61,808 nucleotides of DNA, taken from an uncultured Prevotellaceae bacterium. Its GTDB lineage: Bacteria > Bacteroidota > Bacteroidia > Bacteroidales > Bacteroidaceae. How positions within the stretch are numbered: position 1 is the stretch's first letter; the number at the start of each line of letters is the position of its first letter. Positions 1 through 61,808 of the stretch are shown here, piece after piece. The DNA lies in NCBI GenBank assembly GCA_900315095.1, contig OMXS01000017.1:1-61808 (forward strand), read 5' to 3'. The notes under the pieces are model-generated. The model was not told the DNA's origin. It searched no databases and saw only the letters and a list, made by a program, of their open reading frames with translations. The position numbers and the translations under genes are program-made.

Positions 1-53
1 TGTTATTTCCCTCTCTTTCTTTACCATAGTCATTTGTTTAATTGAAATAATTA

Positions 54-917
54 TCAAATGTATTGTGCCAATATTCCAATCTTATTGGAACGTCGAATTG
101 TCCTGAGAGCCTTTTCACGTATCTGACGGACACGTTCTCTGGATAAACCGAGTGAGACGCCAATATCTTCAAGCCCTTCCTCCTTACAACCAATGCCGAA
201 ACTACGTAATATTATTTCTCTTTCTTTGGCTGAAAGAATATGGTTGAGTATAGCAGTCATATCCTGATGCAGCGACTCCTTATCTAATGATTCATCAGTT
301 TTAGAACCCGAAGAGACAAGGTCACCAATGGAAGTATCTGTATCTTCAGAGAGAGGGGCATCCATAGACAACGTCTTGTTGGTTTGCTCTATGAGTATGC
401 TTGCCTTGTTCTCACTGATATTTGCAAACTCTGCAAACTCTGCTATAGTTGGTTTTCTATGTTCCGTCTGCATTGTCTCTTTCAATAGGATTGAATACAT
501 ATTGATGAGTGCCTGCTGGTTAAGAGGCAATCTGATGATTCTGCCATTCTCACAGATGGCAGAAGAGATGGACTGACGGATCCACCATACGGCATACGAT
601 ATAAACTTGAAGCCTCGTGTGTCATCAAAACGCTCTGCAGCCTTGATAAGCCCAATATTTCCCTCAGAGATGAGGTCTGATAGGTCCATGTCGGGCTGAT
701 GATACTGATTGGCTACGGAGATGACGAAGCGAAGGTTGGCTTCTACAAGTCTCTGCCGTGCCTTGTCAGCCTCCTTACCACCTTGTCTAATCTTTTGTGC
801 GAGAATCACCTCTTCATCTACCGTTGCCATTGGATAACGGCTTACTTCCTTTAGATAATTGTTTACTGAAATGTTGCTGCGCTCGATAATGTTCTTGGTG
901 TTTTTGAATTGTCTCAT
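54..917 (-). CDS. RNA polymerase sigma-70 factor, RpoD-like paralogue
   Basis: A 287-residue sigma-70 protein that should direct RNA polymerase to promoters. Visible regions in order: region 1.2 near residues 17-50, region 2 with NLRFVISVANQY and the core-binding/-10 stretch GFKFISYAVWWIRQSI (about 85-115), a region 3 segment, and region 4 with the helix-turn-helix LGLSRERVRQIREKALR near the C-terminus. The length equals that of the short primary sigma factor of Bacteroidales, but the sequence departs from it in the region 3 linker and in region 4.1. I therefore read it as an accessory paralogue and not as rpoD itself. It lies 39 bases downstream of the 957-1457 gene on the same strand and may be cotranscribed with it. 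Sigma-70 identity is sure; the group assignment is inference. Confidence 0.93.
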   Translation of the reverse strand: MRQFKNTKNIIERSNISVNNYLKEVSRYPMATVDEEVILAQKIRQGGKEADKARQRLVEANLRFVISVANQYHQPDMDLSDLISEGNIGLIKAAERFDDTRGFKFISYAVWWIRQSISSAICENGRIIRLPLNQQALINMYSILLKETMQTEHRKPTIAEFAEFANISENKASILIEQTNKTLSMDAPLSEDTDTSIGDLVSSGSKTDESLDKESLHQDMTAILNHILSAKEREIILRSFGIGCKEEGLEDIGVSLGLSRERVRQIREKALRTIRRSNKIGILAQYI

Positions 918-956
918 TCGTTGCTGTTTTTTGTTTATTCAGAAGATGAAATAACT

Positions 957-1457
957 TTATGACTTGAGCACTCTTTTAATAACTATTCTTACATTCTTCA
1001 GTTTAAGTAGGGGTTGACCAAGGTATGAAGAAATCTCATATCCATTTGCCTCCATCCATTTAACTGCCTGGTTCCTAATTTCGTTGTCATAGGCGATAGT
1101 CACTTGTAGAGGCTGATGTGCCGTAAATAGGTCAGGGACATAGGTGGCGCAGTCAGGTTGAGTTGTGGTGATGCCGAGGATGAAGGGCACGAGGCTACCA
1201 TTCAGGGAGCACTTGTCCACCTCCTGCTCGAAGCCCAGTTCCTTCCGTATTCCTTCTATTATCCTCGCCATGTCGAGCAAGGCATCCGTTAGACCGTTCT
1301 GACAGATGACATCCAGTTCAGCGGTCAAATTCTGTTCCATCCCTATGATGTCGATACCTTTTTGTTTTCTTGTGAATTCCACTTGAAAGCGGAACGATTC
1401 ATTCTTTGCTCGTACAGCCAATTGCGCCTTGCGCTTCTGATCTTTGTTCTTACTCAT
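957..1457 (-). CDS. Small protein resembling a fragment of DNA polymerase III alpha
   Basis: A 166-residue basic protein of unknown function. Residues of about 42-140 line up by eye with the start of the catalytic palm of bacterial DNA polymerase III alpha: LTAELDVICQNG matches the helix normally read as ELEVIxxMGF, NGSLVPFILGITTTQP matches the GSLVAYxLGITDxDP motif, and a segment ending RNQAVKWMEANGYE matches the helix that follows the metal-binding aspartates. The acidic PDxDxDF motif is replaced by LQVTIAYD, and the GPGRGS loop is largely lost, so polymerase activity is not expected. It could be a non-catalytic domain with a new role, or a remnant under selection. The uninterrupted frame and the 39-base gap to the sigma gene suggest an expressed operon. 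The alignment is from memory of the family and is not computed. Confidence 0.7.
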   Translation of the reverse strand: MSKNKDQKRKAQLAVRAKNESFRFQVEFTRKQKGIDIIGMEQNLTAELDVICQNGLTDALLDMARIIEGIRKELGFEQEVDKCSLNGSLVPFILGITTTQPDCATYVPDLFTAHQPLQVTIAYDNEIRNQAVKWMEANGYEISSYLGQPLLKLKNVRIVIKRVLKS

Positions 1458-1527
1458 AATTCTAATTACTGATTGTTAAGAGGAATAGCCCTCCATATAT
1501 ATGTATCTTTATACGAATGAAAAGGCA

Positions 1528-1567
1528 CAAAAAACGACGTTTTTGCCTATTGATGTGCAAAAACGCC
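1528..1567 (-). terminator. Rho-independent terminator of the nuclease operon
   Basis: A 9-bp stem (CGTTTTTGC at 1538-1546 with GCAAAAACG at 1557-1565) around a 10-base loop. Read leftward it is followed by a T-rich tract, TCGTTTTTTG. It sits about 60 bases past the stop of the metallo-beta-lactamase gene, where that operon should end. Confidence 0.6.
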
Positions 1568-1628
1568 GCAGAAGATTATAGAAAAAATACGCTATTTGCT
1601 ATTTATCACATAAACTCGAACACTTAGC

Positions 1629-2933
1629 CTACCTGATTACGACATCTATTCCTCCAATAGCTTCATGTGGGGTTGCTGTAAGAACTTTGCCTTTAAGTTC
1701 TTGAGAAATGGGGAGAGAACGGAGGTCGGATTTTTCATCGCGATGGATGGGGATAATTGCATAGCGCGGATTTACCTTTTCACAGACAGCAGCTAAAGCC
1801 TCCCTTGAAGCATGACCTGAAGTATGAAGGTACTCTATGTGCCAATCCTTGCTGTGAACGAAATCATAGGTTCGTTGTTGAAAGGCTTTGTGCTCTTTCA
1901 GCACATATCCACGAAACTGCGAATAGATAAGGCAAGTCCTCTCTGGATTCATCAGCGGATACAGCTCATCTATCATCTTGCGCATCTGAGAGTTATTCCT
2001 TATTAATACCGTTACGCCTTTGTGAGAAATACTCTTCTGTATTTCTTCCTTATGCTTATTGTAATAAAGTTGACGGCCAAAACGATAGCGCCAACCTTTT
2101 GGGTCAGTACCTAATGTTTCGCTAATAGTCTTCATTTGCGTCCACTGATAGCCGTCAACAACAAAAGGTCTGCCTTTGAATTCCTTATTGGCGTTGTAAA
2201 ACGAAGAAATGCGGTCGGCATCCATAGAACTGCACATTACAAAGACATTATCATATCTCTTCATTAGTTCTATAGCAGACTTCATCAGTTCTTCTTCCGA
2301 CTGCACCCTGCTGTCATCGCGGCTCAGCATAGTACCTTCTGTTATGAGAACATCTATCTTGCGACGAGCAATATATGTAGCGATTGTTGGCAAAAGTCCC
2401 TTGCCTCGATACCCATGATCACGGAAATCACCTGTATGCAGAATCCTGCGTCCATCACATTCCACCACAAACATATAGGCATCAGCAGCTGAATGACTCA
2501 CAAAATAAGGAGTCACCCGAATATCATCAATTTTGATTGTTTCTTTAGTATCGTATTCGCAGAAGCTCTCTATAGCATCAATACTTTTCAGCAATGCATT
2601 TTTTCGTTCACCCGTTGCCATATAGGCCTGCTGCCCCTTTAGGACTAACATCATTGCTTTGCTGGCTTTTCCGATATATTGGGGAATCCCTGCCTCCCTC
2701 ACTATGGCTTCGAAACTCAAGTGGTCGCCATGTGGATGAGTATAAAACACTGCATTTACCCCTTTAAGGAGTTCATCCATCTTTTCTGGCTGGTCATAGA
2801 TGTCATCTGAAAGTTTATCGCCCTCAGGCAGGTTATGCCCAAGGTCGATAAGTATTTTTGTTCCTTTCTCAGACTTTATCTCTGTGATACAGCCCCCAAT
2901 TTGGTGTGAGCCGCGATGAATCGTGATGGTCAT
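1629..2933 (-). CDS. Metallo-beta-lactamase-fold hydrolase, RNase J/beta-CASP-like
   Basis: A 434-residue metallo-beta-lactamase protein. The metal site motif THPHGDH (H66, H68, D70, H71) is intact, as are a later histidine in FVSHSAADAY (about 149), the aspartate of LHTGDFRDHG (about 170), and the C-terminal HTSGHAS and IIPIHRDE motifs characteristic of RNase J and other beta-CASP nucleases. These enzymes cut RNA or DNA, or degrade it from the 5' end. At 434 residues it is shorter than RNase J (about 550) and lacks the usual C-terminal extension, so it is probably a specialised relative and not the housekeeping enzyme. The start overlaps the stop of the upstream nuclease-like gene by 4 bases, which implies translational coupling and a joint function. 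Substrate unknown. Confidence 0.85.
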   Translation of the reverse strand: MTITIHRGSHQIGGCITEIKSEKGTKILIDLGHNLPEGDKLSDDIYDQPEKMDELLKGVNAVFYTHPHGDHLSFEAIVREAGIPQYIGKASKAMMLVLKGQQAYMATGERKNALLKSIDAIESFCEYDTKETIKIDDIRVTPYFVSHSAADAYMFVVECDGRRILHTGDFRDHGYRGKGLLPTIATYIARRKIDVLITEGTMLSRDDSRVQSEEELMKSAIELMKRYDNVFVMCSSMDADRISSFYNANKEFKGRPFVVDGYQWTQMKTISETLGTDPKGWRYRFGRQLYYNKHKEEIQKSISHKGVTVLIRNNSQMRKMIDELYPLMNPERTCLIYSQFRGYVLKEHKAFQQRTYDFVHSKDWHIEYLHTSGHASREALAAVCEKVNPRYAIIPIHRDEKSDLRSLPISQELKGKVLTATPHEAIGGIDVVIR

Positions 2934-3904
2934 TGCATTAAAAGTTCTTTGAATGAACCACTAAACTCAACTTTTTCTCTTGAATACAAAGCATCTTTAT
3001 CAAAATATAATGTATGTGTCCGAAGAGCAAAGCTACCAACCTGATATTCTTCCTCAATAATAGTCTCTTCGCCCTTTGGGATGAGGCCGACGACATCAAT
3101 AACATTAGGGCATTTTCTTTTTTTATAACCAAAAATCTTCATCCAATCAGCCCCTCCTTTACTGTCCAGAAGTTTTGCAATAAAAACGGCATAGCTGAGG
3201 GCTTGTTGAATAACATCGGACATAGGTTCATCTGACTTGTTTTCATCCTTTAGTTCAAAAATACTGAGATAAACCTTATTGTCTTTATGACGGGAACGAG
3301 CCATAATGTCTATTCCACCGCCTTTTTTACTATATGAAACTACTCCTTTCTTTGATGCACTAAGGTTAGTGGTAAGTTGCACAAATTCTCCTCCAAAGGT
3401 AATGGGCTGAATATTAATAAGTGATTTCTTTTTTGAATCAGTCTGATGGAACTCACGCAAAAGAAGATTCTCACATTTATGCTCAGGAGAATGAATCTCA
3501 GCGTATTTGACATCAATATGCGATAAGAATGACCTAAAACGTTTCATGTTGCGACTATTCCATTCTTCTTTATCCTGCAACTTAGGAATGTCAGGGTATC
3601 TCTTAACCAAATCATTATACCCACTTTTGCTTTTCTTAAAGTATGGTTTACTGTCTGGCTCGAAAGAAAACGAACCGATACTTTGTCCAAGATATCGAAT
3701 ATCTGTTTCGACTTTCTTTCCTCTATATTTTGTGATAGAAGTATATTTGGATAGAGGGAATTTTACTTTGGCCTTATTGTTCATCTCCTTATGATATGAC
3801 TCATGCTTTAAAATGTCTTTTGCATAATTTGCGTACCGAGTTTCCCAATCGGAATCTTTCGATATTTCGATAAGGGTCTTTTCAATGATTTCTTTGTTTG
3901 TCAT
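2930..3904 (-). CDS. PD-(D/E)XK nuclease-like protein, partner of the MBL hydrolase
   Basis: A 324-residue protein of no family I can name. Residues of about 197-221 read GGGIDIMARS, then VYLSIFELKDEN, which is the layout of a PD-(D/E)XK nuclease core: D199 at the end of one strand, then E217-x-K219 on the next. The following helix (SDVIQQALSYAVFIAKLL) also suits this fold. The N-terminal 170 residues are lysine-rich with no recognisable domain. There is no signal peptide, so it is cytoplasmic. It overlaps the MBL gene by 4 bases (ATGA-type coupling) and follows the damaged WYL regulator by 27 bases. The pairing of two nuclease folds with a WYL regulator resembles a phage-defence operon. The nuclease call is inference from motif spacing. 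Confidence 0.7.
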   Translation of the reverse strand: MTNKEIIEKTLIEISKDSDWETRYANYAKDILKHESYHKEMNNKAKVKFPLSKYTSITKYRGKKVETDIRYLGQSIGSFSFEPDSKPYFKKSKSGYNDLVKRYPDIPKLQDKEEWNSRNMKRFRSFLSHIDVKYAEIHSPEHKCENLLLREFHQTDSKKKSLINIQPITFGGEFVQLTTNLSASKKGVVSYSKKGGGIDIMARSRHKDNKVYLSIFELKDENKSDEPMSDVIQQALSYAVFIAKLLDSKGGADWMKIFGYKKRKCPNVIDVVGLIPKGEETIIEEEYQVGSFALRTHTLYFDKDALYSREKVEFSGSFKELLMQ

Positions 3905-3931
3905 AATAGTACATTTTTGTTAGTTGTTTTT

Positions 3932-4787
3932 TTACATATATCTTTCCAAACTATTCTTTATTTTCACTTTCATCTCTTCTCTCAGCTCCTGAGGCTCTAA
4001 AACCTCCACCTTATCCCCCATTGCCAGCAACTGAGTGACCAAATCAGGAGTGATACATAATCTATAAGTGAATTCAGCGAACTCACCATGCTTGGATTTT
4101 CCTTCTGATTGGCTTTTATGGAGCGGAGTAGAGCGGAGATAATCTGCCTGAATGCCGTAGGCGCGGATTTTGACTTTTGTAATGGGTAAGTCTTTATTCA
4201 CAAAGATGCCAACAACATTAGAAAAGTACTTGCGAGCATCAAAGTCTTCAGGCAAAGTGAAACTTTTCGTAAGCACTTTCAGTGCAAGTATACGGTCAAG
4301 GGCTATTGTGCGCAAACCATCTTTTTCTTTAATAAATCCCAATAGATACCAACGTCGATTGAAGACTTTCAAAGCGTATGGCTGAATATGAAATGTCTGC
4401 AAATGTTCTTCGCCCTGTTCTCCCTCATATCGCTGATAGTCAAGGTATTTCTTCCAACAAAACCCTGTCCTTCATGCTATTGAATGTCGCAAAATCCTGA
4501 GGAATGCTATACTTGTGCAGCAGCCACTTAGCTACCTTCTGTTTGTCCAGCACCTCTGGGTTCTTGACATAATATACATTACCATGTGAACGGTCGCATA
4601 CTATCTCCACACCGAACATTTCCTTGATTCCCTTTCTCTGCTCATGGAAAGTGCGTAGTGGTATAGGTCGTCCATCGCTGGCAGGGCAATTCTTCCACTG
4701 CATATTGATCTCGTCAATCGTCAGAGGACAACAGTTCAGCAACGTGTCGAGGAGCCAAATGTATCTGTAGTATGTTTTGCTAATCAT
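3932..4787 (-). pseudogene. WYL-domain transcriptional regulator, frameshifted with an internal deletion
   Basis: The N-terminal part (4787-4440, 115 residues) is the helix-turn-helix half of a Bacteroidota WYL regulator, with MISKTYYRYIWLLDTLL and RTFHEQRKGI, and stops after VLLEEIP. The C-terminal WYL half continues in a different frame from about 4450 through LDYQRYEGEQGEEHL and the ligand-site stretch LKVFNRRWYLLGFI to the stop at 3932. In intact relatives about 20 residues separate the EEIP and YQRY motifs. Here they abut, so roughly 60 bases appear lost, with a frame change. A separate C-terminal protein could still start at a TTG (4402). WYL proteins commonly repress defence operons, so loss of this one could leave the two downstream nuclease genes unregulated. 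The deletion size is an estimate from family memory. Confidence 0.75.
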
Positions 4788-4957
4788 TTGTATTCAGAAG
4801 TTTTATGATAACTTTCTCAAAACAGGACATATTTCCCTTTTTACATATTGATATATCTTCACGGGATTCAGGATCCTGCCATTTTCATTATATTTGTCCA
4901 TTGGCTGGTGGGTCTTTGTCAATGTGTGTGAGCATGATTTCCATAGTGCGCTCGGTA

Positions 4958-4965
4958 CAAAGTTA
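4958..4965 (-). promoter_or_regulatory. Promoter -7 element of the WYL/nuclease operon
   Basis: Read leftward this is TAACTTTG, a match to the Bacteroidota -7 consensus TAnnTTTG. Transcription would start near 4950, giving a leader of about 160 bases before the WYL start codon. Confidence 0.55.
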
Positions 4966-5146
4966 CAAAAAATAATACGAAAAAAAGCTTTCCATATATT
5001 AAATAAGGCAAAGAAGATGATTTTCATGTCATTTTGGTAACGAAACGCCACCTCTACATTTCTTTAGATTCACACTTCGTCCCATAGATCGTCTGTTTTC
5101 ATTACAAAAACATTGGTACGATCGAAAAAGCTTGGCTTTGCCCATC

Positions 5147-5184
5147 CACAAATAAGGTGCAACCCGCGAAGGTTACACCTTATT
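5147..5184 (-). terminator. Probable pnp terminator
   Basis: AATAAGGTG (5151-5159) pairs with CACCTTATT (5176-5184), and the inner AACC/GGTT can extend the helix. It starts about 20 bases past the pnp stop. The downstream T tract on the minus strand is weak (TTATTTG), so termination may be partial. Confidence 0.45.
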
Positions 5185-5205
5185 ATATAATAAGCAACGA
5201 ATGCT

Positions 5206-7575
5206 TTAGAAGTCCATGTGATCGAGAGTATCAGTGAAACCCTTTGGCTCACGGTCCTCGGAAGAGTCAAAATACTCGCGGCCTTCGTTGTTGCCACCAC
5301 CGTTATTGCGGTCGAAGCGGCGGTCGTTGTTTCTTGGCTGACGACGGTCGCCACGATCACCGCGTTCTGGGCGCGGACGGCGCTCACCACGCTCTGGGCG
5401 CGGACGACGCTCACGCTCTACATATCCCTCTGGCTTCGGGATAAGGCAGCGGTGTGACAACTTGTACTTGCCTGTCTTCGGGTCAATCTCCAGCAACTTC
5501 ACTGTAATCTTGTCACCCTCCTTGATACCTGCCTCTTCAACAGTCTCAAGGCGTTTCCAGTCGATCTCAGAGATGTGCAGCAGGCCGTCCTTGCCTGGCA
5601 GAATCTCAACGAAGCAACCGTAAGGCATGATAGAACGTACTGTTCCCTCGTAAACCTCACCAACCTCAGGTACTGCCACGATAGCTCTGATCTTGCCGAT
5701 AGCAGCATCGATGCTCTCCTTGTTAGGAGCAGACACCTGAACGATGCCCTTGCCTTCTACTTCGTCGATGGTGATAGTGGCACCGGTGTCCTCCTGCATC
5801 TGCTGGATAATCTTTCCGCCAGGACCGATAACGGCACCGATGAACTCCTTAGGAATGTCAAACTGCTCGATGCGTGGAACCTGTGGCTTGAAGTCAGCAC
5901 GTGGCTCTGGCATTGTCTCGAGAATCTTGCCGAGGATATGCTCACGGCCAGCCTTTGCCTGCATAAGTGCCTTCTCAAGAATCTCGAACGACAGACCGTC
6001 GCACTTGATATCCATCTGAGTAGCTGTCAGACCGTCGCGAGTACCGGTGGTCTTGAAGTCCATATCGCCCAGATGGTCCTCGTCGCCGAGGATATCGCTA
6101 AGTACAGCATACTTGTCTTCTCCTGGGTTCTTGATGAGTCCCATAGCGATACCGCTGACAGGTTTCTTCATTGGAACACCAGCATCCATAAGCGCCAAAG
6201 TTCCGGCACATACAGTAGCCATAGAAGAAGAACCGTTAGACTCCAGAATCTGGCTCACCAGACGTACGGTGTATGGGAAGTCTGCAGGAATCTGTCCCTT
6301 CAGCGCACGCCAAGCCAGATGGCCGTGACCAATCTCGCGGCGGCCCACACCGCGCTGTGCCTTAGCCTCGCCGGTGCAGAATGGAGGGAAGTTATAGTGG
6401 AGCAGGAAGCGCATGTAGCTCTTCTCCAGCACATCGTCAACAAGTTTCTCGTCGAGCTTGGTGCCTAGTGTACATGTAGAGAGACTCTGTGTCTCGCCAC
6501 GGGTGAAGATGCTGCTTCCGTGAGGCATTGGCAGCGGGCTCACCTCGCACCATATAGGACGAATCTCGTCGGTCTTGCGGCCGTCAAGACGCTTGCCCTC
6601 GTCGAGGATGCAGCGGCGCATAGCATCACGCTCCACGTCATGATAATACTTATCTATCATTGCCTCGTAGTCCTCGTCAGAAATCTCTGACTCTGCGTCC
6701 TCGGCTTTCTCTGCTTTCTCAGCGAAGAACTTCTCCTTGAAGTCTGCTACAATCTTCTCGAATGCCTCAGCACGCTCCTGCTTCTCCAGAGCCTGGCCCA
6801 CAACGTCGTAAGCCTTCTGGTAGCACTCCTGGCGAACACGCTCGCGCAAAGCCTCGTCGTTGATCTCGTGGCAGTACTCGCGCTTAACGTCCTTGCCAAG
6901 TTCCTTAGACAGTTCTACCTGAAGTTCGCACATCGGCTTGATGGCATCCATAGCAGCCTTCAGAGCGCCAAGCAGGTCTTGCTCTGAAACCTCGTCCATC
7001 TCGCCTTCCACCATCATGATGTTCTCGGCGCTGGCGCCCACCATGATGTCCATGTCGGCATCTTTCATCTGCTCTACGGTAGGGTCGATTACGTACTCGC
7101 CGTTGATGCGGGCAACACGTACCTCAGAGATAGGGCACTCGAAAGGAATATCTGAACATGCCAAAGCGGCAGAAGCAGCGAAGCCTGCAAGAGCATCGGG
7201 CTGGTCAACACCGTCGGCACTAAAAAGCATCACATTAACAAACACCTCTGCGTGATAGTCGGCTGGGAACAGCGGACGGAGCACACGGTCAACGAGGCGC
7301 GAGGTAAGGATTTCGTTATCAGAGGCCTTGCCTTCGCGCTTTGTAAACCCTCCCGGGAAACGACCTGCGGCAGCATACTGCTCGCGATAATCCACTTGCA
7401 AAGGCATAAAATCTGTTCCGGGAACTGCATCTTTTGCTGCACAAACAGTTGCGAGCAGCACGGTGTTGTTCATGCGGAGCATGACCGAACCGTCGGTCTG
7501 TTTTGCAACTTTCCCGGTTTCAATTGTGATGGTTCTTCCATCAGGCAATTGAACTGTTTTCGTAATTACGTTCAT
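5206..7575 (-). CDS. pnp: Polyribonucleotide nucleotidyltransferase (PNPase)
   Basis: A 789-residue phosphorolytic 3'-5' exoribonuclease that degrades RNA with inorganic phosphate. It has the standard order: first RNase PH domain (from residue 1, with the [10 protein letters not shown] and GRFPGGF motifs), helical linker, second RNase PH domain with the active-site region [17 protein letters not shown] domain with the GPGG loop ([11 protein letters not shown]), and S1 domain ([17 protein letters not shown]). After S1 comes an unusual arginine- and glycine-rich tail of about 60 residues with repeated RRPRPERG units and an acidic end, probably a flexible RNA- or protein-binding extension. Family length is usually 700-710, and the tail accounts for the excess. 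The leader carries a 33-bp inverted repeat (7633-7748), relevant because pnp is autoregulated through leader structure in enterobacteria. Confidence 0.98.
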
Positions 7576-7632
7576 CTTTTTTTGTTAAAACATCAAATAA
7601 TTAAAATTTCTCATTTCTCATTTTCGGGGGAA

Positions 7633-7748
7633 GTTAAGGAGTTATGCAGTTAAGGAGTTAAGACATCAGCGCTAATCTTCAGACATCTGTTTCCGAGCCT
7701 TAGAATCGAAGGTGTTGTCTTAACTCCTTAACTTCTTAACTCCTTAAC
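7633..7748. repeat. Inverted repeat of TTAACTCC units in the pnp leader
   Basis: Left arm 7633-7665 and right arm 7716-7748 are 33 bases each and nearly perfect complements (about three mismatches), separated by 50 bases. The arms are built from the octamer TTAACTCC and its complement. The same family appears at 19038-19186. Because the pnp -7 element lies at 7788-7795, the whole structure should be transcribed as part of the pnp leader. Confidence 0.85.
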
Positions 7749-7787
7749 ACCCCTTTTAACGAGATATACATCTAAAAATAAATTGCG

Positions 7788-7795
7788 CAAAGATA
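7788..7795 (-). promoter_or_regulatory. pnp promoter -7 element
   Basis: Leftward TATCTTTG, an exact TAnnTTTG match. The implied start near 7780 gives a leader of about 200 bases containing the 33-bp inverted repeat. The spacer 7576-7980 otherwise holds only this and the divergent toxin-antitoxin promoter. Confidence 0.6.
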
Positions 7796-7919
7796 CTCAT
7801 AATTGCACGAAAAAAAAAATATTCAACAATAATTTACTATTTTTTAAAGATTTACCGCCACATATCCCTTTCTTTTACTAGGTGTGAGCGGTTTTCTTGA
7901 TAAAATAATAACCCGATAT

Positions 7920-7950
7920 TTTGCTATTTGAAGAAAAAAATATAACTTTG
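7920..7950 (+). promoter_or_regulatory. Promoter of the toxin-antitoxin-like operon
   Basis: TTTG at 7920-7923 and TAACTTTG at 7943-7950, spaced exactly 19 bases. Transcription should begin near 7957, so the earlier ATG at 7921 cannot be used and translation starts at 7981. Confidence 0.75.
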
Positions 7951-7980
7951 CGAAGAAATAAAACAAGGCAAGCATCATAT

Positions 7981-8205
7981 ATGAACAAGAAGAAACAAGA
8001 CATAGCCTATTTCGTTTCTTTCTGCATAGAGCAGTACAAGAAAGCAAAGGGCATCACTGGTTCAGAAGCGGTGATGCAACTCGACAAATATCATGTCTTG
8101 GAGTATCTTGCAGAACATTATGAGGTATTGCATACACAGAGCCGTCAGTGGATTCTTGAAGAAATAGATGAGTTCATTAGGCTCAGAAAGGAGAAACAAC
8201 AATGA
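7981..8205 (+). CDS. DUF3791-like small protein, probable antitoxin
   Basis: A 74-residue, charged, all-helical protein (DIAYFVSFCIEQYKKAKGI, then a helix around HVLEYLAEHY, then a C-terminal DEFI segment) matching the DUF3791 pattern as I know it. The start at 7981 is set by the promoter, whose -7 element ends at 7950. Its stop overlaps the start of the next gene by 4 bases. DUF3791 proteins habitually precede DUF3990 ADP-ribosyltransferase-like proteins, the arrangement of an antitoxin and its toxin. Function is inferred from this context; nothing in the sequence shows neutralising activity directly. Confidence 0.75.
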   Translation: MNKKKQDIAYFVSFCIEQYKKAKGITGSEAVMQLDKYHVLEYLAEHYEVLHTQSRQWILEEIDEFIRLRKEKQQ

Positions 8206-8687
8206 AACTTTTTCACGGAAGCACAGAAATAGTATCCACACCCGAAGTTAGAATTCCGGACAGGACACTTGACTATGGAAGCGGGTTCTACACCACAACA
8301 TCGTTACGACAGGCACAAGACTGGGTGCGGCGAAGAATAAAGGAAAAGGAAACACACAAAGGGTATGTCAACTGTTATGAATTTGACGAAAGTGCACTAA
8401 AAAGCATGAAATGCCTAATTTTCAGCGCGCCCACCGAGGAATGGGTTGACTTCGTTATGAACAACCGCACCCAGAGAGGGTTCTCACATGACTATGATAT
8501 AGTTTACGGACCTGTGGCTAACGACCGTGTTTATGCTGCTTTCGCACTCTATGAGGGAGGACTGCTTGATAAACAGAACCTTATTGCTGAACTCAAGACG
8601 TATAAACTGGTTGATCAACTACTGTTTCACACAGATACAGCATTACGGTCATTAACATTTATCGAAGCAAAGGAGGTAACAAAATGA
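8202..8687 (+). CDS. DUF3990 family protein, ADP-ribosyltransferase-like putative toxin
   Basis: A 161-residue cytoplasmic protein that opens with LFHGSTEI (H5-G6) and continues with DYGSGFYTTTS near residues 24-34. These are the first two strands of the ART superfamily, in which the histidine and a tyrosine bind NAD. VYGPVAND near 101 and DQLLFHTDTAL near 138 fit the remaining core, with Q139 at the site where classical enzymes carry the catalytic glutamate. DUF3990 has been placed in the ART superfamily by comparative work. The likely role is ADP-ribosylation of a cellular target, as a toxin held in check by its neighbours. It shares 4-base overlaps with the genes on both sides, so all three should be made together. 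Target unknown. Confidence 0.75.
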   Translation: MKLFHGSTEIVSTPEVRIPDRTLDYGSGFYTTTSLRQAQDWVRRRIKEKETHKGYVNCYEFDESALKSMKCLIFSAPTEEWVDFVMNNRTQRGFSHDYDIVYGPVANDRVYAAFALYEGGLLDKQNLIAELKTYKLVDQLLFHTDTALRSLTFIEAKEVTK

Positions 8688-8911
8688 ATCTGGAAATTAA
8701 TCAAAACAATATCCATCTGCTATTGCCGTCAAAAGTTGCATGGATAGCAGATATGATGACAGAAGACAGGGGCATCAGTATTGTTGATGCTCTAAAGGAA
8801 ATATATACTTCCGACATGTACCGCCAGCTTGAAACGGAATCTACGAAGAAGTGGCACTACGGCCCTGTTGCACTATATCAGGAAATCAAGTCTAACAACG
8901 GTTTACGTTGA
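8684..8911 (+). CDS. Second small helical protein of the toxin-antitoxin operon
   Basis: A 75-residue protein with KVAWIADMMTEDRGISIVDALKEIYTSDMYRQLE, similar in helix layout and length to the DUF3791-like protein at 7981-8205 (hydrophobic helix, GIS/GIT turn, helix, helix). It may be a diverged paralogue and hence a second antitoxin, or a cofactor that completes a three-protein complex. The start overlaps the toxin stop by 4 bases. No terminator is visible before the MITE-like element that starts 19 bases after the stop. Confidence 0.7.
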   Translation: MNLEINQNNIHLLLPSKVAWIADMMTEDRGISIVDALKEIYTSDMYRQLETESTKKWHYGPVALYQEIKSNNGLR

Positions 8912-8929
8912 ATTCCCTATATAAATAAT

Positions 8930-9066
8930 GGCAATTATATACTATTAGACCCCATTGCAAACGACTCCCCTCCCCTGCATGGGCGGGGAACCGAAGGAAA
9001 GGCAACTGTCGGCAAGGCGTTTTACGGAATACAATCCATAGTAGGGCCAAACAGTATATAGTTACC
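8930..9066. mobile_element. MITE-like element, short copy, with target duplication
   Basis: A 137-base non-coding element. Its left end, GGCAATTATATACTATTAG, is the inverted match of its right end (9044-9066, ending in CAGTATATAGTTACC). TAAATAAT occurs immediately before (8922-8929) and immediately after (9067-9074), a probable 8-base target-site duplication. It equals the outer parts of the 253-256 base copies at 11724 and 12812 without their GC-rich centre. No transposase is encoded, so mobility would need an enzyme elsewhere. Confidence 0.8.
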
Positions 9067-9506
9067 TAAATAATTCGTGTTTAATTCTTGCTCTGGCAAG
9101 CGGCCGCTCGACATCCCAAAGGGTGGCGCTTGCTACCAACGGGACGCAAGAAAGCCGAGCGCTTGCTATTTCATGTTTTTCATCATCCGTGAGATGAAAA
9201 TCTTTTAGGTCTTATAAGTCCGTAGTGCGTACGGAAATTTGTGGAGAACATCACTAAAAATACAACAAAAATGCCAAATAGATCAATTTTTTGGATAAAA
9301 AGTTGTTTTTCTCCTTATTTATTTGGTTGATATTTTAAATATTATTACCTTTGCACCCAAATACGATGTGGTCTTTATGGACACATCTAACCAACAACAT
9401 GTCTTAGTTGACTTATTAGGAAAAACGTTAGAATAATAAACTCTTACTTAATAAAGGGGAATAAAATATAACAATAATATAAACATTAACTAAAACTTTT
9501 TGCGAA
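9067..9506. other. Spacer and leader upstream of the BspA-like gene
   Basis: From 9090 to 9180 the DNA has GC-rich inverted motifs (GCAAGCG and CGAGCGCTTGC) of unknown meaning. Downstream lies the promoter (9322-9353) and a leader of about 145 bases with a small hairpin, GATGTG pairing with CACATC. Confidence 0.4.
9322..9353 (+). promoter_or_regulatory. Promoter of the BspA-like secreted protein gene
   Basis: TTTG at 9322-9325 and TACCTTTG at 9346-9353, spaced 20 bases. Confidence 0.65.
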
Positions 9507-11222
9507 ATGAAAAAGTATTTACTTGTTTTGGCAGCAGGGATATTCGGAATCCTGACTGCAAATGCATGGACAGTTTCGTTCAGCACTGACGAAAATGGAA
9601 CCGTTGCAACTATTACTAGTGAGAATCCTAATTCCAACAACTGGGGTGATATTAAGTATCCTACTGGTGTTACTAATGGTGCCGAGCAATTATTGGCGGC
9701 AAACACCCTGAAATTTGTTGCAACAGATGCAACTGCAATTACATCGTTGCAAGCATTTCAGAGTGGTGGCTTTGCTGCAACTACAGTAGACTTTAGTGGT
9801 GCTGTATTTGCTGAGACAGAAGTTGAAACTATTAATTACGATGGTTGGGATTTGGTTAATAATGTTGCTTTGCCAAATCAATCTGTAAAAAGGACTTCTA
9901 ATTGCATGACATTTAAATATTTTGCAAATGTAGAGAATGCTGTCCTTGCAAACGTAAAGACTTTATGTGCGGCTTGTTTCCAAAACAATGACAAACTGAC
10001 AACTACGTTTACAATACCCTCATCAGTAGAATTTATTGAAAAATTGGCTGTTGATAACGTTCCTTTAACTTCTATTATAATACCTAAAACTGTAAAGTAC
10101 ATAGAAGAGAAAGGATTCCAGAATTCATCAATAGCTAACCTCATTGATGTAACAGTTCAGGGGTCTACTTATGCAGAATTTGGAGCTTTTGATAAGGAAA
10201 TAACAGTAGGACAAACTGTTGCAGGAAAGCAAATTTATGCTTCTTTACATTTCCCAGAAGGGGCTGAAGCATATTTTACCAATCCGAATCATGAACTCTC
10301 AGTTGAGACGTCATTAAATTTGGGTTTTTTCCAAAAATGGTTAGGGGATCACTATGATGTGGCTTCTAATGGATGGCAGCAATTTATTAATTCTGCTCCA
10401 GGCAATGGTGATCCAGTACCTGCTGACAACCCTATTATTTTGAGAACCTTTAGTGATAATGTTGCTCATTATGTTCCTGTTTGTTATCGTGCTTATATTG
10501 TTAACGGTATTTCAGGAAATGATGCAGCTGGTTATACATTGGACTTGGTAGAAACATTTGCGATTCCAGCAAATACAGGTGTTATTATTTATGGAGAAGC
10601 AGAAACTGGTTCGTTTGCACTTCCTATCTTGTCAGGTGCATCTTGGAATACCACTCCTTATACCAGGGAAACAACAACAACAGTTAAGGTTGACAATGAA
10701 ATTATCAGCTTGAAGAATTATTTGGTTGCCAATTGCAATCTTCCTTCTGGAACGAAAATCGGTCCTTACGAGCTTGGTTCTGACGGCAAGGTGGCGGAAA
10801 GAAATTTTGTTTTAGGTCCGTATTCTAAGACAGATATATATGAAAGCCAATATGCAGATTATATGGCATTCTTCCGTGTTAAGAATATTACTCCTGGTAA
10901 GAATAAGGCTCATTTGAAGTTGCCTAGCACCCTATTTAAGAATCCTAAGGGAGTTGAACTTATTCCGGTTAATCCATCAACCTTTAGAGCAACTGAGTGG
11001 CCTAAGGTGTATCCTGGAAATTGGGGTACAAAAACAAGCCCTGTTTATGCTAAATCTTTTGGAGAGCCATTCGAGGACGAGTACATTCCAACAGGAATTA
11101 CTAACGTAAAGAATGAAAATGCAGACAATGCTGCAATATACACATTGCAAGGCGTAAAGGTTTCTAATAATCCAACAAAGGGTGTGTATATCCAGAATGG
11201 TAAGAAATTTATTGTAAAGTAA
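9507..11222 (+). CDS. Secreted protein with BspA-like leucine-rich segment and C-terminal sorting tail
   Basis: A 571-residue exported protein. Residues 1-20 form a signal peptide (MKKYLLVLAAGIFGILTANA). Around 165-220 the pattern FTIPSSVEFIEKLA then IIIPKTVKYIEEKGF is that of BspA-type leucine-rich repeats (LRR_5), which in relatives bind host proteins or surfaces. The middle (about 270-520) is beta-rich with no domain I recognise. The last 40 residues, ending IYTLQGVKVSNN...KGVYIQNGKKFIVK, match the short tail shared with the 20614, 22766 and 61086 genes, likely a type IX secretion-type or cell-surface sorting signal. A 70-residue protein follows 22 bases later in the same transcript. AT content is higher than in the flanking housekeeping genes. 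Confidence 0.8.
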   Translation: MKKYLLVLAAGIFGILTANAWTVSFSTDENGTVATITSENPNSNNWGDIKYPTGVTNGAEQLLAANTLKFVATDATAITSLQAFQSGGFAATTVDFSGAVFAETEVETINYDGWDLVNNVALPNQSVKRTSNCMTFKYFANVENAVLANVKTLCAACFQNNDKLTTTFTIPSSVEFIEKLAVDNVPLTSIIIPKTVKYIEEKGFQNSSIANLIDVTVQGSTYAEFGAFDKEITVGQTVAGKQIYASLHFPEGAEAYFTNPNHELSVETSLNLGFFQKWLGDHYDVASNGWQQFINSAPGNGDPVPADNPIILRTFSDNVAHYVPVCYRAYIVNGISGNDAAGYTLDLVETFAIPANTGVIIYGEAETGSFALPILSGASWNTTPYTRETTTTVKVDNEIISLKNYLVANCNLPSGTKIGPYELGSDGKVAERNFVLGPYSKTDIYESQYADYMAFFRVKNITPGKNKAHLKLPSTLFKNPKGVELIPVNPSTFRATEWPKVYPGNWGTKTSPVYAKSFGEPFEDEYIPTGITNVKNENADNAAIYTLQGVKVSNNPTKGVYIQNGKKFIVK

Positions 11223-11244
11223 AATAGAATAGAAGATTATAGAT

Positions 11245-11457
11245 ATGAAAAGTTTATATGTAAAGCCTGTAATCAATGAAACATTAGTTAAGGTACAGCC
11301 AATCTTGGCTGGAAGTGAGCAAGGTGTCATTGGTGAAGATTACTCTAAGCAGCATGGCGATGTGGTTGAAGAAGACGAAGAAGAAACTTCTCTCGTAGAG
11401 AAAGAGGCACAGCCTTTGGCATTCTCTAACAACTACCTCAAGAAGGTTTGGGAATAA
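11245..11457 (+). CDS. Small acidic protein following the secreted protein
   Basis: A 70-residue protein, MKSLYVKPVINETLVKVQ at the start and then a strongly acidic stretch (EEDEEETSLVEKE). It lacks a signal peptide. Short proteins with a YVKP/YVTP start followed by a LLAGS-like segment are frequent downstream of secreted proteins in Prevotella, and I recognise the pattern but know no function. It lies 22 bases after the 9507 gene and 38 bases before a strong terminator, so it is the last gene of that two-gene transcript. Confidence 0.7.
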   Translation: MKSLYVKPVINETLVKVQPILAGSEQGVIGEDYSKQHGDVVEEDEEETSLVEKEAQPLAFSNNYLKKVWE

Positions 11458-11495
11458 TAAGTAGTATCCAATAGGGACATTCCCGATATTAAGCA

Positions 11496-11528
11496 GGTGC
11501 TGGTCAACTATGGCCAGCACCTTTTTTT
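11496..11528 (+). terminator. Rho-independent terminator
   Basis: GGTGCTGG (11496-11503) pairs with CCAGCACC (11514-11521) and is followed directly by seven T residues. It closes the 9507-11457 transcript. Confidence 0.9.
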
Positions 11529-11625
11529 GTGGCTCCTGTGGTTGTCACTTGTGCCTTTTGAACACCTCACTTGTATATATCTGACCTTGTCAGGAGTGCT
11601 TCCTGACATCCTCAGGAATGGCTTT
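11529..11625 (-). repeat. Dispersed repeat shared with 58395-58530
   Basis: The reverse complement of this stretch shares CCTGAGGATGTCAG, TCAGATATATACAAGTGAGG and AAAAGGCACAAGTG, in that order, with 58395-58530. It contains inverted GTCAGGA/TCCTGAC motifs. No coding content seen. The remaining 11626-11723 shows nothing recognisable. Confidence 0.7.
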
Positions 11626-11723
11626 TGGCATTATGGAGGGCATAAACAAGAGGGTATGCGCATGCAATTATCGTGTAGGGAGAGAGACGATAATTGCTGA
11701 GAAGATGATTCTAGTGTAATATA

Positions 11724-11976
11724 GGGATTTTTATACAATTAGCCCCATCGCTAACGACTCCCCGCCCATGTAGGGGAGGGGCCGGGGTGGGGTCAGTGTC
11801 TTTTATCCACACATGTTTGCTTATATCTCCTTTTCCCAATATAACTAACCCCACCCCTTTCCCCTCCCCTACAGGGGCGGGGAATCAATGGTCGCTAGAT
11901 GAAGGAGAAAAGCAATTGCCGGCAGGATATTTTACAGAATACCATCCATAGTAGGGCCTAATAGTATATAATTGCC
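11724..11976. mobile_element. MITE-like element, long copy with GC-rich centre
   Basis: The right end (11954-11976, ending AATAGTATATAATTGCC) is the clean terminal inverted repeat of the family, while the left end is degenerate. The inside carries inverted GC-rich arms (CCCCGCCC.../...GGGGCGGGG) around a core also found, in opposite orientation, at 12812-13067. It ends 8 bases before the last codon of tcdA. No clear target duplication. Confidence 0.75.
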
Positions 11977-11984
11977 ATGATTTA

Positions 11985-12731
11985 TTATCGTAGCGTGGCG
12001 GTAATGTCCTTGATTACCAGTCCTGCTAGCGTAAAGCCGAAGATGGCGGTAATGTGTGCTACGGTGCCGTTGGTCTGTGCCTTACGGAAAGTGGTGGTCT
12101 CTATTGCCTCTTCTGCGTTGTCGCCGAGGTTAGGCAATAGTTCGTCGCTATAAACGCATAGGAACTTGCGGGACGGACGATGCCCCAGACTCTTGAAACG
12201 CTTGCGCAGGGCACGTGCCAACGGACATCCGTTAATTTTCCAGAACTCTGCCACACGAATGCGTGTGGGGTCCATCTTTAGCGCCGCTCCCATAGAAGAG
12301 AACAGGGTGGCGCTGCTGTTGCATGCAGTTTCTATCAGCAGCACCTTGTCTTTCAGCGAGTCGATGGCATCGATAACATAGTCGTAGTTGTCGAGCGGGA
12401 ACTCCTCCAATGTCTCGGCACAGAACACCTGCTGTCGGCAAACGATATCTGCATCAGGATTTATTGATAGCAGCCGTTCTTTCAGCGCCTCCACCTTGGG
12501 GCGACCTACAGTAAGTGTGGTTGCCATCAGTTGGCGGTTGATGTTCGACTCGCACACCGCGTCGCTATCTACGATGGTAAGATGAATGATGCCTGAGCGC
12601 ACAAGACTCTCGGCGCACCACGACCCCACGCCGCCAACGCCAAAGACTATCACCCTTTGACGTTGCACGGCACTAACACCGTCATTACCTATTAATAAAC
12701 GCGTACGCGCGAGGAAATCGTTGTTCGTCAT
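11985..12731 (-). CDS. tcdA: tRNA threonylcarbamoyladenosine dehydratase
   Basis: A 248-residue ThiF/E1-like enzyme. It activates N6-threonylcarbamoyladenosine in position 37 of tRNA with ATP to form the cyclic ct6A. The nucleotide-binding loop VFGVGGVGSWCAESLVRSG is at residues of about 29-47, followed by VDSDAVCESNINRQL, where the aspartate and arginine contact ATP, and by YVIDAIDSLKDK. Length fits bacterial TcdA (about 240-270). It stands alone between two MITE-like copies. Its own promoter is seen upstream (leftward TATCTTTG near 12754-12761). Nothing else is odd. Confidence 0.93.
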   Translation of the reverse strand: MTNNDFLARTRLLIGNDGVSAVQRQRVIVFGVGGVGSWCAESLVRSGIIHLTIVDSDAVCESNINRQLMATTLTVGRPKVEALKERLLSINPDADIVCRQQVFCAETLEEFPLDNYDYVIDAIDSLKDKVLLIETACNSSATLFSSMGAALKMDPTRIRVAEFWKINGCPLARALRKRFKSLGHRPSRKFLCVYSDELLPNLGDNAEEAIETTTFRKAQTNGTVAHITAIFGFTLAGLVIKDITATLR

Positions 12732-12811
12732 CTTTTGCCTGATATTTCATTGCAAAGATAAGAATAATATTTTGATTATAAACATACATCTTGTTATTAA
12801 CCTCAAAAAAA

Positions 12812-13067
12812 GGATAATTATATAATGTTTGGCCTATCCCTGCTCAATTGTTTTTTCCCTTCGGCCAGCGACCGTCGGTTCCCCGCCCCTGTAGGGGAGG
12901 GGAAAGGGGTGGGGTCAGTTATATTGGGGAAAGGAGATATAAGCAAACATGTGTGGATAAAAAACACAGTCCCCACCCCGACCCCTCCCCTTCAGGGGCG
13001 GGGAATTTTCAACCAGACTTCAATATTGTCCTTTCAATACTTGTGGGTCAAATTATATATAATCGCC
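12812..13067. mobile_element. MITE-like element, long copy in inverse orientation
   Basis: 256 bases. Left end GGATAATTATATAATG and right end 13045-13067 (CAAATTATATATAATCGCC) are inverted repeats of each other and of the other copies. Seven A residues flank both sides, compatible with a target duplication. The centre repeats the 11724 copy in reverse. Open frames inside it read through palindromes and are not genes. It ends 30 bases before the nrdD promoter. Confidence 0.78.
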
Positions 13068-13097
13068 AAAAAAACATTATTTTTTTCTATGTTTTTA

Positions 13098-13127
13098 TTT
13101 GTATTTTAGAAATAAGTTGTATCTTTG
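13098..13127 (+). promoter_or_regulatory. nrdDG promoter
   Basis: TTTG at 13098-13101 and TATCTTTG at 13120-13127, spaced 18 bases. The start near 13134 gives a leader of about 130 bases. Confidence 0.7.
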
Positions 13128-13140
13128 CAGCGTGAAAACT

Positions 13141-13203
13141 TTTCCAAAATGGAAAACTTTTTGGAACACAAAAAGAAAAAAGTTTCCCAAAACGGGAAAC
13201 TTT
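13141..13203. promoter_or_regulatory. Two related palindromes in the nrdDG leader
   Basis: TTTTCC/GGAAAA around AAAAT (13141-13157) and a stronger copy, AAAGTTTCCC (13179-13188) with GGGAAACTTT (13194-13203) around AAAAC. Both share the form GTTTYCC-AAAA-GGRAAAC and start just after the promoter. They could be paired operators for a dimeric repressor or tandem RNA hairpins. They do not resemble the NrdR box. Confidence 0.6.
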
Positions 13204-13264
13204 GTTGACCAAAGAAGCATAATAAAGAGTAATCTAAACAATAATATATTAATCTAAAAATAAG

Positions 13265-15379
13265 ATGGAAAGTAAGCTTTTCTCTATTACCAAACGCGAC
13301 GGACAGAAGGTCCGTTTCTCATTAGACAAGATAATGAATGCCATTATCAAGGCATTCGAGTCGGTAGGCGAACCCGTTGATTTGACGGTACTTAGCAAGG
13401 TTTTGGCACACCTTGACATCCATGAGGACATCAAGGTGGAGGAGATTCAGAACCAGGTGGAGGAGTCTTTGATGAAAGAAGGCTTCTATCAGGTTGCCAA
13501 GTCGTTCATGCTCTACCGCCAGCGTCATACTGAGGACCGCGAGACGATGGAGAAGTTGAACTTTTTGGTTGACTACTGCCAGGCAGAGAATGCAGCAACT
13601 GGTTCAAAGTATGATGCTAATGCTAATGTGGAGCACAAGAACATCGCCACTCTTATCGGCGAACTCCCCAAGGCAAGTTTCATCCGTCTGAACCGTCGTC
13701 TGCTCACCGACCGCATAAAGAAGATGTATGGCAAGGATTTGGCAGACAAGTACATCGACCTGCTTACACACCACTTTATATATAAGAACGACGAGACAAG
13801 TCTGGCAAACTATTGTGCCTCTATCACGATGTACCCCTGGCTCATCAGCGGAACGGCATCTATCGGCGGCAACTCTACGGCACCAACTAACCTGAAATCG
13901 TTCTGCGGCGGCTTCGCTAACATGGTGTTCATGGTTAGCTCTATGCTCAGCGGTGCATGTGCTACGCCAGAGTTCCTTATGTACATGAACTATTTCATCG
14001 GTCAGGAGTATGGCAAGGACTATTGGCAGAACCCCGATAAGGTGGTAGACCTCAGTTTGAAGCAGCGCACCATCGACAAGGTGATTACTGATTGTTTCGA
14101 GCAGATTGTTTACACTCTGAACCAGCCTACTGGCGCCCGCAACTATCAGGCGGTGTTCTGGAATGTGGCATATTATGACAAGTATTACTTCCAGAGCCTG
14201 TTCGGAGAGTTCTACTTCCCCGATGGAACACAGCCCGACTGGGAAGGCCTTTCATGGCTGCAGAAACGTTTCATGAAATGGTTCAACAAGGAGCGCACCA
14301 AGGCCGTGCTCACTTTCCCGGTTGAGACGATGGCGCTGCTCACCAAGGATGGCGACTGCCTCGACAAGGAATGGGCAGACTTCACCGCTGAGATGTATTC
14401 TGAGGGACACTCTTTCTTCACTTATATGAGTGACAATGCCGACTCTCTGAGCTCTTGCTGCCGTCTGCGCAACGAGATTCAGGACAACGGCTTCAGTTAT
14501 ACTCTCGGTGCCGGTGGTGTTTCAACGGGCTCTAAGAGTGTGCTCACCATCAACCTTAACCGCTGTATCCAGTATGCCGTGAACCACAAGATGGTTTATA
14601 CAGAGTTCTTGGGCGAGGTGATAGACCTTTGCCACAAGGTGCAGATAGCATACAACGAGAACCTGAAGGAACTGCAGAAGTCGGGCATGCTGCCGCTGTT
14701 CGATGCTGGTTATATCAATATCGGCCGTCAGTATCTCACCATCGGCGTTAACGGTCTCGTTGAGGCTGCCGAGTTCCTTGGCATCAAGATTAGCGACAAC
14801 GAGGACTACCTGCGCTATGTGCAGACAGTGCTCGGTCTGGTGGAGAAGTACAACAAGCAGTATCGCACCAAGGACCTGCTGTTCAACTGCGAAATGATTC
14901 CTGCCGAGAATGTTGGTGTTAAGCACGCTAAGTGGGACCGTGAGGACGGTTATTTCGTGCCACGCGACTGCTACAACAGCTATTTCTACATCGTGGAGGA
15001 CGACTCTCTGAACATCATCGACAAGTTCAAGCTTCATGGAGCGCCTTATATTGAGCACCTTACAGGAGGTTCGGCTTTGCATATGAATCTTGAGGAGCAC
15101 CTGTCTAAGCAGCAGTACCGCAACCTGTTGAAGGTGGCTGCTAAGGAAGGATGCAACTACTTCACGTTCAACATCCCGAACACTATCTGCAACGAGTGTG
15201 GAACCATAGACAAGCGCTTCCTGAAGGAGTGCCCTCACTGCCACAGTCATAACGTAGATTATATGACACGTATCATCGGTTATCTGAAGCGCGTAAGCAA
15301 CTTCAGCGAACCACGACAGAAGGAGGCAAGCCGCCGCTTCTACTATGAGGCAACACCGCAGGAACTTGTAGAGGTATAA
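13265..15379 (+). CDS. nrdD: Anaerobic ribonucleoside-triphosphate reductase
   Basis: A 704-residue class III ribonucleotide reductase making dNTPs without oxygen. An ATP-cone allosteric domain occupies the N-terminus (ITKRDGQKVRFSLDKI and onward, to about residue 95). The barrel follows, with active-site cysteines in the conserved stretches. A zinc site CNECG...CPHCH lies near residues 637-658. The glycyl radical site is G672 in RIIGYL, close to the C-terminus as expected. Length is typical. The activase gene nrdG starts 10 bases downstream, so the two are cotranscribed. The 130-base leader has two palindromes that may control oxygen- or dNTP-dependent expression. Confidence 0.97.
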   Translation: MESKLFSITKRDGQKVRFSLDKIMNAIIKAFESVGEPVDLTVLSKVLAHLDIHEDIKVEEIQNQVEESLMKEGFYQVAKSFMLYRQRHTEDRETMEKLNFLVDYCQAENAATGSKYDANANVEHKNIATLIGELPKASFIRLNRRLLTDRIKKMYGKDLADKYIDLLTHHFIYKNDETSLANYCASITMYPWLISGTASIGGNSTAPTNLKSFCGGFANMVFMVSSMLSGACATPEFLMYMNYFIGQEYGKDYWQNPDKVVDLSLKQRTIDKVITDCFEQIVYTLNQPTGARNYQAVFWNVAYYDKYYFQSLFGEFYFPDGTQPDWEGLSWLQKRFMKWFNKERTKAVLTFPVETMALLTKDGDCLDKEWADFTAEMYSEGHSFFTYMSDNADSLSSCCRLRNEIQDNGFSYTLGAGGVSTGSKSVLTINLNRCIQYAVNHKMVYTEFLGEVIDLCHKVQIAYNENLKELQKSGMLPLFDAGYINIGRQYLTIGVNGLVEAAEFLGIKISDNEDYLRYVQTVLGLVEKYNKQYRTKDLLFNCEMIPAENVGVKHAKWDREDGYFVPRDCYNSYFYIVEDDSLNIIDKFKLHGAPYIEHLTGGSALHMNLEEHLSKQQYRNLLKVAAKEGCNYFTFNIPNTICNECGTIDKRFLKECPHCHSHNVDYMTRIIGYLKRVSNFSEPRQKEASRRFYYEATPQELVEV

Positions 15380-15389
15380 AGAATTACAA

Positions 15390-15857
15390 ATGCTTAAATA
15401 TGTAAATACCGGCGTGGTCTTTCAGGAGATTCCTGACGAGACCACGCTTTCGATAAACATCTCTGGATGTCCAAATCATTGTCCTGGATGTCACAGTAAA
15501 TATCTATGGGCTGACATTGGTGAAGAACTGAACACCGATGCCATCGATTCTTTTGTGAAAGAGTTCAATGGCGACTTCACCTGCATCAGTTTTATGGGCG
15601 GCGACAACGACCCTGCCGAGGTGGAGCGTTTGGCTCTTTACATCCACCAACGTTATCCGCAGATAAAGGTGGGGTGGTATAGTGGCAAGCAGTATTTCCC
15701 GCATTACATCGACCGCAATTCCTTCGATTATTTTAAACTCGGACCTTATATCGCACATCTAGGCAGTTTGAAAGAGCGCACCACTAACCAGCGGTTATAT
15801 AAGAAAACCGCTCCCGACACTTTCGTGGATATCACAGAAAGGTTTTGGAAGAAATAA
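15390..15857 (+). CDS. nrdG: Anaerobic ribonucleotide reductase activating protein
   Basis: A 155-residue radical SAM enzyme that abstracts a hydrogen from the glycine of NrdD (G672) to switch it on. The cluster motif is C27-PNH-C31-PG-C34 within INISGCPNHCPGCH, which gives the CxxxCxxC spacing needed for a [4Fe-4S] cluster. FMGGDNDP near 70-77 is the usual SAM-contact loop (GGD). Size fits the small NrdG type. It follows nrdD by 10 bases. Confidence 0.96.
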   Translation: MLKYVNTGVVFQEIPDETTLSINISGCPNHCPGCHSKYLWADIGEELNTDAIDSFVKEFNGDFTCISFMGGDNDPAEVERLALYIHQRYPQIKVGWYSGKQYFPHYIDRNSFDYFKLGPYIAHLGSLKERTTNQRLYKKTAPDTFVDITERFWKK

Positions 15858-15866
15858 CTAACTACC

Positions 15867-16643
15867 ATGGATACTAAGAAGAACCCAAAGAGAGCCGGAC
15901 AATCCGGATATTCCGGAAATCCCGGAAATTCCGGTCATCCCAAACCCATCATTCGCCATTACGATGACGGTGTGGCAAGTGTACTGCGCAAGCCTGTGGT
16001 ATATACTGAACTGCGCTTCTACAAGCGTAGTGATGTGCTTTATCAGTTGACAAAGATATTCTGCCAGCGTTTCCTTCCCCGCTATGGCGACCGCACAGTT
16101 GACCAGATGGTGCAGGCGGCGCGAAGTACAAAACAGAACATCGCTGAGGGCAGTAGTGACGGACAGACATCCACAGAGACAGAACTTAAACTGCTGGGCA
16201 TAGCGCGTGGCAGCAATAAAGAATTGCTTGAGGACTATCTCGACTACCTGAAAAACAAACACATGGAGGAGTGGCGCAACACCAACCCTCGCTTCGAACA
16301 ACTACACCTGTTCTGCAAGAGCCATTGCGATTATAGCGACTATAGTGCGCTCTTGCCAAAAATGAATGACGAGGAACTTGCCAATATGGCCATCTGCCTA
16401 TGTCATCAGGTGGACTCTGCGCTGACGAAATACATCGAGCGCAAAGACCGCGAGTTTACCATGGAAGGAGGTATTCGTGAGAGAATGACCGCCGCACGTC
16501 TTGAACAGCGTACCACTCAAAAAGAGATGATAGAGACGATGCAGAATGAGATAGAGATGATGCAGCATGAAATAGAGGCCTTGCGCACAGAGAACAACCG
16601 TCTGAGGCAGCGCCTCTTTGAAGCAGGATTAGAAGAGAATTAA
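15867..16643 (+). CDS. Four-helix-bundle protein with repeat-encoded N-terminus and C-terminal coiled coil
   Basis: A 258-residue protein. Residues 10-27 (AGQSGYSGNPGNSGHPKP) are low-complexity and are encoded by a TCCGGA repeat array. From about 48 to 150, KRSDVLYQLTKIFCQRF, then ARSTKQNIAEGSSDGQTSTETELKLLGIARGSNKEL, is the signature of the four-helix-bundle family related to 23S rRNA intervening-sequence proteins and to the Avd protein of diversity-generating retroelements. The last 60 residues form a glutamate- and methionine-rich coiled coil. It begins 9 bases after nrdG and is probably in the same transcript. A second TCCGGA array lies just past the stop. No reverse transcriptase or variable repeat is nearby. 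Function unknown; RNA or nucleic-acid binding would suit the family's positively charged bundles. Confidence 0.8.
   Translation: MDTKKNPKRAGQSGYSGNPGNSGHPKPIIRHYDDGVASVLRKPVVYTELRFYKRSDVLYQLTKIFCQRFLPRYGDRTVDQMVQAARSTKQNIAEGSSDGQTSTETELKLLGIARGSNKELLEDYLDYLKNKHMEEWRNTNPRFEQLHLFCKSHCDYSDYSALLPKMNDEELANMAICLCHQVDSALTKYIERKDREFTMEGGIRERMTAARLEQRTTQKEMIETMQNEIEMMQHEIEALRTENNRLRQRLFEAGLEEN
15894..15934 (+). repeat. TCCGGA array, upstream copy
   Basis: Five units built on (T/C)CCGGA spaced 8-9 bases apart inside the start of the four-helix-bundle gene. The spacing keeps the reading frame, giving the SGxSGNxG peptide. Confidence 0.85.
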
Positions 16644-16656
16644 CATGAAAACTGGA

Positions 16657-16710
16657 AAGTCCGGACAATCCGGATAATCCGGAATAACCGGGGGAATCCG
16701 ATATTTCCGG
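16657..16710 (+). repeat. TCCGGA array, downstream copy
   Basis: Six units of TCCGGA or close variants at 8-9 base spacing, starting about 13 bases after the stop of the four-helix-bundle gene. Same unit and phase as the array at 15894-15934, so the gene is bracketed by it. Confidence 0.85.
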
Positions 16711-16740
16711 CTTGTATGTCACAAAAATTCAGGAAAATCC

Positions 16741-16771
16741 TTTGCTCTAAGCATGTTTTTCCGTATCTTTG
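16741..16771 (+). promoter_or_regulatory. Promoter of the PfkB kinase
   Basis: TTTG at 16741-16744, 19 bases, then TATCTTTG at 16764-16771. It fixes the kinase start at 16791; the earlier in-frame ATG at 16716 lies upstream of the promoter. Confidence 0.8.
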
Positions 16772-16790
16772 CCTTTTGAAAAACAATTTT

Positions 16791-17723
16791 ATGAGGAAAG
16801 TTATTGGTATTGGCGAGACCGTTCTCGACATAATCTTCCGCGACAATCATCCTGTGGATGCTGTTCCTGGCGGCAGCGCATATAATGCGCTGGTGTCGTT
16901 GGGACGCGTCGGCGTGCCGGGAATCTTTATTAGTGAGACAGGTGCCGACCGCGTCGGAGAGATGATAGTGTCGTTTCTGGAGGAGAACGGTATCGATGGC
17001 AGCGGCGTGCGCATGTTCAAGGGTGTCAAGTCACCATTGTCGCTGGCGTTTCTTAACGAGCACAACGATGCGGAATATGTGTTTTACAAGGACCACCCCA
17101 ATGACAAGTTGGAGATGACTATGCCCGAGATTTCGCCTGATGACATAGTGCTGATAAGTTCCTTCTATGCTGTTAATCCTGTCATTCGCCCGCAGATGAA
17201 GCGAGTGCTTGACCATGCACAGCAGTCAGGCGCTATTATCTATTATGATGTAAATTTCCGCCCATCTCATCGTGATGAAGTAGATGAACTGCTGCCGAAT
17301 ATCCTTGACAATTTCGCTTATGCCGACATTGTGCGCGGCAGCGATGAGGACTTCCAGGTGATGTTCTCCAAGGGTGACTCCCGTCAGGTGTACAAAGAGA
17401 ACATAATGCCGAGGTGCGACACGTTTATATATACTCGCGGTGCGCAGCCGATAGACATCTTTACGGCTGACGGTAAGTGCCGCAGCTATGAAGTACCGTC
17501 CATAGAGGGTGAGATAGTGAGCACTATCGGTGCTGGCGATAACTTCAACGCAGGATTCGTGTATGGCCTCATCCGCGAGGGCATAACTCGTGACATGCTC
17601 CGTCAAGGCGTTAATGACAGTCAGATGCAACATATCGTTGACTATGCTATGGCTTTCAGCGGAGATTGCTGCCGCAGTGTGCAGAACTATATAAATGGAG
17701 AGCGTTTAGGGTTGAGCGTTTAG
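16791..17723 (+). CDS. PfkB-family carbohydrate kinase
   Basis: A 310-residue ribokinase-type sugar kinase, probably a fructokinase. Signature 1 is the substrate-binding GGSAYNALVSLGRVG near residues 27-41. Signature 2 is the catalytic STIGAGDNFNAGFVYGL near 240-256, where the aspartate of GAGD is the general base. An internal YYDVNFRPSHR segment is also typical. The start was chosen from the promoter at 16741-16771. No adjacent transporter or glycoside hydrolase points to the sugar. A short GAGCGTTTAGGGTT duplication lies at the stop codon and beyond. Confidence 0.9.
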   Translation: MRKVIGIGETVLDIIFRDNHPVDAVPGGSAYNALVSLGRVGVPGIFISETGADRVGEMIVSFLEENGIDGSGVRMFKGVKSPLSLAFLNEHNDAEYVFYKDHPNDKLEMTMPEISPDDIVLISSFYAVNPVIRPQMKRVLDHAQQSGAIIYYDVNFRPSHRDEVDELLPNILDNFAYADIVRGSDEDFQVMFSKGDSRQVYKENIMPRCDTFIYTRGAQPIDIFTADGKCRSYEVPSIEGEIVSTIGAGDNFNAGFVYGLIREGITRDMLRQGVNDSQMQHIVDYAMAFSGDCCRSVQNYINGERLGLSV

Positions 17724-17825
17724 GGTTGAGCGCTGAGCGAAAACACTAATGCCGCTTTTCAATTCTTGAATACTCAATACTAATCACAAGCTTAATAACG
17801 TACAAACTTATAAACTTATATAACA

Positions 17826-19028
17826 ATGAAAGAAATTAAAAACAAAATCTACTACGTAGGTGTGAACGACCGTAACAAGGCCCTTTTCGAGGGCTTGTGG
17901 CCTCTGCCCAATGGTGTGAGCTATAACTCTTATCTTATCAATGACGATAAGGTGTGTCTCATTGATACTGTGGAAGTGGACTTTTTCACCCAATACATCG
18001 AGAACATCCGCGAGGTGATTGGCGACAAGAAAATAGATTATCTGGTGGTAAACCACATGGAACCTGACCATAGCGGCAGCATAGCATTAATAAAGAAATA
18101 CTACCCTGAGGTAAAGGTCATCGGAAACAAGAAGACCTTTGGCATGATGGCTGGTTTCTATGGATTGCAGGATGAGAATGATGTTGAGGTGAAGAACGGC
18201 GACGCGCTCGAACTCGGTACATACAAACTGCAGTTCGTGCTCACCCCAATGGTTCACTGGCCAGAGACAATGGTAACGCTGTGCAGCGATGGTGAAGGGA
18301 AACCGAGCACACTGTTCAGCGGCGACGCCTTCGGATGCTTCGGTGCATTGAACGGTGGAATCATCGACGCAGAGATTAACTGCGACACCTTCTGGCTCGA
18401 GATGGTGCGCTATTACAGCAACATCGTGGGCAAGTACGGCGTTCCCGTGCAGGGAGCATTGAAGAAACTCGCAGGAGTGGATATCGACTTCATCTGCTCT
18501 ACTCACGGTCCTGTATGGCACGAGCATATTAACCGTGTTATCGCCGAGTATGACCGCATGAGCCGTTACGAGACAGAGAATGGGCTTGTGATATGCTATG
18601 GCACAATGTACGGAAACACAGAGCGCATGGCTGAGTGCATCGCTACAGCGGCATCGAAGGCAGGCGTGAAGAATATCGTGATGTATAACGTGTCGAAGAC
18701 TCACCATTCATACATCATCCGTGACGTGTTCCGTTATAAAGGACTCATCGTTGGTGCGCCAACTTACAACACCGCGCTCTATCACGAGATGGAGGTGCTG
18801 CTTTCAGAACTGGCGGGCAAGGACATCAAGAACCACTATCTAGGATGGTTCGGCTCTCACGGCTGGGCGTCGAAGGCTGTTGGCAAGATTCAGGAGTGGA
18901 ATGAGAACGCCCTGAAGTTCGAGCCTGTAGGGACGCCTGTAGATATGAAGCAGGCTATGACACCAGAGGTTAAGCAGCAGTGTGAGGCTTTGGGCAAGGC
19001 GATGGCCGAGAAACTGCTGAATTCGTAA
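17826..19028 (+). CDS. Diflavin flavoprotein (FprA-like), oxygen or nitric oxide reductase
   Basis: A 400-residue cytoplasmic protein. The first 250 residues are a metallo-beta-lactamase-like domain with the diiron motif NHMEPDHSGS (about 78-87), and histidine and aspartate ligands in PMVHWPETM and FSGDAFGCFG. The C-terminal 150 residues are a flavodoxin domain with the FMN phosphate loop YGTMYGNTERM (about 258-268) and GAPTYN. Such proteins reduce O2 to water or NO to N2O with electrons from rubredoxin or a similar donor, protecting anaerobes. The TTAACTCC repeat at 19038-19186 follows the stop and may act as a bidirectional terminator with the convergent peptidase gene. Confidence 0.93.
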   Translation: MKEIKNKIYYVGVNDRNKALFEGLWPLPNGVSYNSYLINDDKVCLIDTVEVDFFTQYIENIREVIGDKKIDYLVVNHMEPDHSGSIALIKKYYPEVKVIGNKKTFGMMAGFYGLQDENDVEVKNGDALELGTYKLQFVLTPMVHWPETMVTLCSDGEGKPSTLFSGDAFGCFGALNGGIIDAEINCDTFWLEMVRYYSNIVGKYGVPVQGALKKLAGVDIDFICSTHGPVWHEHINRVIAEYDRMSRYETENGLVICYGTMYGNTERMAECIATAASKAGVKNIVMYNVSKTHHSYIIRDVFRYKGLIVGAPTYNTALYHEMEVLLSELAGKDIKNHYLGWFGSHGWASKAVGKIQEWNENALKFEPVGTPVDMKQAMTPEVKQQCEALGKAMAEKLLNS

Positions 19029-19037
19029 ACTTTTAAA

Positions 19038-19186
19038 AAGGAGTTAAGGAGTTAGGGAGTTAAGACATCAGTTCAAAAGTAATGTAGCGCTGCTATAATA
19101 CTATTTGTATAATGCATTTGTCTTAACTCCTTAACTCCTTAACTCCCTAACTCCATACCTTAACTCCTTAACTCCCTAACTCCTTA
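19038..19186. repeat. TTAACTCC inverted repeat, second copy
   Basis: Left arm of GGAGTTA units (19038-19067) faces right arms of TTAACTCC units (19119-19154 and a further direct copy 19155-19186). Same family as the pnp leader element, including the AGACATCAG stretch next to the left arm. It fills the gap between convergent genes. Confidence 0.85.
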
Positions 19187-19206
19187 ATAATCCTCCCCCT
19201 CAATAC

Positions 19207-20451
19207 TTATTTTATTGTCAACGTTGTCATCCTTTCTTGCGCAAAGATGTCGTTAGCCACCTGCTGTATCTGCTCTGCGGTGATGCTGTCTATTTGCCGG
19301 AATAGAATGTCGAGATGACGCTCATAGCCATAGTGCAGGAAACTCTTGCCAAAAGCCAAAGCGAAACTTTCGCGGTTGTCGCAAGCCACTCCCAGTTGTC
19401 CCTTCAGCTGCCTCTTGGCATTCTGCAGTTGCGTTGCCGACAATGGTTTTTCCATAAAGCGGTTAAGTTCACGTCTCACTATGCGCAGGCACTTGTTAAC
19501 ATCAGCGGGATCGCATCCGAAATAGGTACACCACATTCCCGTGTCACCATATGCCACCATAGAACTCTCAACGGTGTAAACAAGTCCTCTTCGTTCGCGC
19601 AGTGCGATGTTCAACCGCGTGTTCATTGCCGGACCTCCTATTATATTATTAAGCAGATAAAGCGGCCAGCGGCGATTGTCTGTCGCTGCATATGCGAGGT
19701 TGCCTATCATCACATGTGCCTGATGGGTGCCGAGAGACAGGCATACATTAGAACTTCCGCCATTCCCTTCCCAAGGAGAGAGACGCTCGTTGCCCTTTGT
19801 TACCTGTGAGTCATCACCTTTTTCAAATGACTTTAATGTATTCAAACCCCATTCTCGTCGGGAAATATAAGGTGTAGGAGCACCATAAATAAAGAAAATA
19901 GCATTATCCGGACGGTAGTGACGTCGCGTGAAACGCAGAGCATCCTCTGTGGTGAAGCGCCTCACCTGTTCCGAAGTTCCGAGAATGTTATGTCCCAGCG
20001 GATGCCCTTTAAACAAGAGGTTCTCGAACTCATCGTAGATAAGTTCTGCCGGGGAGTCGTTGTAACTTTCTATCTCATCGCAAATCACCTCCACTTCCTT
20101 GTCTATCTCGTGTTGCGGATAGGTGCTGTGGAACACGATGTCGGTGAGCAAGTCAACGGCTTTAGGCAGATGCTCGCGCAGCACGGCAGCATAGAAGACG
20201 GTGTCTTCCTTGTTGGTAAAGGCATTGATGTCTCCTCCCACGCGTTCCAGTTCGTTCAGTACCCTCATAGCGTTGCGCCGTTGCGTTCCCTTGAACGTCA
20301 TGTGCTCGCAGAAGTGCGCCAGTCCTTCCTCTCCTGCCTTCTCGTTGCGCGTTCCTGTTGCTATCTGAAAGCCGCAGTAAACCACATTAGAGTCTGAAGG
20401 CAGATGAATTACCCGCAGTCCGTTGTCTAAAGTAAAGGTGTTATATTCCAT
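19207..20451 (-). CDS. M16 family zinc metallopeptidase
   Basis: A 414-residue pitrilysin-type peptidase. The inverted zinc motif H46-FC-E49-H50 is intact in AHFCEHMTFKG, and the downstream glutamate helix EVEVICDEIESYND follows at the usual distance. The middle GHPLGHNILGT motif is also family-typical. Length matches the single-unit M16B enzymes of Bacteroidales that resemble processing peptidases. I chose the ATG at 20451 over an upstream one at 20499, because the promoter -7 element at 20460-20467 lies between them. No signal peptide is seen, so it should act in the cytoplasm. Confidence 0.92.
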   Translation of the reverse strand: MEYNTFTLDNGLRVIHLPSDSNVVYCGFQIATGTRNEKAGEEGLAHFCEHMTFKGTQRRNAMRVLNELERVGGDINAFTNKEDTVFYAAVLREHLPKAVDLLTDIVFHSTYPQHEIDKEVEVICDEIESYNDSPAELIYDEFENLLFKGHPLGHNILGTSEQVRRFTTEDALRFTRRHYRPDNAIFFIYGAPTPYISRREWGLNTLKSFEKGDDSQVTKGNERLSPWEGNGGSSNVCLSLGTHQAHVMIGNLAYAATDNRRWPLYLLNNIIGGPAMNTRLNIALRERRGLVYTVESSMVAYGDTGMWCTYFGCDPADVNKCLRIVRRELNRFMEKPLSATQLQNAKRQLKGQLGVACDNRESFALAFGKSFLHYGYERHLDILFRQIDSITAEQIQQVANDIFAQERMTTLTIK

Positions 20452-20459
20452 TGCGCCTG

Positions 20460-20467
20460 CAAAATTA
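20460..20467 (-). promoter_or_regulatory. Promoter -7 element of the M16 peptidase
   Basis: Leftward TAATTTTG. Transcription would start only a few bases before the ATG at 20451, giving a nearly leaderless mRNA. Confidence 0.6.
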
Positions 20468-20613
20468 CAGTTTTTTTCGCAATAAACTAAGAATTGCACG
20501 AATTAAACGAATATAGTTCAACTTTGATAATCAATAGTTTACTAATAATACGTTTAAATCGTGCAATTCCGGGTTGCAGATAATTCATACCTTATTATGC
20601 TAAGGTATAGAGT

Positions 20614-22641
20614 TTACTTAACGATGAACTTCTTGCCGTTCTGTATGTAAATACCCTTCACAGCCTTCTTCACGCGCTGTCCTTGCAGGTTATAGACATT
20701 GTCATCTGCCTTAGAATCGGCGCCTACTGTGCTGATGCCGTTGGTCGACTCGATGGTGAAATCAAGCACGAGAGGTTCGCTTGACAGCGAGTCATAGCCT
20801 CTTGCCTCTACGATAAGGGTGCATGAATGGTCGATGGTGATGGTCTTTGTATTCACGCTATAGTCAAAACCTGGAGCGTCTGGCCATACGATGCGCTTGT
20901 CCATATCATCCTCCATCTCCTCTACTGAAGCAGCCTCGGTGGAGTACCATATCGTCACTGCACGAGTGCCCCAGTCGCTTCCGGCTGTGATTGATACATC
21001 AACGGGCCCCTCAAAGGTGCCTCCTGACGGTGTCACTGATGGTGTTTCGAGTGGTAAAAGGGCATTAATGATAACCTTATAAGAGGCAGTTGAAGGTTTG
21101 TATTCTTCGTTACCGTCGAAGTAGGCGGTGATAGTTGCCTCGCCAGGTGCTATAGGCCAGAGGTCTGCATAGCCGTCAAGTTTAACGACACTCTCGTCGG
21201 AACTCTCGTAGCGTATCGGTGAAACATTGTGCGGGTTTATGAGATATACGCCCATGTAATAGCCGTCTGTATAGTCTACTTCTTTCACTTCCTCTTCGAA
21301 AGCCAGTTCAGCGTCTTTGCGGATGACATACTTGAACTCTGCCACACTACTGTATCTGTCATCTGCCTTTGCAACAGCCTTCACCACAGTAGTCTCGGTG
21401 ATGCTTAGCGGAGCAGTATATTGTTGTGCAGTTTCAGATGTCTTGGGGTTCGAGCCGTCAATGGTGTAGAGGATTACAACATCCTCGCCAGCCGTCAGTG
21501 TCACTGTTTGCGCCTCGTCGAAACTGCCCGCCTCTGGTGTTGCTGTTGGCGCATCGATAGGAGTAACCTCAACACGGTAGTTCACAACGATGCTCTTCAT
21601 ATAAATAACCACCTGCGTTTCAGAGGTCTGGTCAACTTCAATCTTTATCTCGCCTTCCACTGGCTCGGCAGCAGGTGTGAAGTGATATTCCACGAAGTCA
21701 TCGGTCAGCGATGCCGAAACATTGCCGTCGCACTTGTAACTGCTACCTCCCACCGACACCTTCATCGCTGCATCGGAAAGACTTGCTGAGGTAGTGCCTT
21801 TCTTTGCGGCAACAATCACCTCTGTTATCTCGCCCGCAATGCCGTTCGTTACTAATTCAATATGGCTGCAAGGGTCGCTGGTGCCCACACCGAAAGACTG
21901 TCCTGCAGATGCTGTATATGCCATCTTCTTAGAACCGACAGTAGTTACTGTCCAGCTAACGCCGTTGAGTGTAGAGGTCAGGGTGTTGGTGTCAACGAAA
22001 GAGTTGCCAAAGTTGTAGAATCCCTCGCCGCCGTCTGTTCTGCTCTTGTCCCATATATGGGTGTAGTTGCCTGTGGTATATTCCTTCACATCGGGGTCGT
22101 ATACGATGGTGATGCTCTTGATGAAGAGCGCACCCTTTGTCTCGCCCGTCTGTGTCATCTTGATGTCTATTTTGCCCTGTGCACCCTCTGCAGCAGGCAC
22201 GAAATTATATTTCACGTAGTCGGCGGTCATCTGCTGCGTGGCGCTTCCGCCGCAAAGGTATGACGTTCCGTCAACTTCCACTGCCACGTCCGCAACCTGA
22301 ACAGCATCCTTTACTTTCACTTCCACCTCAACCGACTTGATGACACCCTCTATGCCGTTGGTGAAGAGCGACACGTTGGAGGCAGGCTTTGTGGCTGTTC
22401 CTATCATCTGTCCTGCAGATGCTGTGAATGCCACCGACGGAGTCTCTGATATCAGAGTCCATTCGATGCCCTTCATCGTGGTTGTCAGCGTTGTCTCGTC
22501 TCCTGTGGTGTGATAGAATCCCTCACCGCCGTTACTTTGGCTTGTGTCCCAAACATGACTCCACGTCTGGTCTTCGGCAAATCCTGCGACACATGTAGCC
22601 AGCAACAATAGTGTAAATAAAGTTCTTATATATCTTTTCAT
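20614..22641 (-). CDS. Secreted multidomain protein with duplicated beta-domain, chitobiase-like domain and sorting tail
   Basis: A 675-residue exported protein with a signal peptide ending near CVAGFA (about 22). Two related units of about 160 residues follow: the first opens with SHVWDTSQSNGGEGFY, the second with THIWDKSRTDGGEGFY. Each has ASAGQ near its middle, an SLFTNGI or ELVTNGI strand, and ends in SI(T/V)(I/V)xY. About residues 362-445 resemble the chitobiase/beta-hexosaminidase C-terminal domain (ILYTIDGSNPKTSETAQ). A Big-type or beta-sandwich segment comes next and a second chitobiase-like part (IWYSTEAAS). The end is YNLQGQRVKKAVKGIYIQNGKKFIVK-like, the sorting tail shared with neighbours. 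No catalytic motif was recognised. Likely a surface carbohydrate-binding or adhesion protein. Confidence 0.8.
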   Translation of the reverse strand: MKRYIRTLFTLLLLATCVAGFAEDQTWSHVWDTSQSNGGEGFYHTTGDETTLTTTMKGIEWTLISETPSVAFTASAGQMIGTATKPASNVSLFTNGIEGVIKSVEVEVKVKDAVQVADVAVEVDGTSYLCGGSATQQMTADYVKYNFVPAAEGAQGKIDIKMTQTGETKGALFIKSITIVYDPDVKEYTTGNYTHIWDKSRTDGGEGFYNFGNSFVDTNTLTSTLNGVSWTVTTVGSKKMAYTASAGQSFGVGTSDPCSHIELVTNGIAGEITEVIVAAKKGTTSASLSDAAMKVSVGGSSYKCDGNVSASLTDDFVEYHFTPAAEPVEGEIKIEVDQTSETQVVIYMKSIVVNYRVEVTPIDAPTATPEAGSFDEAQTVTLTAGEDVVILYTIDGSNPKTSETAQQYTAPLSITETTVVKAVAKADDRYSSVAEFKYVIRKDAELAFEEEVKEVDYTDGYYMGVYLINPHNVSPIRYESSDESVVKLDGYADLWPIAPGEATITAYFDGNEEYKPSTASYKVIINALLPLETPSVTPSGGTFEGPVDVSITAGSDWGTRAVTIWYSTEAASVEEMEDDMDKRIVWPDAPGFDYSVNTKTITIDHSCTLIVEARGYDSLSSEPLVLDFTIESTNGISTVGADSKADDNVYNLQGQRVKKAVKGIYIQNGKKFIVK

Positions 22642-22672
22642 ATCGTATTTGGTTGTTATAAATACAAAAAGA

Positions 22673-22722
22673 AAGTAGTTAAGCCGATACCCTTATTATT
22701 ATGATAACAGGCTTAACTACTT
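22673..22722 (-). terminator. Terminator of the 22766-24550 gene
   Basis: AAGTAGTTAAGCC (22673-22685) and GGCTTAACTACTT (22710-22722) form a perfect 13-bp stem around 24 bases. Read leftward it is followed by TCTTTTTGTATTT. Confidence 0.7.
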
Positions 22723-22765
22723 ATCTTATTCTATATTCTATTCCAACTTTGTAAAGTTCTAGAGA

Positions 22766-24550
22766 TTACTTAACGATGAACTTCTTGCCGTTCTGGATGT
22801 AAATACCTTTCACTGCCTTTTCAACGCGCTGGCCGGCGATGTTGAAGATAGGAGCGTCGTCAGTTATTTCAGCATTGATGTTCTCGATGCCTGAAGATGT
22901 AGACTCGAATGCAGTGACACCTACAGCGGCATTTCCGTCAGTGAATACCACGATGCCTGTTACTGTAGCGGTGTCGTCATCTTTCAGGACAGAAATGTCT
23001 GTACCGTCAAGCTTTGACCACTTGCGATAGAATGGTACTTCGTTGTTGCTCTCATCCTTGAGATAGTAGTTGGTACGCTCGTATGGGTCGCCTGATGAAG
23101 GTGTGATGGTCACAACCTCTGTTCTTACTGTTCCAGAAACCTTTACGTATGCGCATGCCATTTCGTCGGTGATAGCAGTTACATCCACCTCCTGAGGAGT
23201 AGCCGTGCCGTCGGTTGCTTCCAGTTGGTTCTCAGTTACCTTTGTAATCTCAGGCAGTTTGTTGTAAACCTTGTACTCGGTAACATCGATAGTTCCGTTG
23301 AGCACCTTGCCTGCAGTGTAGCCAAGTGAGCAGTTGTAGAAGTCGATAGAACCCGAAGCATCTGTTACAAACATATCCTTGCCGTTAACGAATGTCACAA
23401 CGGCATCGGTGAGTGTAAGTCTTACCTTGCTTGTTGGAGCTTTGGCTTTGAGTGCTGCGATGTTAGCAACAGTTTCAATATCCTCACCACCTTCATAAGA
23501 AATCTCGGTCACACCGATGGCAGGAGTACCATTGAGCAGAACCACGATACCTGTAACAGTTGCCGTTGCACCGTCGGTGAGTCCAGAGAGGTCGGTGCCG
23601 TCGAGTGCTGTCCACTTGCGATAGAACTGCACAGAGTTAGCATCCTCGTCCTCAAGGAAATAGTTGGTGTAGCCTGTCTCTTCGTTGTTCTCAATATAAA
23701 CAGTACCTGTTGCCTTTACGAGATGGCAAAGGAGGTTGTTGTTGATAGCGTCAAGAGCTGGTTCGCTAGGAGTTGCTGTGCCGTCAGTTGCTGTGAGTTC
23801 TGCATTGGAAACAGAAGTGATTTCAGGCATGCCGTTGTAGAGCTTGTATTCAACAACTGCTGTTCCGTTCAGCTTCTGACCTGCAGTGTAAGTAAGACCG
23901 CAGCTATAGATATCGATAGCACCGGTGGCATCCTGAACATACATGTCATTTCCGCTTGTGAAGTTCACCTGAACATTGGTGAAAGTAAGTTTTGCCTTTG
24001 TTCCTGACTCGAGAGCTTTCAGTGCGGCGATGTTTGCAACCTCTGGGTACTCTTGTGCTGAACCACCTGTAACCAGTTTGATGTTGTCAAAACGTGCGTT
24101 TTGAGACATCGGGTTAGAGAATGTCAGTTTCAGCGATGATGTTCCAGATGGAACGTTAATCAAAGCACCTGTGCTGCTCACGTCACTAATAGTCACACCA
24201 GCAGTTTCAGAGGTGATGCTAATAGTGCTCTTGTTGTAGGTGTAAGACAATGTCAGATTGCCAGAATTACCGTTAAGGTTAATCTCTGCGGTCCATGACT
24301 CGTTACGGTCTTTTTTGGGAATAAGCAACTCCAAATTTGACTCGTCGTTTGCATTAACCCATAACTTCGTGTAAGGATTCTCATTAGAAGAAGAGAGCGT
24401 GTAAACCGCATTGGCATTGGTTACCTCATTCACAAGCTTTCCAGCCTCAGAAGACTGCCAGTCTTCCTCCCAAATCGTGGTTTGGGCAGAAGCACCAAGT
24501 GCAATTGCTGAGAAAAAAGCCACTAGGGCAAAGCGTAAAGTTTTTTTCAT
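22766..24550 (-). CDS. Secreted repeat protein with two OB-fold-like units and sorting tail
   Basis: A 594-residue exported protein with a signal peptide (residues 1-22, ending in ALGASA). Residues 25-165 look like a beta-sandwich ending in MSQNARFDNIKLV, the pattern of a carbohydrate-binding jelly roll. Two units of about 175 residues follow, each opening VANIAALKA, with VQDATGAIDIYSCGL or VTDASGSIDFYNCSL, and ending TATVTGIVV. The duplicated pattern resembles OB-fold domains known in Bacteroidales surface proteins. The C-terminus carries IFNIAGQRVEKAVKG and the shared IYIQNGKKFIVK tail. No enzyme motif seen. Expressed alone, with its own terminator at 22673-22722. Confidence 0.8.
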   Translation of the reverse strand: MKKTLRFALVAFFSAIALGASAQTTIWEEDWQSSEAGKLVNEVTNANAVYTLSSSNENPYTKLWVNANDESNLELLIPKKDRNESWTAEINLNGNSGNLTLSYTYNKSTISITSETAGVTISDVSSTGALINVPSGTSSLKLTFSNPMSQNARFDNIKLVTGGSAQEYPEVANIAALKALESGTKAKLTFTNVQVNFTSGNDMYVQDATGAIDIYSCGLTYTAGQKLNGTAVVEYKLYNGMPEITSVSNAELTATDGTATPSEPALDAINNNLLCHLVKATGTVYIENNEETGYTNYFLEDEDANSVQFYRKWTALDGTDLSGLTDGATATVTGIVVLLNGTPAIGVTEISYEGGEDIETVANIAALKAKAPTSKVRLTLTDAVVTFVNGKDMFVTDASGSIDFYNCSLGYTAGKVLNGTIDVTEYKVYNKLPEITKVTENQLEATDGTATPQEVDVTAITDEMACAYVKVSGTVRTEVVTITPSSGDPYERTNYYLKDESNNEVPFYRKWSKLDGTDISVLKDDDTATVTGIVVFTDGNAAVGVTAFESTSSGIENINAEITDDAPIFNIAGQRVEKAVKGIYIQNGKKFIVK

Positions 24551-24600
24551 AATGGTTTATGTTTTAAAGTTAGTATTATATTTATGGTTGCAAAGTTAAT

Positions 24601-24633
24601 AAAAAATGCGGAACAAAAGAAGGTTTGCTCCGC
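24601..24633 (-). terminator. Terminator of the 24672-25223 gene
   Basis: GCGGA-CAAA and TTTG-TCCGC arms (24608-24633) with one internal mismatch. T-rich tracts lie on both sides, six long on the leftward side. Confidence 0.7.
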
Positions 24634-24671
24634 TTTTTTATGACTGGTAATCTTATTTAACTATATTGAAA

Positions 24672-25223
24672 TCAATAGCCAAGACCATATAAAGAATTTA
24701 CCATTTCTTTTATAGTTGTGGCTGCATCTTTAGGGTCTAATAACTCGTACATGGTGTTTTCAATCTTTGCAGGAACAGCCTTCAGCAGTTTGCCCTTTTC
24801 ATAGTATAGGCGCTGCTCTATCATGTTACCGCTTTCGCCCCTGCAGCGCTGATAGCAGAATATCAGGTCGCCCGTCTCGTCGTCGAAAAGGAGTTCTCGG
24901 TACAGTTCACTTGCCCTGCTGCTCTTCTCGCGCACAAACCAAGGCGCGGGTTTATTGAAATCATCGCTATCATATTCGTCGCTTACGGTGATAAACACCT
25001 CGGTGTTTGTTTCAATCACTCCGGCGGCGGCATAGTTGATTCTCGAATTGAAGTCGAAGGAATAGCAACCATGCTCCATCCATTCTTCGGTGTTCTTCCA
25101 TTTCGCGGTCTCTTGCGCCGCGTTATACTTCTCGCGGATTTTGTTCACTTTCGTGTCCACCGATTGTGCCAATGCCACCTGTGTCATCAACATTGTAATG
25201 GCGAATAACATCAATTTCTTCAT
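24672..25223 (-). CDS. Exported protein of unknown function
   Basis: A 183-residue protein with a signal peptide (MKKLMLFAITMLMTQVALAQ). The mature part has a helix (VNKIREKYNAAQETAKW) and then alternating strands (VFITVSDEYDSDDF, GDLIFCYQRCRGES, IEQRLYYEKGKLLKAV). It lacks a lipobox, so it should be periplasmic. I do not recognise a family. It lies 27 bases after the lipoprotein gene 25251-26222 on the same strand, and both are followed by a strong terminator, so they form a two-gene operon. Confidence 0.75.
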   Translation of the reverse strand: MKKLMLFAITMLMTQVALAQSVDTKVNKIREKYNAAQETAKWKNTEEWMEHGCYSFDFNSRINYAAAGVIETNTEVFITVSDEYDSDDFNKPAPWFVREKSSRASELYRELLFDDETGDLIFCYQRCRGESGNMIEQRLYYEKGKLLKAVPAKIENTMYELLDPKDAATTIKEMVNSLYGLGY

Positions 25224-25250
25224 AAAAATTAGTTTTTGAGTTTACAATTT

Positions 25251-26222
25251 TTACTTGTTTTCCATTGCGCGCAGGTTAAGTCTCTGCATAGTAGTCATCT
25301 CGCGCTGATCGTAGATGCTTTGTATTAAAATGCCAATAACATCTTGAGGGATGTTCTCCATCAACGATTCTGTAAGCACGGCTTTGTTCATTACATCGGC
25401 ATTAGATGCTTCCTTGCGGCGAAGGGTGTATAGCAATTCACCCTGTTTCCACATCTCGTCGAGAACCTCCACCAGCGGTTCTTGTTTCTTCACAGCCTTA
25501 TATAGGTGCAGTCCTTCGTTGGTTACGCTGAAGAACATGTTAGTCTCGCCGATGTTGAGCATATGCCATACCGTGTTGTATGCCGATTTCTTGCCTTGAG
25601 GCATGCTTACCTCGTTGTCTTTGAATGTCCAGTCGTTGCCGTTCTGGTCGATATATGTGCCCTCGATGATGCTGTTGTTTGCTATTGACTGTCCACTTTC
25701 AAGTGAGGCGCGTTCCTTTCCGTCTTTGTTGTTTACCCTTACGAAGAGCGCGCGGGCATTGTTGTAAATCTCGCCGTTCTTAGGACTGATAACCAGCACA
25801 TCGTTTTCGCCGATGACATAGCGCAGCACTGCATCGTCTTCGTTGAGGAAACTGTTGTCAAGATAGGTCACTGTCTTGTCCTTTGCTGGCGGCAGCTCGT
25901 CGTTGATGTATGCCAGGTTGCCCTCCTCGTCTGTATATTCCTTCAGATACACCATTCCCTGAACGTCATAGATGGCGGTCACCTGTATCTTCTTTCCTGT
26001 GCCGTTGTCGCTCACTTTCAGTTCCAACGCTCCGTTGCTCCATACACCTGGCTCCAGCGCTACGGGTTTCACGGTGTCTAGTTCTGCTGTATATGCGTTT
26101 TCTCCATCATCACCGTCGTTGCCTCCACGCAGTCTGAAGTTGCATGATGACATTGACAATGCGGCGATGAGCGCCACGAGAGTGAGTGCCGTACCGACTA
26201 AAAACGATGATTTCCTTTTCAT
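25251..26222 (-). CDS. Lipoprotein of unknown function
   Basis: A 323-residue protein. The N-terminus KRKSSFLVGTALTLVALIAALSMSSC ends in a lipobox with the acylated cysteine near residue 27, then an arginine/glycine/aspartate-rich linker. The mature part is beta-rich (LELKVSDNGTGKKIQVTAIY, DNDWTFKDNEVSM-like strands) and ends in a helix-rich 60-residue segment. No known domain recognised. First gene of the operon with 24672-25223. The lipoprotein assignment is firm; a function is not visible. Confidence 0.75.
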   Translation of the reverse strand: MKRKSSFLVGTALTLVALIAALSMSSCNFRLRGGNDGDDGENAYTAELDTVKPVALEPGVWSNGALELKVSDNGTGKKIQVTAIYDVQGMVYLKEYTDEEGNLAYINDELPPAKDKTVTYLDNSFLNEDDAVLRYVIGENDVLVISPKNGEIYNNARALFVRVNNKDGKERASLESGQSIANNSIIEGTYIDQNGNDWTFKDNEVSMPQGKKSAYNTVWHMLNIGETNMFFSVTNEGLHLYKAVKKQEPLVEVLDEMWKQGELLYTLRRKEASNADVMNKAVLTESLMENIPQDVIGILIQSIYDQREMTTMQRLNLRAMENK

Positions 26223-26334
26223 AGGTTATGCTTTTGTAAGTTGTTTTCGCTTGCAAATATAATAATTTCTTGGCATTCCGCAATAAATTATTCCATTTAT
26301 TGCATATGTCTGCCGGGAATATGATATAAACACA

Positions 26335-26375
26335 AAAGCAAAATGGGCGGTTTCGGTTGCCCTAACCACCCATTT
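26335..26375 (-). terminator. Probable terminator of the S46 peptidase transcript
   Basis: AAATGGGCGGTT (26341-26352) pairs with AACCACCCATTT (26364-26375), one G-U pair. The leftward tail is TTTTGCTTTTG. Confidence 0.55.
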
Positions 26376-26415
26376 TTATCGGTAATATCGTCTGTTTCTT
26401 TATCTTAAAGACTCT

Positions 26416-28542
26416 TTACTTGGCGTTTATCTCGCGCATCAGACGATCTGCATTGCCCCAACGGTCTATCATGTAGAGAACGTAGCGTATGTCAACACCG
26501 ATGCAGCGAGCCAGCTTCGTGTCGAAGAAGATGTCGCTTGAAAGGCTGTCCCAGTTGCCGTCGAATGCCAGTCCGATGAGTTCTCCCTTGCCGTTGAACA
26601 TCGGCGAACCGCTGTTACCGCCCGTGATGTCGTTGTTTGTGAGGAAGCAAAGCTGCATCTTGCCCGTTGTCTTGTCGGTGTAAGGCTCGTAGTTGCTCTT
26701 GCTGAACAGGTCGTGCATCACAGGTTCTGCGAAGTACTCCTCGTTCTCGTTGCTGCGCTTCATCTTTGCCAGCAGGCTCTCGGCGGTGGTGTAATATCCC
26801 GATGGCGAACCGTTGAGCAGATAGCCTCCCACTTGTCCGTAACTCAGACGCATGGTGAAGTTGGCGTCAGAGTAGTGAGGCATATCCTCCTCCATGCGCA
26901 GTTTTGCTGCACAGAGCATCTTCTCCTGCTGAGATATTTTCTCGCTTGCCTCGTTGATAGAGGTGTACATCAGCGCAATCTCTGACATAAGGTCTATTCC
27001 CATGTCAACGCCAGGGTCTTTCTCGAATCCCTTCTTGTTGATGTAGATTTTCTTCCCGCTCTTCATCAGAACCGACTTCTTGTACACATACTCCACATAC
27101 TTAGAGTAGTCTCCCTTGAACTTCTGGTCAATGATATTGTAGAAGTCAGGCACATACTCAGCAGGCACGTTGTCGCGATAGTTCTTCAGCAGTGCTGCCA
27201 TAACCTCCTTGTCGAGCGGTGCGTCCCACTCCTCGCTGTTGTCCTTGAACACGCAGTACTGTTTCTTAGAGTTGTCGGCAGGTCCCTGAATCTCCACCTG
27301 CATGGTGTTCACCTTAAGTGCGCGTGTAACTAGTTCGTTTGAGCGGTAGAAAGTCTCGAAGAAGTAGTTCATGGCGCGTGTTGCCTCGAAGCGGCTCTTG
27401 TAGAGTTTGCCCAGTTCGTCAAGGTCGAGTTGCCCCTTCAGGAATCCTGTGCTGTCCTGATAAGCACGGATGCGTGCCTCGTGTTGCTGCTTCAACTGTA
27501 CTATTCCCACAGAGTCGATGCACTTGTTCATGCCGATAGAGTTCTTCCAATAGTTGGAACTCTGTGCATATTTTGAGTCATACTTGATGCGCACAGCCTC
27601 TGATGCGTCCATGTGTCGCTTCATTATCTCCTGCTTCACACCGCGCACCTGAGCGCGAACGGCATTCTCTGCGTCGCGCATCTCCTGGATACCGTAACTT
27701 GAGAGATAACGGCTGGTGCTGCCAGGATAGCCAACGGTCATTGCAAAGTCGCCCTCCTTGTAACCCTGCATCGATACCTGTGCATAGCGTTTGGGGTGAT
27801 AAGGCACGTTCTTCTCGCTGTATGCAGCCGGTCCGTTGGTCTCAGGGTCAGCATAGATGCGGAACACCGAGAAGTCGCAAGTCTGGCGCGGCCACATCCA
27901 GTTGTCTGTCTCGCCGCCGAACTTACCCATAGACTTAGGAATGGCGAATACCAGTCGGAGGTCGGTGAACATCTGGTAGGTGGTGGCATAATACTTGTTG
28001 CCCTCGTAGAAAGCGTCTATTTCAAGATGGTAGGTCTTGTCGATGTTCTTCACCGAGTCGTTCATGGCTGTCTGAACCGAGTCGATGAGACTATCCCAGT
28101 CGCTGTCTGCTACGCCGTTCTTGCTGGCGATGGCCTGCAGCTGGTCGGTGATGTCGCGCTGGTCAATCATGAAACTAACGTACATGTTCTCGTTTGGCAG
28201 TTCCTCCTCGTACGACTTTGCGATAAAACCGTTGAGCATGTAGTCGTGCTCTACTGTTGAGTGGCTTCTTATTGACTCGAAACCACAGTGGTGGTTGGTG
28301 AACACCAGTCCGTCAGGACTTACCACTACACCCGAGCAATAACCCGAGAAGTTCACCACACAGCCCTTCAGCGCGCCCTCGCCTTGATAGAGTGCGTCGT
28401 AAGGCATGTCGAAACCCTCAGCCTTCATCTGCTCATAAACGGCGTACGGAAGGTTGTACATTGTCCACATTCCCTCGTCTGCCTTTGCCGACTGTGCCGA
28501 GAACATGGCAATCATGGTAACTAAAAATAGTAATTTCTTCAT
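26416..28542 (-). CDS. S46 family dipeptidyl-peptidase (DPP7-type)
   Basis: A 708-residue exported serine peptidase with a signal peptide (cleavage near AKADEG, residue 22). The catalytic histidine is in FTNHHCGFES (H84-H85) and the catalytic serine is S644 in GGNSGSPMF. S46 enzymes remove dipeptides from the N-terminus of peptides and let asaccharolytic or peptide-using Bacteroidales take up food peptides. Residue 662 is glycine (LAFDGNWD), the site where DPP11 (Asp/Glu-specific) has arginine, so DPP7-like specificity for hydrophobic residues is more likely. That assignment rests on my memory of the family. It lies 10 bases behind the flippase gene and is probably cotranscribed with it. Confidence 0.93.
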   Translation of the reverse strand: MKKLLFLVTMIAMFSAQSAKADEGMWTMYNLPYAVYEQMKAEGFDMPYDALYQGEGALKGCVVNFSGYCSGVVVSPDGLVFTNHHCGFESIRSHSTVEHDYMLNGFIAKSYEEELPNENMYVSFMIDQRDITDQLQAIASKNGVADSDWDSLIDSVQTAMNDSVKNIDKTYHLEIDAFYEGNKYYATTYQMFTDLRLVFAIPKSMGKFGGETDNWMWPRQTCDFSVFRIYADPETNGPAAYSEKNVPYHPKRYAQVSMQGYKEGDFAMTVGYPGSTSRYLSSYGIQEMRDAENAVRAQVRGVKQEIMKRHMDASEAVRIKYDSKYAQSSNYWKNSIGMNKCIDSVGIVQLKQQHEARIRAYQDSTGFLKGQLDLDELGKLYKSRFEATRAMNYFFETFYRSNELVTRALKVNTMQVEIQGPADNSKKQYCVFKDNSEEWDAPLDKEVMAALLKNYRDNVPAEYVPDFYNIIDQKFKGDYSKYVEYVYKKSVLMKSGKKIYINKKGFEKDPGVDMGIDLMSEIALMYTSINEASEKISQQEKMLCAAKLRMEEDMPHYSDANFTMRLSYGQVGGYLLNGSPSGYYTTAESLLAKMKRSNENEEYFAEPVMHDLFSKSNYEPYTDKTTGKMQLCFLTNNDITGGNSGSPMFNGKGELIGLAFDGNWDSLSSDIFFDTKLARCIGVDIRYVLYMIDRWGNADRLMREINAK

Positions 28543-28551
28543 TTTTATTAT

Positions 28552-30063
28552 TTAATTTTGTTTGTTAATTGTCTTTGATTTGAATTTCTTGCCAATCACA
28601 GGCAAATTCTCAAGAGGGAAATCGCGCTTCACCACGATAGCAGAGAATGCCAGCAGAATGACAGTGTTTACCGCCAGCGCCGCCCATACAGGCAAATGTT
28701 CGTTGCTCAGACATATCAGCACGAACAGCACCAGCGTAATGCCCACATAGACGAACATCTCGCGGATGGGGTATTTGATAGGGTAGTAGCGCTGCCCGAT
28801 GAAATAAGACAGCAACATTGACACTCCGTAGGCGGCAAATCCAGCCCAAGCGCACGCCATATAACTGAAACGCGGTATCAGAAGTATGTCGATAACGATG
28901 AGCACAACGGCCCCAATGCCCGAGAAATAGGCTCCCCAGATGGTGCGGTCGGTGAGCTTGTACCAGAAAGAGAGGTTGAAGAAAACTCCAAACATTATCT
29001 CGGCAGCCATCACGATAGGCACCACGCGCAGACCTTCCCAGTAACTCTTGCCCACAAGGAAGCGCAGAATGTCCATATATCCCATCACGGCAAGGAATGC
29101 CAGAAGGGTGAATATGAGGTAGTATTTCATCGCTTTGGCGTAAGTGTCGCGTTTGTCTGCGTCCTTGTTGTTGAACACAAAAGGCTCGTAGGCGAAGCGG
29201 AACGCCTGCGTAATCATCACCATTATCATTGCAATCTTGATGCAGGCGCCGTATATTCCCAGTTGTTCGCGTGCTTCAGCAATGCCTCCGTCGTAGAACC
29301 GTGGGAAGATTATCTGCGATGCAGCCTGGTTTAGTTGTCCCGCCAAGCCCATCACCAGCAACGGCCATGTGTATAAAAGCATTCGCTTGCAGGCTGCAAA
29401 ATCGAAACCGGAGGTAATGCCGCGCAGTTCCTTATACAGCATTAGCAGGGTGAAGACGGTGCAGACGAGGTTGATGTAGAACACAAATGCCACATCGAGA
29501 GTGAAGTTCTCGTCGTAGATTCCGAAAAGATTTATCCTCAGGTCGTGCAGCACCACGAGGTAGAGCAGGTTGAGGATGATGTTCAGCAAGATGTTGGCAA
29601 TCTTCAGAGCGGCGAACTTCACAGGCCTGTTTTTTATCCTGAGATAAGCGAAGGGCAGCGCGGTGAAGGCGTCAATGGCCACCGTAGTATACATCACAGC
29701 GATGTATTCGGGATGGTCGGCATAGCCTGCTGCCCGTGCAATGGGGTTCAGGAACAGCATCACCAGTATTATAGAGGTGAGCGAGGTGAAACCAACCATG
29801 CGCAGCGAGGTGGAGTATATGCGCTGCGGATTTTCTCCTTCCTTTGTCATAAAGCGGAAGAAGGTGGTCTCCATTCCGAATGTCAGCAGTATTATAAGTA
29901 GCGAGACGTAAGCATAGACATTAGTGATGATGCCGTATTCTCCTCCCGAGGCAGCGAAGCGCGCGGTCTGAATGGGCACCAACAGGTAGTTTATGAATCG
30001 TGCAACGATGCTCGACAATCCATAAATAGCGGTGTCTTTTGCTAACGATTTTAAGTTTGCCAT
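28552..30063 (-). CDS. Polysaccharide flippase (Wzx/MATE-like membrane protein)
   Basis: A 503-residue integral membrane protein with about 12-14 hydrophobic helices and the N-terminal pattern KDTAIYGLSSIVARFINYLLVPI, which is typical of oligosaccharide flippases of the polysaccharide-biosynthesis family (MOP superfamily). Such proteins move lipid-linked sugar repeats across the inner membrane. No glycosyltransferase cluster is adjacent, so it is an orphan flippase, perhaps for peptidoglycan precursors or O-glycan chains; the exact substrate is unknown. The S46 peptidase follows 10 bases later and SpmAB lies 90 bases upstream. Confidence 0.87.
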   Translation of the reverse strand: MANLKSLAKDTAIYGLSSIVARFINYLLVPIQTARFAASGGEYGIITNVYAYVSLLIILLTFGMETTFFRFMTKEGENPQRIYSTSLRMVGFTSLTSIILVMLFLNPIARAAGYADHPEYIAVMYTTVAIDAFTALPFAYLRIKNRPVKFAALKIANILLNIILNLLYLVVLHDLRINLFGIYDENFTLDVAFVFYINLVCTVFTLLMLYKELRGITSGFDFAACKRMLLYTWPLLVMGLAGQLNQAASQIIFPRFYDGGIAEAREQLGIYGACIKIAMIMVMITQAFRFAYEPFVFNNKDADKRDTYAKAMKYYLIFTLLAFLAVMGYMDILRFLVGKSYWEGLRVVPIVMAAEIMFGVFFNLSFWYKLTDRTIWGAYFSGIGAVVLIVIDILLIPRFSYMACAWAGFAAYGVSMLLSYFIGQRYYPIKYPIREMFVYVGITLVLFVLICLSNEHLPVWAALAVNTVILLAFSAIVVKRDFPLENLPVIGKKFKSKTINKQN

Positions 30064-30153
30064 TTGATTCTAAATTGTTAAATACCCCCCCACAACGCTT
30101 CTTTCCATACTCATCCCCCAAGGGAGGAGGCATGGAGGGGCTTCCTTTCGTTC

Positions 30154-31386
30154 CTATCCGAAGAACATATATCCGATAAATATTGCAGCAATGATGCCTG
30201 CAAGGTCGGCAATCAGACCGCAGGTGACTGCATGACGGGTGTTCCTTATGGCCACACTGCCGAAGTAGACAGCAAGGATGTAGAATGTGGTGTCGGTGGA
30301 ACCTTGGAAAATACATGCCAGACGGCCCACGAAGGAGTCAGCGCCGTAAGTGGTCATGGCGTCAACCATCAGACCGCGTGCTCCGCTTCCTGACAGAGGC
30401 TTCATAATTGCTGTGGGCAGGGCGGCCACGAAATCGCTATTGACACCGCAGAGGTCAACAACCCATCCCACACCCTTGATGAGCAGGTCCATCGCTCCTG
30501 AGGCGCGAAAAATGCCGATTCCAACGAGGATGGCTACAAGATACGGGATGATTCTCACCGCTGTGGTGAAGCCGTCTTTTGCTCCCTCGATGAACGCCTC
30601 ATAAACATTCGCCTTCTTTATGATGCCCGCTATGATGAAGCCAACGATGATAACCATCAGCAGTATGTTGGCTACCGAGGTGCTCACGGTGTTCATCATC
30701 GCCTTGTCCATAGACGAGAAACCCCAGATGACGCCTGCAACGGCCAGCGACACACCGCCAAGGGTGAGCAGCATAGTGCGGTTCAGGAGGTTTATTTTTT
30801 GGAACAGCGATGTCACGATGACACCCGCCAGCGTTGAGAAGAACGTGGCAAGGAGTATCGGTATGAAGATGTCTGAAGGCTGAGCGGCACCCAGTTGGGC
30901 ACGATACACCATCACCGTTACAGGGATAATGGTCAGTCCTGAGGTGTTCAGCACCAGGAACATAATCATGGGGTTGCTTGCCGTGTCCTTCTTGGGGTTT
31001 AGTTCTTGCAACTGCTCCATTGCTCGCAGTCCCAGCGGGGTGGCGGCATTGTCGAGTCCCAGCATGTTTGCTGCGATGTTCATGAAGATGCTGCCTGTCA
31101 CGGGATGACCTTTCGGGATGTCAGGGAACAGTTTCGTGAAGACAGGAGAAAGCACACGGGCAAAGGCATTCACCACACCGCCCTGCTCGCCTATCTTCAT
31201 CACTCCGAGCCACAACGACAATACACCCGTCAGACCGAGACTTATTTCAAACGCCGTCTTTGATGACGTGAACGTGGAATCCATCATTGCGGGGAACACT
31301 TCCACATCGCCGAAGAATATCAGTTTCACCAATCCCACGACGAAAGCAATGAGGAAAAACGCTATCCAAATATAATTCAGTACCAT
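30154..31386 (-). CDS. Fused SpmA-SpmB (nucleoside-recognition domain) membrane protein
   Basis: A 410-residue membrane protein. The first 200 residues correspond to SpmA (EISLGLTGVLSLWLGVMKIGEQGG, then GSIFMNIAANMLGLDNAATPLG) and the second half to SpmB (DGFTTAVRIIPYLVAILVGIGIFRASG, ending in ARGLMVDAMTTYGADSFVGR and the GSTDTTFYILAVYFGSV motif). In spore formers these are two proteins needed for spore dehydration; non-sporing Bacteroidales carry the fusion, with unknown substrate. The promoter at 31395-31402 gives an almost leaderless transcript. The next genes downstream on the strand are the flippase and S46 peptidase. Confidence 0.9.
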   Translation of the reverse strand: MVLNYIWIAFFLIAFVVGLVKLIFFGDVEVFPAMMDSTFTSSKTAFEISLGLTGVLSLWLGVMKIGEQGGVVNAFARVLSPVFTKLFPDIPKGHPVTGSIFMNIAANMLGLDNAATPLGLRAMEQLQELNPKKDTASNPMIMFLVLNTSGLTIIPVTVMVYRAQLGAAQPSDIFIPILLATFFSTLAGVIVTSLFQKINLLNRTMLLTLGGVSLAVAGVIWGFSSMDKAMMNTVSTSVANILLMVIIVGFIIAGIIKKANVYEAFIEGAKDGFTTAVRIIPYLVAILVGIGIFRASGAMDLLIKGVGWVVDLCGVNSDFVAALPTAIMKPLSGSGARGLMVDAMTTYGADSFVGRLACIFQGSTDTTFYILAVYFGSVAIRNTRHAVTCGLIADLAGIIAAIFIGYMFFG

Positions 31387-31394
31387 AACGGTTG

Positions 31395-31402
31395 CAAAAT
31401 TA
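31395..31402 (-). promoter_or_regulatory. Promoter -7 element of the SpmAB gene
   Basis: Leftward TAATTTTG. The start of transcription would fall within a few bases of the ATG at 31386. Confidence 0.6.
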
Positions 31403-31500
31403 GGTATTTTTTTTGAGATATTACCTTACATAAGTTGAAAAACTTGTATATAATACTCAAGTTTATGAGATAGGACAATTTATCAAGCATTCTTCAGGTA

Positions 31501-31540
31501 TAAAAAAATAGTGGGCGCGTCTCACGACGACCCCACTATT
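31501..31540 (-). terminator. Rho-independent terminator of a leftward transcript
   Basis: AATAGTGGG (31507-31515) pairs with CCCACTATT (31532-31540). Read leftward it is followed by seven T residues. It lies about 380 bases beyond the GH2 stop and 105 bases before the SpmAB promoter, so it most likely ends the non-coding transcript described next. Confidence 0.85.
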
Positions 31541-31783
31541 GGTTATTAAGAATGTAATAAAACCCAAATAACTATCTACTAATCGTACATAAAATTCTCA
31601 TGTTATAGAACTAATCTATATACATATAACGACATCACGTCGTAAAAGAATAAATGCTGCAAAAATTTTCTAACTATAAAAATATGTGAATATATTTATA
31701 TTTTCAAAGTGGATAGATATCATGTTCGGAATTTTGTCCTAACAATGCTGTTAGACAGTGCCTTATGTTGTCTTGATATATGT
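31507..31783 (-). ncRNA. Candidate small RNA between the GH2 and SpmAB genes
   Basis: Bounded upstream by a -7 element TAAATTTG (leftward, 31790-31797) and downstream by the terminator at 31501-31540, giving a transcript of about 280 bases. No convincing reading frame is inside. It has local hairpins (CTAACA-GCAT-TGTTAG near 31740-31755; ACGAC-GTGAT-GTCGT near 31628-31643). No conserved RNA family recognised. The rest of the 31387-31920 spacer holds only the SpmAB promoter. Confidence 0.4.
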
Positions 31784-31920
31784 TCGGTGCAAATTTATGG
31801 AAAATATTTGACAACGCAACAAAAAATGACAATTATTTTTCAAGAAACTACAAAATTGACACTTTCCTTCTACAAATAATTACCTTGGCAGCAAAAAGTC
31901 ACTTATTTTTTCTGCCGTTT

Positions 31921-34782
31921 TCAGTATTGGGTAATATTGAAGAGTTGCTTCATCTTGCCCTCTTCCACTGGTGTGGTTAGCAGCAGGCGCAGTTCGTCAG
32001 GAGTGATGTGCGTTGCGGGATTGAAGTCAGCAGAGCCCATATATGCCATTATGCTGGCGCACAGTTGGCGTGCCTCGGGGTATTCCTGCAGTTGATGGAG
32101 TGGCGACATGCACACCAGCAGTTTGCCTTTCCCTACGCTGAACTCGAACACGAGTCCCAGTTTATGGTTGCGCTCCACGTTGTCTATCACCTGAACCACA
32201 GGGCGATACTGTGTCGGAGTGTTGTCGAGGATAAACGGGCGGGCTGCCTTCACCATAGGGAACCATTGCCATGATGTATGCTCTTCGGTGGGGAAGAGCG
32301 AGAAAACAGGGTGTTCGGGAGTGGTGAGGATGCCCAATGTGCCAGGGCTCACACTCTTCTTGTTGTTCTCGCAGATGGTTTTGAACATACGGTAGTTCCA
32401 GTAGTCGGTCTGGAAGAGTCCAGGCACGGTGGTTTTCTTCATGTCGCTTCCTTTATAAAGGGTGCCGGTAGAGTCGGGCATCAGCAGTACGGTGGCTCCG
32501 TTTTGAAGGTTTTTGCCCATTTCATCGGTCATTTCATGTGCCACGATAACTGATGATGAGGCTGCCGACTTCTTTAGAATGTCACGGGTTTTCTCTGCCG
32601 ACGGATAGAACCACAATGGGTAGGAGTTGCTGTAATCGGTGCCTTCGACTGTTAATGTTAGCGTTGTTTTCTGTGGTACTGCAGCTGGAGCCTTCACGCT
32701 GATGTTGCCCACATCGAGGAGTCCTCTCCCCGATGGAATGGTCATTTTTCCGCTCTCGTCGCCCATTTTCCACGCTATTGTTTTTCCTGTCAGGTCATCG
32801 TTGCCGTAGTTTGCAATCTGAATCTTCCCCGAGAGTTGCTCATCGGCGGTGTAGCAGAACTTGTCGGTCACCAGTAGCGGTACAACGGGCGAGCACCACT
32901 GGCGCCACTCCTGCGGTGTGGTGATCCCCTTTGAGTCCATGAAAGCATCGAGAATGCCCACATAGGCAGAGCCCTGTCCTGGGTAGTCTTGTATGTCTAA
33001 CAACTGGAACCCGGCCATTCCGCGCGTGCGGAGGTCCATTTCTATATCAGCCTTATACAGTTGCACACTCCAAAGTCCGCTGGCGCGATGGAACGCCTCT
33101 GCCTGGTCGGCCATGCCAGCCTTCTCCAGTCGTTTCTTGAACACCTCCATATTGTCTGGCCTTAGCACACCGGTGTATTTCTGTATCTCGCGGAAGTCAG
33201 GATAGGTTTGAAACTGTCCCGTCTCATGACTGATGATAGGCACGGCACATTTCTCCACCGCCTCATTGAAATTTCTCGATGAATTGGGGTAAAAATGATT
33301 AATAATGCCACCGTCATAGGCATCGGCGAAGGAGAATGATCCGCGTGTGTGGGTGTCAAAACTGCCCCATGCCTCGCCTCCGTTGCGACAGGTGGTGAAG
33401 TAATCCATTCCCTCTTTCGCTCCTTGGTAACCGAGATAATAGTTGGAACCGAAGGTGTATAGCTTGTCGGGAGCAAGGCGGCGGAAGTGGTCAACGAAGC
33501 GTTTCATCGACGGAATGTCGCCCCATAGCTCGTTACCCAGCGCCATCATCACGAACGAAGGGTGATGACCATACTCCCTGATAATGTCCATTCCCTCGTT
33601 GTGCAGGAATGTCATCAGGTCGGTGTTGTCCTTGTTGAAGTCGCCCCAGAATGGCAGTTCGGGCTGCAGGTATATGCCCTCGATGTCTGCAGCGAGGAAA
33701 GCCGCCTCGGGAGGGCACCACGAATGGAACCTGATGTGGTTGATGCCGTATCCCTTGCATACCTGCATGTAGCGTCGCCATGTCTGCATGTCCATCGGCA
33801 CATGTGCGGTGTAGGGGAACACGCAGGCGTCATGCTTTCCGCGCAGGAATGTGGGCTGTCCGTTCACGGTAAACTGTGTGCCGCTGACCTTGAAGTCCAC
33901 GATGCCGAAGGTTTTCTCCACCGTATGCCCGTTTTTCAGTTGTGCGTAGAGACGGTAGGTGTTAGGGTTGAACTCGCTCCACAGTTTCAGGTCGTCATCT
34001 TGGTATTTTATTGTAATCTTATGGCGCTTCCCCTCGTTCATGTTTATCGGTTGCTGCGCTACGATGTTGCCGTATTCATCCCCTATAGAAGCGAGAATCA
34101 ACCGCAGTTCCTCGCCGTTCTTGTTCTCACCGCATAGTGTCACTGTTGCCGTGAAACTCTTCTCTGCCGCCGAAGTCTCTATGCTCATGTCCTCGATATA
34201 CAGCGATGGCAGCGCCTCGATGTAAATCATGCCGAGAATGCCGTTCCAGTTGGTTTGCGTGTCTTCGGTGCATGCGTGGCTGTTGGTAAGGATTTGTTCA
34301 GGCACGGCGTTTTTAGAGTTGTCCACTTCAATGGTGATGACATGTATTCCGGGCGTTAGTATGCCTGTGAGGTCGTATTTCTGACAGGTGGAAATCTTGT
34401 TGTTTGTTCCCACTTTCTTGCCGTCGACGTAAAGAGTAGTGGGCTTAGTGCGGTCCATGAAGAGCATGATGTTCTTTTTCTTCCATTCCTTCGGTATCTC
34501 CACCCCTCTCGAGTAGTATGCCTTTCCCGTGAATGTGTATCTGCGTGCGAGGTGCGTCGTTTCCTCTCCCGGTTGCGTCATGGTGCCCTTATGATTGGTG
34601 TCTGTGGTGCCTGGCAGCGTCACCAGTTCTTTAGGCATTCCCTTGATGGACTTAGGTATGTTTCCCTCTGCGGTGGAGAAAGCCCATTCTCCCCGAAGGT
34701 CTATGTACATCGTGTTGTTAAACTGTGCGCTGGCAATCAAGGCACAGATAGTGAAGATAGCAGAAAGAATATATCTTATCAT
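31921..34782 (-). CDS. Glycoside hydrolase family 2 enzyme, secreted
   Basis: A 953-residue exported enzyme with a signal peptide (residues 1-19, ALIASAQ). Order of domains: sugar-binding jelly roll (about 25-190), immunoglobulin-like sandwich (195-297), TIM barrel (300-620) and a long C-terminal part of about 330 residues that includes a glutamine amidotransferase-like segment without recognisable catalytic residues. The acid/base is E418 in MALGNELWG and the nucleophile is E520 in IISHETGQF, both intact. GH2 members release beta-galactose, beta-mannose or beta-glucuronate; the specificity cannot be read here. Two promoters lie upstream (34821-34828 and 35046-35053), the nearer one inside a dispersed repeat. 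No SusCD pair is adjacent. Confidence 0.9.
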   Translation of the reverse strand: MIRYILSAIFTICALIASAQFNNTMYIDLRGEWAFSTAEGNIPKSIKGMPKELVTLPGTTDTNHKGTMTQPGEETTHLARRYTFTGKAYYSRGVEIPKEWKKKNIMLFMDRTKPTTLYVDGKKVGTNNKISTCQKYDLTGILTPGIHVITIEVDNSKNAVPEQILTNSHACTEDTQTNWNGILGMIYIEALPSLYIEDMSIETSAAEKSFTATVTLCGENKNGEELRLILASIGDEYGNIVAQQPINMNEGKRHKITIKYQDDDLKLWSEFNPNTYRLYAQLKNGHTVEKTFGIVDFKVSGTQFTVNGQPTFLRGKHDACVFPYTAHVPMDMQTWRRYMQVCKGYGINHIRFHSWCPPEAAFLAADIEGIYLQPELPFWGDFNKDNTDLMTFLHNEGMDIIREYGHHPSFVMMALGNELWGDIPSMKRFVDHFRRLAPDKLYTFGSNYYLGYQGAKEGMDYFTTCRNGGEAWGSFDTHTRGSFSFADAYDGGIINHFYPNSSRNFNEAVEKCAVPIISHETGQFQTYPDFREIQKYTGVLRPDNMEVFKKRLEKAGMADQAEAFHRASGLWSVQLYKADIEMDLRTRGMAGFQLLDIQDYPGQGSAYVGILDAFMDSKGITTPQEWRQWCSPVVPLLVTDKFCYTADEQLSGKIQIANYGNDDLTGKTIAWKMGDESGKMTIPSGRGLLDVGNISVKAPAAVPQKTTLTLTVEGTDYSNSYPLWFYPSAEKTRDILKKSAASSSVIVAHEMTDEMGKNLQNGATVLLMPDSTGTLYKGSDMKKTTVPGLFQTDYWNYRMFKTICENNKKSVSPGTLGILTTPEHPVFSLFPTEEHTSWQWFPMVKAARPFILDNTPTQYRPVVQVIDNVERNHKLGLVFEFSVGKGKLLVCMSPLHQLQEYPEARQLCASIMAYMGSADFNPATHITPDELRLLLTTPVEEGKMKQLFNITQY

Positions 34783-34820
34783 CGTTGTTTTTACTATTTA
34801 GTAGTTGTCAATAGATTGTG

Positions 34821-34985
34821 CAAAGTTATAAAAAGTTCGGAAATACCGAAAGCATTGCATGAGAAAATGCCGAATAGTGCCATTTGGCGTGCCGTCTGAT
34901 ATACCTTTCTGCTTGCCGATTGTATACAACTGGCGGTGCAGATGATGGCTTTTCGTGCTGTGAAAGCACCTTCTTTGAATGCTCC
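34821..34985 (-). repeat. Promoter-bearing dispersed repeat, copy upstream of GH2
   Basis: Read leftward this stretch contains TTGTATACAATCGGCAAGC, AAAGGTATATCAGACGGCA and CACTATTCGGCATTTTCTC, then ends in the -7 element TAACTTTG (34821-34828) 30 bases before the GH2 start codon. The same order of motifs, about 75 percent alike by eye, precedes the AraC gene at 45537-45697. Confidence 0.75.
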
Positions 34986-35045
34986 CTCCATGCGTGGTGG
35001 GTCGGGGAGTGGCTTGTTTCTCTGCGTGCTTCGTGGTTACATGTG

Positions 35046-35053
35046 CAAAGATA
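35046..35053 (-). promoter_or_regulatory. Distal leftward promoter upstream of GH2
   Basis: Leftward TATCTTTG. It could add a 260-base leader to the GH2 mRNA or drive an unrecognised short transcript. Confidence 0.5.
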
Positions 35054-35346
35054 CAAAACGGAAGAGCATTTTGCAAGAAAAAGTGCGAATTTCTTCCGAC
35101 CATTTTAGGTCGGAAAAATTTGCCATAAAAGTGGCGAAACCCTTTGTTTTAGGACGTTTCGGTGAAGGTCGGAAAGGGTCGGAAATAGGTCGGAAGAAAG
35201 TTGGGTGACAGGTGTTAGGTGTTCTTTCAGTCGCCTCGCTTGGTGAAAGCACCCCTTCGGGTCGAGCGGGTGGTCAGAACTATTAACTATTAGCCATCAC
35301 CTGCCACCCATTACTCTCCCGAATGCTATTCACACTATTTAACAAA

Positions 35347-35593
35347 TGCGACAAAACGACAAAACGACAAATGCGACAAAAACGACAAACGACAAAACGA
35401 CAAATAGGGTTTTTGAGATTTGCATGACTACAGACAATAGCGTGAAGATAAGAAGGGACAAAATATATGTATATATATTTTATATTATATATATATTATA
35501 ATATATATATAATATAAGAAATGAGACACCTATAATCCTGAATTTCGAAAATGGCTTTTTGTCGTTTGTCGTTTTGTCGCTTTTGTCGCATTT
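35347..35593. repeat. Large inverted repeat of GACAAA units with AT-rich centre
   Basis: The left arm (35347-35404) is a run of ACGACAAA and GCGACAAA units, and the right arm (35555-35593) is the complementary TTTGTCG run. The inner 36 bases of each arm match at about 94 percent. The loop contains 50 bases of nearly pure TATA sequence (35464-35517). Confidence 0.85.
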
Positions 35594-35785
35594 TGCTGTC
35601 CTCACCATGCGAATTATTTTTACACAACTCTCGCAAACCCTTTAAACAAGAGGGTTGCAGTCGATGGTGATGTACAGAACACCTACTGCTGGCATAGGGC
35701 GTTTTGGTTGCCAAATAAGGTGAGTTAGATGATGATTGTTTGTGAAAAAAATACGTTTTTGTTTTGTAATGCCACCATTTTCCAC

Positions 35786-35793
35786 TACTTTTG
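35786..35793 (+). promoter_or_regulatory. Promoter -7 element of the thioredoxin-fold lipoprotein
   Basis: TACTTTTG. It lies downstream of the ATG at 35729, so the start at 35825 is used. Confidence 0.65.
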
Positions 35794-35824
35794 CAATCAG
35801 AAAACGAGAAACTTAAACAACGAT

Positions 35825-36976
35825 ATGAAACGTAACATTATAAAAATTGCCACCTGCGCTGCTGTTGCGGTGGCTCTTACAGCATGTACCGAGGGTAAAT
35901 TCCAGATAAACGGTAACATCTCGAATGCTAAGGACTCGGTGCTTTATCTTGAGAATATGAGTCTCGACGGACCGGTGAAGACCGACTCGGTGAAACTCGG
36001 TGAAGACGGTGCTTTCAGTTTCAGCGGTGCTAAGCCCGATGCTCCTGAGTTCTATCGCCTGCGCATCGCGGCTCAGATAATAAACCTCAGCATCGACTCG
36101 ACGGAGACAGTCACCGTGAAAGCTCAGTATCCTGGCATGGCGTCGAACTATACCGTGGAGGGCTCGGAGAACTGCTCTAAGATAAAGGAACTGGCGCTGA
36201 AGCAGATGGCATTGCAGCAACAGGCAATAGAGATAAGCCGTAACCCAACGATGGGAGTGAATGCCACAGAAGACTCGATACGTAAGGTGGTTGACGCTTA
36301 CAAGCGCGAGATAAGAGACAACTACATCTATAAGGAGCCGATGAAGTCGTACGCGTACTTCGCGCTGTTCCAGACCATAGGAAGCACATTCATCTTCAAC
36401 CCCCGCCAAGACCCTGAGGACGTGAAGGTGTTCGGCGCTGTAGCAACCAGTTGGGACACATATCACCCCAACTCTCTGCGCGGGCAGAACCTTCATAACA
36501 TCACCATTGAGGGAATGAAGAACCAGAGGATAATGCAGAACAGAGGCTTTGAACTTGACCCCTCGAAACTGGAGGCAAGCAACTTGATAAACATTCAGCT
36601 GCCAGACAACAAGGGCGTGATGAGGCAACTCACCGACCTGCAGGGCAAGGTGGTGCTTCTCGACTTCCATGTCTTCGCCTCTGACAACAGTATGGAGAGG
36701 ATAATGATGCTGCGCGACATTTATAACAAGTATCACGAGCGCGGGCTGGAGATTTACCAGATAAGCCTCGATACTGACGAGCACTTCTGGAAACAGCAGA
36801 CGGCGGCGCTCCCCTGGATTAGCGTGAGGGCATCGGAGGCCAACGCCGACGACATACTGATGAAGTATAACGTGCAGTCAATACCCACCTATTTCCTCAT
36901 CGACCGCACCAACACTCTGCATAAGCGAGACGTGCAGGTAAAGGACTTCGAGGCAGAACTGCAGAGCTTGCTCTAA
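35825..36976 (+). CDS. Lipoprotein with DUF4369-like and thioredoxin-fold domains lacking CXXC
   Basis: A 383-residue lipoprotein: KIATCAAVAVALTAC gives the lipobox with the cysteine near residue 19. Residues 20-115 resemble DUF4369 (FQINGNISNAKDSVLYLENM), the domain usually found in front of TlpA/ResA-type thioredoxins. From about 250 the thioredoxin fold is present (LQGKVVLLDFHVFAS, then GLEIYQISLDTDE and a cis-proline region QSIPTYFLID). Where family members have WCxxC, this protein has ASDNSMERIM, so both cysteines are gone and it cannot perform thiol-disulfide exchange. A binding or scaffold role is more likely. The start follows from the promoter. Confidence 0.88.
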   Translation: MKRNIIKIATCAAVAVALTACTEGKFQINGNISNAKDSVLYLENMSLDGPVKTDSVKLGEDGAFSFSGAKPDAPEFYRLRIAAQIINLSIDSTETVTVKAQYPGMASNYTVEGSENCSKIKELALKQMALQQQAIEISRNPTMGVNATEDSIRKVVDAYKREIRDNYIYKEPMKSYAYFALFQTIGSTFIFNPRQDPEDVKVFGAVATSWDTYHPNSLRGQNLHNITIEGMKNQRIMQNRGFELDPSKLEASNLINIQLPDNKGVMRQLTDLQGKVVLLDFHVFASDNSMERIMMLRDIYNKYHERGLEIYQISLDTDEHFWKQQTAALPWISVRASEANADDILMKYNVQSIPTYFLIDRTNTLHKRDVQVKDFEAELQSLL

Positions 36977-37074
36977 CTCGACATAACATTACGGCTTACT
37001 CCACTTGTGACGACGGTGAGGTAAGCCGTAATTGTCTTAAATACAACGAAAACTAACATTTAAAACCGACAACT

Positions 37075-37701
37075 ATGAAGAAACTAATGATTATGATTCT
37101 CTGCCTGCTCGTTGTGGGAGTGGTAACGGCAGATGCACAAAAACGCAAGTCATACAAGGTGAAATCGACACAGAAAAGGGTGGTTAAGAAGAAAGTGCCC
37201 GTGGACTCGGTGGTTATCTTCTCATATCTCGAAGAGCATGGAGTGGTTACAACAGGAGTGCAACTGCGCAGAAAGGGCAACGACTACCTGCTCACAGCAG
37301 TAGAAACAAACGACATAAGGATAGACATGGAAAGGGCTATTGCCTTGTCGAAGGAAATAACAAGCGAGCGCCTTGCCAACGGATATCTTGAGATGGAGAT
37401 GGCTCGGGGCGATGTCATCAGGGCAGCGATGATTCCGGGCATCGAAACAAAGGTGGACAAGTCGGTGGTCGACCAGGTGGTTTCTATGGCGGAGAAAGGA
37501 AACCTGCAGGAAATGGAGTCATATTATACTAGGAAAGAGTTCGAAGAGATTTCTGGCGGGTCGAGGTGGAAAGTTACTATGCAACTGCCAGGAAAGTCGG
37601 CTGTCTCTTCAGGCGGCAGGAACAACCTCGGCCCGTCTGCGGTGTTCGAAATCTTCCGTTTCCTCTATGAACAGGAGGTGAAGCTCAAGAGAAAGAAGTA
37701 G
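37075..37701 (+). CDS. Exported basic protein of unknown function
   Basis: A 208-residue protein with a signal peptide ending in VVTADA (about residue 22), then a lysine-rich linker (KRKSYKVKSTQKRVVKKK) and a globular part of about 160 residues with VDSVVIFSYLEEHGVVTTGVQL and a C-terminal helix. No family recognised. It begins a run of three exported small proteins on this strand, spaced 44 and 28 bases, that end at the terminator 39108-39147. Confidence 0.7.
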   Translation: MKKLMIMILCLLVVGVVTADAQKRKSYKVKSTQKRVVKKKVPVDSVVIFSYLEEHGVVTTGVQLRRKGNDYLLTAVETNDIRIDMERAIALSKEITSERLANGYLEMEMARGDVIRAAMIPGIETKVDKSVVDQVVSMAEKGNLQEMESYYTRKEFEEISGGSRWKVTMQLPGKSAVSSGGRNNLGPSAVFEIFRFLYEQEVKLKRKK

Positions 37702-37745
37702 TTACGGCAAATACTAGTCCTTTTTATTACTAACACAATGATATT

Positions 37746-38381
37746 ATGAGAACAACCAGACTATTTGTTATTTCCATCATTCTTCTTGTGGGCTTGACGG
37801 CAATGGCACAGAAGATGACCCTGCAACCAAATGAATCAAACACAATGTTCTCACTTGCAGAAGGTGCGGGAATAGAGAGTAACTCTAATGGCATACTGTA
37901 TGAGGACAATGGATATTTAAGGATTTTCAGACATAAGACATCAAGGGTGGCTTATACGGTTGAGAACTCAACGGGTGAAAAACACTTGGTGTATCTAAGC
38001 GATTATATGCCTGTCGTGTCCGACTCGGTAATCGATGTAATCTATCCTGTACTGAAGAAAGCCGTTGCTAAGAAAAAGAAAGAAGTGAAAAAAATGCAGA
38101 GGAAGAGAGAGAAGTATATGAAAAGTCATCCCGATGAAATCGACCTTTTAGGCGGTAGCATGCGGTCAGTGAGAATCAATATAAGGGATGTGAAATTCAT
38201 GTATGCTTCCCGAAGCGTTTCCCTTTTTTCAGACTATAACTCAGATTTCTGGGCCAAGATGGAGCAAGTCAACGATATCATCCGTTCCTATGTTCGCGGC
38301 TATTCGCAGGAAGATGTCGATGAAATGACTGAAAACGGGAAATTCCCGATGCCATTCAAGATAGATATATACAAGAGGTGA
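37746..38381 (+). CDS. Exported protein, paralogue of the following gene
   Basis: A 211-residue protein with a signal peptide (MRTTRLFVISIILLVGLTAMAQ). The middle holds VVSDSVIDVIYPVLKKAV followed by a lysine-rich coil (KKKKEVKKMQRKREKYM). The 38410 gene has the same layout (IVGDSIIDQLYPRLKEDVKKKKKE), then LGGSMRSVRINIRDVKFMY here versus LNGGTMVTLTINMKGIKY there. The two are tandem duplicates that have drifted far apart. Function unknown. Confidence 0.75.
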   Translation: MRTTRLFVISIILLVGLTAMAQKMTLQPNESNTMFSLAEGAGIESNSNGILYEDNGYLRIFRHKTSRVAYTVENSTGEKHLVYLSDYMPVVSDSVIDVIYPVLKKAVAKKKKEVKKMQRKREKYMKSHPDEIDLLGGSMRSVRINIRDVKFMYASRSVSLFSDYNSDFWAKMEQVNDIIRSYVRGYSQEDVDEMTENGKFPMPFKIDIYKR

Positions 38382-38409
38382 TAAGTATGAATTATTAAAA
38401 ACGAAAGCT

Positions 38410-39078
38410 ATGAACAGCAGGTTATTTGCAATAGTGATGTTCTCGTTATTCTTCGGATTGACGTCTACAGCACAAGAGATAGAGAGTGATGAAGAGACTC
38501 TCTTTGAACTGTCGTATAACAACTATGGTCCGTGTGTGCGTCTTTATAAGAAAGACGGCAAGATAATGAAGACGGTGGAAGGCTGGGGAATCAGAAACAA
38601 GAAAATAAATACGTTTCTCTACCCTGCAGGAGTGAAGGGCGACAAACCCACAATGGTGCTTTACATCGACGATTATGACCAGATAGTGGGCGACTCAATA
38701 ATAGACCAACTGTATCCTCGACTGAAGGAAGACGTGAAGAAAAAGAAGAAGGAAGATAAGAAATGGGCTAAGGAACTGAAGAAAAGGTACAAGAATTACA
38801 AAGGCCCTATAGAAAAGTTAAATGGCGGAACGATGGTTACATTAACGATAAATATGAAAGGTATAAAATACAAAACCTCCGTATATGAGCCTGACAAGGA
38901 CGACCATTATGCCTTCTGGTTTTGGGACGAAATGCTGGACGTGTGCAGAGTGATAATGAATGTGCGTGGAGAATTTCCGCAAAGCATCGTCGACGAACTT
39001 TCAAATAACGGAGAGTATGAGTTGATTTACAATTACCGGGAAATGCGATTTCCCCAGATATTCTATGAAAGGCAATAG
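38410..39078 (+). CDS. Exported protein, paralogue of the preceding gene
   Basis: A 222-residue protein with signal peptide (MNSRLFAIVMFSLFFGLTST), a beta-rich N-terminal part, the shared DSIIDQLYP helix and lysine-rich coil, and a tryptophan-rich C-terminal segment (AFWFWDEMLDVCR). It is 28 bases behind its paralogue and ends 29 bases before the terminator. No function is visible. Confidence 0.75.
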   Translation: MNSRLFAIVMFSLFFGLTSTAQEIESDEETLFELSYNNYGPCVRLYKKDGKIMKTVEGWGIRNKKINTFLYPAGVKGDKPTMVLYIDDYDQIVGDSIIDQLYPRLKEDVKKKKKEDKKWAKELKKRYKNYKGPIEKLNGGTMVTLTINMKGIKYKTSVYEPDKDDHYAFWFWDEMLDVCRVIMNVRGEFPQSIVDELSNNGEYELIYNYREMRFPQIFYERQ

Positions 39079-39107
39079 AATATTGAGATATAAAGACTTA
39101 GGAATAT

Positions 39108-39147
39108 AAGGTTATGAAGTCGAAGCGGCCTCATAACCTTATTTTTT
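39108..39147 (+). terminator. Terminator between convergent genes
   Basis: AAGGTTATGA (39108-39117) pairs with TCATAACCTT (39131-39140), followed by ATTTTTT. It closes the 37075-39078 operon and may serve the convergent esterase gene too. Confidence 0.85.
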
Positions 39148-39150
39148 GTA

Positions 39151-39975
39151 TTAGAAACTCTTGAGCCAGGCCTTCAGTTCGAGCAGCATCTCGATGTGGT
39201 AGTCGAACGAGGAGCGGAAGCCCCAGCCGTGGCCGCCAGTAGGATAGACGTGGATGCAGGCGGGAACGTCGTGCTTGTAAAGTTCGGTGTAGTAGTTGCT
39301 GCCGTTGATAGGCATCACCACGTCATCGTTGAAACTCAGCGCAATCCACGCACGCGGAGTGGTGCGGCTCACTTGCATGTCGTTGCTGAATTCTATCTCG
39401 CGTTTCTTTCTTGGTTTCTCGCCGAGCAGATTGTCGTGAGAGCCGCGGTGAGTGAACTCGGGATTCATCGAGATGACGGGGTAGAAGAGTATCTGGAAGT
39501 TTGGCTTGGCATCTTTCACCGAGTGGGTGGCGATGGTTGAGGCGAGGTGACCGCCGGCAGAGAAGCCCATGATGCCCACATCGTCGGGGTTGATGCGCCA
39601 TTCTGCAGAGCGCTCTCTCACCAGTTTTATTGCCTCCTCGGCATCGCTGATGGGCACTTCATACTTTCCGTGTGGCATGCGGTATTTCAGTACGATGGCT
39701 GCGATGCCCTCTTGATTGAAGAATGTTGCCCAGTCGTATCCCTCATGCTCGATGGCCAGATGCGAGTAGCCGCCGCCCGGACAGATGACCACAGCACGGC
39801 GAGTGTTCTTGTTTTCTGCAGGCAAGAAGACGCGCACACGGGCAGTGTCTTCTCTGTCTACGCTTTTCTCTTTCGGACCGTTGGGCCACAGGTCTATGTT
39901 AAACACTTTCTGTGCAGATGCTGATGCAGAGACGCTCATTATTCCAATAGTCAATAGGATAGTTTTGATGTTCAT
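39151..39975 (-). CDS. Secreted alpha/beta-hydrolase, acetyl-xylan esterase-like
   Basis: A 274-residue exported esterase with a signal peptide (residues 1-21, SASASAQ). The oxyanion motif CPGGGYSHLA (about 63-72) and the nucleophile motif GIMGFSAGGHLAS (serine near 138) are those of the BD-FAE/endo-xylanase-associated esterases, and the catalytic histidine lies in PTGGHGWGF near the C-terminus. Members remove acetyl or feruloyl groups from plant hemicellulose. It lies divergent from the sialate esterase gene (40072), which together suggest side-chain removal from acetylated glycans. Confidence 0.88.
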   Translation of the reverse strand: MNIKTILLTIGIMSVSASASAQKVFNIDLWPNGPKEKSVDREDTARVRVFLPAENKNTRRAVVICPGGGYSHLAIEHEGYDWATFFNQEGIAAIVLKYRMPHGKYEVPISDAEEAIKLVRERSAEWRINPDDVGIMGFSAGGHLASTIATHSVKDAKPNFQILFYPVISMNPEFTHRGSHDNLLGEKPRKKREIEFSNDMQVSRTTPRAWIALSFNDDVVMPINGSNYYTELYKHDVPACIHVYPTGGHGWGFRSSFDYHIEMLLELKAWLKSF

Positions 39976-40071
39976 AACAAAGGATTATGCATTAAAAAAG
40001 GATTAAACATTTGCAAAGATACCATTTTTTTTGTAATATTGCACGAAATTCTTTCAAAACCTAACTTAATA

Positions 40072-41520
40072 ATGAAAAAATTACTGTTTACAATGGCGTT
40101 GGCATTTGTTGTTGCCGGCGCACAAGCCAAAGTGAAGTTGCCGCATGTTCTTGGCGACAACATGATTCTGCAACAGAATAGCGATGCCCGTCTGTGGGGC
40201 GAGGCAAAACCTGGCACACGGGTGAAGGTTACCGTGAGTTGGAGTAACGAAAAGTATGAGGCAAAGACCGATGAAATGGGCAAATTCTTGCTTACGGTGC
40301 GCACTCCAGCCGCTAGTTACACTCCGCTGAGCATCACCTTTGACGACGGCGAGAAACTGACACTTAACAACGTCCTCGCTGGCGAGGTGTGGGTGTGTGC
40401 TGGACAAAGCAACATGGAAATGCCGATGAAGGGTTTCGGGCAATGCCCCGTTGAGGGTTATATGGACGAGGTGATTGATGCCCGCAACTATAAGGGAATA
40501 CACTATGTCAAGATACCGAGCGTGATGAGCATGACACCGCTGGAGGATGCCAACTGCGAATGGAAAGAGATTGGTCCGCAGACCATCAGCGAGGCTTCGG
40601 CAACGGGTTATTTCTTCGCTAAGACGTTGAACAAGACGCTCGACATTCCTGTGGGACTCATAATGGCTAACAAGGGAGGCACGAGAGTGGAGAGCTGGTT
40701 CACTAAAGAGAACCTTGAGAAGTACACCACCGAGCCTACCGACTCCGATGGAATCGTGGCTTTTAAGCGTGAATGGGACTATCACAGGGCATTAGTGTGG
40801 GGCAACGGCACGTTCAATCCCATACTGAAATACACCGTGAAAGGCATCATCTACTATCAGGGATGTTCTAATGTGGGAGATCCTGGCAACCAGTATTCTG
40901 ACCGCATGAAGATTCTTGTTGACCAATGGCGCAGCCAGTTCGGACTGGGCGAGATACCTTTCTATTTCGTTGAAATCGCTCCTTATTGGTATGATGACTC
41001 CAACGGCACCGCCGGTGCTTTGTTACGCGAGCAGCAGTTCCGCGCTTCCCAGATTATCCCGAACAGCGGTCTGGTGTGCACCAACGACCTTGCCTATACA
41101 TACGAGAGCAAACAGATACACCCTGCGCAGAAACGTCAGGTGGGACAGCGATTGGCTTTGCTCGCGCTGAACGGCACATACGGAATGAAGGAGATGTGGT
41201 GCCAGAGTCCTTCTTATAAGGACATGAAGGTCATTGATGGTGCTGTGCATATACATCTCAACAACGACTATGGCGCAATATCACGTTTTGAGGAGATTTC
41301 AGGCTTTGAAGTGGCTGGTGAGGACAAGCAGTTCCACATGGCCATCGCCGAGCATTTCTGGCAGCCGGGCGGTGGATACTGGGACGAGACAATAAAGATT
41401 TGGTCGCCCGAAGTTCCTAATCCCGTAGCCGTCCGCTATTGTTTCCGTAACTTTGAGATAGGTAATCTCAAGAATGCAGCAGGCCTGCCTCTCTTCCCAT
41501 TCCGAACAGATAACTGGTAA
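40072..41520 (+). CDS. Sialate O-acetylesterase family protein, secreted
   Basis: A 482-residue SGNH-type esterase with a signal peptide (residues 1-19, VAGAQAK). The N-terminal 100 residues are a beta-sandwich beginning VKLPHVLGDNMILQQ, which is diagnostic of the family. The nucleophile is S113 in VCAGQSNMEM, the second block is NKGGTRVESW and the third block IHPAQKRQVGQRLA carries the catalytic histidine. Such enzymes release acetyl groups from sialic acids or acetylated xylan. I chose the ATG at 40072 because the signal peptide begins there. The Nudix gene follows 29 bases after the stop. Confidence 0.92.
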   Translation: MKKLLFTMALAFVVAGAQAKVKLPHVLGDNMILQQNSDARLWGEAKPGTRVKVTVSWSNEKYEAKTDEMGKFLLTVRTPAASYTPLSITFDDGEKLTLNNVLAGEVWVCAGQSNMEMPMKGFGQCPVEGYMDEVIDARNYKGIHYVKIPSVMSMTPLEDANCEWKEIGPQTISEASATGYFFAKTLNKTLDIPVGLIMANKGGTRVESWFTKENLEKYTTEPTDSDGIVAFKREWDYHRALVWGNGTFNPILKYTVKGIIYYQGCSNVGDPGNQYSDRMKILVDQWRSQFGLGEIPFYFVEIAPYWYDDSNGTAGALLREQQFRASQIIPNSGLVCTNDLAYTYESKQIHPAQKRQVGQRLALLALNGTYGMKEMWCQSPSYKDMKVIDGAVHIHLNNDYGAISRFEEISGFEVAGEDKQFHMAIAEHFWQPGGGYWDETIKIWSPEVPNPVAVRYCFRNFEIGNLKNAAGLPLFPFRTDNW

Positions 41521-41549
41521 ATCCTTAGATAACTAATAAGTCCGTATAG

Positions 41550-42074
41550 ATGAAACATCCGTTGGAAAGGTTCAGGTATTGTCCCATTTGCGGGTCAAGT
41601 GAGTTCCAGGAGAACTCGGAGAAGAGCAAGAAGTGTGGTAAATGCGGGTTTGAGTTTTTCATGAATCCTTCTGCTGCTACGGCCGCGTTCATTGTGGATG
41701 AGCAGGGCAGGGTGCTTGTGGTGCGCCGCAGCAAGGAACCTGCAAAGGGCACATTCGACCTTCCTGGCGGTTTCTGTGACATCGGTGAGACATCAGAGGA
41801 GGGTGTGATGCGTGAGGTAAAGGAAGAAACAGGGCTCGCCGTCACTTCCGTGAAATTCCTTTTCTCGTTGCCAAACACCTATCTGTATAGCGGTTTGGAC
41901 ATCCCCACCATCGACTCATTCTATCTTTGCACCGTTGAGAATGCGGCCTGTGCTGAGGCTCATGATGATGCTGCCGATGTTGTGTGGGTGCCTATAAACG
42001 AATTGGAGCCCGAATTATTCGGGCTCCAAAGTATTAGTAAGGGCGTCGCTAAATGGTTAAGTGAGAATGTTTAG
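41550..42074 (+). CDS. Nudix hydrolase with N-terminal zinc ribbon
   Basis: A 174-residue enzyme. Residues 9-32 form a zinc ribbon (CPICG...CGKCG). The Nudix box runs from GGFCDIGETSEEGVMREVKE to EETGL with all invariant residues (G, E, REVKEETG). The layout resembles NADH pyrophosphatase NudC but is shorter, so it may act on NADH, nucleotide sugars or oxidised nucleotides. It is probably cotranscribed with the esterase in front. A perfect 12-bp inverted repeat lies inside the coding region at 42003-42029. Confidence 0.9.
   Translation: MKHPLERFRYCPICGSSEFQENSEKSKKCGKCGFEFFMNPSAATAAFIVDEQGRVLVVRRSKEPAKGTFDLPGGFCDIGETSEEGVMREVKEETGLAVTSVKFLFSLPNTYLYSGLDIPTIDSFYLCTVENAACAEAHDDAADVVWVPINELEPELFGLQSISKGVAKWLSENV
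42003..42029. repeat. Perfect 12-bp inverted repeat within the Nudix gene
   Basis: TTGGAGCCCGAA, a TTA loop, then TTCGGGCTCCAA. It lies 45 bases before the stop codon, and no T tract follows, so it is not a standard terminator. Confidence 0.8.
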
Positions 42075-42089
42075 CGACATTCCTTAATG

Positions 42090-42896
42090 TTACTCAACAG
42101 TCTTGGCGAACTCCTCTTCCAACCATCCGTTTTTCTTCAGGTCTTTCAGTGCAATCTTGGTGCAGGGGATTCCGAAAGCATATGGTGCAATCTCGTATTG
42201 CTGATATACGAACACTGCACTGTCGTTTTCAATGAATATACCATTCTCTGGCAATTCCACAATCTTTTCTTTGCCGTTCTCTTTCAAAGGAGAGTCTTTT
42301 TCGTAATCCTCACCCATCATGTCTTTGAAGAAGTCTTGCAGCTGTTTGGTCACTTGATTCTTCACGTCGGCGAGTTTGTCCTGTGCCAGGATATTATTGC
42401 CAAGAATTTTGCCGTCTGCCTTGTTGAATGTCGTAGCGTTAATGATGAAGGATCCGTGGGGACCTCCAAGATAAACGTCGTGGTTAGCATTCATGGTGAT
42501 AACCTTGTCGTTCTCATAGGACTTGCCTATCTCCAGAAAATAAGAACGTGGAGCATCCTCTGGACCTACTTCCTGCACATCTTTCTTAAAATCATCAATC
42601 GTAGAGGTCACGAAATAATGAGCGATAGCCTTGATGTCGGTAGAGTCAACAGAAGCCTTTCCTTCTATCGCTTTCATTATAAACCGGGTGATGCTCTTGT
42701 TAAGTGCCTCGTTACCAACTGGTGCGACAATCTTAATAGTTGCCGTGAGTTGGTGTTTACCTTCCATGACGCTGATAGAGTCTGTTACACTATCCATTTT
42801 CATTGCCCCGTTTTCTTCTTTAACAGCGGGATCCTTGACATTAGTGCAAGCAGCAAGAACAACCAGCATGCTTGCTAAAAACAAAATTTTTTTCAT
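42090..42896 (-). CDS. DUF3298-domain lipoprotein (RsiV-like)
   Basis: A 268-residue lipoprotein with the lipobox LVVLAAC (cysteine near residue 17). The C-terminal 90 residues contain FIENDSAVFVYQQYEIAPYAFGIP, the DUF3298 hallmark (QYEIAPYAxG). The preceding part has the DUF4163-type strand HDVYLGGPHGSF. The family includes the lysozyme-sensing anti-sigma RsiV and periplasmic proteins; with no membrane helix beyond the lipid anchor, this one should be a periplasmic or outer-membrane lipoprotein binding cell-wall material. First of the downstream-most lipoproteins in the minus-strand run 42090-45399. Confidence 0.85.
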   Translation of the reverse strand: MKKILFLASMLVVLAACTNVKDPAVKEENGAMKMDSVTDSISVMEGKHQLTATIKIVAPVGNEALNKSITRFIMKAIEGKASVDSTDIKAIAHYFVTSTIDDFKKDVQEVGPEDAPRSYFLEIGKSYENDKVITMNANHDVYLGGPHGSFIINATTFNKADGKILGNNILAQDKLADVKNQVTKQLQDFFKDMMGEDYEKDSPLKENGKEKIVELPENGIFIENDSAVFVYQQYEIAPYAFGIPCTKIALKDLKKNGWLEEEFAKTVE

Positions 42897-42912
42897 GTTA
42901 TTAATTAATTGT

Positions 42913-43515
42913 TTATAAATTATTCCATTCTCCCATGATGTCGGCGAGTGGCTTAACAGTCTCCTTGCCTATTTTCTCTATGAATGCCTGTGCGTCTTTC
43001 TCTTGATATGGTTTGTTAAGGTCGTCGGTGTATGTCTTCTTGCCGTCCTTTTCTGTCACGGTGAAGAGAGGGTTGAACCCCTCGTGCTCAGTTATCTCGT
43101 AGTAGGTGGTCTTTTCGTTCTCTTTAACTACAAGTGCGTTGCCTTGGAAAGAGGCTTCTTGTCCTTCTTTCAACTCTATTCCATCGAAGTTGTCAATGTC
43201 TTTCATATCTTTGAAGAACGAGAGCAGCAGACAGTCCTTGCCGTTTTCAGTGCCTAATACCACATAGTCGTTGGCAAGTGCGTATTTAGTGAATTTCTTG
43301 TCTTTTCCTATGGACAACTCCCATAATGCCTGGATGTCCTCCTTATGAGACTTGATGTTGTTCACTGCCGCAACGATGCCAGTACTGTCCGACACCGCAG
43401 TTTCTGTGTTGTTGACTTCCTGTTCCTTGACAGGGGCATTATTCGTGCAGCATAAGAATACCAATCCCAATGCCGCCACGCAGAACAGATTGCATAAAAT
43501 GATTATCCTTTTCAT
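42913..43515 (-). CDS. Lipoprotein of unknown function
   Basis: A 200-residue lipoprotein: KRIIILCNLFCVAALGLVFLCC ends in a lipobox with the first C near residue 21. The mature part has a beta-rich body (YALANDYVVLGTENGKDCLLLSFF, KTTYYEITEHEGFNP, FTVTEKDGKKTYTDD). I placed the start at 43515 because the longer frame would overlap the next gene and prefix the signal peptide with charged residues. 16 bases separate it from the DUF3298 lipoprotein. No family recognised. Confidence 0.72.
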   Translation of the reverse strand: MKRIIILCNLFCVAALGLVFLCCTNNAPVKEQEVNNTETAVSDSTGIVAAVNNIKSHKEDIQALWELSIGKDKKFTKYALANDYVVLGTENGKDCLLLSFFKDMKDIDNFDGIELKEGQEASFQGNALVVKENEKTTYYEITEHEGFNPLFTVTEKDGKKTYTDDLNKPYQEKDAQAFIEKIGKETVKPLADIMGEWNNL

Positions 43516-43555
43516 ATTCATAATTATCAAATAAATTGTTATCGTTCTTCTAGAT

Positions 43556-44467
43556 TTAGTCTTCAATAGAATTATCGTTTTCAATCAACCTTTCCAGCAT
43601 CTGCATGTTGATTGTCTCAATCTCGCTTGCCTTGTCACCTTTTGCCTTAAGGGCTTCATGAATCTTCGCACGCTCGTTCTTTGTAAAATAGCCCAACTGT
43701 GAGGAGTTGAGGATTTCTTTTGAAACGTTGCCCGTTTGATCATCCGAACCTTGAACGCGCTTTAATACCATTGGCTTGCCAACCTCGTCCCATACTTCCT
43801 CGTCTTCTTTCGACTGCTTGATGGGTTGCAGGATAAGTCCCTCGTCGGTGCGTTTTGCGTTGTATGCCTCGTTGCCCAACTTGAAAGAACCGCTTGGCAA
43901 ATCGTATGAGTAGATGAAATCAATGGCAGTAGCGTCTGCGTTCAGGCCTGTAACCTCAAACTTGGTAGCATCGAACACAACTTTTGAGCCGTCTTCCTTA
44001 GTGTACTCACCGCAGAGGAGATAACGCTGCTCATCGGCATTCATAGTCTTAACTATATCAGTGGTTTGCAAATAAGTTCCAATAACCTTGTTTTCCTTGT
44101 TGTAATGAATGAGTACGTTTTTATCGTTAAACACTTTCTGTACAAACTTGTAACCCACTTCGCCATCGAAGCAATAGCCGGTAGTGTAGTTGGAGTCAGT
44201 CTTTGCTACACCATTGTTTCCCTCTGCAGTCACGAACCCGTCGTCTGTAGGCACGAGCATGAACATAATGCCGCCCTCATGGGTGCTTCCGCCCTCGCAG
44301 TTATAACCGCTGTCGCATTTTACGACATTGAAGAAGTACAGACCGTCGGTCCAGGTAGTACCGGCGAGGTCGATTTTTTCTTCGCTTACCTTTTTACCTT
44401 GGTCCTGGCAGGCCCCCAATAGCATAATACCGATGGCCAAGCCAGCAATAAATCCCTTTTTGTTCAT
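43556..44467 (-). CDS. Lipoprotein, paralogue of the 44500 gene
   Basis: A 303-residue lipoprotein with lipobox IMLLGAC (cysteine near residue 20). It shares with the 44500 gene the block FNVVKCDSGYNCEGGSTHEGGIMFMLVP (in pieces: KCDSGYNCEGG, THEGG, MLVPT) and the C-terminal segment DDQTGNVSKEI...GDKASEIETINMQMLE. The two genes lie in tandem, 32 bases apart, and arose by duplication. I know no function. A beta-rich middle with YTKEDGSKVVFDATKFEVTGL suggests a sandwich domain. Confidence 0.75.
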   Translation of the reverse strand: MNKKGFIAGLAIGIMLLGACQDQGKKVSEEKIDLAGTTWTDGLYFFNVVKCDSGYNCEGGSTHEGGIMFMLVPTDDGFVTAEGNNGVAKTDSNYTTGYCFDGEVGYKFVQKVFNDKNVLIHYNKENKVIGTYLQTTDIVKTMNADEQRYLLCGEYTKEDGSKVVFDATKFEVTGLNADATAIDFIYSYDLPSGSFKLGNEAYNAKRTDEGLILQPIKQSKEDEEVWDEVGKPMVLKRVQGSDDQTGNVSKEILNSSQLGYFTKNERAKIHEALKAKGDKASEIETINMQMLERLIENDNSIED

Positions 44468-44499
44468 AGTTATTTATTAAAGTTTTGTTTCAAATATGC

Positions 44500-45399
44500 T
44501 TATTCTGTTTCATCGGCAGCGATTTTCTCAAGCAGTTGCATGTTGATGGTCTCTATCTCGCTTGCCTTGTCGCCCTTGGCCTTTATTGCATCGAGCAACT
44601 TCTGGCGCTCTCCCTTGGTGAAATACTGCAGTTGCGAGGTGGTCAACGGTTCTTTCGACAAGTTGCCTGTCTGGTCGTCTGAGCCAGCCACACGCTTCAG
44701 CGTCATCGGGCTGCCCGCCTCTTCCCAAAGTTCTTCATCCTGCGGGTCGTGCTTCACAGGTGTCACCGTTATTCCTTTTTCTGTGCGGTCTATTTTATAC
44801 ACGTCTTTTCCTAGAATTACGAATGTGCCAGGCATGTCGTAAACAGTAGGAATCTCGTATTTTGTGACCTCTGCACTCAGTCCTGTCACTTCAGGCTTAT
44901 CGGCGCTGAACACCACCTTCGTGCCGTCAGGTTTAGTGTACTCTCCGCTGAACACATAACGAATGATGTCGGTTTTCATTGTCTCGAGCATGCTGGTTGT
45001 CTCATAGTAAACGCCGATGGCCTTGCCGTTCTTGTTGTATCTTATGAGCATTGTCTTGTTGTTGAAGTTCTTCGGCAGAAATTTCTCGCCCTCTTCACCA
45101 TTGAAGACAAAGCCTTCCCAATAGTCGGAGTCGTTCTTGTCTACGCCCCTGAAACCTTTGGCAGAGACAAATCCCTCTTCTGTAGGCACAAGCATGAGCA
45201 ACAAGCCGCCCTCATGCAGGGTGCCTCCCTCGCAGTTGAATCCGCTGTCACATTTCGTGGCAGTGAAAAACTCGAATCCATCGGTCCACGTTTTGCCGCC
45301 GATGTCGGTTGCGTTTGCACCGATTTTGTTTCCTTGAGTCTGACAAGCACAAAGTGCAATTGCTGCAATGGCGATAACTGTCAATAAAGTCTTTTTCAT
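44500..45399 (-). CDS. Lipoprotein, paralogue of the 43556 gene
   Basis: A 299-residue lipoprotein with lipobox AAIALCAC near residue 19. The start at 45399 places the signal peptide at the N-terminus; upstream codons belong to leader DNA. It is the first gene of the minus-strand run of four lipoprotein genes (45399 down to 42090). Sequence blocks match its tandem paralogue, including KCDSGFNCEGG, MLVPTEEGFVSAKGF and the C-terminal GDKASEIETINMQLLEKI. No function recognised. Confidence 0.75.
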   Translation of the reverse strand: MKKTLLTVIAIAAIALCACQTQGNKIGANATDIGGKTWTDGFEFFTATKCDSGFNCEGGTLHEGGLLLMLVPTEEGFVSAKGFRGVDKNDSDYWEGFVFNGEEGEKFLPKNFNNKTMLIRYNKNGKAIGVYYETTSMLETMKTDIIRYVFSGEYTKPDGTKVVFSADKPEVTGLSAEVTKYEIPTVYDMPGTFVILGKDVYKIDRTEKGITVTPVKHDPQDEELWEEAGSPMTLKRVAGSDDQTGNLSKEPLTTSQLQYFTKGERQKLLDAIKAKGDKASEIETINMQLLEKIAADETE

Positions 45400-45536
45400 C
45401 ATAGTCATATATGTTTTTAGGTCATTCAACAGAATTGATAAAAATCCTTGCAAAAATAGGTAAAATAGTTTTATCCTCCAAATAAAAAGTGTGGAGTTTT
45501 ATGTTAAAATAAAAAGTCAACATTTTATCAAGCAGT

Positions 45537-45697
45537 TTACACCTCTTGCAATGCGAAATGCCACCTTTGGCATCCCCAATTGTATATAATCGTGGAGCCG
45601 AAAGGTATATCACACAGCATGCGAAATGCCACTATTCGGCATAATTTTTTATGTAATGCGTTCGGTTTTTTAGGATTTTTAATTACCTTTGCAATCC
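45537..45697 (+). repeat. Promoter-bearing dispersed repeat, copy upstream of the AraC gene
   Basis: It contains TTGTATATAATCGTGGAGC, AAAGGTATATCACACAGCA, then CACTATTCGGCATAATTTT, and ends with the -7 element TACCTTTG at 45684-45691, 22 bases before the AraC start. It mirrors, in opposite orientation, the copy at 34821-34985. Confidence 0.75.
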
Positions 45698-45713
45698 AAA
45701 CCATGAAAGTACA

Positions 45714-46820
45714 ATGCCAGTATACTATTCTCTTACGCTCTTCACATGTGCCGTCATGTCTATAGTTCTTTCTTTGGTGCTTCTGGGTGTTACGATACGC
45801 CAAGATGAGTCGCTGAAGAAATATCGCTCTGCGCGCTGGTGCCTGTGTGCTGCGTTCGTTGCCTTTGGTATTGCAAATATGTTTCAGGCAGGTATGGAGT
45901 ATGACGGCAAACAAGAGGCACTCACCGGTGTGATGATGATATTCATAGGCAGTGTCCAGGCGTTGATGTTCACCATGTTGGCACTCATTTTCATCCGTCC
46001 AGCCATCGTTACTGTGCGTCGTGTGTTGCTGCAGCTTTCGGTTGTATTCTTTGTTTCAGCTTTCCTTTTCATGGCGCGTTTCACCTTCCCCCTGAGTGCC
46101 TTTTACGTTGTTTACTATGTGTGCATTCTCGGCTATGTGGCGTTGATGGCGGCATATACATGGCTGTTTGTGAGGAGCTACAAGGTGTTCCAGAAGCAGA
46201 TGATGGATTTCTACGAGGAAGAAGAGCTGCTCTATCGCATGCGGTGGATAAAGTGGACTTTTTGGTCGGCTCTGGCGGTGGGCATCTTGGCATTGCTGCT
46301 CATCATCGATAACCACATGGTAAACGTGTTGCTCACGTTGCTCTTTACGGCATATTTCCTCTTTGTCACCGTCTCCTTCATTAATTATCAACAGTACGCA
46401 CAGCTCATAGTGCGCGCCTACGAGAGCGAGCCACACGTGAGTCAACAGAGTGTGGAGAAGGAGAAAATGTCGCCGGCTGAGGTTGAGAAGATCAGAGCGG
46501 GCATTAGCGAATGGGTGCGCGAGAAGAAATACGTGGAGTCTGACCATTCGGTGGAAGAGATAGCGAGGCAGCTGGGAACCAACAGCACCACTCTGCGCAA
46601 GTATTTTCACAACTATGTGGGTGAGGATTTCCGCACTTGGCGCATAAGCATGCGCATAGAAGAGGCGAAACGCCTCATCGACGAGAATCCGTCGATAAAG
46701 ATAAATGATGTTGTCAACCTTACTGGCTTCAACGACCGCCCCTATTTCTACCGCATCTTCACGAAGATGACAGGAATGTCGGTGACAGAATACAGGAAAA
46801 ATAGGGGCGGCAATCATTAA
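45714..46820 (+). CDS. Membrane-anchored AraC-family transcriptional regulator
   Basis: A 368-residue protein. The first 220 residues contain six or seven hydrophobic helices (for example LFTCAVMSIVLSLVLLGV and VLLQLSVVFFVSAFLFMA), so the sensor part sits in the inner membrane. The last 100 residues are an AraC/XylS DNA-binding domain: first helix-turn-helix SVEEIARQLGTNSTTLRKYF, second KINDVVNLTGFNDRPYFYRIF, then the family end PxEYR-like SVTEYRKNR. This architecture is common in Prevotella and Bacteroides, with unknown signals. The repeat-borne promoter lies immediately upstream. Its likely targets could be the divergent lipoprotein run, which is inference. Confidence 0.9.
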   Translation: MPVYYSLTLFTCAVMSIVLSLVLLGVTIRQDESLKKYRSARWCLCAAFVAFGIANMFQAGMEYDGKQEALTGVMMIFIGSVQALMFTMLALIFIRPAIVTVRRVLLQLSVVFFVSAFLFMARFTFPLSAFYVVYYVCILGYVALMAAYTWLFVRSYKVFQKQMMDFYEEEELLYRMRWIKWTFWSALAVGILALLLIIDNHMVNVLLTLLFTAYFLFVTVSFINYQQYAQLIVRAYESEPHVSQQSVEKEKMSPAEVEKIRAGISEWVREKKYVESDHSVEEIARQLGTNSTTLRKYFHNYVGEDFRTWRISMRIEEAKRLIDENPSIKINDVVNLTGFNDRPYFYRIFTKMTGMSVTEYRKNRGGNH

Positions 46821-47308
46821 TTCACATTGATAATGATGGTTTTGCCGTTATTGTTAGAGTTGCTTTTATTATTTTGTTTTGTAGATGTAGATGTTTTTTG
46901 CTGCTGTATTGGCAACGCTATATTGCTAATTATAAATGGATTTTGGACACCAGCTTTCTCCCTAAATGTCACTACAGAAGTGTTTTTAGGCAATGGTGGA
47001 AATTCTATTTTATATGTGGCAGTGGATGAGTACTTTTTGCCCCATTGGAAATTCAACGCATTTTTAGCCTGATATTTCTTTCCCGTGGCTTCATCGGTCA
47101 GTGTAGGATAAGCCTCAATCATACTCCACGATGAAACACCTTCTGGCATAGTATATTTCATGTAAAGTATTGTGGATTTTGACGTTCTTTCCACTTTTAT
47201 ACACTTAAATCTCTTGTTGTTTGAGTTTTGGCGAGGGTTGTTATAGGTCTGCGCTGCCAATGACATAGTCATGACGAGCATGAATGCTAATAAAAGATAT
47301 TTTTTCAT
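46817..47308 (-). CDS. Exported protein of unknown function
   Basis: A 163-residue protein with a signal peptide (MKKYLLLAFMLVMTMSLAAQ). The mature part is beta-rich (TLTDEATGKKYQAKNALNFQWGKKYSSTATYKIEFPPLP, in an immunoglobulin-like rhythm) and ends in an asparagine- and serine-rich tail. No family recognised. Its stop overlaps the convergent AraC stop by 4 bases. Confidence 0.7.
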   Translation of the reverse strand: MKKYLLLAFMLVMTMSLAAQTYNNPRQNSNNKRFKCIKVERTSKSTILYMKYTMPEGVSSWSMIEAYPTLTDEATGKKYQAKNALNFQWGKKYSSTATYKIEFPPLPKNTSVVTFREKAGVQNPFIISNIALPIQQQKTSTSTKQNNKSNSNNNGKTIIINVN

Positions 47309-47346
47309 GTTACTAAGTTTTTAATTATTTACGTTAATATTGTTTT

Positions 47347-47475
47347 CTATTTGGTTTCAAGTACAATGCGGAATCCAAGACTGCCAAATACATATCCGCG
47401 AGAAGAACCGCGCCTTGTTACAAGGCAGTCGCTGGCTTTATTCACGAAACTTCTACCGCTTATGTCGTAAATGTC
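47347..47475 (-). pseudogene. Remnant of a formylglycine-generating-enzyme-like gene
   Basis: The minus strand reads DIYDISGRSFVNKASDC, then LVTRRGSSRGYVFGSLGFRI and a stop at 47347. This is the C-terminus of the 48072 gene (GIYDMSGN... and SFVSEANDCRVSRRGSSRGYVFGSLGFRI) with the 50-odd residues between MSG and RGGSF deleted. It directly follows the lectin stop codon. The lectin gene may have been inserted into, or duplicated with, the original copy. There is no start codon or upstream remainder. Confidence 0.8.
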
Positions 47476-47477
47476 CG

Positions 47478-47987
47478 TCACTTGTTAATCTTCCACCTTT
47501 GGGCTTTGGTGCCATTATAATGGTAGAGTTGAATGTTATTGCCGTTGGCGACTGAGCCCTTTCTTAAGTCAATTACATAGTCGGGATTAAGAGCTGATTG
47601 GATGTAGAAATAATCTTTGCCAGCTGGTTTGAGATACCAGCGCTGAGCTTTCGTCCCGTTGTAGTGGTAAAGTTGGATGTTTGTGCCGTCCTGCACGATA
47701 CCTTTCTGAACATCGAGAACATAGTCTGTGTTCATCGCCGAGCGGATGAAATAAGTGCCGTCGCTGTTAGGTTGAAAATACCAATGTTGTGCTTTTGTAC
47801 CGTTCGACCGATAAAGTTGGATGTTTCTGCCATCCTGAACTATTGCTTTTTGCAAGTCAAGACAATAATTAGTGTCTAAAGCCACATGCACATAATAATA
47901 ACCCTTGCCCAGTTGTGCAAATGCTTTGTTCGTGCCCCAAATTGCCATTAGGCAAATCATGCATACAAAAATAGCGATCTTCTTCAT
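47478..47987 (-). CDS. Ricin-type beta-trefoil lectin, exported
   Basis: A 169-residue protein with a signal peptide (about residues 1-24, ending in NKAFAQ) followed by exactly one beta-trefoil of three repeats. Each repeat carries a variant of NIQLYHYNGTKAQRW, ending in the QxW carbohydrate-binding motif, and an upstream DYVLDVQKG or similar (residues near 45, 90 and 135). The second and third repeats are almost identical, a sign of recent internal duplication or strong constraint. It should bind galactose- or xylose-type glycans outside the cell. It has no attached enzyme, which is unusual, and lies between the FGE-like gene and its remnant. Confidence 0.88.
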   Translation of the reverse strand: MKKIAIFVCMICLMAIWGTNKAFAQLGKGYYYVHVALDTNYCLDLQKAIVQDGRNIQLYRSNGTKAQHWYFQPNSDGTYFIRSAMNTDYVLDVQKGIVQDGTNIQLYHYNGTKAQRWYLKPAGKDYFYIQSALNPDYVIDLRKGSVANGNNIQLYHYNGTKAQRWKINK

Positions 47988-48071
47988 AACTAAGATTTTG
48001 CTGTTTTTTGAATTATATATTTTTTGATTGTCCCTATTGAATCCCCGCCCCTAGGGGCAGGGAACCATTAT

Positions 48072-48914
48072 CTATTTATCTACAGACATAGCGATGCGGA
48101 ATCCGAGACTGCCAAAGACATATCCACGAGAAGAACCGCGCCTTGATACACGGCAGTCGTTGGCTTCACTCACGAAGCTGCCGCCGCGCAGGGTAACATC
48201 ACCGCCATCCTTCAGTTCGCACTTCGGGTCGGTCTGGCTGTCCTTGCTGTAGGGAGCATAGTCGTCAGCGCAATATTCATCCACATTGCCGCTCATGTCG
48301 TAGATACCCAGTTCGTTGGGAGCCTTGCCCTTCACCGCATGGCTTCCGCCTTCAATATTATTGAACCAAGCTACATCAGAGAGGTTGTTGGAACCTGCAT
48401 ACTTGAAGCCCTTGCTCTTGTTGCCGCCGCGTGCGGCATATTCCCATTCTGCCTCGGTGGGCAGACGGAACTTGCGACCGGTAATCTCGCTGAGTTTGCT
48501 GGCAAATAAATCGGCATCGCCCCATTCTATTAATACCACGGGAAGTTCTGCTCCCACAGAGTCTGCAGGATTCGAGCCAATGACAGCCTCGTAGAGAGCC
48601 TGAGTCACCTCTGTCTCGGCGATGTAGTAGTCGGAGAGAGTCACGCTGTGAACGGGCTTCTCGTCAGCCTTTGCGTCTGTTCCCTGCTCAGCGGTTGCTC
48701 CCATATCGAATGTACCTCCCTTTACAAGAATCATATTGAAAGTGACACCCTTCACGGTGAACGATACCTTTTCTTCGTCAGCAGTGCTTCCTTTTGAGGT
48801 GCTGTCGACAGGTGCTTCGCTTGACGCGCTCTTTTGGGCGGAAGAAGTGCATGACAAGATAGTCAGAGGAAATGCCACAAGAGACATTAGAAAGAAATAA
48901 TATGCTTTTTTCAT
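48072..48914 (-). CDS. Formylglycine-generating-enzyme-like (SUMF1 domain) lipoprotein
   Basis: A 280-residue lipoprotein: the start at 48914 gives KKAYYFFLMSLVAFPLTILSC with a lipobox cysteine near residue 22. From about 60, FGE-sulfatase motifs appear in order: MILVKGGTFDMG, PVHSVTLSDYYIAETEVT, FRLPTEAEWEYAARGG, YDMSGNVDEYCAD, RGGSFVSEANDC and FGSLGFRIAM. The pair of copper-binding cysteines of true sulfatase-activating enzymes is not obvious, so it may only be a C-type-lectin-like fold in a cell-surface role. A decayed partial duplicate is at 47347-47475. Confidence 0.87.
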   Translation of the reverse strand: MKKAYYFFLMSLVAFPLTILSCTSSAQKSASSEAPVDSTSKGSTADEEKVSFTVKGVTFNMILVKGGTFDMGATAEQGTDAKADEKPVHSVTLSDYYIAETEVTQALYEAVIGSNPADSVGAELPVVLIEWGDADLFASKLSEITGRKFRLPTEAEWEYAARGGNKSKGFKYAGSNNLSDVAWFNNIEGGSHAVKGKAPNELGIYDMSGNVDEYCADDYAPYSKDSQTDPKCELKDGGDVTLRGGSFVSEANDCRVSRRGSSRGYVFGSLGFRIAMSVDK

Positions 48915-48976
48915 TTGGCAGATTTTTAATTGCATTATTAATCTTTTCAAAAAATTCAAACCAACTCTAGCTGTTT

Positions 48977-49528
48977 TTACTTGTCGTTGGTGAAGTTTAC
49001 AAAGAACCATTTGTCTTTTTCATAGCCGCTCATCTCAGGGTCTTTGCCTATAGCCTCAAATTCCATTCCCTCTCCGTCTTCGTTTGGCTTGATATCCTTA
49101 ACTTTTTTCGCGAATTCGTTGTAGTCAGCCTCGTTGCGGAAAGCGATGCTTCCGTATGCCACCGATTCAGCGGTGAGATGTACTATTATTGCGTTTTCAT
49201 CGTCAGCAGTAGACTTTGTGAGTTGTCCCTCGTTGTCGAGCTCAACTGAAGCACCCTTACCGAAGTAGTACTGCAGGTTGTCGCACTGAGCGTCTTTTAC
49301 TTCCTGCTTGAACAATTTCAGAGCCTTGAAGCCCAGGTCGTCGAGCACAGCCTGTGGCACAGAGTCCCACTCGGCATCCACTAAGGCTTTTATCTTTTCG
49401 GGTGTTACACTTGCTGTAGCGGCTGTTTCTGTTGTTTCTGCTTTCTCTTGGTTTGCTGCAGGTTTTGAATTACATGCTGCGAAAATGAATGCTGCCACAG
49501 CAATCATAATCATGGTGTACTTTTTCAT
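48977..49528 (-). CDS. Lipoprotein of unknown function
   Basis: A 183-residue lipoprotein: MKKYTMIMIAVAAFIFAAC carries the lipobox, then a threonine- and alanine-rich linker. The body (about 45-183) has a helix (ALDDLGFKALKLFKQEV) and strands ending in KDKWFFVNF. No family recognised. 63 bases separate it from the FGE-like gene downstream on the same strand. Confidence 0.72.
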   Translation of the reverse strand: MKKYTMIMIAVAAFIFAACNSKPAANQEKAETTETAATASVTPEKIKALVDAEWDSVPQAVLDDLGFKALKLFKQEVKDAQCDNLQYYFGKGASVELDNEGQLTKSTADDENAIIVHLTAESVAYGSIAFRNEADYNEFAKKVKDIKPNEDGEGMEFEAIGKDPEMSGYEKDKWFFVNFTNDK

Positions 49529-49714
49529 AAATGTAAAGTTTTAAAAGTTATAAGTTTATTAAAGATATTATGTTCTATAAAATAAGCATTGCAAAATTAA
49601 GTAAATGTCGGGTACGTCGCAATTAATTAAGTGTGGACTTTTTCATTTGTAGACAAAAGTCCACATGCGAAGACTCGAATACTTTGTAAAAAGACTCGAT
49701 GAAATGGGTGATTT

Positions 49715-50803
49715 TTAGTAGTTGGCACCCCAAAGATACACATCCTTTGGTCCGTTGTAGATGGATTCCTTGTTTCCGTCTTTCCACACGAAAACATTAG
49801 AGTCTTCACTTCCTACTATAGTCATCTTTCCGTTTTCCACGTTAAACAAGAACACACTAATTTCTTGGTCTTTAAATAGCGTCTCTGTCTCTTTTCCGTT
49901 CTTCCATAAAGAAATTGCTATGTTCTTGAATCCACCGATTTCATCGTCCCACTCATCAGCACTTTTTATTATTACATATTCGTCGCTGCCGTCTTTGGCG
50001 TATGCTATGGCGTCGCTCTCTGCTCTCAGGTTCTCCGGTTTTCCGTTACGCCAGAGTGCTGCGGCAGAGGGATTCTCAGCTTCTTCGGCATCAGAGAAAT
50101 TGTTGGGGTCGGTGCTTCTACTTCCGCACGCCACCACATCAGCGCCGTTTACCACCACCATGTGGGCCTCAGATGCGACAGGCTCGAGTTGAGTCACACG
50201 TCCTTCCACGAGAACAGCAGCTTCGCCAAACTGCGAGTTCGTGGTGGCTGTGCCATATACCTTACCGTCAACAACCTTAATGCTGCGAAGAAAATAATTT
50301 TGAAATACATCGGGACCTACTATGGTGCTTTTCAGCCCGTCAGCATAGCGGTATAGTGTTTGTTTACTTCCTGTTTCGTCAGATGTTGTGGCATAGACAA
50401 CAGGTTTTCCGTTTTGTATCACTATTTGCGCGGGGCCAGCATTTGGTCCTGTTTTGTCGAGCACCGTTGCTGTGTTGTTGGCATAGAGAACTATATTGTT
50501 GTCCTGATGACATAAAGCATAGATGTCATTACCTCTTGCTATTGCAGCAATCACATTGCCTTCGTTCTCCATAGAGAGGTTCTTGCCAGCATCGCTCAGA
50601 GTAACCTGTTCGCCGTCAACCCATAGTACGGGTTTCTCGTCCATTTGACCAAAGATACACAGCTTGGCATCAGTGTTTTTCTCCATTTCATCGATGGTTT
50701 CGGTTTCCGAAACGTTTCCCAAAGCCTTTTGTATTTTTTCCTTCATTCCACTACAACTTGTCAGACAAGACAAGGATAGCATGATGGCAAATATTTTCTT
50801 CAT
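49715..50803 (-). CDS. Beta-propeller-like lipoprotein
   Basis: A 362-residue lipoprotein. The ATG at 50803 gives MKKIFAIMLSLSCLTSC with a lipobox cysteine near residue 17. The rest consists of repeating 40-50 residue strands of the form xxALWRNGKPxxL, ISLWKNGKETETLF, VFVWKDGNKESIY and VLWVDGEQVTLS, a pattern expected of propeller blades with about six or seven copies. Such proteins usually act as binding scaffolds in the periplasm or on the surface. The upstream 66 bases read as untranslated leader. No partner gene suggests a role. Confidence 0.78.
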   Translation of the reverse strand: MKKIFAIMLSLSCLTSCSGMKEKIQKALGNVSETETIDEMEKNTDAKLCIFGQMDEKPVLWVDGEQVTLSDAGKNLSMENEGNVIAAIARGNDIYALCHQDNNIVLYANNTATVLDKTGPNAGPAQIVIQNGKPVVYATTSDETGSKQTLYRYADGLKSTIVGPDVFQNYFLRSIKVVDGKVYGTATTNSQFGEAAVLVEGRVTQLEPVASEAHMVVVNGADVVACGSRSTDPNNFSDAEEAENPSAAALWRNGKPENLRAESDAIAYAKDGSDEYVIIKSADEWDDEIGGFKNIAISLWKNGKETETLFKDQEISVFLFNVENGKMTIVGSEDSNVFVWKDGNKESIYNGPKDVYLWGANY

Positions 50804-50880
50804 ATCGTTTGGTTTTAGGTGATTAGTAATATCAGTGCACAAAGATAGTAAATATTTTTGAAAACGCAATAATCACAAGA

Positions 50881-50916
50881 AAAAAACCGCTGTGTTTCTC
50901 AACATAGCGGTTTTTT
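50881..50916 (-). terminator. Rho-independent terminator
   Basis: AAAAAACCGCT and AGCGGTTTTTT arms with one further G-U pair. T tracts occur on both sides. It lies between two divergently transcribed genes (the propeller lipoprotein and topA), where neither would need one. Confidence 0.85.
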
Positions 50917-51083
50917 CTTTTGCCTTGTCATTCATCAACGAACTTTCAGGCATGTTTTATTAAGAAAAAGTTAATCTATTACTTAATGATAACAATAACA
51001 TTTTATGTATTCAGCAATGCCTCTACTGTTGGCTCAAGACATCGCATGACTTAATGTTCATACACATGATTCGGTTATTAATG
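50881..51083 (-). ncRNA. Candidate small RNA upstream of topA
   Basis: A leftward -7 element TATCTTTG (51090-51097) is followed about 170 bases later by the strong terminator at 50881-50916, with no gene between. The only open frame is about 14 codons (from an ATG near 51068). No known RNA family recognised. The rest of the 50804-51229 spacer holds the topA promoter and nothing else visible. Confidence 0.45.
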
Positions 51084-51194
51084 ATTGTGCAAAGATAAAG
51101 AAAATTATTGAGAAATAACCCATCTCGTTGGGTGCAAATGGTTAAAAAACCAAAAAATAGTATATATAATAAGGTATATGCGAACTTTTTATTC

Positions 51195-51202
51195 TAATTT
51201 TG
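51195..51202 (+). promoter_or_regulatory. topA promoter -7 element
   Basis: TAATTTTG. Since transcription starts near 51209, the true start codon is at 51230 and not the earlier ATG at 51200. Confidence 0.65.
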
Positions 51203-51229
51203 TCGCCCAAAATTAAAGTTTTAAACATT

Positions 51230-53545
51230 ATGCAGAAGAATTTGGTAATAGTGGAGAGTCCCGCGAAGGCGAAAACAATTGAGAAGTTTTTGGGAAAAGA
51301 CTTTAAGGTAATGTCAAGTTATGGTCATATCCGCGACCTGAAGAAAAAGGAACTGAGCATTGACACGACAACGCTGGAGCCCGACTACGAAATACCTGAA
51401 GAGAAGAAGAAACTGGTTAGCGAACTGAAGAGCAATGCAAAGAAAGCTGAGAAGGTGTGGCTTGCTTCCGATGAGGACCGCGAGGGAGAGGCTATCTCAT
51501 GGCACCTGTGTGAGGTGCTAGGACTTGATGAGCAGAAGACGAACCGCATCGTGTTCCACGAAATCACGAAGCCTGCAATCCTTGCAGCTATTGAAAGTCC
51601 GCGACATCTTGATATGAATTTGGTTAACGCTCAGCAGGCACGTCGTGTTCTCGACCGCCTCGTTGGTTTCTCTCTTTCGCCGCTGCTCTGGCGTAAGGTG
51701 AAGCCGGCATTGTCGGCAGGTCGCGTGCAGAGTGTTGCAGTAAGACTTATAGTAGAACGCGAGCGTGAGATACAGGCGTTCAAGAGTGAGGAATACTTCA
51801 GGGTGAGCGCCATTTTCGGTCATCAGAATGCCGACGGTTCACAGAACGAGGTAAAGGCTGAACTGGACACCCGTTTCAAGACCGTTGAGGAGGTGGAACA
51901 GTTCCTTGAGGTATGCAAAAATGCCGATTTCATCGTTAACGACATACAGAAAAAGCCTGTGCGCCGTATGCCGGCACCGCCATTCACCACGTCAACGCTA
52001 CAGCAGGAAGCCGCAAGAAAACTCGGTTTCACCGTTAGTCAGACAATGATGGTGGCACAACATCTCTATGAGCATGGACTTATAACATACATGCGTACCG
52101 ACTCTGTGAACCTTTCTTCGCTTTGTCTGAACACCAGCAAGGAGGAGATTGTGAAGATGTGGGGCGCAGAATACAGTCATCCGCGTCAGTATCACACCAA
52201 TGCAAAGGGTGCTCAGGAAGCTCACGAGGCAATACGTCCGACATACATGAGCAACCAGGCCATTGAAGGAACGGCACAGGAGCGCCGCCTATACGACCTC
52301 ATCTGGAAGCGCACCGCAGCATCGCAGATGGCTGACGCACAGATAGAGAAGACACAGGTGACCATTGAGGTGAAAGGAACAACTCCGCAGCCTGCCTTCA
52401 TCGCGACAGGTGAGGTTGTGAAGTTCGACGGTTTCCTCAAGGTTTACCGTGAGAGCAACGGTGATGATGACAACAATCAAGAGGAGTTTGCTCACACTCT
52501 GCCTGTAATGACTGTAGGCGAAGCACTTCAGCGCCGTGAGATTGTGGCTACCGAGCGTTTCAGCCAAGGTCCAATGAGATATACTGAAGCTTCGCTGGTG
52601 CATAAGCTTGAGGAGCTGGGCATCGGTCGTCCATCAACATATGCGCCAACAATATCCACAATCCAGCAGCGCGAATATGTGCAAAAGGGTGACAAGAAGG
52701 GCGAGGAGCGCCCATACAGCGTGTTCACGCTGAAAGGTATTAAGGTGACAAAGTCAACGCGCAAGGAGATGGTGGGTAGCGAGAAAGGCAAACTTCTGCC
52801 TACCGATATAGGCATCGTAGTTAACGATTTCCTGCAGAAAAACTTCCCAGGCATCATGGATTATAATTTCACCGCACGCGTAGAACAGGAGTTCGACAAG
52901 ATTGCTGAGGGCGGCGAGGAATGGAAGAAGATGATGAAAGACTTCTACGGCAACTTCGAGCCTACCGTTGAGAAGGCAATGAAGAAGCGCGAGGACCATA
53001 AGGCTGGTGAACGCGAGCTGGGCATCGACCCAAAGAGTAATAAACCAGTGTTTGTGAAGATTGGTCGTTTCGGCCCTGTGGTGCAGATAGGAACTGCTGA
53101 CGACAACGAGAAGCCACGTTTCGCACAGTTGCCCGCAGACAAGAGCATAGAGACTATAACTCTCGACGAGGCACTCGAACTGTTCAAGTTGCCCCGCACC
53201 CTCGGTGAGTATGAGGGCAAGGATGTGATTATAGGTGCAGGCCGTTTCGGTCCGTATGTTCTGCATAACCGTAAGTATGTGTCTATTCCTAAGGACACCG
53301 ACCCTCTCTCGATAACACTCGACGAGGCAGTTGCTCTTATCGGAGCAAAGCGTGATGAGGATGACAAGCGCCATCTGAAGAAGTTCGACGAAGACCCGAA
53401 ACTGGAGGTGATGAACGGTCGTTTCGGTCCTTACATCGCCTACGACGGCAAGAACTACCGTCTGCCGAAGGCTATGCACGCTAAGGCTGCAGAACTGTCG
53501 TTGGAGCAGTGCATGGAGATTGTGAACAAAACGAAAAAGGACTAA
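51230..53545 (+). CDS. topA: DNA topoisomerase I
   Basis: A 771-residue type IA topoisomerase that relaxes negative supercoils. The Toprim domain has E9 (VESPAKAK) and the metal site DEDREGE at 81-87. The active-site tyrosine is Y287 in ITYMRTDS. The domain order is standard: Toprim, two central cap domains, then C-terminal repeats. The C-terminus carries four short Topo-C repeats with the motif GRFGPxV (KIGRFGPVVQI, AGRFGPYVLH, NGRFGPYIAY and relatives) in place of the zinc ribbons found in E. coli. The start was fixed by the promoter. Next gene aroK follows 31 bases later. Confidence 0.97.
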   Translation: MQKNLVIVESPAKAKTIEKFLGKDFKVMSSYGHIRDLKKKELSIDTTTLEPDYEIPEEKKKLVSELKSNAKKAEKVWLASDEDREGEAISWHLCEVLGLDEQKTNRIVFHEITKPAILAAIESPRHLDMNLVNAQQARRVLDRLVGFSLSPLLWRKVKPALSAGRVQSVAVRLIVEREREIQAFKSEEYFRVSAIFGHQNADGSQNEVKAELDTRFKTVEEVEQFLEVCKNADFIVNDIQKKPVRRMPAPPFTTSTLQQEAARKLGFTVSQTMMVAQHLYEHGLITYMRTDSVNLSSLCLNTSKEEIVKMWGAEYSHPRQYHTNAKGAQEAHEAIRPTYMSNQAIEGTAQERRLYDLIWKRTAASQMADAQIEKTQVTIEVKGTTPQPAFIATGEVVKFDGFLKVYRESNGDDDNNQEEFAHTLPVMTVGEALQRREIVATERFSQGPMRYTEASLVHKLEELGIGRPSTYAPTISTIQQREYVQKGDKKGEERPYSVFTLKGIKVTKSTRKEMVGSEKGKLLPTDIGIVVNDFLQKNFPGIMDYNFTARVEQEFDKIAEGGEEWKKMMKDFYGNFEPTVEKAMKKREDHKAGERELGIDPKSNKPVFVKIGRFGPVVQIGTADDNEKPRFAQLPADKSIETITLDEALELFKLPRTLGEYEGKDVIIGAGRFGPYVLHNRKYVSIPKDTDPLSITLDEAVALIGAKRDEDDKRHLKKFDEDPKLEVMNGRFGPYIAYDGKNYRLPKAMHAKAAELSLEQCMEIVNKTKKD

Positions 53546-53576
53546 GCATCCCGAGAAACTAACCTCTTACCCAACG

Positions 53577-54104
53577 ATGAACAGAATAATCCTTATAGGA
53601 TATATGGGAGCCGGCAAGACCACTATCGGCAAGGCGTTGTCAAAGGAACTCGGCATGATGTTCTACGACCTCGACTGGTACATTGAGACGCGCATGCATC
53701 GCACAGTGGCACAAATCTTTGCCGAGAAAGGTGAGGAAGGATTCCGCAAGATAGAGCACAACATGCTACATGAGGTGGCTGAATTCGAGAATGTCATCAT
53801 CAGTTGCGGCGGCGGCACACCCTGTTTCTTCGACAATATGGATTATCTGAACGGGCAGGGAGAGACTGTTTACCTGAAGGCTCGTCCCGAAGTGCTCTGC
53901 AGCCATCTAAAGATGGGCAAGATTGAGCGTCCGCTCATCAAGGGAAAGAGCCCCGAAGAGCTGCAGCAGTTTATCGTTGAACAACTGGAGAAGCGCGAAC
54001 CTTATTATAATAAGGCAAAGCATCATCTTGATGTCTCGCTGATGGACAACTACGAGAAGATAAAAATCAGCGTTGATGAAGTGAAGAAATTGCTTGGGCG
54101 GTAA
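53577..54104 (+). CDS. aroK: Shikimate kinase
   Basis: A 175-residue enzyme that phosphorylates shikimate at the 3-hydroxyl with ATP in the pathway to chorismate. Walker A motif is GYMGAGKTT (8-16), the shikimate-binding DLDW is at 31-34, and SCGGGTPCF around 79-87 is the second substrate motif. An arginine helix in KIERPLIKGK follows. Length is usual. Lies between topA and speA on one strand. Confidence 0.95.
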   Translation: MNRIILIGYMGAGKTTIGKALSKELGMMFYDLDWYIETRMHRTVAQIFAEKGEEGFRKIEHNMLHEVAEFENVIISCGGGTPCFFDNMDYLNGQGETVYLKARPEVLCSHLKMGKIERPLIKGKSPEELQQFIVEQLEKREPYYNKAKHHLDVSLMDNYEKIKISVDEVKKLLGR

Positions 54105-54132
54105 AACTTGTAAACTAAAAATACAACAATAA

Positions 54133-56025
54133 ATGAAAAAATGGACGATTGAGGATTCTAAGGAACTGTACAACATCAATGGATGGGGCACTTCCTATTT
54201 CGGAATCAATGAAGAAGGAAACGTGTTTGTGACCCCCTGTAAGAACGAGGTGCAAATCGACCTCCGGGAAGTGATGGACGAACTGTCGCTGCGCGATGTA
54301 CAGTCGCCTGTCTTACTACGATTCCCCGACATCCTCGACAACCGCATCGAGAAAACATGGAGCTGCTTCAAGAAAGCCTCCAAGGAGTACGACTACAAGG
54401 GCGAGAACTATGTGGTCTATCCCATAAAGGTGAATCAGATGCAGCCTGTGGTGGAGGAGATAATCTCTCACGGACGGAAGTTCAACCTGGGACTTGAGGC
54501 AGGATCCAAGCCCGAGCTTCATGCTGTGATTGCTATGCAGTGCCAGAGCGACTCTATCATTATCTGCAACGGCTACAAAGACCAAAGCTATATCGAGCTG
54601 GCCCTGTTGGCTCAGAAGATGGGAAAGCAGATCTTCATCGTTGTGGAAAAGATGAATGAGCTGGAACTCATCGCCAAAGTAGCAAAGAAACTCGATGTGC
54701 GTCCAAATATAGGTATCCGCATAAAATTGGCTAGTAGCGGTAGTGGAAAATGGGAGGAAAGCGGCGGCGATGCCTCGAAGTTCGGTCTGACAAGTGCCCA
54801 ATTGCTGGAAGCGCTTGAACTCCTCGACAAGAAGAACATGCGCGACTGTCTGCGACTCATCCATTTCCATATCGGTTCGCAGATTACGAAGATACGCCGC
54901 ATTCAGACGGCTCTTCGTGAGGCTTCGCAGTTCTATATCCAATTGCATAAGATGGGGTATAACGTGGACTTCGTGGACTGCGGTGGCGGACTCGGTGTTG
55001 ACTACGACGGAACGCGCTCACCTTCAAGCGAGAGTTCTGTAAACTATTCTATCCAGGAATATGTCAACGACTGTATCTATACCTTCGTGGAAGCTGCCAA
55101 CAAGAATGAACTTCCTCATCCTAATATCATTACGGAAAGCGGACGTTCGCTGGCTGCACACCACTCTGTGCTGGTCATCGACGTACTTGAAACAGCCTCG
55201 CTTCCAGAGATGCCTGAGGAGTTTGAGCCGGATGAGAACTCTCATCAGCTTGTGAAAGACCTCTATGATATATGGGATAATCTCTCACCCCGCAATGTGC
55301 TTGAAGACTGGCACGATGCCGAACAAATCAGGGAAGAGGTGCTCGACCTGTTCGCACACGGCATCGTGGACCTGAAGACACGTGCAGAGATTGAAGCCAT
55401 GTACTGGAGCGTTTGTCATGAAATCAATGCGCTGGCCAAGAACCTGAAGCATATCCCTGAGGAACTGATGAATATCGACAAACTGTTAGCAGACAAGTAC
55501 TTCTGTAACTTCTCGCTGTTCCAGAGTCTGAGCGACTCGTGGGCCATCGACCAGCTCTTCCCCATCCTTCCCTTACAGCGTCTGAACGAGCGCCCCACAC
55601 GCAACGCCACCTTGCAAGACATTACCTGCGACTCCGATGGAAAGATAGCGAACTTCGTCACCAACCGTAATAACTCACACTCGCTGCCCGTTCATGCCCT
55701 GAAGAAGAACGAGCCTTACTATCTAGGTGTATTCCTTGTAGGAGCCTATCAAGAGATTCTTGGCGACATGCACAACCTGTTCGGCGACACCACAGCAGTA
55801 CATATCTCTGTCAAGGATGGCAGTTATCATATCGATCAGATTATCGACGGTGAGACCGTTGCAGAGGTTTTGGAATATGTGCAGTATGCACCTAAGAAGC
55901 TTGTGCGCCAGTTGGAAATATGGGTGGCCAAGAGTGTCAAGCAGGGTAAGATCTCTCTCGAAGAGGGTAAGGAGTTCCTCAGCAACTATCGCTCAGGACT
56001 TTACGGCTACACTTATCTGGAATAA
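54133..56025 (+). CDS. speA: Biosynthetic arginine decarboxylase
   Basis: A 630-residue PLP enzyme making agmatine from arginine, the first step to putrescine and spermidine in many bacteria. K99 in VVYPIKVNQ is the cofactor lysine. The barrel region has RLIHFHIGSQITKIRR and VDCGGGLGVDYDG, and the second substrate site is ITESGRSLAAHHS. Length fits the long SpeA type. The start codon follows aroK by 28 bases, and argB begins 46 bases after, giving an arginine/polyamine-linked cluster. Confidence 0.96.
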   Translation: MKKWTIEDSKELYNINGWGTSYFGINEEGNVFVTPCKNEVQIDLREVMDELSLRDVQSPVLLRFPDILDNRIEKTWSCFKKASKEYDYKGENYVVYPIKVNQMQPVVEEIISHGRKFNLGLEAGSKPELHAVIAMQCQSDSIIICNGYKDQSYIELALLAQKMGKQIFIVVEKMNELELIAKVAKKLDVRPNIGIRIKLASSGSGKWEESGGDASKFGLTSAQLLEALELLDKKNMRDCLRLIHFHIGSQITKIRRIQTALREASQFYIQLHKMGYNVDFVDCGGGLGVDYDGTRSPSSESSVNYSIQEYVNDCIYTFVEAANKNELPHPNIITESGRSLAAHHSVLVIDVLETASLPEMPEEFEPDENSHQLVKDLYDIWDNLSPRNVLEDWHDAEQIREEVLDLFAHGIVDLKTRAEIEAMYWSVCHEINALAKNLKHIPEELMNIDKLLADKYFCNFSLFQSLSDSWAIDQLFPILPLQRLNERPTRNATLQDITCDSDGKIANFVTNRNNSHSLPVHALKKNEPYYLGVFLVGAYQEILGDMHNLFGDTTAVHISVKDGSYHIDQIIDGETVAEVLEYVQYAPKKLVRQLEIWVAKSVKQGKISLEEGKEFLSNYRSGLYGYTYLE

Positions 56026-56071
56026 TATAAGTGATGCTTATTGCCGATATAAAATATTGAAAGAAGATATA

Positions 56072-56851
56072 ATGCAGAAAACGGGACTTACAATAGTAAA
56101 GGTAGGCGGGGCAATCGTTGAGGATGAGGCCCAGCTGGCGCAACTCTTACAAGACTTCTCCGCAATAGAAGGACCTAAGGTTCTTGTGCATGGTGGAGGA
56201 CGCCGTGCTACGGCAGTTGCCTCAAAGCTGGGCATTGAGAGTCAGATGGTGAAAGGGCGCCGCATAACCGATGCGCAGATGCTTGAGGTGGTGACAATGG
56301 TCTACGGAGGACTTGTGAACAAAAACCTTGTGGCACGTCTGCAGGCGCTCGGCATCAACGCCTTAGGACTTACGGGAGCCGACATCAACTGCCTGCTTTC
56401 CCGCAAGCGCCCAATAAAAGATGGCATCGACTATGGTTTCGTGGGCGATGTGGAACGTGCCGACGGCAAGGCGCTCTCTGCGCTTATTGAGCAGGGCATA
56501 ACGCCCATTATGGCACCGCTGACACACGACGGCAAGGGCAACATTTTGAACACCAATGCCGATACTATAGCGGCAGAGACTGCAAAGGCACTGGCACCCT
56601 TCTATGATGTAACTCTCATCTATTGTTTTGAGAAAAGCGGTGTGCTTGCTAATCCCGATGACGACAGTTCTGTGATACCGCTTATCACACATGCAGACTT
56701 CGACCGCCTTGTTGCCGATGGTACTGTTGCAGGCGGTATGATACCCAAGATACAGAACGCCCTCTCGGCTATCGATGCAGGCGTTGCCCGCGTGATAATA
56801 ACAAAGGCAACAGCAATCGACGGCAAGAGTGGAACGGTCATTCAAAGTTAG
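56072..56851 (+). CDS. argB: Acetylglutamate kinase
   Basis: A 259-residue amino-acid kinase that phosphorylates N-acetylglutamate, the second step of arginine synthesis. Motifs: VKVGGAIVED at the N-terminus, the phosphate-binding VHGGGRRAT, VNKNLVARLQALGINALGLTGAD and NTNADTIAAETA. Length and content are normal for non-feedback-regulated forms; there is no N-terminal regulatory helix. The frame runs on upstream into speA, but the methionine at 56072 is chosen since it gives the family N-terminus. In Bacteroidales an acetyl- or succinyl-variant is used in the pathway; I cannot tell which from sequence alone. A terminator follows. Confidence 0.94.
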   Translation: MQKTGLTIVKVGGAIVEDEAQLAQLLQDFSAIEGPKVLVHGGGRRATAVASKLGIESQMVKGRRITDAQMLEVVTMVYGGLVNKNLVARLQALGINALGLTGADINCLLSRKRPIKDGIDYGFVGDVERADGKALSALIEQGITPIMAPLTHDGKGNILNTNADTIAAETAKALAPFYDVTLIYCFEKSGVLANPDDDSSVIPLITHADFDRLVADGTVAGGMIPKIQNALSAIDAGVARVIITKATAIDGKSGTVIQS

Positions 56852-56872
56852 GAAACAATCAAATTACTATAG

Positions 56873-56898
56873 GGGCGTACCCAGTGTGCGCCCTTTTT
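56873..56898 (+). terminator. argB terminator
   Basis: GGGCGTAC (56873-56880) pairs with GTGCGCCC (56886-56893), one G-U pair, with a 5-base loop and five T residues after. The stem is the same word that forms the long repeat at 58227-58349. Confidence 0.85.
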
Positions 56899-56952
56899 CC
56901 TTAACTTTATTGCTCCTTAAATATAAAAAAACACTTTTTTTTGAGTTTCTTT

Positions 56953-56981
56953 GTAACTTTCCCCCATAGTTAATCGTCGTC
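56953..56981 (+). promoter_or_regulatory. Predicted ECF-type autogenous promoter
   Basis: GTAAC at 56953-56957, a spacer of 17 bases, then CGTC twice (56975-56978 and 56978-56981). This -35/-10 pair resembles ECF sigma promoters and lacks the housekeeping TAnnTTTG element. Confidence 0.55.
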
Positions 56982-56995
56982 AATATAGAGAGAAG

Positions 56996-57508
56996 ATGAA
57001 AAATATCAGTTTCCGTAACGATGTATTGCCGTTGAAAGACGTGCTCTACCGCCTTGCGTTGAGAATAACTCTCAACCATGAAGAGGCACAAGACATCGTG
57101 CAGGACACACTGATTAAGGTCTGGAACAAACGTGACGACTGGCAATCACTCGACAACATTGAGGCCTTCAGCATGACAATATGCCGCAACCTCGCGCTTG
57201 ACGCGCTGAAAAAGAAAGGCAACAATAACGAAAGTATCGAGAAAGAACAGATTGACACACCTGACCGAGCATCTAATCCACATGAGCTAATGATACAGAA
57301 AGACCGAATAGAAATGGTCAGAAGGCTCGTGGATCAACTCCCGGAGAAACAGCGCAGTTGCATGCAACTGCGCGACTTCGAGGGAAAAGCATACAAAGAC
57401 ATCGCCCAGATACTTGGAATCACCGAAGAGCAAGTGAAAGTAAACATCTTCAGGGCGCGTCAGACAATTAAACAACAGTTTAGCAAAGCAGACAATTATG
57501 GACTATAA
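56996..57508 (+). CDS. ECF-type RNA polymerase sigma factor
   Basis: A 170-residue ECF sigma factor. Region 2 covers RLALRITLNHEEAQDIVQDTLIKVWNKR (in parts: LNHEEAQDIVQDTLIKVW) and AFSMTICRNLALD; region 4 covers LPEKQRSCMQLRDFEGKAYKDIAQ with the helix-turn-helix ILGITEEQVKVNIFRARQTI. No region 3, as usual. It overlaps the next gene by 11 bases, a translationally coupled sigma/anti-sigma pair, and its own promoter looks ECF-type, so autoregulation is likely. The regulon is not visible. Confidence 0.95.
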   Translation: MKNISFRNDVLPLKDVLYRLALRITLNHEEAQDIVQDTLIKVWNKRDDWQSLDNIEAFSMTICRNLALDALKKKGNNNESIEKEQIDTPDRASNPHELMIQKDRIEMVRRLVDQLPEKQRSCMQLRDFEGKAYKDIAQILGITEEQVKVNIFRARQTIKQQFSKADNYGL

Positions 57509-57974
57509 ATATATCGAACAACTACTTGAGCGCTACTGGCAGGCAGAGACAACGCTCGAAGAAGAGGAGATTCTCAGAACCTTCTTCTGCCAGAAAGACC
57601 TCCCCGCAGAGATGCAGCAGTATGCTCCGCTCTTTGCTTACGAGAGGGAGGAGACGCGCAACGACCGTCTCGGCGACGACTTCGACGAGCGCATGCTCGA
57701 GATGGTTGGCGAGCAGATACCGGTGAAGGCACGCACCATAAGCCTCACGCAGCGACTCATGCCGATGTTCAAGGCAGCAGCAGTGGTGGCGATATTCCTT
57801 ACACTTGGCAACGCAGCACAGGTGGCGTTCAGCGACGGCGACAGCCAGCAGCCCGCCAATGTGTCAGGCATCACAAAGCCTACAGAAGGTCCATCAATGG
57901 CAAAGGCAGACTCCATACGCCTCGACTCCATCAAGAAGGTGCAGCAGGAAGTCTCCTCGGTCATCATCAAATGA
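57498..57974 (+). CDS. Probable anti-sigma factor (single-pass membrane protein)
   Basis: A 158-residue protein. The N-terminus YIEQLLERYWQAETTLEEEEIL resembles the zinc-less anti-sigma domain of Bacteroidota, which binds sigma. One membrane helix (KAAAVVAIFLTLGNAAQVAF, about 93-112) follows, then a short periplasmic tail rich in serine and lysine. Overlap with the ECF gene by 11 bases supports the pairing. Its signal is unknown. Such genes are sometimes annotated with wrong enzyme names. Confidence 0.8.
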   Translation: MDYKYIEQLLERYWQAETTLEEEEILRTFFCQKDLPAEMQQYAPLFAYEREETRNDRLGDDFDERMLEMVGEQIPVKARTISLTQRLMPMFKAAAVVAIFLTLGNAAQVAFSDGDSQQPANVSGITKPTEGPSMAKADSIRLDSIKKVQQEVSSVIIK

Positions 57975-58083
57975 GATAATTTTCTATGCTTTCTCTATAA
58001 AATAATCATGTTTAAGTAAAACAACACGAAACTGTGAAGTTTCATTCTCTCAAATTTTTCATAACATACTAAAGTAAGAAAGA

Positions 58084-58123
58084 GAGGCATCGTTCGTGCG
58101 GAACGGTGCCTCATTTGTTTTTG
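58084..58123 (+). terminator. Terminator of the ECF sigma/anti-sigma operon
   Basis: GAGGCATCGTTC (58084-58095) and GAACGGTGCCTC (58101-58112), one G-U pair, followed by ATTTGTTTTT. A small hairpin GAAACT-GTGA-AGTTTC lies upstream near 58029-58044. Confidence 0.8.
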
Positions 58124-58226
58124 CCCCTGCATGGAGGCTCTACGGACTTTTTAGACATAAAGACATATTATTATTGGACAAAAAGACATAAAGGACATGT
58201 TATTTCTGCATGCCGCCATTTAAAAT

Positions 58227-58349
58227 TGTAGGGGCGTACCTCCGTGTGCGCTCGCCAGCATTCACAGCATAGTTGTCATCAGAAATATAAACACGACAAC
58301 ACATTCCGCCTGATGGCGGTTCGGGCGCACACGGAGGTACGCCCCTACA
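58227..58349. repeat. Perfect 25-bp inverted repeat with GGGGCGTACCTCCGTGTGC core
   Basis: Left arm 58227-58251 and right arm 58325-58349 are exact complements of 25 bases around 73 bases. The arm has the same stem sequence as the argB terminator (GGGGCGTAC.../...GTGCGCCC). Palindromic repeats of this word are frequent in gut bacterial genomes, in my recollection. Confidence 0.9.
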
Positions 58350-58394
58350 TGTGGCTGACTTTTAGTTTGCAATAAGCCATATAACACTTGGAGT

Positions 58395-58530
58395 CTTTGT
58401 CAGGAGATATTCCTGAGCATGTCAGGTGTATCTCCTGAGGATGTCAGATATATACAAGTGAGGTGGTCAGGAAGCACAAGTGAGGGAGTGATTAGGCCCT
58501 AATCACTTCCTCAAAAGGCACAAGTGGCAT
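58395..58530 (+). repeat. Dispersed repeat shared with 11529-11625
   Basis: Shares TCAGATATATACAAGTGAGG, CCTGAGGATGTCAG and AAAAGGCACAAGTG with the earlier copy, here with an extra insertion containing TGATTAGGCCCTAATCA. The spacer 58531-58702 is AT-rich with nothing recognisable. Confidence 0.75.
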
Positions 58531-58702
58531 TACTGGAAGTTGTTTTCGCCTGCGTGAAATTGGGTGAAAGTGAGTGAAATTGCACCTTCACACGCAATTC
58601 CTTGTATTCCAAAACGTTACAACGAATGTGAAGTTGTGAAATTGATTTTCGCTTTTTAAAAGTCAGAAAATGTATTATCGGTATGCTTTATCTCTCCACT
58701 CG

Positions 58703-58765
58703 TAGGAGGTGACGTGTCCCACGTCACAATCCCTCATTTCGTGACGTGAGACATGTCACCTCCTA
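58703..58765. repeat. 25-bp inverted repeat with GTGACGTG core
   Basis: TAGGAGGTGACGTGTCCCAC at the left (58703-58727) faces its complement at 58741-58765 with two mismatches and a 13-base loop. It sits just before the left direct repeat of the toxin island. A leftward -7 element (TAAATTTG, near 58777) would transcribe straight into it. Confidence 0.85.
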
Positions 58766-58772
58766 TTTGGAT

Positions 58773-58863
58773 GCTGCAAATTTAATTGCATCCTTTAATG
58801 TTTTTTTTCACAAGGCTATACTTTTTATCCGCAAATTGCCGTAAATGGGACGTAAATGTATGG
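58773..58863 (+). repeat. Direct repeat, left copy, at the edge of the toxin island
   Basis: Starts with GATGCTGCAAA, continues with TTTTTTTTCACA and ends in ATCCGCAAATTGCCGTAAAT then GGGACGTAAATG. The same order and near-identical wording occurs at 60939-61059; the last 35 bases differ at a single position. Confidence 0.85.
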
Positions 58864-58883
58864 GCTAGTCCTTGGGACAATTA

Positions 58884-59357
58884 TTACGAGCCTGTGTATC
58901 GTCGTTCATATCTTTTATCCATCTTGAGTTTGATATTCCTCTTCTTGCATTCCCGATTAAAGTCAGATTCTGTCATCGGACCAAACACTTTACAGTCCTT
59001 CTTGCGGATAATCCAATAGCAGTCTCGTATTTTAAGCATACTGTCCAATAGCACTTCAAGACTATCTACCTCATGCTGATATTGCATCGTGGAATCAGAA
59101 AAATATTTATAGATATCAATACGGCATCTCCTAAAACTATCACTATCTGGCATCTGGTATGCTATGATATGGCTCTTGTCATAGTCTTCATTTAATACTT
59201 GGTCAGGTATTAAGATTTCTAAAGCGTGACTCTCCTTATCTTTTTCTCTCGCAATAAAAATATCTTCTATTAATACGTAGGAATCACCTAAACTCATGTA
59301 ATCGACATGACAACTACACAAAAGCATCGCCACAAATATGTATAAGAATTTTCTCAT
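58884..59357 (-). CDS. Putative immunity lipoprotein
   Basis: A 157-residue lipoprotein; the start at 59357 gives MRKFLYIFVAMLLCSC with a lipobox, and the following VDYMSLGDSYVLIED, KSHIIAYQ, DCYWIIRKKDCKVFGP and MTESDFNREC blocks are those I associate with single-domain immunity lipoproteins found behind Rhs-type toxins in Bacteroidales. It would protect the producer at the membrane or in the periplasm. It follows the toxin tail fragment (59381-59611) by 23 bases. Family naming is from memory and the exact toxin partner is uncertain, since that partner is incomplete here. Confidence 0.65.
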   Translation of the reverse strand: MRKFLYIFVAMLLCSCHVDYMSLGDSYVLIEDIFIAREKDKESHALEILIPDQVLNEDYDKSHIIAYQMPDSDSFRRCRIDIYKYFSDSTMQYQHEVDSLEVLLDSMLKIRDCYWIIRKKDCKVFGPMTESDFNRECKKRNIKLKMDKRYERRYTGS

Positions 59358-59380
59358 ATGACTATTAATAATTAATGTTT

Positions 59381-59611
59381 TTAACGTAATGGGCAAAAAT
59401 ATGGTGAGGGATAATATTGATAAGGGTTCATGTAACGATAAGGGTCGTAATGAATAGTGTTAACCCCTCTTATAGAATTTCCTAACTTGGGATTTCCCAC
59501 ACCACCATAATAATCCATAAGTTGCTGTTCACGCCCTCTTATCGCTCCGTAACCATGAGTACCTTGAATCCACACATCTATTTTGGGTGAGCCGTATCCT
59601 TTATTTTTCAT
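59381..59611 (-). pseudogene. C-terminal fragment of a polymorphic toxin
   Basis: A 76-residue frame: KGYGSPKIDVWIQGTHGYGAIRGREQQLMDYYGG then GNPKLGNSIRGV. In complete Rhs/WapA-type toxins the segment RGREQQLxDYxGG...GNxIRGV comes just before the last residues of the toxin domain. Here nothing upstream continues into a larger protein, so it is a displaced toxin end, kept with its immunity gene. The start codon shown may not be used. Confidence 0.6.
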
Positions 59612-59658
59612 GTGATGTGAATAAAAAGTTTCTTAATCACCTGATTTTACATAATTAG

Positions 59659-60408
59659 TTATTTGACATACAATGACAAACCTTTCCACTTGGATTCTGC
59701 TTCATTTCGGTTACTGGTTAGATTACTGTCAAGCCCAACCACATCAGATAGAATACGGATACCAGGAGGGAAACCTATATTCTTTTGCAAATATAAGAAA
59801 TCATCTACTGGTAAAGCCATCTGTTTATTATAGTTTCTAATTTCAGGGATATCAAGCTTACTTCCAAATATTTCATAATCCGACCATGAATTCTCATAAT
59901 TGCACAACTTCCCCCAACTGCCACTATCACCAAAAACACGGTAATTGTTATATGGCATATTAAACAAAACTGCGGAAATGGAGCCGCCTGAAAGTAATTG
60001 CTTCCAACTTGTCGTAGTCGGTATCTTCAGTTGAAACGCTGCATTATCAGCACTATCCTCAACAATATAGAAATAATTGTCGCCACACGCTTGAAAGATT
60101 ATCTGGATGAAACAATAAGTTTCTTCCGTAAACATTGGGGAAGATATTTGAAGTGACATATTAAATTCCTTTTGAAACAGTATGTTAACAGAAGATGTGT
60201 GTATGTCAAATTCGTTGGCTTTAATTGGGTTGAAAACACTCTGCATTATCGGAACGCATTCTTGCCGGTATTGATCGTCATTAAGTGCGAAGTCTGATAA
60301 GAATCTCAATGCACGACTATAACTTTCGACTGCTTTGGTATTTGAAACACCAAACATATCTTCGAAATAACTGTCGGAATACTTTTTGATACAATTCTCA
60401 ATTACCAT
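59659..60408 (-). CDS. Probable immunity protein for the upstream toxin
   Basis: A 249-residue cytoplasmic protein, acidic, with FNMSLQISSPMFTEETYCFIQIIFQACGD and the segment VFGDSGSWGKLCNYENSWSDYEIFG. Lying 6 bases after the toxin domain gene and being cytoplasmic, it should bind and neutralise that toxin. I do not recognise a named immunity family. A non-immunity role cannot be excluded. Confidence 0.65.
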   Translation of the reverse strand: MVIENCIKKYSDSYFEDMFGVSNTKAVESYSRALRFLSDFALNDDQYRQECVPIMQSVFNPIKANEFDIHTSSVNILFQKEFNMSLQISSPMFTEETYCFIQIIFQACGDNYFYIVEDSADNAAFQLKIPTTTSWKQLLSGGSISAVLFNMPYNNYRVFGDSGSWGKLCNYENSWSDYEIFGSKLDIPEIRNYNKQMALPVDDFLYLQKNIGFPPGIRILSDVVGLDSNLTSNRNEAESKWKGLSLYVK

Positions 60409-60414
60409 AATAGT

Positions 60415-60864
60415 TTATTTAGATCGTATTTTATAAAGTTTCTCTCTATTATTATAGTTAATATGTATTGTTTTTCCACCGCCATGAGAAGAATTATGTA
60501 ATCCTACACGGTATTTTCCAACTTTAAAATACTCTTCAGTTCCATTGTAATGTATTTTAGCATTGCATTTTGATGCCAAACTCCTAAAAAGTTTATTAAT
60601 ATCCGTTCTTTCAATAAATGCTTGGCGAACTCCACCTTTTAAACGAGTAAAATGGTTTCCATTCAAAAAGGTTGTTATTGCTTTAGCATTAGTAGAAAAA
60701 GAGACTATTGTATTAAGAGCTCCACGTAAACCTGTAAGGATATCAAATTCTGGCCATATAGACTCCATTGGTTTTTCCCCAATGATATGTCCATTCAAGT
60801 AATAGATCCTGACCACCCGAATGTTCAAGCGGATTTGTAATTCGCTTGGATGGAGTATCAGCAT
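60415..60864 (-). CDS. Polymorphic-toxin C-terminal domain, orphan cassette, possibly frameshifted
   Basis: A 149-residue frame. From IYYLNGHIIGEKPMESIWPEFD onward it resembles the end of an Rhs/WapA-like toxin: a short pre-toxin hinge, then a basic domain ending FKVGKYRVGLHNSSHGGGKTIHINY and NNREKLYKIRSK, which is likely a nuclease or other intracellular toxin. A promoter lies at 60949-60956 and a good ATG at 60898 in a different frame starts MKTRHPFTASADADTPSKR and reads NPLEHSGG. If one base were removed near 60811, this would join directly to RIYYLNGH. So the real product may be 160 residues with a one-base frameshift. No Rhs core precedes it. Confidence 0.6.
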   Translation of the reverse strand: MLILHPSELQIRLNIRVVRIYYLNGHIIGEKPMESIWPEFDILTGLRGALNTIVSFSTNAKAITTFLNGNHFTRLKGGVRQAFIERTDINKLFRSLASKCNAKIHYNGTEEYFKVGKYRVGLHNSSHGGGKTIHINYNNREKLYKIRSK

Positions 60865-60938
60865 CTGCAGATGCGGTGAATGGGTGTCTTGTTTTCATAG
60901 GCTATATTTTTTGCAGCATTTAATGCATGACGATGCAG

Positions 60939-61059
60939 CACGATGCTGCAAAGATAGTAAATATTCCGATACGTTGCATTCTTTTATCCATTTATTTTTT
61001 CACACCTTTTTTACAGGCGATACTTTTATCCGCAAATTGCCGTAAATGGGATGTAAATG
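60939..61059 (+). repeat. Direct repeat, right copy, at the edge of the toxin island
   Basis: Begins with ACGATGCTGCAAAG, contains TTTTTTCACACC and ends in ATCCGCAAATTGCCGTAAAT then GGGATGTAAATG. The toxin cassette promoter lies at its left end (60949-60956), so the repeat covers both the 3' end of the preceding gene and the promoter of the next. Confidence 0.85.
60949..60956 (-). promoter_or_regulatory. Promoter -7 element of the toxin cassette
   Basis: Leftward TATCTTTG, with the transcript starting near 60942 and the first ATG at 60898. Confidence 0.65.
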
Positions 61060-61085
61060 CCAGTTCTGCTGAAACACTTTATAGG

Positions 61086-61808
61086 TTATTTTACCACGAA
61101 TTTCTTTCCGTTTCTGACGTATATTCCTTTGGGCAGGTTGTCGGTGTTCGTAATGCGGATACCGCCTATAGTGTAAACCGGCTTGTCGGCATCATTCGCT
61201 TCTACTTCCTTTATTCCTGTAGGCAATTCAATTTTGAAGACAAATGCGTCTTTGGCATATCTAATTGTATGCCATGTTGTTCCAAAGAAAGGGTCGTCAA
61301 TAAAAAGACCATAGTACATGATTAACATGTAGTATTGTTTTTCTTTTAAAACGGACTCTGGAACAAAAGTCCCAGTTATTGTCTCTCCCTTGTCAATACC
61401 CGTAAACATTATGTATCCCTCAATCTGAGAGTCTGCTACAAATTCACCTTGTTTATAACTTGCGGTGCAGAGACTCATTGCACAGATGTCAAATACAGGG
61501 AATTCCTCAAGATTCTTGTATGTCCATTCTATTACTGGTAGTTCCTCAGATAATACCGCGACATTCTCCTTCTTTAAATAATCGACATCTCCGTTTAAAC
61601 TGTAGTCAATATCGGAAATCGTAAAAGTGCAGTTGCTGTTTATCCTATTGGTCTTTTCAAATTCAATATCTATACCATAAACCTCCTCATCCGCATATCC
61701 TGCTGTTAGGCATAGGTGTGCAATGTTTTTTGTCTGGCCTTCAGGAAAGAAATCATGGTATGGTAGAAACCTGAAAGTATATTCTTTTGTTTCTTGCGGC
61801 ATAAGCGA
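61086..61808 (-). CDS. Secreted protein with sorting tail, partial at the window edge
   Basis: The C-terminal 240 residues of a protein whose start lies beyond the window; the reading frame is open to the edge, and the ATG at 61802 is probably internal. The visible part is beta-rich (IEWTYKNLEEFPVFDICAM, MFTGIDKGETITGTFVPES) and ends YTIGGIRITNTDNLPKGIYVRNGKKFVVK-like, the same type of sorting tail as the 9507, 20614 and 22766 proteins. No function visible in this part. The direct repeat of the toxin island starts 27 bases past its stop. Confidence 0.8.
   Translation of the reverse strand, partial: SLMPQETKEYTFRFLPYHDFFPEGQTKNIAHLCLTAGYADEEVYGIDIEFEKTNRINSNCTFTISDIDYSLNGDVDYLKKENVAVLSEELPVIEWTYKNLEEFPVFDICAMSLCTASYKQGEFVADSQIEGYIMFTGIDKGETITGTFVPESVLKEKQYYMLIMYYGLFIDDPFFGTTWHTIRYAKDAFVFKIELPTGIKEVEANDADKPVYTIGGIRITNTDNLPKGIYVRNGKKFVVK

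What the first reader, a model, noticed from the sequence alone, without database searches (positions are those of the whole stretch)
1629..4787. Candidate defence operon: PD-(D/E)XK-like protein coupled to an RNase J-like MBL nuclease, behind a WYL regulator
Seen: a 4-base overlap joins a 324-residue protein with a D199...E217-x-K219 layout to a 434-residue beta-CASP-like MBL enzyme; both follow a WYL regulator and are closed by a terminator. Known: WYL regulators commonly control anti-phage operons. Inference: two nuclease folds made together may form a nucleic-acid-degrading defence unit. I know no named system with this pair.
Basis: partly seen in the sequence, partly recalled or inferred. 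Interest (0 to 1): 0.75.

Follow-up and report, generated by a model that had tools for sequence, protein, structure and literature searches.

The report
Two-nuclease gene pair with swapped partners
A bacterial gene pair that looks like two nucleic-acid-cutting enzymes made together keeps one enzyme and repeatedly swaps the other between related species, which fits an unnamed defence against viruses and plasmids, though no activity has been tested.

Summary
The gene pair is real: a PD-(D/E)XK-type protein (324 aa, 2930-3904) and an RNase J-like beta-CASP MBL (434 aa, 1629-2933), same strand, 4-base overlap. The "WYL regulator" is broken here: two ORFs in different frames, 62 nt shorter than two intact relatives. 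The pair is not a one-off: of 26 family MBL loci, 19 have a separate neighbour, and one a fused domain, with a strict D...ExK pattern (25 of 26 by eye); per ORF, 19 of 43 neighbours against 8 of 185 background ORFs. Similar pairs occur on Butyrivibrio and proteobacterial plasmids, in virus-collection contigs, and once directly before BREX brxA-brxB-brxC. The MBL stays, its partner changes: 42 partners form 10 sequence clusters, scattered over the MBL tree no better than shuffled labels. The window operon is itself a recombinant: MBL block 89% identical to one species, partner gene 86% to another, joined within the first ~70 nt of the MBL gene. Other cargo of the same Prevotella site includes restriction-endonuclease-family proteins. 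Best reading: an unnamed anti-invader module, variable PD-(D/E)XK nuclease plus constant beta-CASP nuclease. Defence is inferred from context; no activity was tested, and the partner's fold was not confirmed by a good model.

The parts
2930..3904 (-). Predicted PD-(D/E)XK nuclease, 324 aa; E145 (helix before the core), D199, E217-x-K219, Q234 conserved
   Evidence: no meaningful Pfam, NCBIfam or PDB sequence match; poor AlphaFold model with alpha-beta3-alpha-beta order
1629..2933 (-). RNase J-like MBL/beta-CASP hydrolase, 434 aa; H66-x-H68-x-D70-H71, H147, D169, H370/H374, H397
2930..2933 (-). 4-base overlap of the two genes (translational coupling likely)
   Evidence: overlap of some length in 16 of the 26 directly adjacent pairs that I listed, 4 bases in 8 (some starts are my longest-ORF choice)
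2881..2948 (.). Recombination joint: stretch that matches both parent-type operons; the partner-gene side follows G019, the MBL side follows G797
3932..4787 (-). Broken WYL regulator gene (fragments 4440-4787 and 3932-4402, different frames; 62 nt shorter than two intact relatives)
1493..1575 (-). Conserved border element with terminator-like hairpin between cargo and the next gene
957..1457 (-). 166-aa protein, constant flank of the cargo site; family weakly like the palm/NTPase domain of DNA polymerase III alpha
54..917 (-). Sigma-70-type factor (287 aa), second frequent flank gene

Best explanation
The two genes form an anti-invader (phage/plasmid) module of two nucleases. The PD-(D/E)XK protein makes the first, selective cut in invading nucleic acid, and the RNase J-like beta-CASP MBL, whose relatives work from a free 5' end, carries the degradation on. 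The MBL is the constant, general part; the PD-(D/E)XK protein is the variable part and is replaced by recombination at a cassette site, ordinarily under a WYL repressor (here broken). SHOWN by computation: the pair, its recurrence, conservation of both sets of catalytic residues, frequent gene overlap, a fused MBL-PD-(D/E)XK reading frame, partner exchange, and location on mobile elements and, in some cases, next to defence genes. INFERRED: that both are active, that the target is invader DNA or its transcripts, that the PD-(D/E)XK protein gives the specificity, the order of the two steps, and WYL control.
For: Recurrence: 19 of 26 family MBL loci have a separate same-strand neighbour with a strict D...ExK pattern and one (L091) a fused domain with it; 25 of 26 by eye. 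Per ORF of 200-450 aa: 19 of 43 flank ORFs against 8 of 185 background ORFs, Fisher p 3e-10; for the 18 loci whose MBLs were not used to build the search profile, 12 of 18 loci and 12 of 31 ORFs, p 5e-7. Across phyla: partner found in 7 of 9 plasmid records opened, of 10 hit, and clearly in 3 of 4 virus-collection contigs examined, of 5 returned, the fourth weakly. Fusion into one 720-aa frame in G543. Catalytic residues of the largest partner cluster invariant in 18 members that are 12-25% identical to the first row, except one at 55%. Partner labels on the 41-MBL tree need 19 changes, shuffled mean 19.4. The window operon is a recombinant. Context: BrxA, BrxB, BrxC just downstream of one pair and PglZ on that contig; restriction-family cargo at the same Prevotella site; a restriction-modification gene set beside the Rhizobium phaseoli pair.
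Against: No activity data. The PD-(D/E)XK fold is not confirmed by a reliable model or a significant database match. No PADLOC model gives a significant hit to the window pair. Only one BREX association was seen, and its MBL lies at the contig end, only its C-terminal part being read. No self/non-self mark or modification gene was noticed in the window operon. The MBL's nearest structural relatives are RNA enzymes, which fits a DNA-restriction role only indirectly. Two plasmid MBLs (H2, H8) and one genome locus (L060) show no PD-(D/E)XK neighbour. I made no census of defence genes around the pair against a background.
Confidence: 0.5

Rival explanations
1. Toxin-antitoxin or abortive-infection unit: one enzyme is toxic (most likely the PD-(D/E)XK nuclease or the MBL ribonuclease) and the other holds it in check or repairs its damage; infection releases it.
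For: Two small coupled genes on mobile elements, overlapping in 16 of 26 listed adjacent pairs; the WYL regulator BrxR is a repressor and 48% of its homologues lie with phage defence systems (abstract of PMC9122601), as expected for costly genes.
Against: A specific protein-protein antitoxin should coevolve with its toxin, yet nearly identical MBLs carry partners of different clusters; both proteins keep full sets of catalytic residues.
Confidence: 0.25
2. Mobile-element-borne nucleic-acid processing or repair module (for example end trimming with the metallophosphoesterase often found beside it), not defence.
For: RNase J-like fold; a metallophosphoesterase gene, in part cut or partial, lies within the flanks of 9 of 26 loci and beside two plasmid copies; plasmid and virus-collection location.
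Against: Frequent replacement of the PD-(D/E)XK part, shared site with restriction-family cargo and the BREX neighbourhood are typical of defence; the full-length MBL is at 26 places in 23 of 201 genus genomes, so it is not a core function.
Confidence: 0.15
3. The window copy is a dying relic: regulator broken, parts shuffled, possibly an assembly chimera.
For: WYL gene broken; recombinant structure; the genome is a 58-contig draft.
Against: Both nuclease genes are full length with all catalytic residues; other species show the same kind of partner exchange; the join lies in sequence shared by both parent types.
Confidence: 0.1

Closest known systems
RNase J / beta-CASP ribonucleases
   Same: MBL fold with beta-CASP insert and RMMBL motif; best structural matches; matches TIGR00649 over residues 8-397; His in the last motif (H397), as in RNA-cutting members (rule recalled, not from a call)
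   Different: 51.9 bits against a cut-off of 400; 434 aa against about 550 for most RNase J chains matched, without the RNase J C-terminal domain; patchy, on mobile elements, tied to a PD-(D/E)XK partner
MBL nuclease-protease pairs of Hachiman, AVAST, Lamassu, DRT (PMC12799240; passages read)
   Same: An MBL-type nuclease recurrently paired with another enzyme and acquired by several immune systems
   Different: There the partner is a trypsin-like protease and the MBL resembles DNA-uptake nucleases; here the partner is a PD-(D/E)XK-type protein and the MBL is beta-CASP type
REase-ARP / PDDEXK_13 restriction-endonuclease families (PF22558, PF20796)
   Same: Occupy the same cargo slot between WYL and the 166-aa gene in some other species of the genus
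   Different: No family MBL was seen in the printed stretches around those copies (L025-L027, L031); the window protein does not match these families
BREX with BrxR/WYL control
   Same: One copy of the pair sits directly before brxA-brxB-brxC with PglZ on the contig
   Different: No BREX model hit the five window proteins scanned, apart from WYL models; a 2026 survey of BREX diversity has no mention of MBL, lactamase, beta-CASP or RNase J in its main text (PMC12839542, term search only)
Type VII CRISPR Cas14
   Same: beta-CASP MBL in a defence role; weak match 30.4 bits; among the structural matches
   Different: Cut-off 800 bits; shorter; the partner is not a Cas protein

Membership tests
PD-(D/E)XK nuclease superfamily (324-aa protein) | D...(D/E)xK active-site motif, conserved | tested here: met
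   D199, E217, K219 invariant in 8 of 8
PD-(D/E)XK nuclease superfamily (324-aa protein) | alpha-beta-beta-beta-alpha-beta core fold | tested here: inconclusive
   Order of predicted elements fits, but pLDDT 51.7 and best PDB match E 0.1; profile match to the largest partner cluster covers only the motif region, E 0.0016, probability 16
RNase J family | MBL + beta-CASP catalytic core | tested here: met
RNase J family | Score above the curated family cut-off | tested here: not met
   51.9 of 400 bits, although 13 of 13 family members match TIGR00649 at E<=0.001
RNase J family | Exo/endoribonuclease activity | not testable with these tools
   needs biochemistry
REase-ARP (PF22558) | Pfam match above cut-off | tested here: not met
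   0 families for the window protein at E<=1
BREX | BrxA/B/C, PglX, PglZ in the locus | tested here: not met
   None among the five window proteins scanned; seen only in the contig of L005
6A-MBL and GPMC anti-phage systems | MBL above NCBIfam cut-off | tested here: not met
   18.2 of 220 and 16.5 of 360 bits
MBL nuclease-protease pair | Trypsin-like protease partner | tested here: not met
   No peptidase match among the six window proteins scanned
Known PADLOC defence system | PADLOC model match | tested here: not met
   Window MBL 0 families, window partner only PDC-S11 at E 0.025; of 13 MBLs, 2 match LmuA weakly, best E 0.0009; of 18 proteins of the largest partner cluster, one matches each of two PDC-S11 models (0.00024, 0.00064) and one DUF2290 (0.0019)

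The most novel reading that the evidence does not exclude
A modular immune system in which one conserved RNase J-like MBL works with whatever PD-(D/E)XK cassette is recombined in beside it: specificity changes by swapping the whole nuclease partner, without matching changes in the MBL, in Prevotella often inside a cassette site bounded by a conserved hairpin element.
Probability: 0.35. Interest if true: 0.8.

Novelty: new variant of a known kind. Interest (0 to 1): 0.6.

Why it matters
If it is defence, it adds a two-nuclease system found in three phyla that the libraries searched here do not name, and a natural experiment in plug-in partners: near-identical MBLs with nucleases of different families. 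That makes a direct test possible: does changing only the PD-(D/E)XK gene change which phages are blocked? It also marks a cassette site in Prevotella where further restriction-like systems can be found.

Tried and rejected
Rejected: (1) the pair as unique to this genome. (2) Housekeeping RNase J: the family is patchy, with a clear score gap to ordinary MBLs in the genus scan (full-length matches 454-595 bits, then split or partial matches, then ordinary MBLs at about 44 bits and below). (3) A co-inherited, coevolving pair: contradicted by the tree.

Led nowhere: PDB sequence searches with the 324-aa protein and with its profile; tblastn of it in plasmids and phages; the genome-contig scan gave one relative; the phylum scan with a three-row profile found only the window's own copy, 1 of 395; a second virus-collection scan with the eight-row profile found the same contig again, a second one for the MBL the same five, tblastn of a proteobacterial MBL the same ten plasmids and no phage record; AlphaFold of the 324-aa protein gave pLDDT 51.7 and Foldseek nothing better than E 0.1. 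tblastn of one MBL in phage records gave only weak matches in unannotated records, not followed.

Literature: searches for REase-ARP and 6A-MBL gave 0 papers. In the listings (titles, starts of abstracts) (107 lists 15 of 19) I saw no MBL + PD-(D/E)XK system. Of those papers I opened five: term searches or passages in PMC12458937, PMC12799240, PMC12839542 and PMC10853773 and abstract plus outline of PMC9122601. Unheld preprints and subscription journals could hold such a report.

Limits of the counts: the MBL profile A4 was built from 13 MBLs met through the 324-aa family or the 166-aa gene, so 8 of the 26 counted loci are its own sources; the other 18 are given apart. Of the loci returned, L061-L087 (73 bits and below) and L111-L116 (fragments or ordinary MBLs) were left out of the 26. 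L110 is a split match. Three second copies had no locus of their own (G543, G632, G545); part of the one in G543 is seen in L091. Plasmid record H10 was not opened; it has the same length and match coordinates as H9. L057 was not examined; its match is the same as L056's. In Ochrobactrum the partner lies one small ORF away, in L053 one gene away, and in G706, G629, G807 and some census loci other genes lie between. The 185 background ORFs come from fetched stretches, not whole genomes, and some of the 8 hits are probably real nucleases of the cargo site. The strict pattern missed 5 neighbours that I accepted by eye (L093, L094, L097, L102, L103). For the tree I assigned one partner label per MBL by hand: G807 was labelled by its adjacent partner although a window-type protein is also in its locus, and G543a by its neighbourhood.
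Full report
WHAT IS THERE. On the minus strand, from 4787 down to 54, lie: a broken WYL gene, a 324-aa protein (2930-3904), a 434-aa MBL (1629-2933) overlapping it by four bases, an 83-nt border element (1493-1575), a 166-aa protein (957-1457) and a sigma-70-type factor (54-917). The window is a whole contig of a 58-contig draft genome.

THE MBL. It matches Lactamase_B and RMMBL above cut-off and RNase J models far below theirs. A six-row AlphaFold model (pLDDT 79.1, pTM 0.83) matches RNase J best, and further down CPSF-like and Cas14 beta-CASP enzymes. H66, H68, D70, H71, H147, D169, H370, H374 and H397 are invariant in 13 family members. It lacks the extra C-terminal part of RNase J.

THE 324-aa PROTEIN. 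No meaningful match in Pfam, NCBIfam or PDB sequences. Eight homologues share E145, D199, E217-x-K219 and Q234. The three-row model is poor (pLDDT 51.7), but its elements run helix 141-154, strands 168-178, 199-204, 211-216, helix 230-246, strand 268-276, the order of a PD-(D/E)XK core. Foldseek found nothing better than E 0.1. The assignment therefore rests on motif, order of elements, and the company it keeps.

THE PAIR RECURS. Of 399 genus genomes, 7 (the window's own included) have the window-type 324-aa protein, and in all 7 a family MBL is in the same locus; in G706, G629 and G807 other genes lie between. The eighth case, virus-collection contig L005, has the end of an MBL gene overlapping the protein's gene, then brxA, brxB, brxC; PglZ is on the same contig. 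Searching with the MBL instead, 26 loci were examined: 19 have a separate same-strand neighbour of 200-450 aa with the strict D...ExK pattern, one a fused domain with it, 25 in all when read by eye, and one (L060, near a contig end) none. Per ORF this is 19 of 43 flank ORFs against 8 of 185 background ORFs (p 3e-10); an earlier per-locus test overstated the contrast. For the 18 loci not used for the profile: 12 of 18 loci, 12 of 31 ORFs, p 5e-7. Plasmid MBL relatives in Butyrivibrio, Cereibacter, Ochrobactrum, Cupriavidus, Sphingomonas (two) and Rhizobium phaseoli have such a partner; those of Prevotella pE2-28 and Rhizobium leguminosarum pRlX5 do not: 7 of 9 opened, of 10 hit. In the virus collection, L053, L054 and L055 have one; L056 only a weak one on the other strand; the fifth contig, L057, was not examined. 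Gene overlap occurs in 16 of 26 adjacent pairs that I listed, some of it perhaps due to my choice of start codons. In G543 the two are one 720-aa frame.

PARTNERS ARE EXCHANGED. Forty-two partners fall into 10 BLAST clusters (20, 8, 3, 3, 2, 2 and four single ones; 39 of 42 match a relaxed pattern). The largest has R48, E109, D132, E134, D151, E167 and K169 invariant in 18 aligned members. On a maximum-likelihood tree of 41 MBLs the ten labels need 19 changes (least possible 9; shuffled mean 19.4, as low in 81 of 200); the six window-type rows need six changes. Neighbouring MBLs with partners of different clusters include window/G797, G706/G499, G581/G733, G632/G007 and G615/G543b. The window shows one such event directly: 724-2948 is 89% identical to G797 and 2881-3932 is 86% identical to G019, while G019 falls to about 35-53% in the MBL gene and G797 to about 39-46% in the partner gene.

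THE SITE. The 166-aa gene is matched in 37 of 399 genus genomes at E 0.001; some of the weakest matches lie inside polymerase-length frames, one of which proved to be a DNA polymerase III alpha protein. I fetched 20 regions around matches. In the printed stretches 12 of 20 hold a WYL gene or piece, 9 a sigma-factor gene or piece, 7 the AAA protein; L042 and L043 are of the polymerase-length kind. Cargo includes REase-ARP proteins (four over the cut-off of ten proteins scanned) and MBL pairs. The border element is 87-98% identical over 65 nt or more in ten other genomes of the genus among those fetched, in two copies in L025 and L029, with shorter partial copies in L004 and L033. It may be the homology used for cassette exchange (inference).

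MECHANISM. Exchange without matching change in the MBL argues against a tight, coevolved toxin-antitoxin contact and for enzymes acting in sequence on nucleic acid. I therefore prefer: variable PD-(D/E)XK cut, then general beta-CASP degradation, normally held down by a WYL repressor of the BrxR kind (BrxR is a repressor, and 48% of homologues co-localise with known phage defence systems: abstract of PMC9122601). Everything about activity and target is inference.

NOVELTY. No Pfam, PADLOC or NCBIfam model scanned names the pair, and the literature listings named in Tried and rejected did not show it; the nearest published idea is the MBL nuclease-protease pair. I call it a new variant of a known kind, modular nuclease defence, with the caveat that most subscription papers and all preprints outside PubMed Central are not in the library.

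Noticed in passing
window 957-1457; L013:2261-2773; L014:4162-4695: 166-aa family with weak similarity to the DNA polymerase III alpha NTPase/palm domain (best PF07733 E 1.6e-5, above cut-off in one copy of three scanned). By eye it seems to lack the catalytic aspartates; function unknown.
   Followed up: partly
window 4443/4444: WYL gene 62 nt shorter than in G797 and G028, which breaks its frame; intact copies exist in relatives.
   Followed up: partly
window 1493-1575; L025, L029, L004: Intergenic hairpin element at cargo borders, 87-98% identical in ten other genomes of the genus, in two copies in some loci.
   Followed up: partly
L014 43-1513 and 6129-7599: WYL + partner + 177-aa gene + MBL lie between two same-strand copies of a two-gene element, as in a composite transposon; the element itself was not identified.
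   Followed up: no
L048 5558-5953; L122 6256-6630; L123 4549-4992; L051 5516-5992: A small protein with a GIFW motif recurs beside the MBL in alphaproteobacterial plasmids; possible third component.
   Followed up: no
L090, L092-L095, L098, L102, L105, L107: A metallophosphoesterase-like gene lies within the flanks in 9 of 26 loci (some cut or partial).
   Followed up: partly
window 7921-8911: Three small plus-strand genes in a row; from memory they resemble DUF3791/DUF3990-type toxin-like clusters. Not scanned.
   Followed up: no
L004:7061-7798; L105:2840-3553; L044:9485-10207: A DUF6946 protein (PF22187, E 2e-18 for the L004 copy) is another recurrent gene of these loci.
   Followed up: no
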